A stretch of 64,000 nucleotides of DNA, taken from Coptis chinensis. Its lineage: Eukaryota > Streptophyta > Magnoliopsida > Ranunculales > Ranunculaceae. Below, one piece after another: positions 1-64,000 of this stretch; the stretch's first letter is position 1, and every line of letters starts with the position of its first letter. The position numbers and the translations under genes were made by a program. The stretch spans positions 17,880,501-17,944,500 of the forward strand of contig CM027377.1 of the NCBI GenBank assembly GCA_015680905.1, read 5' to 3'. The notes beneath the pieces are model-generated. The model was not told where the DNA came from and did not search any database. It saw only the letters and a list, made by a program, of their open reading frames with translations.

Positions 1-25
1 GGATTTACCACCAGGTTCCAAGACT

Positions 26-1424
26 TTGGGATATAAGTGGATATTCACAAAGAAATTTAAGACTGATGGATCAATCGACAAGTATAAAGCTAGACTTGTG
101 GTCAAAGGCTTTAGACAAAAGGAAGGATTAGATTATTTTGACACTTATTCTCCAGTTACAAGAATAACTTCCATAAGGATGCTAATAGTAATAGCATCAA
201 TACATGGATTTGAGATATATCAAATGGATGTAAAGGCGGCATTCTTGAATGGTAAGTTAGATGAAGAAATATACATGGGTTATTGCTCCTGGACAAGAAA
301 GGAAAGTTTACAAGCTTGTTAAATCTTTATATGGATTAAAGCAAGCACCTAAACAATGGCATGAGAAATTTGACAATGTAATGTTGTCAAACGGTTTCAA
401 AATAAACGAGTGTGACAAGTGTGTCTATGTCAAAAGCACTCAAAAGGGATGTGTCATTGTTTGTCTCTATGTAGACGATATGCTAATTTTGGGTAGTGAT
501 ATGGATGTCATAAAATCTACCAAACAAATGTTGTCTAGTAAGTTTGACATGAAAGATTTAGGTGTCGCTAATGTTATCCTAGGAATTAAGATCTCTAGGA
601 TGGAGGATGGACTTGTTCTATCACAATCTCATTACATTGAGACGATTCTTGACAAGTTCAAGAAATATAACATCACACAAAAAAAGGTCGCCGGTTCACG
701 TAAATCTTCATTTAGCTAAAAATCTTTGGAGATAGCATATCTCAACTAGAATACTCGTATACTTGGTAGTTTAATGTATGTCATGAAATCAGACAAGGCG
801 ACATAGCATACTCGTGAGCAAGCTAAGTCGATATCGAGTAATCCGGCAGAGATCAATGGATCGCCATATTGAGAGTTTTGGCGATACTTAAAGTATACTC
901 AGAATTTTGGTTTGCACTATACAAGATATCCAAATTGTTCGAAAGAAAGGTATGCTGCGATGCTAATTGGATATCGACACTAAAGACTCAAAGTCCACAA
1001 GTGGATATGTCTTTACACTTGAGGTGCAATTTGTTTCTTGGAAATCCTCAAAACAAACGTGCATAGCGAGGTCCATTATGGAATCAAAATTCATAGCATT
1101 GGACAAGGCTCGAGAAGAAGCAGAGTGGCTTCGAAATTTCTTAGAGGATATTCCAAACTGGGCTCAACTCATTGCCGGCAAAGTGTGTATACACCGTGGA
1201 TGACCGAATCTGCTATTAGTAGAGCACAGAGTAGCATGTATAACGGGAAGTCTCGACACATATGTCGTAGACATAATACCTTTAGACAATTGCTCTCAAA
1301 TGGAGTTATCTCAATCGACTATGTAAGGTCAAAAGATAACATTGGGGATCCGCTTACAAAAGGTTTAACAAGAGAGCAAGTAGAAAGATTATCAAGGGGA
1401 ATGGGCTTAAAGCCTTTGAGATAA
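26..1424 (+). pseudogene. Copia pol remnant: reverse transcriptase and RNase H
   Basis: Fragments match the copia RT (peptides KARLVVKGF and MDVKAAFLNG, active-site YVDDM near 470-482) and copia RNase H ([11 protein letters not shown] near 985-1017). The C-terminal region carries the usual DPLTKGL motif near 1350-1370. The protein would have been the reverse transcriptase and RNase H of an LTR retrotransposon, copying element RNA in virus-like particles. Reading is broken several times, so it is a fossil. Family assignment to Ty1/copia is secure; lineage within copia is not assigned. Confidence 0.9.
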
Positions 1425-2034
1425 CCAACCAAGAGTCATCATAATGGAAAAACCAACCTAGTTGACTGGAGATCCCAAGATCTAGGTTCAATGGGCCAAC
1501 TGAATTATGTTTGTGACTCAGTTAGCATTGGAGAGTAATATTATACTCTAACCCATTCCTATATAAGACAGTGCATATCTGCCGTGAGAACCAGGATAAG
1601 TCAAGCTTTTAATGATTTACTATATCTTGGAAAGTTATGTTATCCAAGTGGAGTATTGCAAGATACTCTTTATAGAAATCACCTATGTTAGTGCGAAGTG
1701 GGGCCGCTTCTATGAGAATTTTAAAGGCAAATGTCTCAAAAGCACTATCTGAAACCAAGAAGTGTTCAAGGCCAAAATGAACACAAACGTGAGAACCAAC
1801 AGTATTCGAGAAGGTATTGCGTGAAGATGATTGTCTAGGTTTATACAAACGCTGACAGTTCAAGGACATTAATTGAAGTCTACTAATCGTCCAATTAAAT
1901 CCGATCGTCTTTCACTAAGGCAAGTTCAAGGCCTCCCATGCTACTTGACCTGATGTGGTATCTTTTCATTTGTAAAAGAACAGAAATCGGATATTTATGA
2001 TAGAAGAAGCCAAATTTTCATTCATGTGGGGGAT

Positions 2035-2747
2035 TGTTAGAAAAAAATGAATTTGCACAAATCCATTAAAATATGAATGAGTAGTTTGTCTCCCAAGTTA
2101 TCCCACTTAAGATAAAATGGGTTTTTTCTTGAAACAGTACGTAATGTGAGAAAAACCTTTTTAAAATGATGTACTTGTTCTAAAACGATTGCATTATGCC
2201 GAAAAGGTCGCGACCTTTCGAAATGTGCCTTTGGTTCAAAAACGAAAGCATCATCATCGCGAAAATGTGTGACCTTTCGAAATAGGCACTGGTTCAAAAC
2301 AGTGTTTTATGCCGAAATGGTGCGTCTTTTCGAAACATGTGACTTTTCAAAGAGTTGCTTACTTTTTTCCAAGAGTCACTGTGTTGTTTCGAAGAGGCAC
2401 CACTCACCTATAAATAGTAGATGAATTTGGAGAGAAAAATACACCAGATCACACAGAGTTTTGATCTTTCTCTTCTCCCTCTGTTCTTAGTAAAATATTA
2501 TGTTGTGTTCGCTGATTCTATAGAATTGAAGTGCTAACTTTATATAGAAGGAAATCCGTTTTATCTTGGGAGACAGTTTCCCATCAACCTTTAAGCACCG
2601 TAAGGGGGGAAATCTGTCTTAAGGACATAGTGTATCTACACTAGGCTCGGATTTAATTAAGAAGTACAAGACACTTACAAGACAAAAGGTTTGTATAGTT
2701 TGGAAATTGGTAAAGAGTAAGTACAATTAAATTGTATATTCCTAACA
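2035..2747 (+). repeat. 3' LTR of the copia element
   Basis: Begins TGTTAG and ends CTAACA, the expected TG...CA inverted ends, and is about 713 bp long. It directly follows a G-rich purine tract. A CTATAAATA promoter-like box lies near 2409-2417, followed by a likely transcript start region. The sibling 5' LTR is outside the window. Confidence 0.8.
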
Positions 2748-4195
2748 TATTGTTGTAAATTTAAAAAGACAAATATAAAAATAATAAATAAAAACATCAA
2801 GCTTAATAATTCATTTCGTAGATATAGTTTTGATTTGTTAATTTGGCAGACCATGTTTTGTGCAGATTTGAAAGCTAAGAAAAAGTTAGGTTTAAACAAA
2901 AAATCAAGTATAGGGAAAAAATGGTATTACTTGCTAGTTACCAAAAATAATAAAATGATCTTTGGAAGGAGAGAGACAATTTTAGAACGGGAGTCACCAA
3001 GAAGATATGTGTATAAATCGCACAAATGGTTCCATACTTCCATTCCACATTTTCGGTTCAAGATTTCGAAGTTCGACCAGTCAGCGAAAGCCGATTCTAC
3101 TCATAAAACTACATGATCACCAACGAAATGGAAACTGCCAACTAAAGATTAATATACCTGATTTGAAATAATAATGAAAAATAAATATGATGCACCAACA
3201 GGTGATGGATTGTGATAGTGGTTCTGATGTTCATTCATAAACACTTGGATCAAATGCAAAAATGACAAAAGGCAATTATTCATTCTTCACTACAACGATA
3301 TAGTGGTAATAATACAACAAGACGTCAAAATGCAACAAACAGCTGCATTATAAGGTTACATGTGCTCTAATGCATTATACTGCAAACTTTCATTTCTAGG
3401 TTGTCAATTTCTCACGATCGACCAACTCACATATAACATGATCACGTGGTCACATATAACATGAACATGTTGAAATGACAAGCAATTAAGCACTAGCTAG
3501 AGTGCTTAGCAACCACTCCATGTATTCTGGAAGCTCTTGATCTAGCTATCTGGTAAGAAACAAAGAATTAAGAAATAGGGTGATTTTGGAAACACCCATA
3601 AAAAACACTATCATATTTCAACTTTAAAATAAATAAATAAAATAATTTTAGACACATTATGTTTCTAAATTTCATTTTTTTTTATTAGGCATACTAAAAC
3701 AAAACAATTCATTTATTAGAATATATACATCGCGAGACTATTAAATACCCAATACTAAACCATAGATATTCTTCTTCTTCTATCAAAAAATGGTATTATG
3801 TGTTCTTTTTTTTCTATAAAAAAAAATGATCTTGATTTATTCTCCAATAACCTCTTCTTCTTTTTTGAAGAGTTTGCTGGGGTTAAGGCAGACCCCCACC
3901 TGTTTATTGCACATAGAGAAGCATTACATACCCTCCCTAAGAGTATGGTCATTAGGAGGTACACATAACCTAAGGCATCAAACCTAAAACACTTGGGATT
4001 TCTCCCTACACTGGCATAAAACCACAATCAGCAACCCCATCAACCATAGCCTGAGGGACCATCTGCCTTCAATCCATAAGCCCCAATCAAAGACAAAGGA
4101 AGCATACAAAGACTACAACAGGCATGAAGCCCTCACACAAATGACATTACACATACCACAAGCAAGTATTCATAGGAATCATCTCATTTGATCTC
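2748..4195. other. AT-rich non-coding stretch
   Basis: No gene is supported here. The short ORFs have no recognisable domain. The stretch is AT-rich with short homopolymer runs. The right end (about 3755-4195) precedes the stop of the minus-strand C2H2 fragment and could be its old 3' region, but nothing proves that. Confidence 0.5.
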
Positions 4196-5415
4196 CTACT
4201 TTTTAGCCTTCAATTGCTTTACTATCTTAGGATGATCTTTCCTAAGATGAAGTTGCGTTTTCTCATAGTCACAGAAAAAACACCCACAAGCACAACACAC
4301 ATATGTGAGTCCCATAGTGTCGTCCCAAAACTCTTTTGTATAATCTTCAAGATACCTCTTTTTGTTTTTGGTTAGTGACTTTACCTTCTTCATCATTGCA
4401 AGAGTAGGCTCAATTTCTCCCGAAGAACGTTCTTGGATTTTTTTGCTTCTTTTTGGCTTTTCTGGTTGACCAATCCCTCTCAAGACGCGTTTCATGCCTC
4501 GACTTTGTTTTAGGCAAGTGGTCATTAAACATTTCTTCCTCATGTCGATAGGTCATCCATATCATCTACCTCCTCATTTTCAGCAACTAACCCTTCGTAC
4601 ATATTTCTTTCTCGGCTATTGGGTAGTTGGGGAAGAGAAGTAATCCTATTCCCTTTTTCTGCTTCCCTTACCTTCTATGTACCTTTGGTCGAGCTATTTA
4701 CTCTTGTCCATTCAAGCACCGTGATTCTTTGCATTCACCGGGCTTGCGATTAATGTGTACTTACAAGATACCTTCAGATTTCCTTTTCTGACATTGTTAT
4801 TCCATACCACTATAGCGACTATTTCTCGTAGCTCTATCTTGTTCCCTGAAAAACCCCGTCCCTCTTCAACCTCGGATCATCGGTGTTTCCTCCACTGGAC
4901 TTGGTATTTCCCTAGATGTAAAACCTACATTCAAACCTCTATTTACTTCTTGCGGTGTACTCTTTCTTACCCAAACTTGGGTGGGTTTCTCCGGACATTT
5001 GTTCTCTTTGTGACCATATTTTTTACATAGAGCACATGAAATAGGAACCCACGGATATTCCAGCTTTATAGTTACCTCTTTTCCCAAAGATTTTAACTTT
5101 AACTTCGGTTCTAAAATCAAAGTCTATGGGAACTACCATGAGACCTTTGCATAGTTAAGCCTTTGTTTCCGTTTAGTTTGCTCATCCATTCTCTTAGGCT
5201 CACCCACCAGGTTTGCCACAAACCCCAGACCATCATCAGTCCACAACTCTTTTGGTAGATCCATTAGTTTTACCCAAATAGGAAGGGATTTTATTTCATT
5301 CTTCTGAGCTTCAACTTCCTGGGTCCATTGTGCAATAACAAACAGTTTACCTGCGAGAAATATTGGCTCTGCATCTAGAACCTTTCTCCTATCTTCTTCC
5401 ACGTTGAACTTGAAG
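4196..5415 (-). pseudogene. Broken DUF4283/zf-CCHC_4 protein with a C-terminal C2H2 finger
   Basis: Read right to left, about 5415-5133 encodes a DUF4283-like domain (LPIWVKLMDLPKELW, then GEPKRMD). About 5120-4866 continues with a zinc knuckle CALCKKYGHKENKC, spaced C-x2-C-x4-H-x4-C, as in zf-CCHC_4. This pair is typical of plant LINE ORF1 proteins and DUF4283 host relatives that bind nucleic acid. Further on, an acidic stretch (EGLVAENEEVDDMDD, about 4610-4550) leads by a frame change into a lysine-rich 115-aa piece (4543-4196). That piece ends in a classical C2H2 finger, C-x2-C-x12-H-x4-H. Reading breaks between the DUF4283 half and the CCHC half, and again before the finger. No reverse transcriptase follows downstream. 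It is either a decayed LINE ORF1 or a decayed host gene; whether the C2H2 end belongs to the same gene is inference. Confidence 0.6.
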
Positions 5416-5603
5416 TAATATTAAAATATTGGCTGTGCAATAACCTCTTCTTTAACAACATTTATCCTACTAATAAACATGCAATTGATTTGAATCAATC
5501 ATATCAAAGTAATAGGATGAATACCAACCTAATGAGAATGAAGAAAAAAAAATCAAAATCAAAATTTGACAAATTGACAAGAAGAAAATTGCTGAAAAAA
5601 GGC

Positions 5604-5657
5604 GTGTGTGTGTGTGTGTGTGTGTTTTTTTTAATTTTTTATTTTTTTTTTTTTTTG
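5604..5657. repeat. (GT)n microsatellite and poly-T tract
   Basis: An uninterrupted GT run at 5604-5625 is followed by T-rich low-complexity sequence to about 5657. It is a simple repeat and explains the odd histidine/threonine or valine/cysteine runs in ORFs crossing it. Confidence 0.95.
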
Positions 5658-5952
5658 CCCCTATTGGAAATACCCCCAAATTGAGATATTGGTTTGAAAC
5701 GGTTGTTGGGGTATGGCAAAAACTTTAGTTAGTTATGGGATATTAAAATGTTTTTATGAATGTGTCCAATATCACCCTGCAAATATGTTGGATTTTTTTT
5801 TTTTTTTCTTCTTCCAATGGCGCTTATAATATGTAGATTAGTGCAAAATGACTTATTTGGTAGACTTCAAAAGTTCAAATTAGTCCCAAAATATCAGTTA
5901 TGCATTAAGTATTGTATAATGTGAGTTACTTAAGTTGACTTTATATCAGAAC

Positions 5953-6281
5953 TAGGATAGCTGAATGGATCGGTTTGGGTCGGATTCTGGAAAATCCAAA
6001 CGTGAACCGATAAAAAAAATTAGGAACCCAAAACCAAACCGATAAGAAAATTGAGAATCCGAAATCAAACCGAACTAAAAACTATAAAATCGATTAAATC
6101 CAAAATTAAATCGATTAATTTCAACTACACAATTGATAAACATATACAAAATTAATCATAAATATTACTAAAATATCATCTTATCGGTTCAAGTTTATAT
6201 CGGTTCGATGGAGAAAAACCCAAAACCAAACGGTTTGGTTTGGATCGATTATCGGGTTATCAAAAACCATTGACAGCCCTA
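5953..6281. mobile_element. hAT-like MITE, about 329 bp
   Basis: The left end starts TAGGATAGCTGAATGG and the right end, read in reverse complement, starts TAGGGCTGTCAATGG, so the ends form an imperfect terminal inverted repeat. Flanks show an 8-bp target duplication with one mismatch: ATCAGAAC at 5945-5952 and ATTAGAAC at 6282-6289. Eight-bp duplications with TAGGG-type ends fit hAT MITEs. The interior is AT-rich with repeated CGGTTT/AAACCG blocks that can fold back, and has no coding capacity. Confidence 0.65.
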
Positions 6282-8600
6282 ATTAGAACCACTAAGATTT
6301 TTCCCCTAACATCAGAAGCGGCTTTTTAAAGTTCAACCCCCTTGATAATTGCAGGCGCTAAAGCCGCTAAATTGATATCACTGGTCATCATCTTGTACGT
6401 ACAGTTGTACTTGTTTCTCAACACTCCTGAAATAGCTCTAATATTAGATGTTGAAAAGAAGTACGTTGTGAGCTATGGTTAGGACTCATGCCTGGTAAAT
6501 GGTGGATCCATGACTTGTACCCTGCCAAGCAACTCGGCCTTAAACCTAGTGGGCTTGGGAGAGTTTCCTAAATGAATTCAACTTACTGCAAAGGATAAAT
6601 ATTAAAAACTCGTTCTAAGTTCTAACATATGTCAATCCATTTGAATGGACATACCGACATACTATTCATACAAAACACTTTCTAGATGATCATACTAGGG
6701 ATTTAAACTACAAAATGCAGAAATATTAATATGAAGAATTAGTTGAAGCATTTGTTACCTCATTATTTTCTTGGACGAGTTTTCCTACAGAACACATTTC
6801 AAATATCACACTAGGTAATTAAACTACAAAATCCAGAAATATACTTCTTGAAGATAGTACCCAAAGGACAACTGTGGGTACACATTCCCGTCTGCAGTCT
6901 ACTCACTCCACGATAATGCAACAATTGCTTCCACCATCTATGATAGAGTAGCCGCCTCAACAGAGCTCATTTGATAGACAGGCATCTGTATTTGCACCAA
7001 TATATTCATGTATAAGAACAATTATACTACGTATGAAAAACCACAAACTTTCATCAAGATATATAGCAATATAAAAGAACATATTTGTAATAGTTACATA
7101 CCAGTACTCTGCCAAAGCTAAATTGTTTTTGCCTCACTATAAGTATCAATAATAGAAAAATAATTGAGTACACACATTAGTCAGACCAAACTATTTTCCT
7201 ACCGTGTATCCATAAAAAAATGTTCCTCTATCTGATCCTACAGCCATGTACTCTGACGACTAACATGTAATTTTAATTTATGAGTCACACTCACAGTGAA
7301 GTTTTTGGGTTGTTATAAACTCCAAAAACCTCTTCAAACTGAGTTAATTTACCACTACCTGTTCTCATCAAAAAAAAAAAATACACATCCATAACAAACA
7401 ATCAGTTGGTAATTGTGCTGGGAGCTAGGGTATGATACAAGTGGCAGCTCTCTCTAATTGCTTAAGAATAATGGATAATCCCAACAATTTGTATCCGCTC
7501 AATTTCAAACCTAAACATCTCCATGCACAAGTGCTTGTACATATGAAAAAGGGATGGATGTTCTGGTTTTGGTTAGGCATGGTTGAAGCACTAGAAGACA
7601 TGAGCAGAGATGTTGGCAAATTAAAGATGGCACCTCCCTCCATATCCATCTGGAATGGTAACAGGATTATAATGCTCCAAAATTTAGAGTATCCACTCTC
7701 CCCTTTTTCATATGCTTCAATGTATGGTTTCTGACCTATATGAACAATTGAACAAACCACAAAATTGTGTCATTCATCTCCAACTACCAAAAAAATCTCC
7801 TTTAACCCCTTTGTTTGACTTCATAACAGTTTCTCTAATCTCATCGACCTAAAAATGAATATCACAAATGGGTGGCCTAAAAAAGGATAAATTACTGTTC
7901 AGAGTATATATCAAAGTTTGACAGAAACCACATCAAATCTGCTGTAAAGCTTCTCCTTACCAAGAACAAAAGCCTAAGCTAGAATTAGAACCAAATAGCG
8001 GCACCCAATTCTACTTGTAAACACCTGCTAAACGACTACATCAGAAATAATTTCTATGCTAGCATGACACACAGGCGGATCTATTCATGGACCAGCCTGG
8101 GCCTAGGCCCCCCCCTGAACTTTGGATTAAAAAATATTAGTAGTGTTGCTAACTTACTATCCTACCTTAGGCCCACCGTCTAGCTACAACCCAAACCCAA
8201 AAAAATCAAGTGCCTATTCCTATTAGTTAAAAAAAAAATAGATAAGACGGGGCGATATTAAGATACCATTAGAGATTTTTAGTTTTACTATAAATAGATA
8301 ACCACGCAAAACGAAGATTGGTACCATAAATAAGAGGTTCCTAGAGTGAAAGAAATCTTATTGAACTCTGTTTATAAAAAGAGATAAATTCCCCGTCTCA
8401 AAAAAAAACTAAATTCCCCCACGCTCTTAAAAAAAAAATTGATTTTTAATAAGATTTTTTGATTTTTTAAGACGGACGATGATTAAAGGAAATCTCTAAT
8501 TCCAATCTTCAGTTGCATTTTCCTAGAGTGAAAGTTTGTACCATAAGAGGTCTCTTTTTCGGCCTAGGTTCTATACTATAATCAGAGCAAGCCTTGGTTC
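6282..8600. other. Non-coding nuclear sequence, no supported gene
   Basis: Opposing ORFs of about 100 aa at 7425-7760 have no recognisable domain, and the overlap in both strands argues against a gene. A C-rich stretch near 8095-8115 (GGCCTAGGCC followed by a C run) looks like part of an old repeat. Two direct copies of CCTAGAGTGAAAG lie near 8340 and 8522. Nothing else is supported. Confidence 0.45.
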
Positions 8601-9546
8601 TTTAGGTGAGACCACAAAGTTCACTACGATCCTATCTCGTATTCGGTCTGTTTAAAGCAAAAAGAAGAGACACCAGTAGCCGTGCCAATGGCTGATATGC
8701 GCGATAGCCTACCGTTTTGACCTACTCTTTCATTAATGAGAGGATATATATATTCCAAAAAGAAAGATCAAAGAAGGATCAGTGTACTGCCACTCTTAGC
8801 AAGGCGCGGTAGGATAGAGATTTGCAACTCACCTTGATTGAAGCATATGAAAGAGAAAGATCAGAGTCTTGTGCGTACTGGGTGTAGAGGCTTTTCCTTT
8901 AAAGGCCGGCAGTTATGAGCTTGACGTCGGAGACGAAGCCTTCTCACTCACTAGAAAGTTGAGCAATGATTTCTTATCGGCCTAGGAGATGCTGCGTCCT
9001 CCATCAACTGGGCACAAAAGCAGCTCCAAAGGAAGCAGAAAGTACCGTACGGAGCGAGGAAGAATGGTAACCTAATAGGGCTTATGCCAAGATCAGTCTT
9101 CCAAATGGGCTAAAGAACGAAGCGATGGAACGAAAGAAAGGTGGGAGGTTTAATTCACCACGCGGCAATATGCGTCCGAACCTTCCTGACAGAACGAAGG
9201 ACGGGATGATGGCTCCTACTAACCCTGAAGTCGAAACACTGTCTGAGGAGCCATGGGACCCTTGAGACATTCAAGACCATACAACCTGAAAGACAGACTA
9301 TAGAATGTGTGAAGCTAACTCCTTTGCCAGACCTGTCGCTCCATCAACCGACCGGAAACGTAATGTCGAGGCGGCAGTTCGAGATGAAGATGAAGTCGGA
9401 GCGACCGGCGGAAGTTCGCTTTCCTTTCTCCAAACCTCGTTAGCTAGCCATTGCATTTCATTCATAAGGCTTTCTTGGTCTCCTTCGGTCCTTCCTAGTC
9501 CCCCAGCCGAAGCTAGTATGAATTTCATATAGGTAGAGCATAGGTC

Positions 9547-9572
9547 AAAATTGTAAGCTTGCTTACAATTTT
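9547..9572. repeat. Perfect hairpin, 12-bp stem
   Basis: AAAATTGTAAGC at 9547-9558 and its exact reverse complement at 9561-9572 are separated by TT. Such stem-loops occur at RNA 3' ends in plant mitochondria, but no gene is recognised next to it, so a processing role is only a possibility. Confidence 0.7.
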
Positions 9573-9647
9573 TTCTTTTGACTGTCGGGTCTTAACTCCT
9601 AATAGTTCTGAAGGTAAATCCTGTAAGCTATGCTTTCGGTCAGCTAC

Positions 9648-9670
9648 TTTCTTTATATACTATAAAGAAA
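9648..9670. repeat. Perfect hairpin, 10-bp stem
   Basis: TTTCTTTATA at 9648-9657 pairs exactly with TATAAAGAAA at 9661-9670 around a 3-base loop. It lies about 75 bp from the preceding hairpin. Confidence 0.65.
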
Positions 9671-9859
9671 GATGAGCAAAGGGTAGACTGAGCTAAGCAC
9701 TTATCCGAGATTTCTTCTTCGGAATCGGTCTTTGTTCTAGGCTAAAACGCCTGTTTCGGACTGGGCCCGGCTTAAAAATCTGATTCTGCGCATATAGATT
9801 GAGATTTTGTATCCTGCTGGACGTGAGTTCAGTTCGAAACTCTTGAGTTTCAGATTCCC

Positions 9860-10670
9860 CAGTATCCAAAGGGAAAGACTGCTTTAGGATAGAATCCGAA
9901 CTTGCAACCGGTATCCAAAGGGAAATCCTTACATGTAAGCTTCTATCTAAGACGATCCTTGGGTCAGTGACTTGTCAGTCGATGCAGTTCGCGATATACA
10001 GAAGAAAGTCTTATTCCGGTTTTCTTGTATTCTAAGACAAAGGCGCATTAAACTGCTGTTTAGGACACTTCCCAGGTCCCAGGGATTGGTTAAAAGTGCG
10101 ATTAAGCCTATATAGAAATAGAGACCGCCAAACGAAATAGTAACGAGTTTTGGATTCCGATATCCCATATCCAAAGGGTAGTAAGACTGTCAGCTAGTAG
10201 GCGTTGTCAGCTGAATAAATAGGTAAGTCGAACCTGCTTTAGGATAGAAAATAGGGAAGTTTCGGATATGAAAACATAGCTAATCAACAGAAATATGCCT
10301 ATCCCGGAAGTAGGCGAAAAGCCGGATTCTTGATGTAAACAGAAGAAAATGAACTGGATAAGCAAAGAGTTCAGAAAGAGAAATCTGAATCAACTATGCT
10401 AAAGAGTACCAATTACTGAATCAACTATGCGATTCAAGCAAAACAAACAGTACCGATTCCCGGAGTTCTTCCGGTTTTCTTTTATTAGAAGAGAAATATG
10501 CGTGAAACACGAGTGAAAGTTTTTGAGTAAACACCTATGCTTAAACGAGCTATTCTGCGCATAGAGATTCATGTTAACTAAACTATAGGACAGATCGGCT
10601 TACTCGATCAGGGAAGCGAGTCATTATCAGAATTAAGACAAGTAAGAAGCTTACTTCGGGACAAGAAGTG
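9860..10670. repeat. Degenerate dispersed short repeats
   Basis: TATCCAAAGGG occurs near 9863, 9912 and 10169. CTGCTTTAGGATAGAA occurs at 9880 and 10234. TTCTGCGCATA occurs near 9783 and 10552. TTCCGGTTTTCTT occurs near 10013 and 10470. GAATCAACTATGC occurs twice near 10387-10430. The later pieces resemble the repeat units of the adjacent ORF at 10676, suggesting a decayed array that once extended further left. Confidence 0.6.
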
Positions 10671-10675
10671 ATGCC

Positions 10676-10972
10676 ATGAAAGAACAAGAAGAGATTCAAT
10701 CCGATAAGCCAGAAACAGTTCCGATCACTGAACTGGAATCAACTACGCGAGAAGAAAGAGTTCAGAAATCCAATAAGCCAGAAACAGTTCCGATCACTGA
10801 ATCTGGATTAGAAGCTAAGCCTGAAACTGAATCGGAATTAGAACATAAGCCTGAAACAGTCCCTATTACTGCGGAATCCAAGGAAAGAGTTCTGCAACCT
10901 CAACCTATTCTATACAATCATAAGCCTAAGAAGAAGCGGCATAAAAAAAAAGAAGAAGAGGAGAAAGAATAG
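10676..10972 (+). CDS. Hypothetical 98-aa protein made of KPETVPIT repeats
   Basis: Not recognised. The reading frame is built from a unit of 23-24 codons whose core, KPETVPIT, begins at 10706, 10775 and 10847, with a partial copy near 10813. The C-terminus (about residues 80-98) is a run of lysine and glutamate after YNHKPKKKRH. It has no membrane segment or signal peptide and would be hydrophilic and probably disordered. Decayed copies of the same repeat lie upstream in other frames. It may be a fortuitous open frame through a tandem repeat rather than a gene; no start signal or neighbour supports expression. Confidence 0.25.
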   Translation: MKEQEEIQSDKPETVPITELESTTREERVQKSNKPETVPITESGLEAKPETESELEHKPETVPITAESKERVLQPQPILYNHKPKKKRHKKKEEEEKE

Positions 10973-13884
10973 AAGTGGGTAAAAAAGAAAGAGCAGATAG
11001 GTCCAGCAGAGAGATCGGGGAAAGGTTTACGAATCAATCAAACGAAACATAAAGATAAGCGTAAGATCTAGGTCAATGTGGTGTAGATGGGCCCCAGGAG
11101 CAAACAGTTGTTGCTCGTTCCTTGGTTGGAAAGGGCAGAGTTCCATTTGGTGGGTGGGTTGCGGGCGAACGAAAGAGACGTGTGGCTGAGGGCAGGTGAG
11201 GCATTGTGTCATCAAACGTTGAGTATGGATCGTAATTGAGCGAAACATCTGCTCATCGAAAAGTTGTCTTAAAGCGAAGGTCTTGACCTGGAAGGATTGA
11301 AGAGAGCGCTAGTAGATCGAGCTGTAGGTGCATGGACTTGGCTAGTGAAGCACAACCATTCATCTTTCCATAGAGTGCTACACTAGAGTAAGATGAGCGA
11401 CCCCCAGTGGCAACCTTCACTAGTCAACGAAGTACGGAAGTAGGCACATTCGTGCTTGATCATTTGCTCTCACTAGACCGCCCTAGAGTACAATACTGGT
11501 TTGCCATAGGTCCGAAGGGCTGTCTCTTGTGCGCGATGGTTGGGCATGAATGAAGCTTGCCCGGTAGAAAGGAGAGTAACCTTTCGGGGAGTAGAGATCG
11601 GGCATAGAAATACCAGTGGATAAATTCTTTTTTACATAAAATGAGTTGGATAAAGCGGAACAGACGCTTCTCGCAAGCGTTTGGATTCACCAAGCACTCC
11701 CTTTAAGTGCTCTTTTTTGCGCCATACAGTAGCTAGTCTAGTACAGCATTAGATGGTTCTCCGCGGGGTCAGCCTTTGATTACAAGTATAGCTTAGCTCA
11801 TATCCCCCTACCAATGAAACAACGCAGTAAAGCGTGACCGTTCGGAAACCTCTAAGTGGACGTTCCTACTTTACATCAATAAATAAAAAGGCAAGGTAGA
11901 ATAGCATCAGTCAAGCTCTCACAGCAGGAACGGTGCCGATTCTCATTCCTTAGAAGCTGGACCTGACAACTGTATTTGAGTCCGTTCATTCCTCACTCTA
12001 CTAACACAGGGTAAGTGATTATTGATATCCAACTGCCAGTGGGGAGACCGTAGACTGAACTGAAACCGGAACTCTTTTTTGTGTGTAATGATTAACTACT
12101 AGTTAGAATGAATTCTTATCGGTGTTTAACACCAACTCCTTTTAGAAGCTCTTCTTAAACCATAGGACTGGTTTGGAACCCTAAGCCGAGTCTGTTGACT
12201 GAGTAACCTAAGCCGAAAAGGTGGACAGAGATGGTTACTAAGCCGAATCCCCGGAGCAAGGGCCGCTAACTACACTCTTTGAATCTGTTATGTTACTAAG
12301 CCTGTGTTTGAGCTCTATGCCTTTGCGCGCTAAGGCTTTCGTGGCTAACCCGAGCAACCTACCTTGATGAGCGCTATTGCTCGGTTAGCATTAAGTGAGA
12401 AGGCACTGAAGAAGATCTATGAGACCTTCGATCAAAGAACAGAATTAGTGCTTTAAATTGACTTCTTTCCATCCATCACCAGACCATAAAGACCTGACGC
12501 GCGTAGGCTAAGAAAACCGAATTCAAACAAGAGAAGAGCACTTACGTTACTTTTCTTTTAGGAAGAGAGCGGCTAGCAAATGAGCTCTTTGTTTGCTGCT
12601 TTCTAAAAGGCAAGTCAACTACCGAATCTGTTTATCGTTTATCGAGATCGCATTTCAATGACCAGGAATTTGGGGCAGAGATATATTCGCCTTTCACTCC
12701 TGAACTGTTAGTTGGAGATGGGTTTTCATGTTCGCCCTTACTGCTGGCTATCAGGTTAGTGTCTCTATCCCATTAGTGAGCAAAGACAATCAGTGTATTG
12801 AGAAGTAAGCAGTATGACTTCGAATGTGGGCACTTTGGGGGTTTCCCTGAACACCTTATAAATCTTCAGCGATGTTTTGAACAAGTAAGTGTAATCAGAG
12901 CTAATTAGTAGCCTATGCAGTGGAGAGCTATGTGGTTTTATCCAATAGCCGTGGAGCGGTCAACCTCAATCCTTACCTGTCTGTGTTTCATTTTGGTGTA
13001 GTATCAGGCAAGCCCACAAGCGAGAGGTTCCTGCGAAGGGTGCCCTTATTCCATTCCTACCCTTGCTCGTCTGCGCTTGATTCCAGTTCCGTGTAGTCAG
13101 TATCCGTAGTTTGCTCCTACGTTTGCTATGCCCGGTCGTCGGTTGAACGTCAGTCTCAGTAGGGGGGTGGCATTCCCGTTCCAAGTCTACGTTTGCTTCA
13201 TAGTGGTGGTCCCACCTACTGATGGATAGGGAGAACCTAGACAACTGAACAACTCCAAACTTCTTACGGGTTGGGTGGGAATAAGAAAGGGTGTTTTTAA
13301 TCCCACTGCTTTCAAATAACCTGTTAGAAGGAGTCCCGTGTAATAAATTTATGTTTCGCCAGATCTCGTACCAACTACCCAATACTTCACTTTTCTATTC
13401 TTTCCGATCTAGCTACTGTCGAACTACCAAACACGGTCTACTTACGGGTATAGAAGCATCCCTGGCCTTAAACGTAAGATTATGACTATATAGATTTAAT
13501 AAATGTTTTTTCATCTCTTAGTCGACTGATTCACCAACTAGCCTATGTTCCCCTTTCCTTTGTAGCCAGCAGGGTCAGCTAGTTCTGTTAGGGCTATAAT
13601 GACCTATTCTATGGTGACACTCATAAGAGTAATAATCTTTACGTACTTAAGGGAATTCATCCTATTGGTACGCTGGCGCAATCCTCCCTGGAAATGAGAT
13701 CCCCAAAGCCAGTTTCTTCTACTCTGAGTAGTTTATTTTGTTTCTATCTCAGTTGTTAGAAAGAAGAGATAGTATCTCAGGGTATGGCAACGGGAGGCTG
13801 ATTATCAAAAAAGGATTTAGAAGAATCTATATCCGCCAATAAAACAAAGAATCTAATAGATAGAAAGAATAAATAACAAAACAC
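10973..13884. other. Mitochondrial-like non-coding stretch
   Basis: No gene is recognised. The longest ORF is 138 aa on the minus strand (12966-13382); it is arginine/threonine-rich with no visible domain or membrane segment, and is noted without a function. Confidence 0.4.
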
Positions 13885-14814
13885 ATGATTGCGAACGTAA
13901 TTGAAACTAGGAGTCTAAATTGGAGTGTACGATCTTTCTCTTATTATGGAACTGGAATAAATGGTTGTGGAAACAGTTTCTTTAATATGCATTTGGTAAA
14001 TAACAGGATTGATTCTAAATATGAGATTTTTAGTAGGTGTATGAGTAGTAGTAATTCTATTAAGAGTAGTTTTAGTAATCAAAAGTGTAGTAATGATAGT
14101 CAAAGTAGGTATCATAGTATGTTACCGGATTGGTGTATCAATTCTAGTATGTTACCGGATTGATGTATCAATTCTAGTCTATTACCCTTTGATGTGAGAA
14201 GGCATAGTATGAGTCAAAAAGTTTACATGGAATGGTTAATGGATTTCTTCAGAATAGAGTGGTATGCAAAGATGTGGCACAAAACTTTGCTTGATAGGGT
14301 GCTGAGTAACCAATGGTTATGCAGGTATTATATTGTACCTAAGAGGTGGAAACCTGGGGAATTCACAAGTGCATTAAGCATACCCAAAAGTAGTCAATCT
14401 AAGTACTCGCTCATGGATACAAACAGGGAGATAGCGGATAGTCTGTACTATCAAGTGATGGATTTAATAAACAACGATAGCAGAATCGAACTCATGCTAC
14501 AAATGGGATCTATGTTAGGTGTCATTATTCTATGGGAAATAGTACCCCAGTTTCTATTAGATGTCTACCCCAATCTCATCTTACTACCAAATAAAGTCAT
14601 CAGCTTTTTGATAGAGCATCAAGGGTGTCAACCACAAGATATGATTGATAATAGCATTTTTACTGAGAATCCTGGGGAAATCCATGAGGAGTTACAACAA
14701 CTAAAAAGTAAGATAAACAAAAATAATCAAATAAATAATGACATTGCTAAAGTTTTAGCCATTGCTTCAGCTGCTTGCGCTATGATACTTTTACATTATT
14801 TACTTTATAGATAG
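13885..14814 (+). pseudogene. Unrecognised 309-codon reading frame with one in-frame TGA
   Basis: A single frame runs from ATG at 13885 to TAG at 14812-14814, interrupted only by TGA at 14161-14163. Two open halves result: 92 aa, and 206 aa from the next ATG at 14194. The first half is serine/asparagine-rich. Before the stop, a 30-base unit encoding SMLPDWCINS is tandemly copied, and the TGA occupies the place of the tryptophan TGG in the second copy. The second half has a basic N-terminal part rich in tryptophan, a hydrophobic segment (MGSMLGVIILWEIVPQFLL), a probable coiled coil (EIHEELQQLKSKINKNN), and a final hydrophobic segment (VLAIASAACAMILLHYLLY) ending in a basic residue, like a tail-anchored or two-pass membrane protein. 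I know no family for it. It could be a mitochondrial or mitochondrial-plasmid ORF. TGA may be a real stop, a decayed tryptophan codon, or a tryptophan codon in another genetic code. Confidence 0.5.
14112..14171 (+). repeat. Two tandem 30-bp units inside the unknown ORF
   Basis: Two adjacent 30-base copies near 14115-14174 differ at one base, TGG versus TGA at the tryptophan codon. A third, partial copy (CTATTACC then TTTGATGTG) follows. The near identity implies a recent duplication in frame. Confidence 0.8.
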
Positions 14815-16092
14815 AAGAGAAGTCAAAAGGAATAAAAACAAGAGATAAGATCGAGAAAAAGCACCTCTTTGATTGCAGCCGGCATTGCTTGCTTCCACTT
14901 CTGGGCTAGGTAAAAGAGAATAAGCTTGCGGTTAGCTTACCTTTTTCCTTGGGATCTATTTCTTGAAAAGGACAGCGGAAATATCTGCTGATATAACATC
15001 AAGCGTTGATCCTATCCTTGCTATGAGCACTCTTGGCCTACGGTTCAGACCAACAGTCAGATAGTGGTGGAACGATAAACCTCCGAGAAGGAATTCTAAC
15101 CCTTTTCTTTTGCTACCGCTTTTTAACTAATCATATTAAACCGGATTGCTTATCCAAGAAAGTATACTATACATTACTTAGACAAACCCTCAAGGATCAG
15201 CTTTATTCTCATCTAGTTTTCGGCAATTGAATATTATCAGCACCCTTCCCTATGGCTGGCTATCCTCTCCACATGAATAACCTTTCTGATTTGCTCAAAT
15301 GAGTTCTTTCCTTCTCCGATAACGGGTGACCTGAGCTGCGATTTAATGCCGCGTAAAGGACAGAAAGAAAGACAAGGGAAGTGACCACAGGAGCTTGGGC
15401 TCAACCAGCCATTTTGATAATCTTTGGCTCCCAATCGAATCGGGATGGAGATGGAGGTCCGTCAACGCAAGGCTTCATTTCTATAGATGCTTTGAATAGC
15501 CCATAATTTCTATTCCAACAAGCAAGTAAACCAACTACTCACTTAGGAAGTGAAGTAAGTAAGCCAGATATAGTTCAATTCTATGGGCGGGAATCCAATC
15601 TTTCATTAATAGACTGACCTTCATAAACATCTTATTCTAAAAATGATAGGACGAACTCTTTCATTGAATTCCTAAATCACTCTCCTGCCCCAAAATCCCC
15701 TAACTTAGGAAGTGAAGCCCGAACATTCCTGAACTTTCTAAGTTCAGCTTTGAAATCCCCCTTCACGTAAGATATGCCCCCCCTCTACCACCTTCCACCA
15801 ACTGCTACGCTTTATGGAGGGCGCCATTGCTAAGTCTTGGTTGCTGGTTTAGTCCAAAAGGAATGCCTTTGCTTTCGCTTGATTCGAACCATAAAGGGGT
15901 TGGTACCGTGGTGCATCACCCTTTTAACATAGGACCGATCGCCCGGCTGAAGGTGGAGAGTCAGAAGCAACAGGAGAACCAACCCAAGCCTAAAATAAAG
16001 TGCGGTTTGTTTATTCAAAAATAAGCGAAAGGATTGCTTAACGAGCAAAGAACAATACAGCAGATGCACATCGCCATCAATTAAACCTCTAA
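14815..16092. other. Mitochondrial-like non-coding stretch
   Basis: No gene is recognised. TTAGGAAGTGAAG recurs near 15543 and 15706. The stretch ends at the TAA target site (16090-16092) of the inserted DNA transposon. Confidence 0.4.
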
Positions 16093-16208
16093 GAGCATCT
16101 TTAGCAGAGCAACAAAAAAAACACCAAAATTTTGAACCAAACCAAACACCAAACCAAAAAAACACCAAACAACTTTAGGAGCAACATAAAAAAAAACACC
16201 AAGCAACT

Positions 16209-16302
16209 ACGCGGTTTTGCCAAAACCACGCCACTAAAGCCCAACTGACAAGCCCAAGCCCACGCGGTTTTGGCAAAACCGCGCGGTGTTCAGAACACCG
16301 CG
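16209..16302. repeat. Left subterminal palindromes of the transposon
   Basis: GCGGTTTTGSCAAAACCRC-type palindromes lie at about 16209-16230 and 16262-16283. A related one, CGCGGTGTTCAGAACACCGCG without its last base in either arm, follows at 16282-16302. Matching palindromes sit at the right end, so they are candidate transposase-binding repeats. Confidence 0.75.
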
Positions 16303-16311
16303 TGCTACTTC

Positions 16312-16319
16312 TATATAAA
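16312..16319 (+). promoter_or_regulatory. TATA box of the PMD gene
   Basis: TATATAAA lies just inside the subterminal palindromes and about 110 bp before the ATG at 16428. The promoter therefore belongs to the transposon. Confidence 0.5.
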
Positions 16320-16427
16320 CAACTCCAAAGCCGCGCGGTTCAGTCACTTTCACCTCTTCTCACAATTATAAAACCCTCTCTTTAGTTAAAAAAAAACAAA
16401 AACCTACCTAAACTCTTAAAATTTGAT

Positions 16428-18626
16428 ATGGATCCTTTTGAACCTTTCGACGGTGATGATTGGCGATTAATGAGGCGACATTGGCGATGAGGAAGTAGAA
16501 TCTGGTGGGGAGAAGCGATTGGGGGGAAGAAGAATCCGTGGATGTCGCCTACCGATAGACATCTCTATGTCTTTCGGAGTATCGGATGAGCGACTTTGAT
16601 TGGCAATTTGCACTGGAGAAACACTTGATATGGAAGTTGTGTCTTACTACGTGATACAAAACACATGTCGAGTCGCGGTGGCTAATACTCAGGTAATTAA
16701 TTAGTTTTGATTAAATATTTTAAATATTAATTAGTTAAGTTGGACCAATTAATTATTTATCTTATACAAATTATTTTTTTTTTATAATATCAGCATGTTG
16801 TTGACTACCGAGTTAGATCGGCTTTACTTGGTGTTAGAGAGTAGTAGAAGGTTATTAGGAGTTTGGATGAGTTTGTACATATTAGAGATAGTATTTTGTA
16901 TACACCTTTGGGTATTTTGATTGATAGGCTGATTGGGCAATGGTCATAGCTTTAGTAGAAAGATGGTGGAGTAGAACTCATACATTTCATTTTCCTTGTG
17001 CGGAGTTAGGGTTCACACCACTAGAATTCACTATGATTTCTGGGTTGAGTATCGGTATAGGCCAACCGATACCTTTTCATACAAATTATGAGAATATGGA
17101 TAGTATGCTTATGAGTTTTTTTCGTTTGGGTGCGGATGCTTATGATTCTTCTGGGATTAAGCTATCTCATATTAAGATTGCATATATGGAACCCTTTTGC
17201 ATCCCCGATACACGAAGCGGAGTTAGCTTTGATCGCTCTAGGGTAGTGAGGGTCTCGTCGATTATATTAGGACTTTTTGATGTTTTTATTGGGCATGTTT
17301 TGTTTCCCAATGGTCATTCTACTGACGACCGAGATATTATGCTTATGTATCCGATTTGCATACTATGAGAGATTATGACTGGGTAGCTCAATTATATGCC
17401 ACATTGATATCGGCGTTAGATAAAGCTTCAAAGACATTCGGAAGTAGAAGTCCTCGAGTGCGGGATTCATGGGATTTTTAGAGATTTGGTTTTATGAGTA
17501 TTTTCGATGTCTTTGTCCTAACATAGACATGATTGCCGATACTCGCCCCTAGATTTGCTAGTTGGTCGGGGCCTCACTTGACTCGTAGAACAGGCGATTA
17601 GGAATAATATCTGTATGGCTCGTGGCTCAAATTGATATTAGATCATTGTCATCTATTAAGTGGAGACCTTGGCGTTTGTCATCGCCTTTGACGATCCAAT
17701 ATGACAAAGCATGCTTGTGTGTTGTCACGTCCACGAGTTGTTTTGCCAAGACGGGATCGTCGAGGTTTGAATCGTGTGCAAATGATGTTGGAGGCGGATA
17801 TTTGGGCGTTATGGAGTTCCATGTGCTCCCATGCGGATGTTAGTGATGCAAAGTCGTGGGGTAGAATTCAAGTTCATGAAGTTCATGCCGGTGGTGGTCT
17901 TTGGCGGATCGTCTTCTTTTGTTATTGAGCGAGGCTGGCGATCGATTATTATAGATGGTGGAACCGCAGGTGTCTCCATGGGTTGCATTTGTTGCCTCTC
18001 GTTGGTCGGGCTAGCAACTTCGAAGTTTGTGGGCCTGGAAGGGATGAGGCGTGAACTACGTATTCCTCATCCGCCATACCGCTTGTTTACAACCCACAAC
18101 CTTTGAATGCATATCGGCCGGCCGGTTCCGTAATGCGCGGTAATCTTGGATGTTTGCGTGTGTGTGTGTGGGGATGGGGAGACTACTTATATTTCCATTC
18201 CCGAGGTGCCTCATGCTCGTTTCTCGAAGTTAGAGCATATTGATCGATTATATCATGGTGAGTTTAATTGTTTTATTTATCTTCTTCATTATATATATAA
18301 TATGTACTCATTTGTATTTTCTTGGATTTTCGGGCTAAGATTCGGGAGAGATATGAGAACCGAGGTTCTTATGTTTGATGGGATGAGGGGCGCCTGTATC
18401 ATTATAGCCAAGAAAGAGGAGGCATATTCTTAGACATATCGGCAATCCCGGCGTCGCGTTATGCGAGACTTCGAAAGCGTATGAGGATATGCGACAAAAG
18501 TGTACACGCAAGAACATCGAGGGATATGAGGAACTTCAGTGAAGTAGTTACCTCGCGTCGCAGGCGAGAGAAGATCATCGGGCCTCGGATTAGGAACTTA
18601 GAGGAGGCGGCCGGAACGCCCAAATA
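16428..18626 (+). pseudogene. Plant mobile domain (PMD/MAIN-like) protein, decayed
   Basis: The first ATG (16428) opens MDPFEPFDGDDW. An intron at 16693-16793 has GT-AG ends. After it, HVVDYRVRSALLG and SLDEFVHIRDS lead into the open piece 16940-17368. There ALVERWWSRTHTFHFPCAELGFTPLEFTMISGLSIG matches the PMD signature (ALVERWRPETHTFHLP then EDVAMLTGLPIDG in relatives; shown here in parts). Later fragments keep the family's order: YDWVAQLYATL near 17365-17400, then PRDRRGLNRV and MMLEADIW near 17750-17810. PMD proteins include Arabidopsis MAIN and MAIL1, nuclear proteins linked to transposon silencing and genome stability, and transposon-borne copies. Frames shift several times after 17368, so this copy is non-functional. 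Confidence 0.75.
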
Positions 18627-18910
18627 GAGAGAGGAGAGGGATCGAGTGGAAAAGTAAGAAAAGAGCTAAATAAATTTGATGTAATATGATAGGTTTTGGA
18701 TTATTTTGGATATTATATGATTATATCATAATCATAGATTTTGACTGCATAATCATAATCATAGGTTTTAATTTCTTTAATTTTTTTCGATTTTGAATTA
18801 CAATTCTTAATTTCTTCAATTGCACAAATGTTAATTTCTTAACTTCTATGCACAACTCATAATTTTTCAAGTTCTATGCACCACAGTTCTAATTTTCAGA
18901 AAAAACGCAA

Positions 18911-18995
18911 CGCGGTTTTGGCAAAACCGCACCCATTGAAGCCCAAGCCCACGCCCATTTAGCAGCCCAAGCCCACGCGGTTTTGCCAAAACCAC
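18911..18995. repeat. Right subterminal palindromes of the transposon
   Basis: GCGGTTTTGGCAAAACCGC occurs at about 18912-18930. A slightly diverged copy with the centre TTGCCAA occurs at about 18975-18994. They mirror the left-end set. Confidence 0.75.
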
Positions 18996-19115
18996 ATGAG
19001 TGATTTGATACAGCACCAAACCTGGAACCAAATATTGGTCGATTTGGTGTTTGGTGTTTTTTCTGAGAATTTGGTGTTTGATGCTAGGTTGATATCACTG
19101 CTAAAGATGCTCTAA

Positions 19116-22100
19116 AATAGCTAACTGAGCACACAGCAACAAAAGGAAATATCTCATCACCTCCAAATCAGGCAAGTCCTCATCCTACGAGGAGGAACCA
19201 AAGCAGGCGCATTCACAAGCTTTTAGCTACCGAGTGTAGGGGCTCGGAAGATTTGATAGAAGTTCCCCTTTCCTTTCTCTTTATACGAGTCTCTCGTTCT
19301 CTTTCTGGTTTTCTTGTTTGTGATCGCCTTTACTAAGTACACTAGATTCATTCCTTTTGCTCTCTATCTCCTAATGCCAACTGAAATATAACATCTGCTC
19401 AATGCATAGTAAAATAGGTGGCAGCTGCTCTCTATGTACTTGTAGTTGAGTAAGGACTGTAAGCTTCAAGTCCCTTCTTATCTTCTTTTAGTTTCAACAG
19501 GAGGATAGAATCTAGTTATATCTTCTCATCTTAGTGCTTCTCTTTCCCCATCTATGGGACTCTCCTCTTTTGTCTATTATCATCGGGCTTTCCCTCATCC
19601 ACGTAGTTTATCTTTTTGAAGGTTATACGGACTCTTCTCGACATAACTTAATTAGGCCGTTGTCTCGTCCTCTTGTATTATATGAATTAAGAAGATCCCT
19701 TTCACTTACACTACATTTCGCCTAACAGTTTACCTTCCCTTACTTGACTTTTCATCCCTTACTTGCCGCTTCCTTCACAGCGTCCCCTGTGCGCCTTACT
19801 TCCTTTAAGTTAGTTTGAAGGCTGTTGAATTTCCTTTCCTAAGGCGTAAATGGAATTTCCGATCAAACAACTTTTGTTGTCTTCACCTACTAGACTAAAC
19901 CTACCATCCATGTTCGGAAATCTCATTCGGATCGCCTAGCTCTAATGAATTCCTTCTTAATTTCACCGGCTATTTATTAAGACCGGGAATCACGGGAATC
20001 ATAAGTGTAAATACCTATTTACGATTCAATATCTATAAGAGGTGAACCAACGGAAGGGAAGTGATCCTCGGAAGAGGGAACATGATGACAATCCGATCTC
20101 CCTTTCCCAAAGATGAGAAGGGTACCTTCTTGACTGACGCCACGAGACATTACAGCGCTTACCTATGTTGATGGTCTTCCTCTCCCATTACTGGAAAAGA
20201 AACTTCCTCTAGGCCTTATGGCTACCACTTGTGCCAGAAGGCTTCAAGCTGGGCTGGGATCATGAAAGTTGATCAGACTAACGGAAAGAAGAAGCGGACA
20301 GAGAAGAGGGCTTTCGTTTTACTTGACTTGAGTCAGCCCCTGGGATTGATCAATCAGTAGTAGAATTAGGTTGCCTCATCGATCGAGTGCCCTGTCTTCT
20401 CTCCTCTATCTCAACTGATCGATCGCTTCATCTTTCAATTATGATTTGTTTGGTACACGAGTGGAACATCAAATACGAGAATGAAGACCTAAAATGAAAG
20501 CTAGACCCTGAGTCTGTCCGCCCTACCCTAACCTCAGGCTTTCAGTCCTACTTCTGCAACTAATTGATTATTCCTGCTTATTCTATTTTTTAGATGCCAC
20601 TATCTTACTTTTCAGTACTCTCTATTTCAACAAGATTGGAATTGATTTGCTCGTCTGGCTCCATCCTTTTCTCTTAGCCCTTCTTTTTCTTTCTCTTTGA
20701 TCTTTACCGCTCTTCTAGTCTGTAAAGTAAAGCCTAGGACCCTAAATCAAATAAAGTACCCTAAAAAAGAAAGTCCTCTATCCAGCGCTACTGCTGGTTG
20801 ATACTTCTCTGACTAGGCGGCGGCCTGCCCCGAGGCTAGTTTTCCCGGCCTTCCACAAACTCACTGTGAGAAATGACTTCACCCATTGCTCTGTACCCAG
20901 CCCTTTCTTTTGGCCTAATAGCCCTACCTAGGTGACACCTTATGTAGTATTATATCATCTTGGTTAGAGGCATCCCCCTTTGAAGCTTTTGGATTCCAAC
21001 CTACCTCTGAGGTACATCTGATTCCAGTCATGATAGTTCAGTTATTCGCAGCAGCTCCATCCAACTCCCGGCTAGCAGCTTTACTTCCCGCTTTTTCTCA
21101 TTCCCCTGGGCCTTTCAAGACCCCTTTCAACCGCTTCAAACATTTCGTTTCTTAGGCCTGGGCTGGCTAGGACCACTAAGGAATTCTCTTCCACAACTAG
21201 CTTGACCAGAAGGGGGAAGTAGGATGATCCTACGTGAAGAAGCTACTTTTCCAAACTGTGTGAGACCGGCTTCTATGGGATGCCAATGTCCAACAATATA
21301 AGTAAAGCATCTAGCTTGATGCATCGATCTCATCCTCCGATCTGATAAAATGCAAAAAATGAGGCCAATATGAAAAAGTAACACCAACCAATACTAGCAG
21401 GGACTCATTCCTCGCTTGCTTATACTTGCTTACTAGTAGGATATTTTATCCCTCTACTAAGCTTGCTTAGATTGGACTCGTTTCTATCTATCTCAAACCT
21501 TCAGCTTGTTTGTAATGGTTAATCGCCTCGTGTCCTTCTTCTTAAGTGAGGTTTCTTCCTTATCACTCGTGGGCACCAGTTCCTATGCTTGTTTATGCAT
21601 ACTCTACCTACTATTATTTTTAGGCTGCTCCTTTCTTGCTTTCTTTGCCTGGCTTGCTTGTTTGTGTTTAATAGTGAGTAATCTACTCTACCTATTCCTA
21701 TGCTTTTGAACTGGCTGGGGACTACTGGTTGGCAGGGTTGTCTCTATCTTATCACTGGGTTGGGAATGAGACTATTTAACCCTGTCCTTTCCCGCCTAAG
21801 AACAAGGTAAGCAAGCAAGTAAAAATCCTAACACTGATGAGCTTGCTCTAATGAAACTACTAACACTCAGAGGGACTCAGACCCAGTTGCCTAGAAGGAG
21901 ATTAGATTCTATTTAGTTAGTCGGGTCTTAACAAGGAGCGAATGGATCCACCATAATATCGCCCCGCATATCCTTATAGAGTTCAATTTAGTGCTTATTA
22001 CTGGTTGGGGTGGAACCTTGCTTAATAAGATAAGACTGATCCTAATGAAAATGTTAGCACTGCAAGGGTAGGAATATTAATAGTAAACTTTATTAATACT

Positions 22101-22188
22101 AATAAGACTTAAACTTATATATATACTGTAATAACATAAAGATGAAACTTTACAGCAAAGTACCCTTGCAACTAAGAAAGTAAGTAAA
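19116..22188. other. Mitochondrial-like non-coding stretch
   Basis: No gene is recognised. The stretch is rich in CT/AG motifs and short repeats such as CTTGCTT near 21415-21475 and 21637-21662. ORFs of 60-83 aa are unsupported. Confidence 0.4.
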
Positions 22189-22416
22189 GTGATTGACTAT
22201 GATTCGTACATCGCTGGTACACAGGACCTTTGTTTGTACTACCAAGGTGGCACAGGACAGGCATTCTCCTTATGCGAATCCATCGAAGCTGACTGGGCAG
22301 GAGACCTAGATGAGCGTAAGTCTACCATGGGGATATTGGTTTACAAAAGCGAAGAAAGGGAACAACGGCTTGCAGCAGAGAGTAGAAAACAACCCGGTAA
22401 AAAGAGCTTCAAATAA
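22189..22416 (+). pseudogene. Copia RNase H scrap
   Basis: A short open piece contains the peptide EADWAGDLDERKST, which matches the copia RNase H signature (DADWAGD...DRKSTSG in the family). No LTR or other pol part is visible around it. It is a fossil scrap; such nuclear-type fragments are also common in plant mitochondrial genomes, so it could predate the transfer. Confidence 0.7.
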
Positions 22417-24274
22417 CTATTCTCACTTTGATATACGATTGAAAGCCCTTACCTGTTAATTAACAGATGGCTGGCTGTCGGAAAGCTACCTGAGCTTTTA
22501 CTTTTGAGACACTATAACAAGCCATACGCCCGTGGCTGGCCTTTGCGCCTACTTATATGTACCTTTGCTGCTCTCCTCACTCCGACCTTACATGCCTTAT
22601 GCATAACCAGCGTAGAACAACACTTTCCGCCCTCACTACTATTACTAGTCTGGACCAACTACTGGGGCACTATTAGACCAGACTCCCTAAACTATGACAC
22701 CAACAACTTGACCATTCCGCGGATCAAACTACTTAACTATAACAAGCCGTATGCTTCTTTGATGCCAACGCTGATACTCAATCTGACCTTTACTTTGAGA
22801 CCTGATCCAAGACTTCTATATGGAAAAGACTGAGTGAGGCCCACCGCCCTGACCTTTCAACCCACCGACCACAGCAACGACACTCAGAAAATACTTAGCT
22901 CGCCGGGGCCCTTAACTACTTGTTATGCCTATACGACCGTCCAACCGCTTGCACTAAACGACCTGTAGAGTAGCCCTTCCTTACTTGACATTTCGATTCA
23001 AAGGCATTAGCCCTTGACTTAGAAGGGAAGCCCTACCACCCTTGGACACCTCTGATGGCTGGCTTTATGGAAGGCTGAAATCAAACCTAATGATAAATGC
23101 TCCATCACCTCACTACCATAGCCTCTCCTGTCTAGTCAACCTCACTACTGTGCATCACCTGTGTTCTATCACTCACTGATCGACTGCCCAAGGAATAGAT
23201 CACAACCAGTGCTGGCTATATTCACCTCTATATTGTTATGTAGCGCCTCCTCACTAACCACAAGTCAGATAAGAGCTAGCTTGTGGCATTGAGAATGAGG
23301 TGCCCTACGAAGCACTGGAAGCTCCTTACTTACATATATGAGTCTGAAGTTCCAACGATGACAGAGCGCGCCAGCTCCGCTGCTCTGCTAGTTCCTACGA
23401 TAAAACATACCGGCCGGAAAAGAGAGAGAGCAGTGTGATTGTCTATCTAATTTCAATCTAATGGAAATGATGCTATGTCGTAGAGCAGCTTCTCACTAGC
23501 AGTGTAGAGAACGCGATTCGACTTTATCATAGGTTCCACTGGCACTCGCCCAACAACTGGTGAATGGAATATGTCAAAGCTCCTCACGCTGCCTTCTAAA
23601 GAATGAAGAAAGCTACCTACTGAGCGAGGCGAGGAGTGAAGTGAGTAAGCACGAGCCAACAAAGAGCAGTTGTAGCAACGAGCAACTCTACTAAGTACTA
23701 ATAAGGAGTGACTGTGGTTGAAGCTTCAAACGTATAGCACTCGACGACAAAGAGTGAACGAACTCAACGAGTGGCCGAAAAACACTGACACTGAATATCA
23801 GTTCACAGTAAGCGCCTGCGTTCAGTAAATCGCCATTCGTCTGTGTCGGGCAGCGCCGTGTTAAGATTCGTCGCGTCATTGTCCGGGCGAGGTATTTAAT
23901 TGCAATTAGGGTAGGGGAATGAACGAGAATGACTGGATTACTGGGTATCCATTGCTTGGAATTAGAATTTGATCTCCTTCCATACAAAGCAAGCAGCCGC
24001 TAGTTCAGGGATTCATTTTGCACGGCTACAACAAGGGCCAATACGGTACACTGAACACGAGCGAGGCGAAAGTGATTGAGGAAAGCGGCTTTCTGACAGA
24101 AAGGATCTCGGGTTTCTTGCTTTCTTCTTAATGAATGTCGGATTAACTTCTCTTGAAAGAGGATGAGCAAAGCCATCTCATAGGTCCTGTCCCGATATTG
24201 AGTCAATCCCGGAAGTGGAATCACATGAGTCTAATCTGTCCCACTAACCTGGTATTCAATCCCTTCTTTCCAGA
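22417..24274. other. Mitochondrial-like non-coding stretch
   Basis: No gene is recognised. CTATAACAAGCC occurs twice (near 22512 and 22738) inside an unsupported 109-aa ORF at 22504-22833. The stretch ends at the target duplication of the SINE. Confidence 0.4.
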
Positions 24275-24287
24275 GTAACCAAGAGTA

Positions 24288-24415
24288 GCAGGTGCCGACT
24301 AGCAAAGTCGGTCAAACCTTTGGGTGATGATACCAAAGGTCTGGGGTTCGAACCCCGCAGCATCAAAGAGTTACTGATCTCATTTAAAACAGGCTTGCCA
24401 ATCAAAAAAAAAAAA
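24288..24415 (+). mobile_element. tRNA-derived SINE, about 128 bp
   Basis: A pol III box A (TAGCAAAGTCGG, 24300-24311) and box B (GGTTCGAACCC, 24345-24355) stand about 33 bp apart. A short body and a 12-A tail (24404-24415) follow. A 13-bp target duplication with one mismatch flanks it: GTAACCAAGAGTA at 24275-24287 and GTGACCAAGAGTA at 24416-24428. Boxes, A-tail and duplications together define a SINE retroposed by a LINE. The region between the boxes does not give a regular anticodon arm, so it is not a working tRNA. The family is not assigned. Confidence 0.85.
24300..24355 (+). promoter_or_regulatory. RNA polymerase III internal promoter of the SINE (boxes A and B)
   Basis: Box A fits TRGYNNARNNGG exactly and box B fits GGTTCGANNCC exactly. 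Spacing is normal for a tRNA-type promoter. Confidence 0.8.
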
Positions 24416-24428
24416 GTGACCAAGAGTA

Positions 24429-25837
24429 CATTCCCCGCTCAAGACATTCTACGCTTCGCTCCTAGCTTTTCCGAAAGACCGTATGTTGGGGCATTAGACC
24501 GATTATGGTTGGACCTTATTCACAAGAAGATTGAATTCAAGCTTGGACATACATAGTGAAACAAGAAGAGTTTATCCGAGGGGGACAAAGGGGGGTAATG
24601 ATCCGATACTCCTTCTTTTCCTTATGGTCCCAATAACCTTATGAGCCCAAGAAGCTGTCTTTTCGAGTACCCTCAATTAAGAGAGTCCTTATAGGGGTAG
24701 AAGGAACTCCTTCTTTCTTATATGTCCTTTATTTGCTCTTATCTCCTACATGACAGGAATCTAGTTCGAGTTAGGTCTTTTTGAGATAGGAATCCTGATT
24801 GTATGCCTATTGGTGATATACGTCGGCGCTGGCTACCATACCCTTTGACTAGATAGCTTAGTCCTCAAAACATTCCTTTTTTTTTACTTCTATTTGATTT
24901 CGACCCATATATGGTCTTCTTTATTCCGACTCCACCCCGCCTCCTCTATTTAGCCCCAGGAAAGACAGATTGGGAGAAGCGGATAAACTAATAAACTAAG
25001 AGAAATCATTCACGTCATTGAAGCTGACGCTCTCTCACAGCAGCTAACAGCAATCAGATAAGAAAGAGAGACTAAACTATCTTATTAAGATCAAGGAATG
25101 ACTGAACTGACTCAAAGAAAGGAAAGACCGTAGCGTAGTCAAAAGCAAGGGGGATTGAAAGAGGATAGGATTCGCGGCATGGAAGATGCCTGGAGCTTTC
25201 AGTCAGAGGTTACAGGACAGCATTATAAAGGAAAGGAATTCCGGGTAGAAAAGAAAAGGGGAGCTAGCACTTTCAAGCCTGCTTCTTACCCTCCAGTTCC
25301 CCACCCCCCGAGTCCGGATGCTTTGTACCTTACCTTCGAAAGATGTTCTATTGGGGCACCTCCTTCCATTGGGAGAGAGGTCAGGAGAGCTGGGTTTGGT
25401 AGTTCCCGTTAGCTGGCAAGGATACAAATACAGGTAAAGGAATTAGTTTATGAGCTTTGAATGCTTCCTGCCTTATAAAGCTACAAGGGGGAGCGGATGG
25501 AAGAGAAAGAAAAGGAGGTGGAGCTGGGCCGGCAGAGGAACTTGAGAATGAGATCTTTGGTTCTTCTCCGTGGTCATTGGATAGGGTGAAAGGCTAGCTT
25601 CTGAATCACTGGTTCCTGGTTCAGATGCCGCTGCATACGGTTCCGGTGCCATAGATGTTCCACGAAGGTCACTGGGAGTGGAATACCTAGATTGCCAGGC
25701 TGGGGAAACATAATCTCTTGTCTATCCCCTATCGACGGTTCTAATGCCGCTTAGCAGCATCTTCGCTTTATAGCTGATCTTGAAGATCCTACTCTTACGT
25801 AAGGAGCAAGCGGGGCAACGTTAAAGTAAAGCTGCTA
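24429..25837. other. Mitochondrial-like non-coding stretch, right end of the block
   Basis: No gene is recognised. An 85-aa ORF at 25155-25412 has no visible domain. The block ends near 25837, where the sequence switches to CTATAACACCCCGTG and AT-rich DNA. Confidence 0.4.
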
Positions 25838-27011
25838 TAACACCCCGTGTTTTTATTCTTTTATTTTCCTAATAATAATAATAATGAATAATAGATAAAA
25901 TAATATAGGATAATTATCAGCTTAGGGATAAAAGTCCCGTAAGAAATAGATAAGTGTTGTCCTTGTTTTTCGGTGAGTTTTCTCACGTAGAGTTTTTGAG
26001 GGAAAAACACAACGAGAGTTTTAGAAAAAAAAAAAAGAGTTACTGAAAAGTTTTTGAACAAGGAAGATCGTCTTTTCGTGCGACAGTCGACGTCGGTTTT
26101 TCGGGGTATCGCTTTCGGGAAGCTGTTCAGTTTTAAAAAAAATTGTGAGTAGTCTGACGATGTTTATTTTGTTTAATTATTTGTTTCTGCTAAGCATATC
26201 AGTAATACTGTTTTACATATTTGTGATTTTGTAAACTCTGTAATGGTACCGACGCTTAGATACAAAACTTTTAAATACAACAGTATGTAAAACTCTGATC
26301 AAGCTGAGAAGTTAAATTGGTGATGCCTTGACACCGGTTGTTACTGGCGTCAACCTCAGAACCCAAGACGTCTTATTCTTTGTTGTGGTTGACTGGTTGT
26401 TTTGTTAGAAGTTTTGGTTGTGATGTTATACTGGTAGTTGGTATTTGATTGTTGGTTAGTTGGTATTTGATTGTTGGTGTTTGATGGTGCGCTGGAGAGT
26501 GAAGTTGAAGCTTGGGAATAGGGCGTTAATGGAGGTCGAAAATAGAGATCCAGTTTGAGGGAGGAAGTTGGGGAATCAATGAATTGGGTTTATGGTATGA
26601 ATTAAAGTAGTAGGGGTTTTGTTGTAGGTTAATTTCGGTTAGTGGAGAGTTGATTTTGTTGTGGTTGGGGCTGTTGAAGCTCCAGAGGAGCCATAAATGG
26701 TGTCGACCTCGATTTACCCAGTATAAGGGAATCGTGATTTGTTAGTATAGATAGGTAGGGGTTTGAAAAAGGAACCAAACCGCTGGGTTCACTAGGGGTG
26801 GCGAGTGGCTGATTGGTGGTGGCTAGAGGTGGAGGCGCTGGTGAGGAAGATGAACAATGAAGTTAAATTTTTGTTTTGTTGGGCTTGGTCCCGAATTTCG
26901 TGGGTGGGCTTGAATGTTGAATTTTTAAATTTTAGATTTTATTTTTAGACTTAAGTTTAGACTATGGGCCTTAGGCTTTGGGCTTTTGGGGTTAGAGGAG
27001 TTTGGGGCTGG

Positions 27012-27092
27012 TTAACTTTGACCGTTGACCAGAGTTGACTTTGACCGTTGACCATAGTTGACTTTGACTAGTTTACCAGAGTTGACTTTTAA
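27012..27092. repeat. Tandem GTTGACTTTGACC repeats
   Basis: Three to four units of about 24 bp, each containing TTGACTTTGACC and ending ACCAGAG or ACCATAG, lie head to tail. Confidence 0.85.
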
Positions 27093-27413
27093 CTCGGATT
27101 ATAATTCGGTCTATTAGGATAAGTCTAGGACTATTAGCATGCTTGACTTTAGGCTAAGACCTTTCTAAATATACTTATATACGTGTATTAACTACTGTGT
27201 GATATTTCAGTTTTTTTTGTTATACAACGTTATGACACTTAGACATCAATCTAATTAATAACGCGTAAACCAAAAATACATGAAACGTTCTCTGAAATAA
27301 TATATGCAATAAAGTTCAATAATGCGTAAACAAATTTACCGCACTCTTTTAGAACTCTCCACGCCTCAAGTTTTGGAATTGAGTTTTATGACTGTTGATG
27401 TCATATGTTAGGT

Positions 27414-27520
27414 GGGCATTTATTGAATGTGCCATAAATGGCCCGTTAGCATTATCTATGGGTATTCATTGAATGTGCCATAAATGACCCGGGTATTCAT
27501 TGAATGTGTCATGAATGACC
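27414..27520. repeat. Three copies of an ATTGAATGTGCCATAAATG repeat
   Basis: Copies begin near 27421, 27468 and 27498. The last two are tandem with a 30-bp period. Confidence 0.85.
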
Positions 27521-28400
27521 AGATTCTTTGGACTGCCCTAGAAAGGAACTAAGGTATTCGCCTTGCGGGTTAGTTGTATTCTTTGATTATGCGAGTGTTT
27601 GGATTTACTTTTGAATACCTAATATAATATCTACATAGGTTATATAGAAGTTCTAACTTTCTTTTGCAGGAGGGTAGGACTTAATAACATTTTTCTTGAG
27701 GGGCCGGGTCCTACCCTTATGGCCGGTGGATATCGGTAAGTTTTAATTCAATGTTTTAGATATTAAAACGAGTTATTAGAATGAGTTAATATAATGGAAA
27801 TTTTGCTTGGGAAGAAACTATGCCGGTTGAAATGACGGAACTACCTATCTTCCAAGCTGAGAATGATTAAGTTATGGGAAAATATAACGTGATTGTTTGG
27901 ATAATTAAAGTATGATAATGTTTATATGTGGTTAGTCTACTCATACCAAAGAAATTCCATTTTGCTAACCCATGTTTGCTTTGTTTTGGCAACGTGGGTG
28001 TGTTCTTGGGAACATAGGTGGAAGGCAGTGGAACCGCGGCGTTTGATTTGGATTTGTTTCTGGAGCAGTCCGGGAGTTTATTTTAATAGGTCTGATCTTT
28101 TTGGAAGTATGTAATAACGTAGTTTCCTATTCATAAGACATGAGAATACGATGTTGAGGACCTATTATTCTTAGAATGTTATATTGATGATTTTTAGATG
28201 GGAGATAGACTTTCATAAAGTAATAAAGAGAATTTTTGGAGATTATTTTTTTGCGTTTCACGTTGATTCTTTTATGACATGGTCGTTAGGGTTTTGTATG
28301 TGTAGTATCCCCCCGTCATAGTGCGGGTTTTAAACAATTGAACATAATGATGTTTGAGATATTTATATTTCAAATATTCACTTTGTTATTGTTTAGAAAT

Positions 28401-30841
28401 TTGGCCGCGGATAATGACTACTTTCTTCTCCACTTGATGAAGTTCCGCTAAACCAATTAGATTGAACCAGCCGAATCCAAAGCCGCAATCCTAGCGACTG
28501 ATTATGAAACTTGATCAACTCCGGCTTCAAAGTCAACTAAATTTCGACCGGCCTCCTTCGCTATTCAAAAACTCCTTTGACATATCGCCGCACCTTCCTA
28601 GTATACATGTGGTTCATCTTTGAAGAACATTAGAGCATATCTTAGATTCGTGACCGACACGTCTTATGGAGGGCAACTTCGTTAACAAGCTTATCGATGG
28701 CGCTTATTTGTTCTAATACTACAGGCTGGATCTATTCTTAACTCCGGTGAGTGTTCTGAAACTCCGAAGTTGGTAGCATTTATCAATGCCTTGCCCGCCA
28801 AGTGGTCGATCGGTTCCTATATCAATTCTCGGCTCATAACCGGTTACACATTTCACACTTTAGGAGCAGTTAATACAACAAGTTGTGCATTCTCACTCAC
28901 TTCCTGTAAGTTCTCGGGATATCGCTTCATCGTGGACAACATGAAGGTTTTATATGTTCACTCGCATAACTACCACAACATATGGGGATTGGTGCTGCGC
29001 TAACAATGAAATCTCGTAACATGGAACAGTCTAATTCCATGACTCTTAAGCCTTAAGCATTTTATGCATCATTAGGTAATTAGCCATGGCGGTGTTGGTA
29101 CTTATATGCAATGATCACCAATCATGGTGGGACTAACTACCACACACTATTCAAGGGGATAATTCTATGCACGCATTACTCTCGCGGGAAACTAACCTTC
29201 GATGGCTTGTTCTATTTATGTTCCACATATATTTGAGCAAATCCTTCAAACCATTTCCAACCCTTCTTAAGCGGTAAAAAGGAGCTAATGGGGTGTTAAA
29301 CTCTGTTTTCTTCTTTCATTCTTCTCTTACGCCCGGTAGAGTATAGTACACCTATTGATGGTCCTATTTATGAGTGAATGCGACATATAAAGGTACATTT
29401 ACACAGACTAAAAGTCTAGTTAAATTATAGATGCTAACTGGACGAACACAAAGTACACTATTACGTTACATGAATTACATTCTGCTTGAGGAGAGCTAGA
29501 TCCTTTGCAGAAGACATGCTTACACTTCCGGAGATGCCAGATCGGCCTGCTACATACGTCGAGTAGGTGAGTCATTACAGCATACCTTAGCTTCTACAGC
29601 TATAGCTACAACTCCATTACTCTTACCTGGTATTCCATTGGAATCTCTTTCAAATGACCGTATCTACGTCTTTGAGGACGACAAAGAAACGATGTATAGT
29701 CACTTTTCTAGTCGACGAGACCTATTCTTAAACCTGTATGCGTCTAAGGAAGACTTATTAGCAGGAGCAGATTACGTGCGTTCACGTGAAAGATTACGCA
29801 ATTATCTTATGCTACACCTTAACATTGATTCATTAAACCGTACAGACCATGGGCGGAAAGAAGAGCGACAAGCAGAATGAATTATTCAGATATAGGCTAT
29901 AGGCACTTGAAGGGGAAGTAGACTCAGGACAGAGATGACGGTGGTGGTACTGGAGGTCTTATCTTATTAACCACGCAATTTAACTTACTATTCCTATTAA
30001 CCACGCAGTCACATTCCGTGGTACCCTACCTATATGAAATTCCTGGCTCCACCACTGGTGACACATACTCTAACAGCATGTCAATTTTATAGTAAGAGAC
30101 CCATGTCAAAGTTTGTTATTAGAGGGAACAGGTTCAAATTATGCAGGAAGGTCAGAAGAAACAGAGTGTAAATGGATCCCTTCCGACATGGAGATGGAAG
30201 CAACAAATAGCCAATCTGATCCATGAATATGATGCCAAAGGACCGATGGACTTTTCGAAGGGCCAATAATGTGACCTTCATGGATTGTACGGATTAAACA
30301 GTAGATCTTTTAATTCTACTATCGATACTAATTTCACTAAGTTCTAGTCCACAATAATATTTCATGCAACTCGATGCAGCAATGTAGTAGTTCTAATACT
30401 AGCAGGTTGGTAAAAAATTATTCTGATGAACCTTCCCACAGTTGATGCTTGACTCTTTTTCAAGTAGCATCCAAGTTCATTTCAGATATTTTCCTACTAC
30501 CCAACGAAAAAATAAATTATGGAGTACGCAGATTATTGGGAATCGTCTTTAAGTTATTAATATTCTCATAAATATTCATCAACGTTGCTACTATGCGATA
30601 ACATTTATAGTGCTTGGTTTTCAATATTTTTCTTTTGCACATATATGGAAGTATATAAAACATGGTAGTTTTAATTTTGTAATACATGGTGATTTGTAAA
30701 TAAATTTGTATTCTAAAGGAAAAAGAAATATAAAATGCTTAAATTATCAAAAATATAAAAACCAAAAAGTAAAAGTACCTATAACATAGATGTGGAGAAG
30801 TAATTTGTAAAGGACTTCATCCCATATGCTCGACGACAGCA
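28401..30841. other. Non-coding stretch with one unrecognised ORF
   Basis: No gene is recognised. An 80-aa ORF at 29638-29880 (SNDRIYVFEDDKETMYSHF...) is charged, has no membrane segment and no known domain. TATTAACCACGCA is repeated near 29967 and 29996. The last 500 bp before 30842 are AT-rich and contain the 3' flank of the arogenate dehydrogenase gene. Confidence 0.4.
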
Positions 30842-31852
30842 TTACTCTTTTGGAAACAGTTGCTCACGAACAACATTGTGAGTTTTCCCAAAAAGTAGCT
30901 TCTTCACCGACTCAAAAGCCATATCTAACCTCTCAAGCTGTTCCAAAGAATTCTTGTTGTATATAAACAAGCCATAGAAGAGTTCAAAACTATCCCCCGA
31001 TGTATTGCTTACTAAATCCAACAATGACTCATACCCTTTGGTGTTTATCGGTGTCGATTCCACTCCAAACTTCTCCAAAGTCCTTCCCATTACATGTGTT
31101 ATAAACTGAGATTCCGCAGCATGCCTGTCATGCTCCCCACAAGACATCTCCTTCATATTACATCCCTCTTGTGCAAAAATATTGAGAAACCTATCACAAC
31201 GATTTATTCTGGACTCCTCAATCCCAATTCTCACTTTCTCATAAACAAAATTCAGACCCTGCCAACCATCTCTACCACTTTCTGGTCCAAACATAGGATG
31301 AGTACATAGAATATCAAACTCAGGTGGCAGAACTTTAAGAAACAAATCTCTAGGAAACTCCTTAACAGAAAGTACATCAACAAAAAGAGTACTTCTCTTC
31401 AAGCGTTGAAATGGGATGGACTGGAGAACAGCTTTAGTTGAAACTATTGATGAGCACAGAAGAATTACCTCCGGATGCTCTTCACAGAGATCATTCGGAT
31501 CAGGGAAGAAGGAAACACCCAACTCCCGCGCAACATCAGAATAATCGGATCGAGAGTAGGCTAAAACAGTATGTCCTTGTTTTAATAAGGTTTTAGCAAG
31601 AAACTGGCCAAAATTGCCGAATCCAACAATGCCAATCTTCAGCCTGGTGCTCTTTTCAAAGTGTTCATAGCTCTTAGCTTCCAAATCAAAAGGCTGAGCG
31701 GCATCGATAGCTCTAACTATGAGATTTGGAAAATAACAAGTTTGCATTTTTTTGTAGTTGAATGTAAAAATCTTGGGCACTGAACAGGTACACAATGAAG
31801 AAGGTATTACTCTTGTTCTCGGAGGTTGTTGCAGACAAGTAAATGAGAGCAT
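30842..31852 (-). CDS. Arogenate dehydrogenase, plastidic, 336 aa
   Basis: Catalyses NADP-dependent oxidative decarboxylation of arogenate to tyrosine in plastids. One uninterrupted exon. Residues 1 to about 65 are rich in S, T, P and basic residues and look like a transit peptide. The Rossmann nucleotide site GFGNFG is at 77-82, with AYSRSD (98-103) after the second strand, suited to NADP. The TyrA core motif THPMFGPESG lies at 184-193, and HDRHAAESQFITH at 241-253. The aspartate at 242 is, from memory, at the position where arogenate-specific enzymes have Asp and legume prephenate-specific ones have Asn; this needs an alignment. Length fits the short plant arogenate dehydrogenases of about 340-360 aa, which are usually intronless. 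The start is chosen because it gives the full transit peptide and no upstream in-frame ATG is needed. It is divergent from CYP23, with 147 bp between start codons. No damage seen. Confidence 0.93.
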   Translation of the reverse strand: MLSFTCLQQPPRTRVIPSSLCTCSVPKIFTFNYKKMQTCYFPNLIVRAIDAAQPFDLEAKSYEHFEKSTRLKIGIVGFGNFGQFLAKTLLKQGHTVLAYSRSDYSDVARELGVSFFPDPNDLCEEHPEVILLCSSIVSTKAVLQSIPFQRLKRSTLFVDVLSVKEFPRDLFLKVLPPEFDILCTHPMFGPESGRDGWQGLNFVYEKVRIGIEESRINRCDRFLNIFAQEGCNMKEMSCGEHDRHAAESQFITHVMGRTLEKFGVESTPINTKGYESLLDLVSNTSGDSFELFYGLFIYNKNSLEQLERLDMAFESVKKLLFGKTHNVVREQLFPKE

Positions 31853-31999
31853 CTTCTTTACAAAAGAACAAGAGGAGGATAGACACTTCCTCTTTTCTTG
31901 TTCGTCTTTCGGAAACTCGGACCGGGCTTAGACCCAATGGACTCTCTGATATTACAATACTATATTAACTGAACTGAAAGCTAACAAACCCAAAAGAAA
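31853..31999. promoter_or_regulatory. Probable bidirectional promoter, arogenate dehydrogenase and CYP23
   Basis: Only 147 bp separate the two start codons, so 5' UTRs and core promoters of both genes must overlap here or extend into the neighbours. Visible elements are CCCAAT at about 31932-31937, a TATATTAA-like stretch near 31960-31968 on the CYP23 side, and an imperfect inverted repeat, GAACAAGAGGAGGA (31866-31879) against TCCTCTTTTCTTGTTC (31886-31903). No strong TATA box faces the arogenate dehydrogenase gene. Confidence 0.6.
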
Positions 32000-34277
32000 A
32001 TGCGGAGATCAAATAACTGGATTTCAATCTTGCTCTCTTTTTCTCTCCTTGCAACATTTGTTTCCTCTCAACAACCCCAACTCGGTTCTGCTCGTGTCTT
32101 GTTCCAGGTCAGTTTTCACTTTCTATGTACCCTGGATCAATAAATTAAACTTTGATCTTATTAATTAGCCAATCTATGCCCAGACAAATTACGGAGATAT
32201 TGAGTTCGGGTTTTACCCAACTGTGGCTCCAAAAACAGTCGATCACATATACAAACTTGTTCGTATGGGATGTTACAATACCAACCACTTTTTTCGGGTA
32301 AGTAATTATTGGAGGGTAATCTTTTCACAACTATATGATATTTAATATAAAAAATTCAAGTGATGTATGGACAGGTGGACAAGGGATTTGTTGCACAAGT
32401 GGCAGATGTCATAGGAGGAAGACAAGCACCTTTAAATGAAGAACAAAGAGAAGAAGCTGAGAAAACAGTTGTGGGTGAATTTAGTAATGTGAAACATAAA
32501 AGAGGTATTCTCTCAATGGGGAGATTTGATGATCCAGATAGTGCGGGATCATCGTTTTCTATACTTTTAGGGGATGCCCCTCATCTAGATGGTCAGGTAT
32601 AATGTGTTTCAACCTTTTTTTTTTTTTTTTTTTGGTGTGTCGGGATTTCTTGTAATTTTGGCTCACATGTATTGTTACTTCAGTATGCAGTATTTGGTAA
32701 GCTTACGAAAGGTGATGAGACGTTGAGAAAGCTCGAGCAACTTCCTACTCATACGGAAGGGATTTTTATTATGGTAATTTCATTTAATTTTTTACTTTAA
32801 CATATTTTTAGTTATTCCATTTGATTCATAGATTATAATTTGATTATGCTACCTGATAGCAAGATATGGAGTTTACTCAGCCAGGTTTTCTAGACTAGTT
32901 TTGGCTAGTAGACTTTAATTCCCTTAGAGTGGACCTGACAAATTTACTTGAAAGTTAACGAGTTAAGAGTAAGTCTGTCGGTTTAATTTATGTTAAGAGT
33001 GTATCTTTTACTATGTCTGGACCAATAAGTTTTCTACCCTTTCCAATTGAAAAGAACAAGAGTCGTAAAACCTTCCTCTTCCGGCACATGAATCTACTTA
33101 GGTGGTGTGAACAGCATCTGTCATGTATCTTACAGTTCTAATCATATTATGGTCTTTAAAATCATAATTGTTGGATGAGATGACATGTTATCCAACTGTA
33201 CTAGCTTCTTGGTTAGAATATGATGTAGGCATGACTCTCATTATGCTATGTGTAGCAATTGTGTGAGGGTGGTTACGTGTTGGTACTGACTGTTTCTAGC
33301 ACAAAGTTTTTCGTTGGATTTCCTGAACACTCAGTATCAGTAGCATGAGAGACCTCAGTAGGAAAATTGTTAGTTCATCCTCTTGCAGCTATTACTATGA
33401 TTTCTAAGGACTTGTTTTTCCTGTATTTTGCAGCCAACTGAGCGCATTACCATCTTGTCAACATACTTTTATGGTGAGCCTCTCTCTCTCTCTCTCAGTT
33501 CATCCCCAAGTACGCACTAGATAATGAAACTTTGCAATTAAATAAATAAATAAGTTAAAACTTAAAAAGTTTTCATATGACAAAACAATTTCTATTACAA
33601 TGGTGGAAACCTTATGTTTGCTTTAGGTGGTTTGCATGATCTCCCAATTTCCTTGGATGCTAGTCAACATGTAATTCTTTCTAAACTAGAGATAACTATA
33701 TGTTTGGCCAGTCAATTGTAGGGATCACATTTTAGCCATCTAAGAAGCAATGTTTTCTCTGTTAAGTCCTAAAGCTTCAAAAACAAATTTAGCTTTGAAG
33801 GCGATGGCCACTTGAAAGTTTTGAACAAATATCCTATATGGCCAGATCAGCCTGAAATACGAGAGCACCTCAATATACTTGTAGGCCTTCTTGTGTTGAG
33901 CTGAAATGGCACAAGCGGGGCAGTGAACCATTTCCACATATGTGTTTGATAATGAAAACAAGAATATGATAAGAGAGAACCCAGTTTGCTATGACAGTCA
34001 TCTTGCATTTATTGAACTGTGCTAATCTACTGATTTGATGAAGAGAATCTGAGAATGAATAGAACTGATGCATTAATCTTTCCATCTCTGCTAGATGCCA
34101 CATTGGAGACTTGTGATAGGGAACGAACTATTTTGAAAAGAAGGCTTGCTGCGTCAGCTATTGAAGTGGAACGACAGGTATACCACATTGCATTAAATCG
34201 CAAATTACAGTTGGTAAAATCACTAAAACCTAAGACTCTGTGTTATCTTCTTGCAGAGAATGAAGTGCTTACCTTAG
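32000..34277 (+). CDS. CYP23: Peptidyl-prolyl cis-trans isomerase CYP23-type, 225 aa, seven exons
   Basis: Exons: 32000-32107, 32184-32297, 32375-32596, 32684-32773, 33434-33473, 34095-34177, 34257-34277; all introns are GT-AG and the spliced frame is open to TAG. It encodes a secretory cyclophilin: a hydrophobic signal peptide (residues 1 to about 23) and one cyclophilin domain (about 32-200), then a charged tail with TCDRERTILKRRL and RMKCLP. From memory the chain follows Arabidopsis CYP23 closely, including its last residues. Of the cyclophilin active site, the Arg, Phe and Gln of FFRVDKGFVAQ are kept (R74, F79, Q82). The tryptophan and histidine of the canonical WLDGKH are replaced (H144 and Y149 in HLDGQY), so cyclosporin binding and activity may be weak. 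Intron 5 has a (TC)n run near 33480. The gene looks intact and faces the arogenate dehydrogenase gene head to head. Confidence 0.92.
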
Positions 34278-35113
34278 CTCAGTGATATAAGCAAAACACA
34301 GGAAACACCACTCCCTTTTACAACAAGAAACACAACTCAATGGGTAAGACAGTTTTCTGCCATTCCCTGTTGTTGGTCATAAACCCTGAACACACAAATT
34401 AGATAAGGAACTGCCTTTCCCTGTTGCTGGACATGATTCTTTGGTGCAAGTTCAAACCAAAAAAATGGCCAGTTCATGCAATACACTTCTCTTGTAATTC
34501 AATCTCAAACATAATTATATATCGCAGTACCTGTTTTTTCAGTTGGCGGAATTCGATGCTTACATTTAATGTTGTACGTGTCTTTTTAATTGACAAAATT
34601 CTAAAAATGCTCTTATCCACACACAGGTTTCTATATTTAACTAGTTCAATCTCTAAACAAATTCAAGATTTAGCTTATGTTTAAATTCAGCTATCTTGTA
34701 GTGCACTAGTAGTGCATGCTGTTATTTTGCTTGTGCAAGAAGACATAATACTGATAAACCCAATTTGCTTTTATATTGCGTATCACCTGTTAAATGACAA
34801 TACAACTGTCCAAGCTATTAAGGCTAGGCAAACATGTTGGTGAATGTTGAAGCTACTCTGAAATACGGTGAGTATAAAAGTGGTGTTTGAACATTTACAA
34901 GATCTGTTGGGATAACACAAACTATTTTGAATAACCATTGTAGCCTTAAACTAGACACCTGAAAACAAGTTGCCAACAAACTACATTGCCAATCCCATTT
35001 TTTTTTTGCTGTGTTTCCAATCCCATTCCCCATTGTAGACCAATGAGTATTGGTTTTCAATAAAATCTGGAGCTCAACATCCCAAAGAATCTATTAACTA
35101 TCTCAGAATTGCA
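34278..35113. other. Intergenic, between CYP23 and the tubulin pseudogene
   Basis: AT-rich sequence that should hold the 3' UTR of CYP23 near its left end. No ORF is supported. Confidence 0.5.
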
Positions 35114-36900
<1,787 letters not shown>

Positions 36901-37688
36901 TTTCTTTTTGTGTCGGTTGTTGTTCTTCTTCTTCTCTGTTTAAAGAGGAAAAAGATATAGCAGCAACAAGAAACTAGATAACCAAGAAAGCAAGATGAGA
37001 TGGAACAGTTGTGGCAGACCTATGAACTCTTAAAAAGAGGGAAACGTGCAATTAGCCGTTACACATTGTGTAATCCAATGTTTTGAGTTTCAAATTTGAA
37101 TTACCACAAAATCTGGAGGAAGGAGATTTTGAAATTTTCAAAACAGAAAATTATGAAAATTCCCTTACATTTCTGGCTCTCCTTATATATGTTGAACAAG
37201 TGTCAAGTCAAGGATACAAACATCACGCTCATACGTGATTTAAAATCAAATTCATTGCGAAGCAACATAAATGGTCGCAAGTTGCCAAAAAAAAACATAG
37301 ATGGTCGCAGTATTTCCAGAATGAATTGGAGATTTGGATACTCTTTTTTTTATTATTTTTTTTCTTTCTTTAGTAAAGATATCTTGATATTTGGAATTTT
37401 GGATACACCTAATTTGTAGTATCATACCCCACTGAACGAAACGCCAATATTTGGCAGAGTGTATGCAAATCCAGTGTCTAGTTAGGCAATGACGCGATTT
37501 CTATTAGGTAGTGATTCCTATTAGAACCTTCTCAGAAAAGTCTATCGGTTTTTGGCAAATGGCATGCACATCTGCATGCAAGCAAAATGCACAATACAAT
37601 TGCTCATGTTCGTCTCAGTTGTCATCCATTCATTCCACTGTACATCCATTGTCTCCTTTTCTCATGCTCTCCAGTTGTGAGTTGTGAC
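36901..37688. other. Non-coding stretch upstream of the tubulin pseudogene
   Basis: It contains the old promoter and 5' UTR side of the tubulin pseudogene, CT/TTC-rich near 36905-36945. No gene is supported. It ends with GTGAC (37684-37688), the left target duplication of the copia element. Confidence 0.6.
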
Positions 37689-38356
37689 TGTTGGAATCTA
37701 TAATGAGTATTTCAAAATACTTGTGTGTTGTTTAGTCCCACATTGGTGAATCACCACAAGTGAGGTATATGAGGTGATCTTTTGTGTTAGGAGGAGGGCA
37801 CAAAAGGCTTTGTGTTAGGAGGGAGGACTCACCCAAAGCCACCCACGCGCGCGCCCGCCCCGCACCGAGTCGCATCGTGTCGGGCTGTTTGTCTAGTGGG
37901 TAGTGAATTACCAATTGCCTAAACTTTCTTCAAGTCGGTGTCCTTCTCCCTCTATGATAACCGAACACAGAGAGTGAGAGACGCATAGAGAGAGAACTCA
38001 TGTATACCAGAAGTCGCTAAAACAGAAGTCTCGGATACGGTTATATTCTCGTTTCAGGGGTAGTCCGTTAAGTGCAAAAGTCGACCGGCTGTTAACCATT
38101 GAATCTGTTAGGAAGACATCATCGCATTGCCTTTAACCATTGGAAGAGGCGAAATCTTTCCTTAAGGATAAATCCAGCGAGGGTAGTCCGTTCTAGTGCA
38201 AAAAAGTTAACCATTAACCATTGAATCGTGAAGAAGGCGCCTTTGTTGCCTTTTCGCACCATTGGAAGAGGCGAAATCTTTCCTTAAGGGCGACCTAATC
38301 CGCCTTGGTTATTACACGTTATTTACGTCCTTGTTTTCTTTTATCCGCATACAACA
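37689..38356 (+). repeat. 5' LTR of the copia element
   Basis: 668 bp, TGTTGG...ACAACA. Clearly homologous to 41756-42620 and 58552-59387 but shorter than both. Confidence 0.88.
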
Positions 38357-41300
38357 ATCTTAAGGAAAGATCAAGATGTCTACACTGTTGACACCACGCC
38401 CGATCAAAGAAACCAATGCGAGTCATGGAAGTAACTTCGTCTATGAGAGATCTTTGCACCTCTCTGAATGCTCGCGAATTTACCCAATGTGTCAAAGATT
38501 GAATCCTTTAGCGGTTCACACTTGGCGATGGAGAGAAAGGGTGTTCACAGCCCTAGATGTACTCAACTATGCAAAGTATCTCATCGATAAACACCCATGG
38601 AGGGTTCTAATGATTTGAAAGAAATCAAGCCGCTTGGCTCAATGGGAATAAGGTATGTCGTCATGCTATTTTGAGTACCTTGTCAATGAAATTTTTGATA
38701 TTTATTGTTCAAATAAGAATGCACATGATATATGGGAGAGTTTGAACAAGAAATACATAATAGAGGATCTTTGGTACTTTCGAAATATGCTATTGGGACT
38801 TTTCTAAAGTTCCATATGAGAGAGGATAGAGATGTAACGCCTCAAATCCATGATTTTCATGTCTTTGATTAATGATTTGAAAACCGAGGGTATTAATTTA
38901 CGAAACCTTTGTTCTTTGGATGTTTGATTGAGAAACTCCCCGAAGTCTTGGAAACACTATAAAAATAGTATGAAGCATAAGCGTAAGCAGATGACTCTTG
39001 AGGATATGATCATTCACATTCACATAGAAGAAAAGAACAAGACTCGGGATGAGGTGTTGTCTAAGGAATTCCATTCTAAAGCCAATATCATTGAAGGTAA
39101 TCCCAACAAATCTAATAAAACCTCTAAGAAGCAGAAGTCCAACAAAAATAAGAATTTCAAGGTCAAAGGCACTTCTTTTAAAAGGAGTGGTACTGGCAAT
39201 GGAAATTGTTATGTTTGTGGTAAACCCTGGACATAGGGCTTTTCGGTCCGGATACAAGAAAGACACGATGATCCTCCCAATGCTAATCTAGTTGAGGGAG
39301 ATTATATTGTTCTTCTTTGTTGTGTCACAAGTGTTCATAGCCTTTGGGAAGAGGAACCGGGTACTAGATTACGGTGCCACCCGCCGTCTGTGGTGATGTT
39401 GAAGCCTTCTCGGACTACATACTAGTGAAAGATGAAAAGGTCTATATGGGTGACTCTAGGTCTGTTCTGTTGAGGAACAGGGCAAGGTTCTTCGAAGAAG
39501 TTAACCGGGGAAAACCCTTTCACTTAGTAATGTTCTTCATGTTCCCGAGATTCGTTAGAATCGATTTTCGTGTCCCTCTTGGGAAAAGTCGGCCAAGGTG
39601 ACTTTTGAGAGTGACAAGTTTGTTCCGACAAAGAATGAGGGTTTTGTTGGTAAAGGTTATTGTAATAACAAATTGGTCTTTTCATGTTGAATGTACTTGA
39701 CAACATTATTATTAATAAGAATGAATTATACGCTTACTTGCTTGACTCTTTTAATATATGGCATGGTAGACTAGGACATGTGAATGTTCAGTATATGAAA
39801 AGGATGAAAGCATGTGGTTTATTGTCTAATATTTTTTATTTTTCTAATGATAAATGTGAGATATGTGCTGAGACTAAAGCCACGAAGAAACCCTGTAGAA
39901 CTGTGTCTAGAGATAAAACTGGATTACTAACTCTTATTCATACGGATTTGGGTGAATTCAGAAGTACCATGTCTAGAGGGGGGAAGTTTTATTATATTAC
40001 ATTCATAGATGATTTCTCTAGGTACACCATGGTATATTTACTTAGACACAAGCATGAGGCAGGTGAGATGTTTCTCAAGTACAAAGCTGAAGTTGAAAAC
40101 CAGCTTAACTGTAAGATTAAGAGACTTCGGTCTGATAGGGGTGGAGAATATGAGTCTAACCCCTTCTAGGACTTTTGTGACAAGAGTGACATTATTCATG
40201 AGTCCTAGCCTTGATGTTGTGAGAAACACCAAGATGTTTTTATCCTCCCAATTTGAAATGAAGGATTTGGGAGAAGCTGATGTGATTCTTGGAATCAAAA
40301 TCATCGAGAAGCTTGATGATGGTTATCTGCTTTCAAGAGCATTATGTTGAGAAGTTTTTGAATAAGTTTAACTTTTATGATAGTAAGCCCGCGTGTCGAC
40401 ACCTTATGAGGCAAATAGTGAACTTGGAAAAATGCTCAACATGATGTACTTCGATCTAGATATGCCCAAATTATTGGTAGTCTCATGTACTTGATGAATT
40501 GCACTAGACGACATTGCTTATATAGTTAGCGGGCTAAGCTGAGGATACACTCATTGTCCTAGCCGGGAACATTGGAGTGCCCTTAGAGACTAGCCAAGTA
40601 CTTGGGAGGAACAATGAATTACGGCATAAGGTTTAGACAAACTCCCACTGTGATAGAGGGTTATTGTGATGCAAATTTGGATATCGATTCTCATGATATC
40701 AAGTCCACTAGTGGTTATATTTTCACCCTAGGTGGAGGTGCGATCGCTTGGAAATCTTCTAAGCGGACCTTGATAGCTCGTTCAACCATGGAGTCAGGAG
40801 CTTATTGCTTTAAATAAAGCAAGTCTTTGGAAAGTGGCTTAGAAACCTCTTGGCGGATCTTCCTATTGGTACAAAACCGCCTCCAATTTGTACCTATGCA
40901 TTGTATTTGTCGGTATGATAGCAAAGGCAAAGAGCAAATTGTATAATGGGAAAAGCGGACATATTAGATGCGAGACTACGGTCTATAAAGCATTTCTTTG
41001 GAATCTGGAGTTGTGGCTCTAGATTATGTGAGGTTAGAGTTAAATTTGGCCGATCCTCGACAAAACCACTTAACAGGGGAGACAAGTGGTTGATATGTCG
41101 AGGGGATGGGACTTTGCCTTAGATAGAGGGCGACGGCGGCAACCCCACCTATGTGATTGGAGATCCCATGAAGTAGGTTCAAAGAAAAAAACAAGTCATC
41201 TAAATTCTCACGGTATGCTATTGTCTTTATTTAAGGCGTCCCTTTATGACTAGATAGCATTATTGTATACTTTGTATAACTTGAATAGCAATGAGAAAAA

Positions 41301-41755
41301 GGATGAGTTATTTTACTCTTAATGGAATCCATAGTCCATTATTTTTTATGAGATAGTGTATTTTAACCGCTATGTACACTTGATGGATATCCACCCACGT
41401 GAATGTAGAACTGGGTCGGTTCTTATGAGTATTCAGCAAATACTCTAGAGCATTCACATAACAAAAGCGTATGAGGGCCAAAAAAAGCAACACCGCATGC
41501 GGGCATATAATGAAAAAGCAATGTGGGTGCATGTCCTCTATTTTACTACAAGGGAATGTTGGTTCAAAGATTTTTTAATCCACCACTTTCCGTATTATAA
41601 GACATGTTACCCTATGATCGGTTCAAGCCCGAAAAGCACCAGTATCTTATGCATTGTTTTTTCGATTCTCTCTGGCATTTTGTTAACCCATTTCTTTTGT
41701 AATATCCTATTCCAAAATAGTGGGGGACTATTAGTATTTTAAAATAGTGGGGAAT

Positions 41756-42620
41756 TGTTGGAATCTCTAATGAGTATTTCAAAATACTTGTGTGTTGTTT
41801 AGTCCCACATTGGTGAATCACCACTAGCAAGTGAGGTATATGAGGTGATCTTCTAGCATAAAGGCGTGCCCTTAGGGTACAAAGGCTTTTGTGTTAGGAG
41901 GGAGGACTCACCCAAAGCCACACACGCGCGCGCCCGCCCGCCCCGCACCGAGTCCCGTCGTGTTGGGCTTGGGCTTGGGCTGTTTGTCTAGTGGGTAGTG
42001 AATTACCAGTTTCGGCTGGAGTCCCACTTCCAGTTGGATTCTGTCTCAAAGCTTGAGAGTTCTACTTCAACTTGGTTTTGTGAAACCGACTTGGAGAGGT
42101 GTCCTTCTCCATCTATGATAACCGATCACACCTCTATATAAACACTGTTGTGTTCATAGAGAGAGATCAATCATAGAACACAGAGAGTGAGAGACGCATA
42201 GAGAGACTTCGTGTATACCGGAGTCGTCTTTGCTGCCGCCTCTAGATTGAGAGAGTCGGAAGTCATGTTTCTTTGTCTCTATACATCGTGAAAGCAGTAA
42301 CTTCGTGGATCTTGTCCCTTCACCTTCATCACACCTACACCTAATCGGAGAAACAGATAAGTCTTTATTCTTCTTCTCTTTCTCTTCTTCTTGTCGACCC
42401 CGAGAGAGTTATATTATTGCCGTTCTAGAGGGTAGTACGTTGCTCTAGTGCAAAATCATACCGCTGTTAACCATTGAATCCGTGAGGAAGGCGCCATCGT
42501 TGCTTTTCGCACCATTGGAAGGGGCGAAATCTTTCCTTAAGGACAGCCTAATCCGTGCCTTGGTTATTACCTGTTATTCTGTCCTTGTCTTCTATTGTTT
42601 TCTTTTATCTGCATACAACA
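41756..42620 (+). repeat. 3' LTR of the copia element
   Basis: 865 bp, preceded by a purine tract (AATAGTGGGGAAT). It contains CTATATAAACACTG near 42133, the likely LTR promoter. Confidence 0.9.
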
Positions 42621-42625
42621 GTGAC

Positions 42626-44625
42626 AAATACACGGAAGGGAAAAATCAACTACCAAGTACCAACTATGGGCAAGCAAAATGGAGAACCTGGTTGTACAGT
42701 TGTACTTGCACACAGCACATGTGCACAACAAAGTTTCAGGTTCGACTTTCGAGTGTTCGACCATCCAAACGTGAATGGGCTTCTTCTAAGAAGTGAGGCC
42801 AGTCCATAAATTATATCGTCTGTGTTGGACTTTATCTCGGTCAGATCCATTGTCAAATTCATGAAGGCCGACCTTACACACGCAAGAGTGAATGATTGAG
42901 GAAACTGGAGCTGGGGTGTGTGAACTTCGAAGAAACTGAACCTCGCGTGTGAACTTTGAAGACACTATAGAAAAAAAATGATCACATTAGTGATTCACAC
43001 TAGTGATTAGTCTAATGTAAGGACTTATTATATTTCTAATTTCTAAATAACTTCACCCACTTTTATGCTTAATTAAGCGGTATATTATAATTCTTGGAAT
43101 CTTTGCTTTTCCTTTATTAGAAGTTAATAACATATGTTTTAGACCTAAAAAGTTGAGCAAAAGCTTACAAATAATGTAATTTATGTACTTCAAGACATGC
43201 CAGGTTTAAAACTTTGGTCTGTAGTCTCTGCTTTATTAATCTAATCTTTATACAGCCAGAATGGGAGCTTAGGACCAAGGTCTAATGAGAGTAGCCATGT
43301 GATTATACACATTTACACTGATGAACACTCAAACTAACTTCTTTTGGTGGTCCTATAATGTCCCTAAAATCAAGTGCAAGATAAGAAGAAATGAAAAATC
43401 AATACGTATAAAACAATTCCTTCATTGTTACTTCCAACTAGCTATAGTGATCAGCATAGTTTAGGAGTCCATGTGTTTTGTTCAATCACAATATTCCTTG
43501 TTGAAAGTTGAAACACAAACTCACAATATTTCTATAGGGATGATACCGTATAGTATCTGCCAAAGCTATGAAGATCATATTTGTGATTTAAATGACTTGC
43601 ACTCTCTTAGCTTTATGTTTTCTACGATTATAGTAATAATTCAACTAGAAAGGTTGATCATAGGTTTCTGAACATTGATCTTAATCGCAGGTAATAGCAA
43701 TTTTTAGAGGGTCGATCATAGTTCATAGGTTTCTAGGCAATTTTCTTTCATAAGAGAATCATGAGCATTACGGAAAACTTTTTTTAATACAATTTTCTGC
43801 TTAATTAAATGGTCACATTGCCAGTTTGCCACTATCCAAAACTATATATATATTAAAAAATATAAAGATTGTCACTCCAAGACTCTGTTGCATTCGAGGA
43901 AGCTCTCTCTTCCTCTGAGGGTATTGTATTCAATGAAAATGATAGATGTATGGCACTAGGGATGAATCAAATTATCAAACACAATGATCAACCTAATACC
44001 TTGATGGACAACAATTGTAGCTACTTAGCTAAATTTATTTATTGATAGTCAAATTGATTTGTTGAGTATTCTTTGTGGGCTTAGTTCGTGAGTGGGTGCT
44101 TGAAGCCTTCAAACGGTAGTTCTAAAGTTCCATTGCTGGTCTTTTTGCAGACTGGCTGGACCATTTCCAGGAATTCCAGATGGTTGGAACCGGCAAATTG
44201 GGTCCTCAGCTCAATTTGTTGATTAGAAGTAGTAGGGCTAAGTAATTTATGGAATTTGGGACACAAAGTCCCACCCATTTTAGATACATTCTTTTGGAAG
44301 CACAACTACAGAACTACTGGCTAATAATGATAATGATCAAGGCTAGCTAGACGCTAGAGTGTTCGTACATTATGGTACGTGTGCTTGTGTAGAACACTGA
44401 ACACTACAGTAAACCAAGCTTCACTTTGTTTTTTATTGGGTAACTGCCAAGCTAGGTTTACTTGTATTGGGTCTCTACTCCTGAATCCTGATCAAATCAT
44501 CGAAGTACATATATTCAGACTTAATCTTCACAATCAAATTATTCAAACCACAAAACCAATAAAGGGAAATCGCCTACATTATGGAGCACATACAAAACCT
44601 AAACTCAAATATACATATAGGGAGG
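42626..44625. other. Flank within the duplication, no supported gene
   Basis: ORFs of 66-104 aa occur, repeated identically in copy B, but none shows a domain. No other structure was recognised. Confidence 0.5.
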
Positions 44626-45015
44626 GGTTTTAGAGACATATTTTATCTTAACACATAAACAAATTTAAAATCTTCAAGACATTTATAAGTTTTGGATTAG
44701 GTTAATTTTTTGTAGATATGATATCCTAATTATTCTAAATATTATCATAAATAATCGAAAAAATAAAAAAATTTCAAACTTATCAAATGTTGTTAACAAT
44801 TTACAAAATTTAGCTAATTGTAGACCGTTCATTTTCACCATTTTTGATACTATATTTGTCAAGTTTAGAAATGTTTGATTTTTTTGATTATTTGTGACAA
44901 TGTTTAAATAGTTAGTAAATTATATCTACAAAAAATTAATCTAATCCAAAATTTATAAATACCCTAACGATTTTGAGTTTGTTTACGTATTAAGATAAAA
45001 TATATTTTTAGAACC
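44626..45015. mobile_element. Foldback MITE, copy 1 (unit A)
   Basis: The left arm GGTTTTAGAGACATATTTTA and the right arm read in reverse complement (GGTTCTAAAAATATATTTTA) match over well over 100 bp, including TTTGGATTAGRTTAATTTTT and TTTGTAGATAT. It is about 390 bp, AT-rich, with no coding. A clear target duplication was not seen, so the superfamily is open. Confidence 0.75.
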
Positions 45016-46218
45016 GTTCTTAATGTCCATTGCAATCTTTTGCAATAACCCAATAAAATCTCTATCTAAATTTTCTTCAGACTCGACCACCATGCATGTG
45101 AATATACCAAACTGCCAATACACCAGTGAAGACTCCTTGATCCATATTAATATATTTGGAGTCGTGTAGTACTTTATAAGAAAAGTTGATAAAATGAGAT
45201 ATTATTGCACGATTAATAACAAACAGCTCAATCTCGTTGGTGCACTTAACATGAAAGCTCGCGTCCCTACCTTGACTGTAAGTCTGTAACAAAGTTTTCC
45301 CCCAATTACCATGATTTTAAGTTTGAGCTGCTGAAGAGGTATTGAGATCCTGGTTGTTGAATATTATAGAGCTATTAAATATCCGTAACAAGGATTGGTG
45401 ATACAGTTACTAACATTTTGGACCTTAGCATGTACTGGTCTGTTGTAATGATAATACAGCTCCCAACCCAGTCACTTGCACCAAAATGTCTGCGGGGAAT
45501 TGAAGCTCTATAATTGTAACCGAATCTGCACTACTCAAATGATCAAATCACAATCTCTATCACCAAATGTTGTAAATGCTAAGTTGCTAACCCCTGAACC
45601 TAAAAAAGAGTAGCATGTGCAAAGTAGGGATGAGCATTCAAGTTGGTACCTAAACCGGATCATGTGTCTCTAAAACAGCATGCATTACCTTTAGTTGTGG
45701 GCTTGTGATTTGATTATAACTTGATTTAGTTATTCCTAACCCAGATTCCTAACCAAGATGACCAAGAGACAAACAAGTACAATTCTTTGTTGGTAGTCTG
45801 GGCGACCGACTACCACCCCTTGGCAATTTAAAACTATATTTTTCATCTCTTCTAGACTTCTATCTAGCATTAAGAGGAATAGATGATTCGGGGGACCACA
45901 CCCATCACATTTCTTATTTCTATCCCACCACCAGTGGATTTCCAAATGGTAAATTGAACTGTATACAAATGAGAATAGTGCCGAGTAGTGGTTAGGGCGA
46001 CGAGTTTAACAATGTCTATCCATGGTTCAGAGACCATCGTTCAATTTCACCGGCAATTAGCTAGGTATGGTTAGAAACCATGAAAGAGTTGTGGAAATGT
46101 CTGTAATTCTGTATAGGGAAGAGATGGTATCCACTATCCACTACTGTCCTTAGCTTGTTTATGTATCAAATTTCCATGTCCGTGGTATCCCTCCCATTGA
46201 TAAAAAGAACAAGAAAGG

Positions 46219-46600
46219 GGTTCTAGGGATATATGTTATAAAAACATGTAAACAAACTTAAAATTGTTAGTGTATTTATAAGTTTTAGATTAGTTTAATA
46301 TTTTGTAGATATTATCTCATAACTATTCTAAACATTATTATCACAAACAATAGAAATATTATAAATTTACCAAATATAGTATAAAAAATTGTGAAAATGA
46401 ACTGTCCACAGTAGTCAAATTTCTTAATTTATTAACTGCCATTTAATAGGGTTACAAGTTTCGAATTTGAATAATTTTTTGTGACAATGTTTAAAATAAT
46501 TAGAAAATCATATATACAAAAATTTAGCCAAATCTAAAATTTAGAAATACCCTAACAATAAAAAATTTGTTTACGTGTTTTCGTAATATATTTCCCTCAG
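46219..46600. mobile_element. Foldback MITE, copy 2 (unit A)
   Basis: Same family as 44626-45015. The left arm GGTTCTAGGGATATATGTTA pairs with a right arm whose reverse complement starts AGGGAAATATATTACG. It shares the interior TTTGTAGATAT, AATATAGTAT and TGTGACAATGTTTAAA motifs. Confidence 0.75.
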
Positions 46601-46618
46601 CTCGAATCTTCCAAATCA

Positions 46619-47046
46619 TAGTACAAAATATTCCGATATATCGTGATATTTGGGGATATCTATCTAGATTTCAGAAAAAGATATATAAATATCACGATAT
46701 GTTCGATATGTTCAGAGATATATACGACTGCAAATATCGGTAATATTTCGACAATATTTATGATATTTATGATATTTGACGATATTTAACGATATTTTGT
46801 ATATATAATAATTTTATTTAATATTTACCATTATATTTTAAATAAATATAAATAATGTATCATGATATATCAAGAAATATCTACAATATCCACAATATCT
46901 ACGATATTTGTCGATATTTTAGATATATCCACAATATTTACATGTGAAACAATGTCAAATATCCCCAAAGAGATGAATATATCTACGATACATATCTAGA
47001 AATTGAATATCGATAAATATCCATATTATGATATTTTGTACTGTGC
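46619..47046. mobile_element. AT-rich foldback element, 428 bp
   Basis: Ends AGTACAAAATAT and its reverse complement ATATTTTGTACT (47031-47042). The flanks TCCAAATCA (46610-46618) and TCCAAATAA (47047-47055) form a 9-bp target duplication with one mismatch, suggesting a Mutator-like MITE. The interior is dense in GATATTT and its complement AAATATC, so most of the element can pair with itself. Confidence 0.6.
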
Positions 47047-47055
47047 TCCAAATAA

Positions 47056-48721
47056 CAATAGTATACGATATCAACACAAAAAAGGTGATTGATTTTTTAT
47101 CTGTCTTATATTGACCAACATGTCCATGTCATTTGAGACTTAGAGCGATTAAATTTGTGGTGCATGGATAGATAGATTGATAGAATCCGCTGTCAATTGG
47201 TGACATTGAGTTGCTATTTACGCAATCATCAATTGATAATTTTATATAGAACAAAAGGAAAAGGACTCTACTATTAGGTAGGGCCAGGTCTTTAATGAAT
47301 CTGCGCATGAGCTAAATTTTATTGCGAAGTTGCAATATCAAGCTCAAGGTAGGTCCGTAAGTCGTAGTGTTGTGTCATATGACTATACAAATGGTAGACT
47401 TTGTTGTATGAGAATAATGAGAGAACGCTTCATTTGGAAAACCAGTGCCTAAGCTAGTAAGCTTTTAGTTGCAGTGGTCCACCGTCCACTGGTCCTTGAT
47501 TCTTTGAAGTTCACTTTGATAAACTACATTAAAGACCCACCTTAAAACATTTAAAAGAAGATCAGCATCATGGGCCTGATGTGTGTAAACAGTAGGTTTA
47601 CTACTAACATGATAACTACAATATGCTATAATATGAAAAATGGATTTTTATTTTTGTTTTTGTTTTTTCTTGGGTAAATATGAAAAATGGAAATTGAAAG
47701 GTGCTTCTGTGTGATGTATATTGCATCTCTTGAAATCCAATATTAGACAGGCGTACAAGATGAGTGTTATTGAGTAATATCTATTAGAGTTCTTAATTAG
47801 TGGCCGTTGAGTTTTGGGGTGAAGTTGTGTACGATGACCACGTTATGAAGTTGTGTACGATGACCACGAACCATTACGTACTTAGGAGTTAGGAAGGTGT
47901 TGGCATGTAACTCACAACTTATCTTTTTGGTCTTTCATGTGACGCCACCAGTCACCGTATAAAAAACCATCACATGAAACTATCTATGTATGCAAAAGTA
48001 ATTTTTTAAAAAGTTTCTTATAACCAAACTATTTTTTTTTTTTTGGATAAACTTCTTACAACCAAACATTATTATTATTTTTTTTTTGTAAATCTTACAA
48101 CCAAACATGAACTTGACATGATATAGCCATACTCGGGTTTTTCAAAAATTCTTGAAATTTCAACAAGTTAAAGACCTTCAAATTTTACGAAGTTAGGATA
48201 GGTACCTTTCAAAAAAATTCTGTGTAAGAACTAAGAAGTATTGGAATGTGCTACATCTTTCGTGTTGTATTGTTGAAGGTCCAAAATTTCCATTAAACTC
48301 ACTAATAATCTGACAATTTTTGGGTAGTGGTGTGCTGCTGACAAACATTAATAATCTCATATATTACCTAATAGCATCTCTAGGTGGAGGCATCAAGTGT
48401 CAATTTGCCTCTATCATTCGGAATTTCATAATAAATCATTTTTAGGTGGAGACAAATTAACATAGAGTTATTAAGTGTCTAGCCGCATCCGTAGAAGCAA
48501 ATTTGTTGTTTTGTTTTGCGGATGTGGCGGCACTATTGTCGATGCCACTTCAATGTCATAAAAAAAAATCTTTTGACTTTGACCAGAACAACTGCGACAC
48601 TTCTAACGTCATGCAACACTCCTACTGTCACATGCTCCAACGATAAAAAAAAAAAATGGGCAAAAAACGACCGGAATTCTACCTTCATATCTACACTCAT
48701 TTCTTTATTCATTTTACATGC
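47056..48721. other. Non-coding stretch
   Basis: A 26-bp tandem duplication, GAAGTTGTGTACGATGACCA plus a short tail, lies at 47821-47868. CTTACAACCAAACA recurs near 48054 and 48095 beside T-runs. AGGTGGAG recurs near 48381 and 48445. No gene is supported. Confidence 0.5.
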
Positions 48722-48731
48722 ACTCAACACT

Positions 48732-49420
48732 AGGGGTGACTTCAGATCGGAACGGATAAAGGGCTTTCGGAAAATTTTCTAATTTTTTTTGGATGACAAT
48801 ATCCTTTTCAAATCCAATCGATTTATTTTTCTGATGACAATTTTTTTTCCGAATTTGGAAAGTTTGGAAAATCAAAAAAATTTGAAATCGACAAAATTCG
48901 AAAGTAGATTGAAATTTTGAATTATATAATCGGATTCTCTTTTAGGGGTAACTATTTTTATCCAGTTAATACAGTCATTTAGCAATCATTTTAAAATGTA
49001 TTAATCCAATAAACAATTTAAACCTTTTAACATGTTCATTCAGCAAATTTTTTCTTCATGTTAATGCATTAATTCTATAAATAGGAAGATTGGAGAAAAA
49101 AAGACATGTACTAGAATGACAATCTTGATTTCTTGACAGTGTGAGACAGACAAGGGTCTACTTCTCTAGAGTTTTTATTTTATTTGTAAACTATATGTAG
49201 TTTTAATTTAGTAACTATATGAAATATACGGCTAATATATCTGAAAAATTCAGAAATTAATCGGAAATTGGATCAAATTTTGAAAATACATCCAATTTCC
49301 AATCAAATTATTTTTCGAAAAAATCGGATATCGGAACACAAATATCCTTGCCAAATTTGGAAAATATCGGATCGGAATTCAGAAAAATTGGATTTTCGGG
49401 AAAAAAAAAATGGCACCCCT
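48732..49420. mobile_element. Non-autonomous TIR element, 689 bp
   Basis: The ends AGGGGTG and CACCCCT are inverted. An exact 10-bp target duplication ACTCAACACT flanks it (48722-48731 and 49421-49430). The subterminal parts contain GATCGGAA and its complement in opposing orientation. No ORF with a transposase motif is visible. The duplication length favours a Mutator-like or hAT-like MITE (if two flanking bases match by chance). Confidence 0.7.
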
Positions 49421-49430
49421 ACTCAACACT

Positions 49431-50001
49431 AACACTCTACTCAAACAACTCAACTCGCATACAACTACACTCTCAATATCACCAAAGCAAGGTAGGGGTC
49501 CAAGATGGACGAACAAAGAAAACATTGCTCTTACTAGAACATAGATTGAGATGGGAGGAAATCTTATAATAGGAAACGATCAATCAAGCCAAGTTTATTA
49601 GGAACAAATTAAGATTAGGATGTGTGAAATTTAAGGTTTTAACAAAAACCGTAAGTGGAAGGGAGTCTTAACAACGTTGGGTACATTTTTTTACCGTTCT
49701 TGAACAAATATCAAGCCATACTAAAAAAAAACTTGAAAAACAACCTCCAAGTGGGTGGGGACGTGAGGACATTGTAAGATTTGACAAACTTGTTTAATTT
49801 ATATTTCATTTTCTTTATGTTTTTACTATAGAGTATTTGATATTAATATTGATTTTGATTTTTTTTATAAATGTATGTAGCTTAACGACGCGACAACTAC
49901 TTATGCGACTACCACTGGGAAACTATGGGCGTGGCAAGATTGTTATAACCTAGTCAAATATACGCCAAAGTGGCAAAGAACTCAATTACGCAACGAAACT
50001 C
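49431..50001. other. Non-coding stretch upstream of a decayed gene
   Basis: AT-rich. About 49890-50001 may hold the preceding part of the decayed frame that continues at 50002 (peptides such as DCYNLVKYTPKWQRTQ can be read near 49935-49985), but no domain is certain. Confidence 0.35.
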
Positions 50002-51198
50002 TTGCAGCAAGACCAAAAAAAGAAGCAAGATCAGGAGATCTGGAAGGCTTTGATTTTTCACCATCAACCCTCGAGGCCTCACTTTCCCCAACTTCTCGAA
50101 GTCCGCCCTTCACTTTATCGAATCACGACCTCTAGTAGTATTAAATGTTTCTTAGAGACATCCATTAGCAAGAAGCAAAGCAAAAAAATCGAGAAGAAGA
50201 AAGTGGCTTATATTGTCGATGGTAATGTTGCATCTACTGCAAAAAATCTTGATGCTTTTGTTGAGTCGTTTAAAGAAAGTCGCGGACATAAAGAAGAGAT
50301 TCTAGATTGGCGGTTTCAGGCTATGATGAGATTGAAGCAAAGAAAATAGATAAAAGTTATTTTTAAAGCAAGAAAAACTCCGTTATAGGGATTTTTTTGA
50401 GTATCCCCCGATCCTCCCTTGCCTTGTGATTGAGAATCTTTTTCTTGATAGAGAAGGGGTGAGATGATTTAGTATTCAGGGTTGAACCGCCTGGCGGCTG
50501 CCTACGTATCTCCTTGTTGATTTAGAAGAATCAAACCCTATTTTGCGTCGTTCCTAAGAGCAAATCCCTATGGTTTATATAGGAAGAGCCTTGAGAGTCC
50601 TAGGGTTAGGGTTAGGGTTAGGTTTAGGGTTAGGGTTTACCTCACCATTTGTGAGTTCCCTTCCATCTTTGGACTATGCCTTCCTATTAGGAATTCTCTC
50701 CTTATGGAAGTCTGAATCTGGACCATATCTTATTAGAGGTAGGTTTCCTTGTTGGTCATAATATCCCATCACTTTTGGGAAGATTAGATCTAAAAGTAAC
50801 TTTTAAAGATATGTCATTCTGATTTCTTCCTTATCATCAAAGATCGCCCTCTTCAGTTTTCTTCTGTTCAGAAACTGGCTTTATCAGTTCCTAACGACTT
50901 GGAGAACTGGCATATTCATAGGCGGGTCGTCACGTGACTAGCACATGCTTACGACACACTCATGATAAACACGAAATAACTTATTCTAATAACTAATCTG
51001 ATGGTTCTCATCTTATTCCAAGTATCCATAGTCCTAGGTCATTTCCCATACATGTGTCATCTAATCAATGACAGGAAATCCCCCTTACAGATGATGAGAT
51101 TGAAGCAAAAGAAGACAGATAAAAAGTTACTTTTAAAGCAAGAAAAACTCTGTGTTAGAGAGGAGGAAAATGATACTAGATTATATTATTGGCAATGA
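50002..51198 (+). pseudogene. Decayed lysine-rich gene split by a 0.7-kb insertion
   Basis: The piece 50002-50349 ends KKIEKKKVAYIVDGNVAST, then ILDWRFQAMMRLKQRK. About 750 bp further, 51091-51198 repeats the end (MMRLKQKKTDKKLLLKQEKL) and runs on to a stop. The repeated DNA (50325-50385 and 51091-51155, about 60 bp, diverged) flanks the insert. The protein resembles in style the lysine-rich C-terminal region of NAM-associated or SANT-like proteins that often accompany Harbinger transposons, but I cannot name it firmly. It could equally be a host gene remnant. Not functional as it stands. Confidence 0.35.
50600..50638. repeat. Interstitial telomere-like repeat
   Basis: A run of TTAGGG and TTTAGGG units, six in about 39 bp, plus-strand orientation. 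It lies inside the insert that splits the decayed gene. Confidence 0.9.
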
Positions 51199-51269
51199 CA
51201 CTCGACAAACATAATCCTCGTGCGCGGAGGGCTTTAGAGCTAAAATAAGAAACAATTGTAGCAAACAAA

Positions 51270-52974
51270 TTAGTTTGCATATATGCTAATTTCTTGTCGG
51301 GGCATAATGAACATGGTAGTCACAAGTTGCATATGTTAAATTGGTTTGCATGTTGTAGTAAGAAAAGCATGGGTGGTGTAGGATTTAAGCACTCTTTAAT
51401 TCAAAATAAAACTCTTATAGCTAAGTTATGTTGGAAGCTCTTGACAGAGCCTTTGAATTGTTTTTGGGTCAAGCTTATTAAAGCTAAGTATTTTCGCAAT
51501 GTTCATTTCTTGCATGCTAAGAAAAGTAAATCTGTTTCACAGTGGTGGAAGAACATCATCAAGGTACGAAATGATATATCAAACCTTCATTGTTGGCGAA
51601 TATCTAATGGTCATAATATTAATCTTTGGGATGATAACTGGATCCCATCTCTTCCTTTTAAGAAGCCTTATGGACCTAAACCCACCCTTTGACCCATGTT
51701 AGATAATACGATTCGAGGTGATTGATAGGGATACACATTCTTGGAACATTAGTTTGTTAGATAAGATATTCACTAAAGATATTATGGATGAGATCTTACA
51801 AACTAAGTTATTTCCTTTGGATATAGAACATAAATTTTTTTGGCTTTTAGAGAAGAATGGTGTCTTCACAATTGAAGTCGGCATACAGTTGGTTTCTTAG
51901 TCAATCTAAGGATTGTAGTCCTAGAGGTCTCCGGGTTCCATTAAATCTGTGTGGAATCATGTTTGGAATATTAATACCCCTCATTGTATTAAGCTATTCA
52001 TGTGAAGCTGCTTAATAATATTCCGCCAACTCGAGAAAATGTTGTTTGATTGGGCATGTATGTAAGGTTTCCCTCTTCCCTCGTTGTCGGTCTGCGTGGT
52101 GAGAGTATTGAGCATGCTATTTTTAGTTTTGCCCTCTTCTAGATAAAATCTGGTTTTCCTCCCCTTGTCACGCGATTTCATTATTGGTCTCAGAACTTTA
52201 GTGTCTTTGATGTGATTAGTAAAGTTATCTCGAATTGTAACTCAAAAGATAGCATTAATCATAACCTATCTATCATAGCATCTATTGCATACATGATTTG
52301 GTTAGATAGAAATTTTCTTGTGTTTGATCCTAATTATAAGGTTATTAATCATACTCAGGTGCTTGAGCAAGCACACAAGAGTGTTATTCCCACTGCATCC
52401 CTATTGTTTTGAAGTATCTGATTCCATAAGTGCATGTTTCAGAGCTTTTTATGATTTCTTGTGATGGCAATTTTGACCCAATTTCTTTACAAGATGGTGT
52501 TGGCTACACCATGAATAGATGGAATTCTGATATATATATGCTATGCAGGAAGCAAGCACGTCTCAGTAGGATCAACCAAAGGGGCAAAGCTGTAGTAAAA
52601 ACTGGATTGGGACAAGCCCGTTAGCTAGGTGTTAGCAAAGTGGTGGTTTGTTTTGATAATAAGAGCATTGTTCAAATTTGAATGGCAAATCTGCTTGGTG
52701 TGTCTTGGTCTCTTGTGGTCTTTTTTGCAAGAGATTTATCATCTCAAAGCTAGTTTTAGTTTCTTTAAAGTTGTCTTTGTCCTAGAAGTGATCAAACATG
52801 CCCATCTCATGGCAAAGATCACGTTGTCTAATCCATCTCTAGTCTATAATAGCCAAGTTCCTATGGCAAGGTGAAACTTGGTTTCTATGATGTCGATCCA
52901 AGTCCAAGATGTATAAACTTTTTTTTGCTCTATGTTAATGAAATGAAAGGTTTGGGCAAAAAAAAAAAAAAAAA
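51270..52974 (+). mobile_element. LINE (L1-type) 3' end with poly(A), 5'-truncated
   Basis: About 51294-51692 matches the region after the RT core of plant L1 elements: KKSMGGVGFKHSLIQNKTLI, then LIKAKYF, WRISNGHNINLWDDNWIP. 51718-51900 continues with the zinc-binding zf-RVT part. About 52430-52900 is an RNase H-like domain (SCDGNFDP; KVVVCFDNKSIVQ in another frame). A 17-A tail ends the element at 52958-52974. ORF1, endonuclease and the RT core are absent, typical of 5' truncation during LINE insertion. Several frame changes and stops make it inactive. The target duplication was not found with confidence. Confidence 0.85.
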
Positions 52975-54479
52975 TTATAGCTAAATATGTAAAATAAAAA
53001 AAATGGATTAAGTAGTGCCAATGATGGTGCCGGGAAGAAAGAAATGGTGAGTAGCTTAACTAGATATGTAATAATTTTTTTTTTTTTTTATATTTGGAAA
53101 ATTTATTGATAATGAGGCCGAGTTTTACAAATTATTAAGGCGATTTCAGTACAATAAGCGATCTTTGCAAGTCCTTTCGAATGACAAATCATATCCTCAT
53201 AAATACAAACTCGTTAAAACCGGTTGTTGTCCATAACTTTCTCGCAACCTTTTAGGAGCTCAAGTGTCAAGAACTTCGAAAGTGTCGAAACTAAAGCGGA
53301 ATAAAACAATGTTGGTTAGCTCCGGACTACAAGCCTCATCATGCTTACTCCATCTTCCTTGTTGTTGCTCTATTAACTGCTTCTCCCACCTAAAAGTCAT
53401 CATTCCCCGACCCTACCAACGGAGAGACTCCAGTACATCACGCATACGTGCATGTTTTCCCTCATACCAACTGTAAATCAAGACATCCACCCGCCGGAAG
53501 TAATCGATATGCCCTCATTTATATTCGGATCGGTGAGAAGGTTAACAGAGCCTCTTTCTTCACTTGCACCCCATCAAATCCAAATTGCATCACATAAAAT
53601 ATCTCTAACATGATCATGTCGTGTATTTAAAACTGGGAAAATGTCTACAATGTGCTGCATGGTCCCCAAAGGCATCTAGTATGCTCTTTTTGCATACAAG
53701 GTAAAGACCACCATCAGAGTATAGAGGAATCATAAGACGATACCGGAGAATGGCACGATACTCCACCTGTGACATACGCTATCCAAATCGCTTCATCGGA
53801 ATAACAAGTAGAATTTTTTTTGCGTGTTCTAACTGCAAAGCTGACCAATGATGCTATTTATTTGATGAGTAGATAACTTCAATCTCCCTCTCCAAAACCG
53901 GAAACAATCTTATCGGAGAGAAAACTTCCGCCAAAACTTTTTTAAGGTTTTGAGGGACGGTAAAATTCTACAACCGGGGAGTATTAAGGTCAAAATTGGG
54001 TAGATAGAGACACAATGCACTACTAGCATCATCAATAATCCTCACCCATAGACATCGGGCCACAACTCTTAAGAATGTGGTTATGAAGCTAATAAGTTTG
54101 AAAATGAGGAGGCAACAAAAGCAAAGGCGAGACATCGGTGGCATAATAGATATCTAACCCACCAAGGCGTAAAGGAAGGCGTCGCCAAAACGTCATTAAT
54201 TGTAAATCACCAAAGCCGGGGATCATGAAAACTATAATGCGAAGAACAAAGCGGAGATGCGTCAAAAAGATTTATTTGCCTCCCTAAAAAAATGATGGTG
54301 GACAAAGTCACGAATCACAAATACTAACTTAGAGAGCCCGACACAAACTCGTAATAGCGTTAGTTCACATTGTAAATCTTTCAATATAGCTAAATAGTCC
54401 ATCAAAGTCATAACATTTTTAACTGCTTTGAGAGAAGCCCCATGACAAAAAGATGAATAAGTGCTAATTGCCCTTCAAG
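52975..54479. other. Non-coding, possibly the decayed 3' part of the RT-like gene
   Basis: AT-rich near 52975-53110 with a T-run at 53073. To the right, minus-strand sequence may be the old downstream part of the RT-like gene at 54480-55420, but no motif was read with confidence. Confidence 0.35.
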
Positions 54480-55420
54480 CAACGAACTTGACCCCTCAGG
54501 ATGGGATAAATATGAAAGAAAGAGATTGGGAGTGGAACGGCGTGGATCGATGATGGCCAAAATATCCTATTTTTTAACCACATTAAAACTATCCCCGTAA
54601 GAAGGTCATTCTTCCCGAATCATCGAAAGTCATGCGCCGCTTGTTTTGTATACCCAATTAGAGTTCCATCATCTAAATACCAAGCCTGGCGTTAGCTAAC
54701 AAACGGCTGGATCGTAGAATCGGAGGGTGCAACACTAGGGTAAAGAGAAAGGGACCCAAAGGATCACCTTGTTGAACCCGATAGCGGACCATATGTGTGA
54801 TCATCTCCCAAGTATAACCCCGCGGGTTGACAATACGGATATTTCTTTCGAGGGGCAATAGTTGGGCATCGAATGCAAACCTCTCTCAATATGGTAGTCC
54901 GATCAACCATGTTAAAACATTCTAAAATCTACTAGCAACATACATAGAGAGGTGTTGTCACTGTTAGCATACACCATACGATTGACAACATACAAAATCG
55001 CCTATGTCACCACCGGGGACACCGGAAGGCCATATTGGAAATCCTGCGGGTACCCCGCAACATCTTTGGAAACCCCTTTCATTTGAAAACCTTAGAAACA
55101 AGACGACGCCAAACCATGCCCCAGCGGTATAGGGGCCGGATGTTATTATTTGACTTAAAAAAAGTAGAAGCCGGAACACTTGCTACAAAAAATTAATGGA
55201 CCCGTGGACATTGTCTTTGTAACTAAAGATTAACTACATGAGTAAAGACATCTAACAAGTCGACAATATAGCTGTTCAACACCACTCATGGCATCCAACA
55301 AGTCTTGAGAGCCATTAAGACCATCATGGCCACAAGAAGTGCCTTCCAGAAACAACCTTATGGTGCATGACAATAAAGTGTCTTTTCTACCAATAAAGGA
55401 GGCTCAATGAAAGGAGCGAT
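54480..55420 (-). pseudogene. Reverse-transcriptase-like gene, decayed (non-LTR type)
   Basis: On the minus strand, peptides in proper RT order are KVFKWKGFPKMLRG (about 55110-55065), FNMVDRTTILREVCIRCP (about 54917-54863), VQQGDPLGPFLFTLVLHP (about 54785-54730), and the active-site AWYLDDGTLIG (about 54690-54655). VQQGDPLGP and Y-x-DD are motifs of non-LTR-type reverse transcriptases; closely similar RT-like ORFs are frequent in plant genomes. Frames change several times and no endonuclease, RNase H or poly(A) tail was identified. Sequence to about 56250 may hold its N-terminal part. Confidence 0.75.
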
Positions 55421-57846
55421 TAGGTTTCGCGGGTGGTTGTCAAATTGGGTGCTTCTCCTCGGCTCAAAAAACATATATAGTTTTTGGGTATTAGAGAGGC
55501 AACCCCCAAATGATGACACCACTTTTACCGGGCTTTATAGCAAAATGCCCATCAACAACTTTCTATAAGCATCACGCACATTTTTAGTGAGAACAGTTCC
55601 TAATTGGTTTGGATTGAAGGAGGCTCTATTCACTGACTCTAAGAGTCGAAATATCTCATCGATCTCATTAATGGCGTCCGAGAATAGAGAGTCTGTTTTC
55701 TACTTAAGGTTTTTCTATTACCGAACGACATTCATGACGATTTTATGGTTGAAAAATTTATAGAGTGCAACGCGATGGAAGGAGGAGACTAACCCAAGGC
55801 ATGACTAAACTAGGATCACCCCATAATGTCCCAAAGTTCGATTTCAATGCTCGAGAAAATGCAAAGCGACAAACATGTGGTATACTTTTCCAAACGGTTT
55901 GAAAAGTTGTATGGAATCAGAGCATGGTAATGTCTCATCAGAGAAGATGCAACAAGTGGAATAGGGTAACACCGTCACCCTTACGTGTCGAGAGTGCAAG
56001 ATCCGTAGTCTTGGGGCTTAGGGGATTTGGTTGTGGTATGCCCATAATGATGCATCGCGGGTTCCCGTTCTTCATCAACGCAATTGGTTCTATAATATCA
56101 TCTAGATGGCATTACGATATACCAAGTGCATGGATGCAAAGAAAAAGGCCACTAATCCATTTGTCCTAATGACTTTAAGTATTTCTCCAAAGAAAAATAC
56201 ATTTCACGATCATCTTTAAAGTTCATCCGTACCACATCAATACTTAACCCCGGCAATCTATGTGTTGTTTATCAAAATGCAAGAAAAGATAGGGAATAAC
56301 AAACCCATTACCGTTTACCCCCATTTGGTGCATTCGTGTAGCTGACCCGGAAAGGACAATGAACACATTTCTTGAGGGTGGGGCAATGAAACTGGAAGGA
56401 AACAAAAGCCGAGGAGGGTAAGGCCTTTCTTCCCTCTCATAGCCATATCCTACCCTCTCATAGCCATATCCGTTGGTAGCTCAACAAATCCAATCTGGGT
56501 CGAACAAACCCAAAACCTTTATAGACAAATCCCAAATCAAAGCGCGGAGAAAATCCAAAACTCAAATGTCGTTGAACAACCAAAACCCGATGAACAAAAT
56601 CCAAAAGCACCAAAACTCGAGACTCGTCAAACAAATCTAAGTCATTTTTTTTATTTTTGTATTTAATTTTTTAATTTTGGACTTAAGTGTGTGTTTGTGC
56701 AAACACAATATGTCTCAAGTGGTGGAGTGGTGAATGAATGGGGTTAGGTTGTGCTTTGGGAGTATTTTTTTGGCTTTGGCTTGGGGTGGATGGAGATGGT
56801 GAAGTAGAAGCTTTTATGATCTTGGTGAAAGATGGTGGTTAGTGGTTGAAAGAAGATGGTGGTCGGGTTTCTTAAAGGGGAAAATGGTGGTTTGTGTTTT
56901 GGGTGAGAAAGGTGTCGTCGAGTTGTTTAAATAGAAGATGATGGTGGTCATGCGTGAAAGTGAATGTGGGTAGTGCTACAAAGTTGGGGAGGTTGGCTTT
57001 TTGTGTAGATCTGGTTTTGAGGTTAGCGGGGGGTGGTGTGATCAAGGGAGTTCAAGTCAGGTTTTTGTTGGTTAATAGGAGAATCTTGGCAGCGGTGGTG
57101 GAGTGGTGGTGGCTAGGGTGTAGCGGCATAGGTGGTGCTACCGGGTTAAGGAAGGAGAAGATGAGGGGAGTCGGGGAAGGAGAAGGTCTTTTTTTTAATC
57201 ATGTATTAGGTAATATGTAATAGTTGTCATTATATTAATAAAATTGCAATTCATTTGCTAAATCAAATTGATCAAATGAAGTAAATTAAAACTGTCAAAA
57301 TGATCAAAGAGCAATTCTAAATCATCTGACATAATAATAATCATTATACTAACTAATAATATAAATCATCAAGTCTTCCCTCCTACATCGCCCTCCCTCT
57401 AGGCCTCATAAAAGCGATGAACCCTCGACTATCCACGTGTTGAATTCTCGATTGTCCCTATAATGAACTCCTCGGATGTACTTTAAGTCGCGATAAAAGG
57501 TAAAGACCTATAACTCATCGACTTGCATCTTTGCAAATCCTTATACTCCAGCAGGCATGAAGTGTCTCTCTCGGACTATATAGCGAATCTGCGAGGGCCG
57601 CGTATTACCATCATACCTGGGATATTTGTCTCATATCTTGCAGCTCATCTAAAATTATCCATTAATAAAATATGACATTTTTATAATAAACAAAAATAAA
57701 CCAAAACCAATATGATAACAATGATTTACTAGGGTAGGCATCCCGATGTCGGACTCTCACTATACCATCACGAGTGTCATTAATGGGAAGGAATGGGGTG
57801 GTAAGAGTCCGGCCCGGTCCGAGATCACTCCAAAGTGAGAAGCCCA
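55421..57846. other. Non-coding stretch, no supported gene
   Basis: The left part (to about 56250) may be decayed upstream sequence of the RT-like gene. 56690-57220 is TGG/GGT-rich and gives an unsupported 88-aa ORF. TACCCTCTCATAGCCATATC is tandemly repeated near 56430-56470. 57230-57846 is unremarkable and ends at the duplication joint. Confidence 0.45.
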
Positions 57847-59387
57847 AGGCCACCTAACAGGAGACAAGTGGTTGATATGTCGAGGGGATGGGACTTTGCC
57901 TAGATAGAGGGCTTATTAATCGACGGCAACCCCACCTATGTGATTGGAGATCCTACGGCGAAGGTTCAAAGGGAAAACAAGTCATCTCGTCAGCCTCGTA
58001 TGCTATTGTCTTTATTTGAGACGTCCCAATCTCTACGACTAGATAGCATTATTGTATACTTTGTATAACTTGAATAGCAATGAGAAAAAAAAGATGAGTT
58101 ATTTTACTCTTTAATGGAATCCATAGTCCATTATTTTTATGAGATAGTGTATTTTAACCGCTATGTACACTTGATGGATATCCACCTACGCGGAATGTAG
58201 AACCTGGTCGGTTCTTATGAGTATTCGTGCAAATACTCTCAAAGCATTCACATAACACAGCAAAAAGGGCCAAAAAAGCCAATAATCGAGCAATGCATAT
58301 AATGAAAGAGCAATGTGGGTGCATGTCCTCTATTTTACTACAAGGGAATGTTGGTTCAAAGATTTTTAATCCACCACTTTCACGCGATTATAAGACATGT
58401 TACCCCTACGACCTGGTTCAACTCCTAAAAAGCACCAAGATCTTATGCATTGTTTTTTCGATTCTCTCTCGCATTTTGTTAACCCATTTCTTTTATAATA
58501 TCCTATTCCAAAATAAATGGGGGACTATTAAGATTTTGAAATAGTTGGAATTGTTGGAATCTCTAATGAGTATTTCAAAAATACTTGTGTGTTGTTTAGT
58601 CCCATTCAAGAATCACCACTAGCAAGTGAGGTATATGAGGTGATCTTCTAGCATAAGGGCTGCCTTAGGGTACAAAGGCTTTTGTGTTAGGAGGGAGGAC
58701 TCACCCAAAGCCACACACATCGCCACCTCCAAGACCGGGTAGTGGTTGGGCTTGGGCTTGGGTGTTTGTCTAGTGGGTAGTGAATTACCAGCCACCGAGT
58801 CCCACTTCCACCGATTCTCCTCAAAGCTTGAGAGTTCTACTTCAACTTGGTTTTGTGAAACCGACTTGAGAGGTGTCCTTCTCCCTCTATGATAACCGAT
58901 CACACCTCTATATAAACACCGGCTGTGTTCATAGAGAGAGATCAATCATAGAACACGAGAGAGACGATAGAGAGAGAACTCGTGGTATACCAAGTCGTGG
59001 TCGCCGCGCCTCTAGATTGAGAGAGTCAAGTCATGTTGTCAGTTCTATACATCAAACAAACGTAACTCGCGGGATACCGGCCCCTTCACCTTCATCACAC
59101 CCTACACCTAATCGAGAAACAGATAAGTCTTTATTCTTCTTCTTTTCTTCTTCTTGTCATTAGCAGAGTTATATTGCCGTTTCTAGAGGGTAGTCCGCTC
59201 TAGTGCAAAATCATACCGCTGTTAACCATTGAATCCTTGTGGAGGAAGACGCCACCGCTGCCTTTCTCGCACCATTAGAAGGGGCTTAAATCTTTCCTTA
59301 AGGATCTAACCTAATAACTGCGGCTTGGTTATTACCTCAATATTCTCGCCCTTGTCTTCTATTGTTTTCTTTTATCCGCATACAACA
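57847..59387 (+). mobile_element. Copia 3' end, duplicated copy
   Basis: About 700 bp of copia interior plus an LTR (58552-59387, 836 bp, TGTTGG...ACAACA). The following GTGAC is the copied right target duplication, with no left partner, so this is a by-product of the segmental duplication and not a second insertion. Fossil, broken. Confidence 0.9.
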
Positions 59388-61389
59388 GTGACAAATACAC
59401 GGAAGGGAAAAATCAACTACCAAGTACCAAGTATGGGCAAGCAAAATGGAGAACCTGGTTGTACAGTTGTACTTGCACACAGCACACATGTGCACAACAA
59501 AGTTTCAGGTTCGACTTTCGAGTGTTCGACCATCCAAACGTGAATGGGCTTCTTCTAAGAAGTGAGGCCAGTCCATAAATTATATCGTCTGTGTTGGACT
59601 TTATCTCGGTCAGATCCATTGTCAAATTCATGAAGGCCGACCTTACACACGCAAGAGTGAATGATTGAGGAAACTGGAGCTGGGGTGTGTGAACTTCGAA
59701 GAAACTGAACCTCGCGTGTGAACTTTGAAGACACTATAGAAAAAAAATGATCACATTAGTGATTCACACTAGTGATTAGTCTAATGTAAGGACTTATTAT
59801 ATTTCTAATTTCTAAATAACTTCACCCACTTTTATGCTTAATTAAGCGGTATATTATAATTCTTGGAATCTTTGCTTTTCCTTTATTAGAAGTTAATAAC
59901 ATATGTTTTAGACCTAAAAGTTGAGCAAAAGCTTACAAATAATGTAATTTATGTACTTCAAGACATGCCAGGTTTAAAACTTTGGTCTGTAGTCTCTGCT
60001 TTATTAATCTAATCTTTATACAGCCAGAATGGGAGCTTAGGACCAAGGTCTAATGAGAGTAGCCATGTGATTATACACATTTACACTGATGAACACTCAA
60101 ACTAACTTCTTTTGGTGGTCCTATAATGTCCCTAAAATCAAGTGCAAGATAAGAAGAAATGAAAAATCAATACGTATAAAACAATTCCTTCATTGTTACT
60201 TCCAACTAGCTATAGTGATCAGCATAGTTTAGGAGTCCATGTGTTTTGTTCAATCACAATATTCCTTGTTGAAAGTTGAAACACAAACTCACAATATTTC
60301 TATAGGGATGATACCGTATAGTATCTGCCAAAGCTATGAAGATCATATTTGTGATTTAAATGACTTGCACTCTCTTAGCTTTATGTTTTCTACGATTATA
60401 GTAATAATTCAACTAGAAAGGTTGATCATAGGTTTCTGAACATTGATCTTAATCGCAGGTAATAGCAATTTTTAGAGGGTCGATCATAGTTCATAGGTTT
60501 CTAGGCAATTTTCTTTCATAAGAGAATCATGAGCATTACGGAAAACTTTTTTTAATACAATTTTCTGCTTAATTAAATGGTCACATTGCCAGTTTGCCAC
60601 TATCCAAAACTATATATATATTAAAAAATATAAAGATTGTCACTCCAAGACTCTGTTGCATTCGAGGAAGCTCTTCCTCTGAGGCTATTGTATTCAATGA
60701 AAATGATAGATGTATGGCACTAGGGATGAATCAAATTATCAAACACAATGATCAACCTAATACCTTGATGGACAACAATTGTAGCTACTTAGCTAAATTT
60801 ATTTATTGATAGTCAAATTGATTTGTTGAGTATTCTTTGTGGGCTTAGTTCGTGAGTGGGTGCTTGAAGCCTTCAAACGGTAGTTCTAAAGTTCCATTGC
60901 TGGTCTTTTTGCAGACTGGCTGGACCATTTCCAGGAATTCCAGATGGTTGGAACCGGCAAATTGGGTCCTCAGCTCAATTTGTTAATTAGAAGTAGTAGG
61001 GCTAAGTAATTTATGGAATTTGGGACACAAAGTCCCACCCATTTTAGATACATTCTTTTGGAAGCACAACTACAGAACTACTGGCTAATAATGATAATGA
61101 TCAAGGCTAGCTAGACGCTAGAGTGTTCGTACATTATGGTACGTGTGCTTGTGTAGAACACTGAACACTACAGTAAACCAAGCTTCACTTTGTTTTTTAT
61201 TGGGTAACTGCCAAGCTAGGTTTACTTGTATTGGGTCTCTACTCCTGAATCCTGATCAAATCATCGAAGTACATATATTCAGACTTAATCTTCACAATCA
61301 AATTATTCAAACCACAAAACCAATAAAGGGAAATCGCCTACATTATGGAGCACATACAAAACCTAAACTCAAATATACATATAGGGAGG

Positions 61390-61783
61390 GGTTTTAGAGA
61401 CATATTTTATCTTAACACATAAACAAATTTAAAATCTTCAAGACATTTATAAGTTTTGGATTAGGTTAATTTTTTGTAGATATGATATCCTAATTATTCT
61501 AAATATTATCATAAATAATCGAAAAAATAAAAAAAATTCAAACTTATCAAATGTTGTTAACAATTTACAAAATTTAGCTAATTGTAGACCGTTCATTTTC
61601 ACCATTTTGATACTATATTTGTCAAGTTTAGAAATGTTTGATTTTTTGATTATTTGTGACAATGTTTAAATAGTTAGTAAATTATATCTACAAAAAATTA
61701 ATCTAATCCAAAATTTATAATAATACCCTAACGATTTTGAGTTTGTTTTAAAGATATTAAGATAAAATATATTTTTTAGAACC
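61390..61783. mobile_element. Foldback MITE, copy 1 (unit B)
   Basis: Counterpart of 44626-45015, same inverted arms, with small differences only. Confidence 0.75.
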
Positions 61784-62987
61784 GTTCTTAATGTCCATTG
61801 CAATCTTTTGCAATAACCCAATAAAATCTCTATCTAAATTTTCTTCAGACTCGACCACCATGCATATGAATATACCAAACTGCCAATACACCAGTGAAGA
61901 CTCCTTGATCCATATTAATATATTTGGAGTCGTGCAGTACTTTATAAGAAAAGTTGATAAAATGAGATATTATTGCACGATTAATAACAAACAGCTCAAT
62001 CTCGTTGGTGCACTTAACATGAAAGCTCGCGTCCCTACCTTGACTGTAAGTCTGTAACAAAGTTTTCCCCCAATTACCATGATTTTAAGTTTGAGCTGCT
62101 GAAGAGGTATTGAGATCCTGGTTGTTGAATATTATAGAGCTATTAAATATCCGTAACAAGGATTGGTGATACAGTTACTAACATTTTGGACCTTAGCATG
62201 TACTGGTCTGTTGTAATGATAATACAGCTCCCAACCCAGTCACTTGCACCAAAATGTCTGCGGGGAATTGAAGCTCTATAATTGTAACCGAATCTGCACT
62301 ACTCAAATGATCAAATCACAATCTCTATCACCAAATGTTGTAAATGCTAAGTTGCTAACCCCTGAACCTAAAAAAGAGTAGCATGTGCAAAGTAGGGATG
62401 AGCATTCAAGTTGGTACCTAAACCGGATCATGTGTCTCTAAAACAGCATGCATTACCTTTAGTTGTGGGCTTGTGATTTGATTATAACTTGATTTAGTTA
62501 TTCCTAACCCAGATTCCTAACCAAGATGACCAAGAGACAAACAAGTACAATTCTTTGTTGGTAGTCTGGGCGACCGACTACCACCCCTTGGCAATTTAAA
62601 ACTATATTTTTCATCTCTTCTAGACTTCTATCTAGCATTAAGAGGAATAGATGATTCGGGGGACCACACCCATCACATTTCTTATTTCTATCCCACCACC
62701 AGTGGATTTCCAAATGGTAAATTGAACTGTATACAAATGAGAATATTGCCGAGTAGTGGTTAGGGCGACGAGTTTAACAATGTCTATCCATGGTTCAGAG
62801 ACCATCGTTCAATTTCACCGGCAATTAGCTAGGTATGGTTAGAAACCATGAAAGAGTTGTGGAAATGTCTGTAATTCTGTATAGGGAAGAGATGGTATCC
62901 ACTATCCACTACTGTCCTTAGCTTGTTTATGTATCAAATTTCCATGTCCGTGGTATCCCTCCCATTGATAAAAAGAACAAGAAAGGT

Positions 62988-63324
62988 GTTCTAGGGATAT
63001 ATGTTATAAAAACATGTAAACAAACTTAAAATTGTTAGTGTATTTATAAGTTTTAGATTAGTTTAATATTTTGTAGATATTATCTCATAACTATTCTAAA
63101 CATTATTATCACAAACAATAGAAATAATATAAATTTACCAAATATAGTATAAAAAATTGTGAAAATGAACTGTCCACAGTAGTCAAATTTCTTAATTTAT
63201 TAACTGCCATTTAATAGGGTTACAAGTTTCGAATTTGAATAATTTTTTGTGACAATGTTTAAAATAATTAGAAAATCATATATACAAAAATTTAGCCAAA
63301 TCTAAAACTTAGAAATACCCTAAC
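62988..63324. mobile_element. Foldback MITE, copy 2 (unit B), interrupted
   Basis: Counterpart of 46219-46600. It is cut in its right arm after CCCTAAC, where the LTR-like sequence starts. Confidence 0.75.
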
Positions 63325-63625
63325 TGTATAGGACGTATACATGACATAGGATGTTAGTGGGCACAATGGGACCGGATGCGGTATAGCTGGGGGAGCCGTG
63401 TCGCACTGCATCGATCCGCGATATCTCAACCGCTCAGAATCGCCATGGTGACATGGAGTGATGGAGGGCGAACCTTAATCGCAGGGTAACCGCCACACGA
63501 CGGAAAAGAGGAGAGATCATGGAAGAGAAAAGATATAAAAAGAGAGATATAGAGAGAAAAGAAGGGAGGAAAAAGATCGAGAGAGAGACGAGTGAGATTG
63601 GTGGTTGTAATATTAGTTCATACAT
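63325..63625 (+). repeat. Candidate 5' LTR
   Basis: 301 bp with TGTA/TACA ends and a GATATAAAAAGAGAG promoter-like box near 63531-63545. The preceding five bases, CTAAC (63320-63324), would be the left target duplication. Confidence 0.5.
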
Positions 63626-64000
63626 TTTGGCCCCCGCGTGGGGAGAGAAAAAATGGCTACGGTAATAAAGAGAGGAGTAGGAAGACCTAAGAAAGGACCA
63701 ATCGAGAAACCATTGAGGAAGTAGAGAGTCTTTGGGATGGGAGTGGTAGGAGAAGAAGAAGATCGATGTGGCGGCGCAGACGCCACCGGACTCTTACTGA
63801 GGAGGAGATAGTTAGGTTAAGAGAGGAGAATGACGAGTTGAGAAAGGAGAGGGAGATTACACGGGGTGGAACGGAGCGAGGGGAACCCAGGCGATGAAGC
63901 GGAAGGGGAGAATATAGAGTGCCCACTCACCGGACGTCCGAACCAACAAAGGGCATTACTTTAGGGGTGGTTCAAAGCTATGATCGAAAAAGATCGGGGA
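63325..64000 (+). mobile_element. Probable Ty3/gypsy-type element, 5' end only
   Basis: It starts TGTATAGG right at the interruption of the MITE. A candidate LTR of 301 bp ends TTCATACA at 63625, giving TGTA...TACA inverted ends. It is followed by TTTTGGCCCCCGCGTGGGGA, which resembles the primer-binding leader of many plant gypsy elements (TTTGGCGCC...GTGGGGA). After that, from 63654, comes a short reading frame with an AT-hook-like RGVGRPKKGP, then a charged coiled-coil-like stretch in another frame, plausible as gag. It is broken at least once within the window and its 3' part lies outside, so age and completeness cannot be judged. Confidence 0.5.

Follow-up and report, generated by a model that had tools for sequence, protein, structure and literature searches.

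The stretch of DNA analysed here, hereafter the window, comprises 64,000 nucleotides of Coptis chinensis (assembly GCA_015680905.1, contig CM027377.1, positions 17,880,501 to 17,944,500 of the forward strand) and contains, amid plant gene and transposon content, a transposable element that carries a gene for a plant mobile domain (PMD) protein (Table 1). The perfect 15-bp inverted ends at its limits, GAGCATCTTTAGCAG and CTGCTAAAGATGCTC, the TAA duplicated on either side of them and the TATA box TATATAAA within the left part had been recognized in the first-pass annotation and are confirmed, as is the lack of a transposase, since neither the transposase nor the NAM-type protein of the partner elements introduced below finds a match in the window copy. 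The intron-containing PMD gene reported at the same time stands as far as the ATG and the match to the PMD domain PF10536 are concerned (frame 16928-17368, E 5.4e-9, 36.1 bits at a cut-off of 34.9), but the gene is broken as assembled. An Rfam scan of the window gave no matches at gathering scores.

Table 1. Parts of the PMD element in window coordinates; fractions refer to the 46 loci described in the text.
Feature	Positions	Strand	Basis
Target-site duplication TAA, left	16090..16092	.	read from sequence
Terminal inverted repeat, left, GAGCATCTTTAGCAG	16093..16107	+	count of the TWA plus inverted-repeat pattern in the genome
Left end, common to the transposase-bearing L049-L053	16093..16307	+	sequence comparison
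TATA box TATATAAA	16312..16319	+	identical 8 bases in 28/46 loci
Leader up to the ATG (16428-16430)	16320..16430	+	alignment and shuffle test, L059 vs L050
PMD gene, exon 1	16428..16692	+	early stop in the window copy
Intron 1, GT..AG	16693..16793	+	GT in 43/46 loci, AG in 32/46
Exon 2, PMD domain PF10536	16794..18257	+	majority frame of 43 copies open, 490 codons
Intron 2	18258..18333	+	GT in 37/46 loci, AG in 26/46; acceptor of the window copy reads GG
Exon 3 to stop; charged, coiled-coil-like C-terminus	18334..18673	+	by eye (translation of L059; window sequence)
Right end, common to transposase-bearing and short gene-less elements	18860..19112	+	sequence comparison
Terminal inverted repeat, right, CTGCTAAAGATGCTC	19098..19112	-	read from sequence
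Target-site duplication TAA, right	19113..19115	.	read from sequence

Is this element a solitary capture or a member of a family? In a search of the 936-Mb genome its first 301 bases returned 1553 candidates, 40 of them scored, in 41 match rows, one of which is just a 31-base piece. The resulting set of 46 loci consists of the window copy, 39 left-end matches and six loci chosen by their PMD, and, having been selected by likeness to the left end or to the PMD, it leans towards PMD copies. Exact duplications, defined by a right end with at most three mismatches and by the same TAA or TTA flanking both ends, are found in 28 of the 40 left-end copies (the window copy included) and in five of the six PMD-chosen ones, hence in 33 of 46; the copies without them are L009, L012, L013, L019, L023, L024, L027, L032, L033, L037, L040 and L045 among the 40 and L062 (taa/tat) among the six. 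By protein match PMD sequence is present in 45 of the 46 loci, the exception being L009, and exon 2 reaches at least 600 bases in 43, the exceptions being L009, L028 and L040. The TAA/TTA sites expected of further copies are thus there, and the two outcomes that had been named as speaking against the first-pass reading, duplications of 8-9 bp and copies mostly without the PMD, were not seen: the duplications are of 3 bp, and PMD sequence is kept. Moreover, this PMD type is encoded at 65% identity or more in at least 114 places (114 scored of 3592 candidates). A single chance capture at one locus, which retains next to no probability, is refuted by these many copies. Two of them, L022 (C1:6255269) and L023 (C1:6054730), lie about 200 kb apart with the same flanks and represent a single insertion copied together with its surroundings in a segmental duplication. 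A genome search for an empty site with the 303-base left flank of the window copy found that flank complete nowhere else and in part at seven other places.

The ends can also be counted free of this bias in selection. The 18-base pattern of TWA plus end, TWAGAGCATCTTTAGCAG, occurs at 284 genome sites and its reversed counterpart at none, which places the end pattern beyond chance. Among the 100 sites listed of these 284, 21 pairs face each other at distances of up to 12 kb, and in every pair the duplications on the two sides match; by length these pairs comprise five of 344-492 bp, nine of 3020-3215 bp, six of 3418-3559 bp and one of 5987 bp. The three pairs of the 3020-3215-bp class that were read (window copy, L011 and L038) all carry the PMD. 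Transposase and NAM-type protein occur together in all five longer elements read, four of the six in the 3418-3559-bp class (L050-L053) and the 5987-bp L049, and none of the three proteins matches the four short elements read out of five (L054-L057).

The elements L049-L053 have the same 15-bp ends as the PMD element and similar subterminal sequence. In L050, with ends at 237 and 3763 and TAA on both sides, a 459-aa frame matches PF04827 (E 6.9e-91) and PF13359 (E 9e-14), and the opposite strand encodes a NAM-associated protein (PF14303, E 7.5e-8), a domain also found in L049, where the frame L049:565-996 is without a Pfam match. Transposases of the L050 type are encoded in at least 95 places (95 scored of 2637 candidates, all of which matched). 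By protein match the PMD is absent from all ten loci L048-L057, the partner's transposase and NAM-type protein are each absent from all 46 loci of the PMD set, and no locus combining PMD and transposase was found among those read; with its own transposase lacking throughout the 46, the PMD element is not autonomous. The assignment to the PIF/Harbinger type, proposed in the first pass, holds on account of the 3-bp TWA duplications, the ends in common with L050 and the Plant_tran/DDE_Tnp_4 transposase of L050, which is also the transposase-bearing relative with the same ends that this assignment had led one to expect. A PMD-carrying MULE is expected to show 8-9 bp target duplications and a MULE transposase, and a MULE or gypsy element is ruled out by the 3-bp duplications and the Plant_tran/DDE_Tnp_4 transposase of the partner. 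Taken together, transposase-less PMD copies and transposase elements with the same ends point to a non-autonomous PIF/Harbinger family of many copies that L050-type proteins would, judging by the homology of the ends, most likely move in trans; the probability that both parts hold is put at about 0.85.

Three further sequences were noticed alongside. An open 525-aa DDE_Tnp_4 frame (L048:1863-3437), the top score of the genome scan, was rejected as a partner because no family right-hand end lies beyond it within the 7.6 kb fetched; the frame is not enclosed by these ends, ends of the PMD-element family lie about 0.5 kb upstream, and it is perhaps a domesticated gene of the HARBI1/ALP1 type. The 6-kb transposase element L049 holds an extra 256-aa frame without a Pfam match (L049:3193-3960), perhaps inserted sequence. 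Within the window, positions 49923-50063 match the partner's NAM-type protein weakly (40% identity, E 6e-7) and are perhaps another Harbinger remnant.

In L059, from which the gene model was taken, the gene starts with the ATG, is split by two GT-AG introns and ends with a charged exon. Of the 46 loci 43 preserve the ATG, and the numbers for the splice sites are given in Table 1. The PF10536 scores of other copies amount to 93.4 (L029), 105.3 (L058) and 84.7 bits (L059), and Pfam reports nothing but the PMD in the three exon-2 frames scanned. In the window copy exon 1 contains, by eye, an early stop, and exon 2 is interrupted by frameshifts and stop codons; in L059, too, a stop interrupts exon 1, and exon 2 is shortened. 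None of the 46 copies was shown to have a PMD gene that is intact throughout; the majority exon-2 frames of two subfamilies are open. An AlphaFold prediction on alignment A1 was unusable (mean pLDDT 32), and a profile search of the PDB gave no matches up to E 10.

How much of this breakage is real? With respect to CAG+CTG and indel counts, exon 2 spans two extremes with intermediates between them, copies such as L044, L060 and L062 having about 40-53 CAG+CTG and 4-15 indels, and copies such as L013, L042 and that of the window having 10-25 CAG+CTG, more CG and some 25-45 short indels. Of the conserved sites, the window copy retains one of 18 CAG and four of 12 CTG intact, as against all control sites (TAG 28/28, CAA 7/7, CAT 26/26). 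In the other copies of its set CAG has turned into CGG (82 cases), lost its A (38), or become CAA (36) or TAG (18); as CGG and loss of A exceed CAA and TAG, the cause is not mainly deamination, and CGG is gained in PMD copies alongside the loss of CAG/CTG. Twenty of 40 indels of the window copy lie within two bases of a CWG at 20% coverage, compared with five of 40 for TAG/CTA at 21%, so that about half of its indels are unexplained by CWG; a stricter CWG site set gives 12 of 43 at 14% coverage, and 26 of 40 lie near any CHG at 28% coverage. In the duplicated pair L022/L023 the flanks differ at two of 300 bases on the left and 18 of about 1400 on the right, while the two copies of the 3.1-kb element differ at 204 positions (113 substitutions and 91 indels); 74 of these positions lie near CHG, which covers 16% of the sequence. 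Across 36 copies, the CWG level of the element does not track that of its flank (rho -0.12). Along the window, the observed/expected ratio of CAG/CTG is 0.28-0.49 in the 2-kb bins at 1, 16001, 38001, 40001, 54001, 56001 and 58001 and 0.50-1.04 in the remaining bins; it is 0.09 in the copia RT frame 261-719, 0.83 in the integrase frame 39669-40169 and 0.77 in a host-like gene. (A 361-aa open frame at 30842-31927 on the minus strand, with a prephenate dehydrogenase nucleotide-binding domain, PF02153 at E 1.8e-9, is likely a host gene.) By this sequence pattern the CAG/CTG lesions look like miscalls at CHG-methylated sites that were left in the assembly; alternatively, a real CWG-directed mutation process may have produced them. 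Because many of the lesions fall on CAG/CTG, much of the breakage of the window copy has the look of an assembly artefact and not of decay, and its broken frame as assembled should not be trusted. If the miscall reading is true, the assembly alone carries a methylation footprint.

Was the PMD frame under selection? The first tests disregarded assembly error in the copies. Comparison of shared with private changes gave p 0.075 for N:S, 1.0 for codon position 3 versus 1+2 and 0.047 for stops, and the transposase control of this test was not significant. In a tree-based test w was 0.70 on internal versus 0.84 on terminal branches (p 0.02) with stops depleted on internal branches (p 0.01), the transposase control (21 copies) giving 0.55 versus 1.15 (p 0.004); restricted forms of the PMD test gave p 0.2 for once-seen changes, 0.2 for transversions and 0.16 for well-supported branches, and wrong-frame controls showed no internal depletion. 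The analysis was repeated on 13 signature-poor copies (8 + 5), chosen after the first results had been seen, with 30 of the 43 copies dropped. Among these 13, the fixed differences between the two subfamilies number 24 N : 13 S where 27.0 : 8.4 are expected (w 0.58, one-sided p 0.08), and these 37 include no stop where 1.6 are expected. Private changes follow expectation closely (256 N : 77 S against 256.7 : 77.0, w 1.00; 21 stops against 20.3), and fixed versus private N:S differ with p 0.11. Once CHG and CpG are masked, the figures become 17 : 7 for fixed (w 0.77, p 0.35) and 168 : 36 for private changes (w 1.29). In pairwise comparison between the subfamilies, 12 of 16 pairs have a dN/dS of 0.52-0.79 and the other four, all of which involve L019, one of 1.3-1.8, and within the first subfamily all six pairs exceed 1. 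The more diverged L089 yields 0.58-0.65 with six of eight copies, 0.86 with L062 and 1.06 with L019. The private w of 1.00 together with the between-subfamily w and dN/dS figures points to a frame that was neutral after insertion and probably weakly constrained before, a result that is suggestive only.

Where did the gene and its promoter come from? The first-pass annotation had proposed that a silencing-related host gene was captured with its promoter. In the alignment the first 215 bases or so are common to PMD and transposase elements, the TATA-box stretch differs between them, and thereafter the leader through ATGGATC is similar again in both. The leaders of L059 and L050 align with a local score of 87, while 500 dinucleotide shuffles average 32 and reach 55 at most. 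By this homology the PMD gene appears to have been joined to the transposase leader, an event that we infer from the alignment. The sequence from below the TATA-box stretch as far as the ATG is thus the transposon's own, and for this part the proposal of capture with a promoter is not supported. As to the host gene, the PMD of the element is 23-28% identical over the aligned domain to L085-L088 (L059 has no match to L086) and 26-30% identical over 46 residues to L084, whereas L085-L088 share 33-62% among themselves (six pairs). Going by these identities it is a distant branch among the PMDs compared in the genome. No donor gene was seen among the best-scoring places ranked and the five other PMD fragments compared, and identities of 23-30% to the latter support neither a recent capture nor an origin from MAIN/MAIL.

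The explanation we favour is that of a non-autonomous PIF/Harbinger family that L050-type proteins would move in trans. Its PMD gene, of three exons, would occupy the place that the transposase and NAM/Myb-type genes have in the partner, behind a leader with homology to that of the transposase gene. We hold with moderate confidence that during the spread of the family the PMD gene encoded a protein under weak selection, and consider only weakly, because Arabidopsis PMD proteins act in silencing, that this protein may help the element family against host silencing. The family could instead have arisen when a Pack-type element took up a PMD gene as a passive passenger, the protein being useless to the element and the ends alone driving the spread. 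The neutrality of private changes, the lack of a fully intact copy among the 46, the recurrence of some frameshift positions among copies (confounded by assembly error) and the spread of the short gene-less L054-L057 with the same ends all agree with a passenger, but the open frames in two subfamilies, the stop-free fixed differences with w below 1 between them, the near-universal presence of PMD sequence in a set selected in part by likeness on the PMD side, and the wide conservation of ATG and splice sites do not, so that this account falls somewhat short of an even chance.

The PMD protein could also interfere with host silencing of the MAIN/MAIL type and so aid all members of the Harbinger family, much as VANC aids Vandal elements; that the gene might help the element evade host control had been suggested in the first-pass annotation. 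Both MAIN and MAIL1 take part in silencing, a counter-silencing use of transposon PMDs has been proposed (PMC5418596, PMC8616336, in the passages available), and other epigenetic genes, SET and TET, ride on Harbingers outside plants (PMC12730594, likewise in part), but many copies, the window's included, carry the CWG signature read as dense CHG methylation, and this account, though plausible, seems rather unlikely. Unlikely, too, and to be put forward only as a speculation, is a fuller version, a three-part Harbinger system of transposase elements, PMD satellites and short gene-less elements with common ends, in which a trans-acting PMD protein of the satellite, expressed from a transposase-type leader, would disturb PMD silencing of the host to the benefit of the whole family. 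A role of the PMD protein as an accessory factor of transposition, in place of the NAM/Myb-type protein, would fit the position of its gene, which in the partner is that of transposase and NAM-type genes, and its transposase-type leader, but the exon-2 frames scanned returned nothing other than the PMD from Pfam and both transposase and NAM-type protein are present in the genome, and we regard it as very improbable.

How does the element compare with known systems? It resembles PIF/Harbinger elements that encode a Myb/SANT-type protein in its TWA duplication and short inverted ends, and its partners L049-L053 have the Plant_tran/DDE_Tnp_4 and NAM-type genes, but the window element has neither gene and carries the PMD gene instead. 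According to the passages available of Ikeda et al. (PMC5418596), PMD-A occurs in Ty3/gypsy elements and captured PMD-C in MULEs as transposase-PMD fusions, for which an anti-silencing use was suggested, and a review gives the same account in the part available (PMC8616336). As there, a PMD is borne by a transposon; unlike there, the superfamily is another one and the PMD is unfused, alone and on a non-autonomous element. With Pack-TYPE elements, Pack-PIF among them (PMC8903248, available in part), it shares inverted ends, coding sequence inside and the lack of autonomy, and it differs from them by a multi-exon gene common to a large family and by the absence of a donor among the places ranked. 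By analogy it may also be set beside VANC of Vandal MULEs, oomycete HarbingerS with SET and fungal Harbingers with TET/JBP (PMC13317346 and PMC12730594, both in part), in which an epigenetic or anti-silencing-related gene lies on a transposon, although here the gene is a PMD and sits on an element separate from the transposase. In the passages available of the literature matches listed, including PMC8616336 and PMC4583175, which name both topics, no PMD-bearing Harbinger is described.

PMD proteins tie transposons to silencing in flowering plants and have, in the passages available of PMC5418596, been described on gypsy elements and MULEs. A Harbinger satellite of many copies, with a PMD gene as its sole gene behind a transposase-type leader, would add a third kind of transposon to these. 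Moreover, since the same ends exist with a transposase, with a PMD and without a gene, the effect of the PMD can be separated from that of the ends, and the PMD element together with its transposase-bearing sisters offers a way to ask what a PMD does for a transposon.
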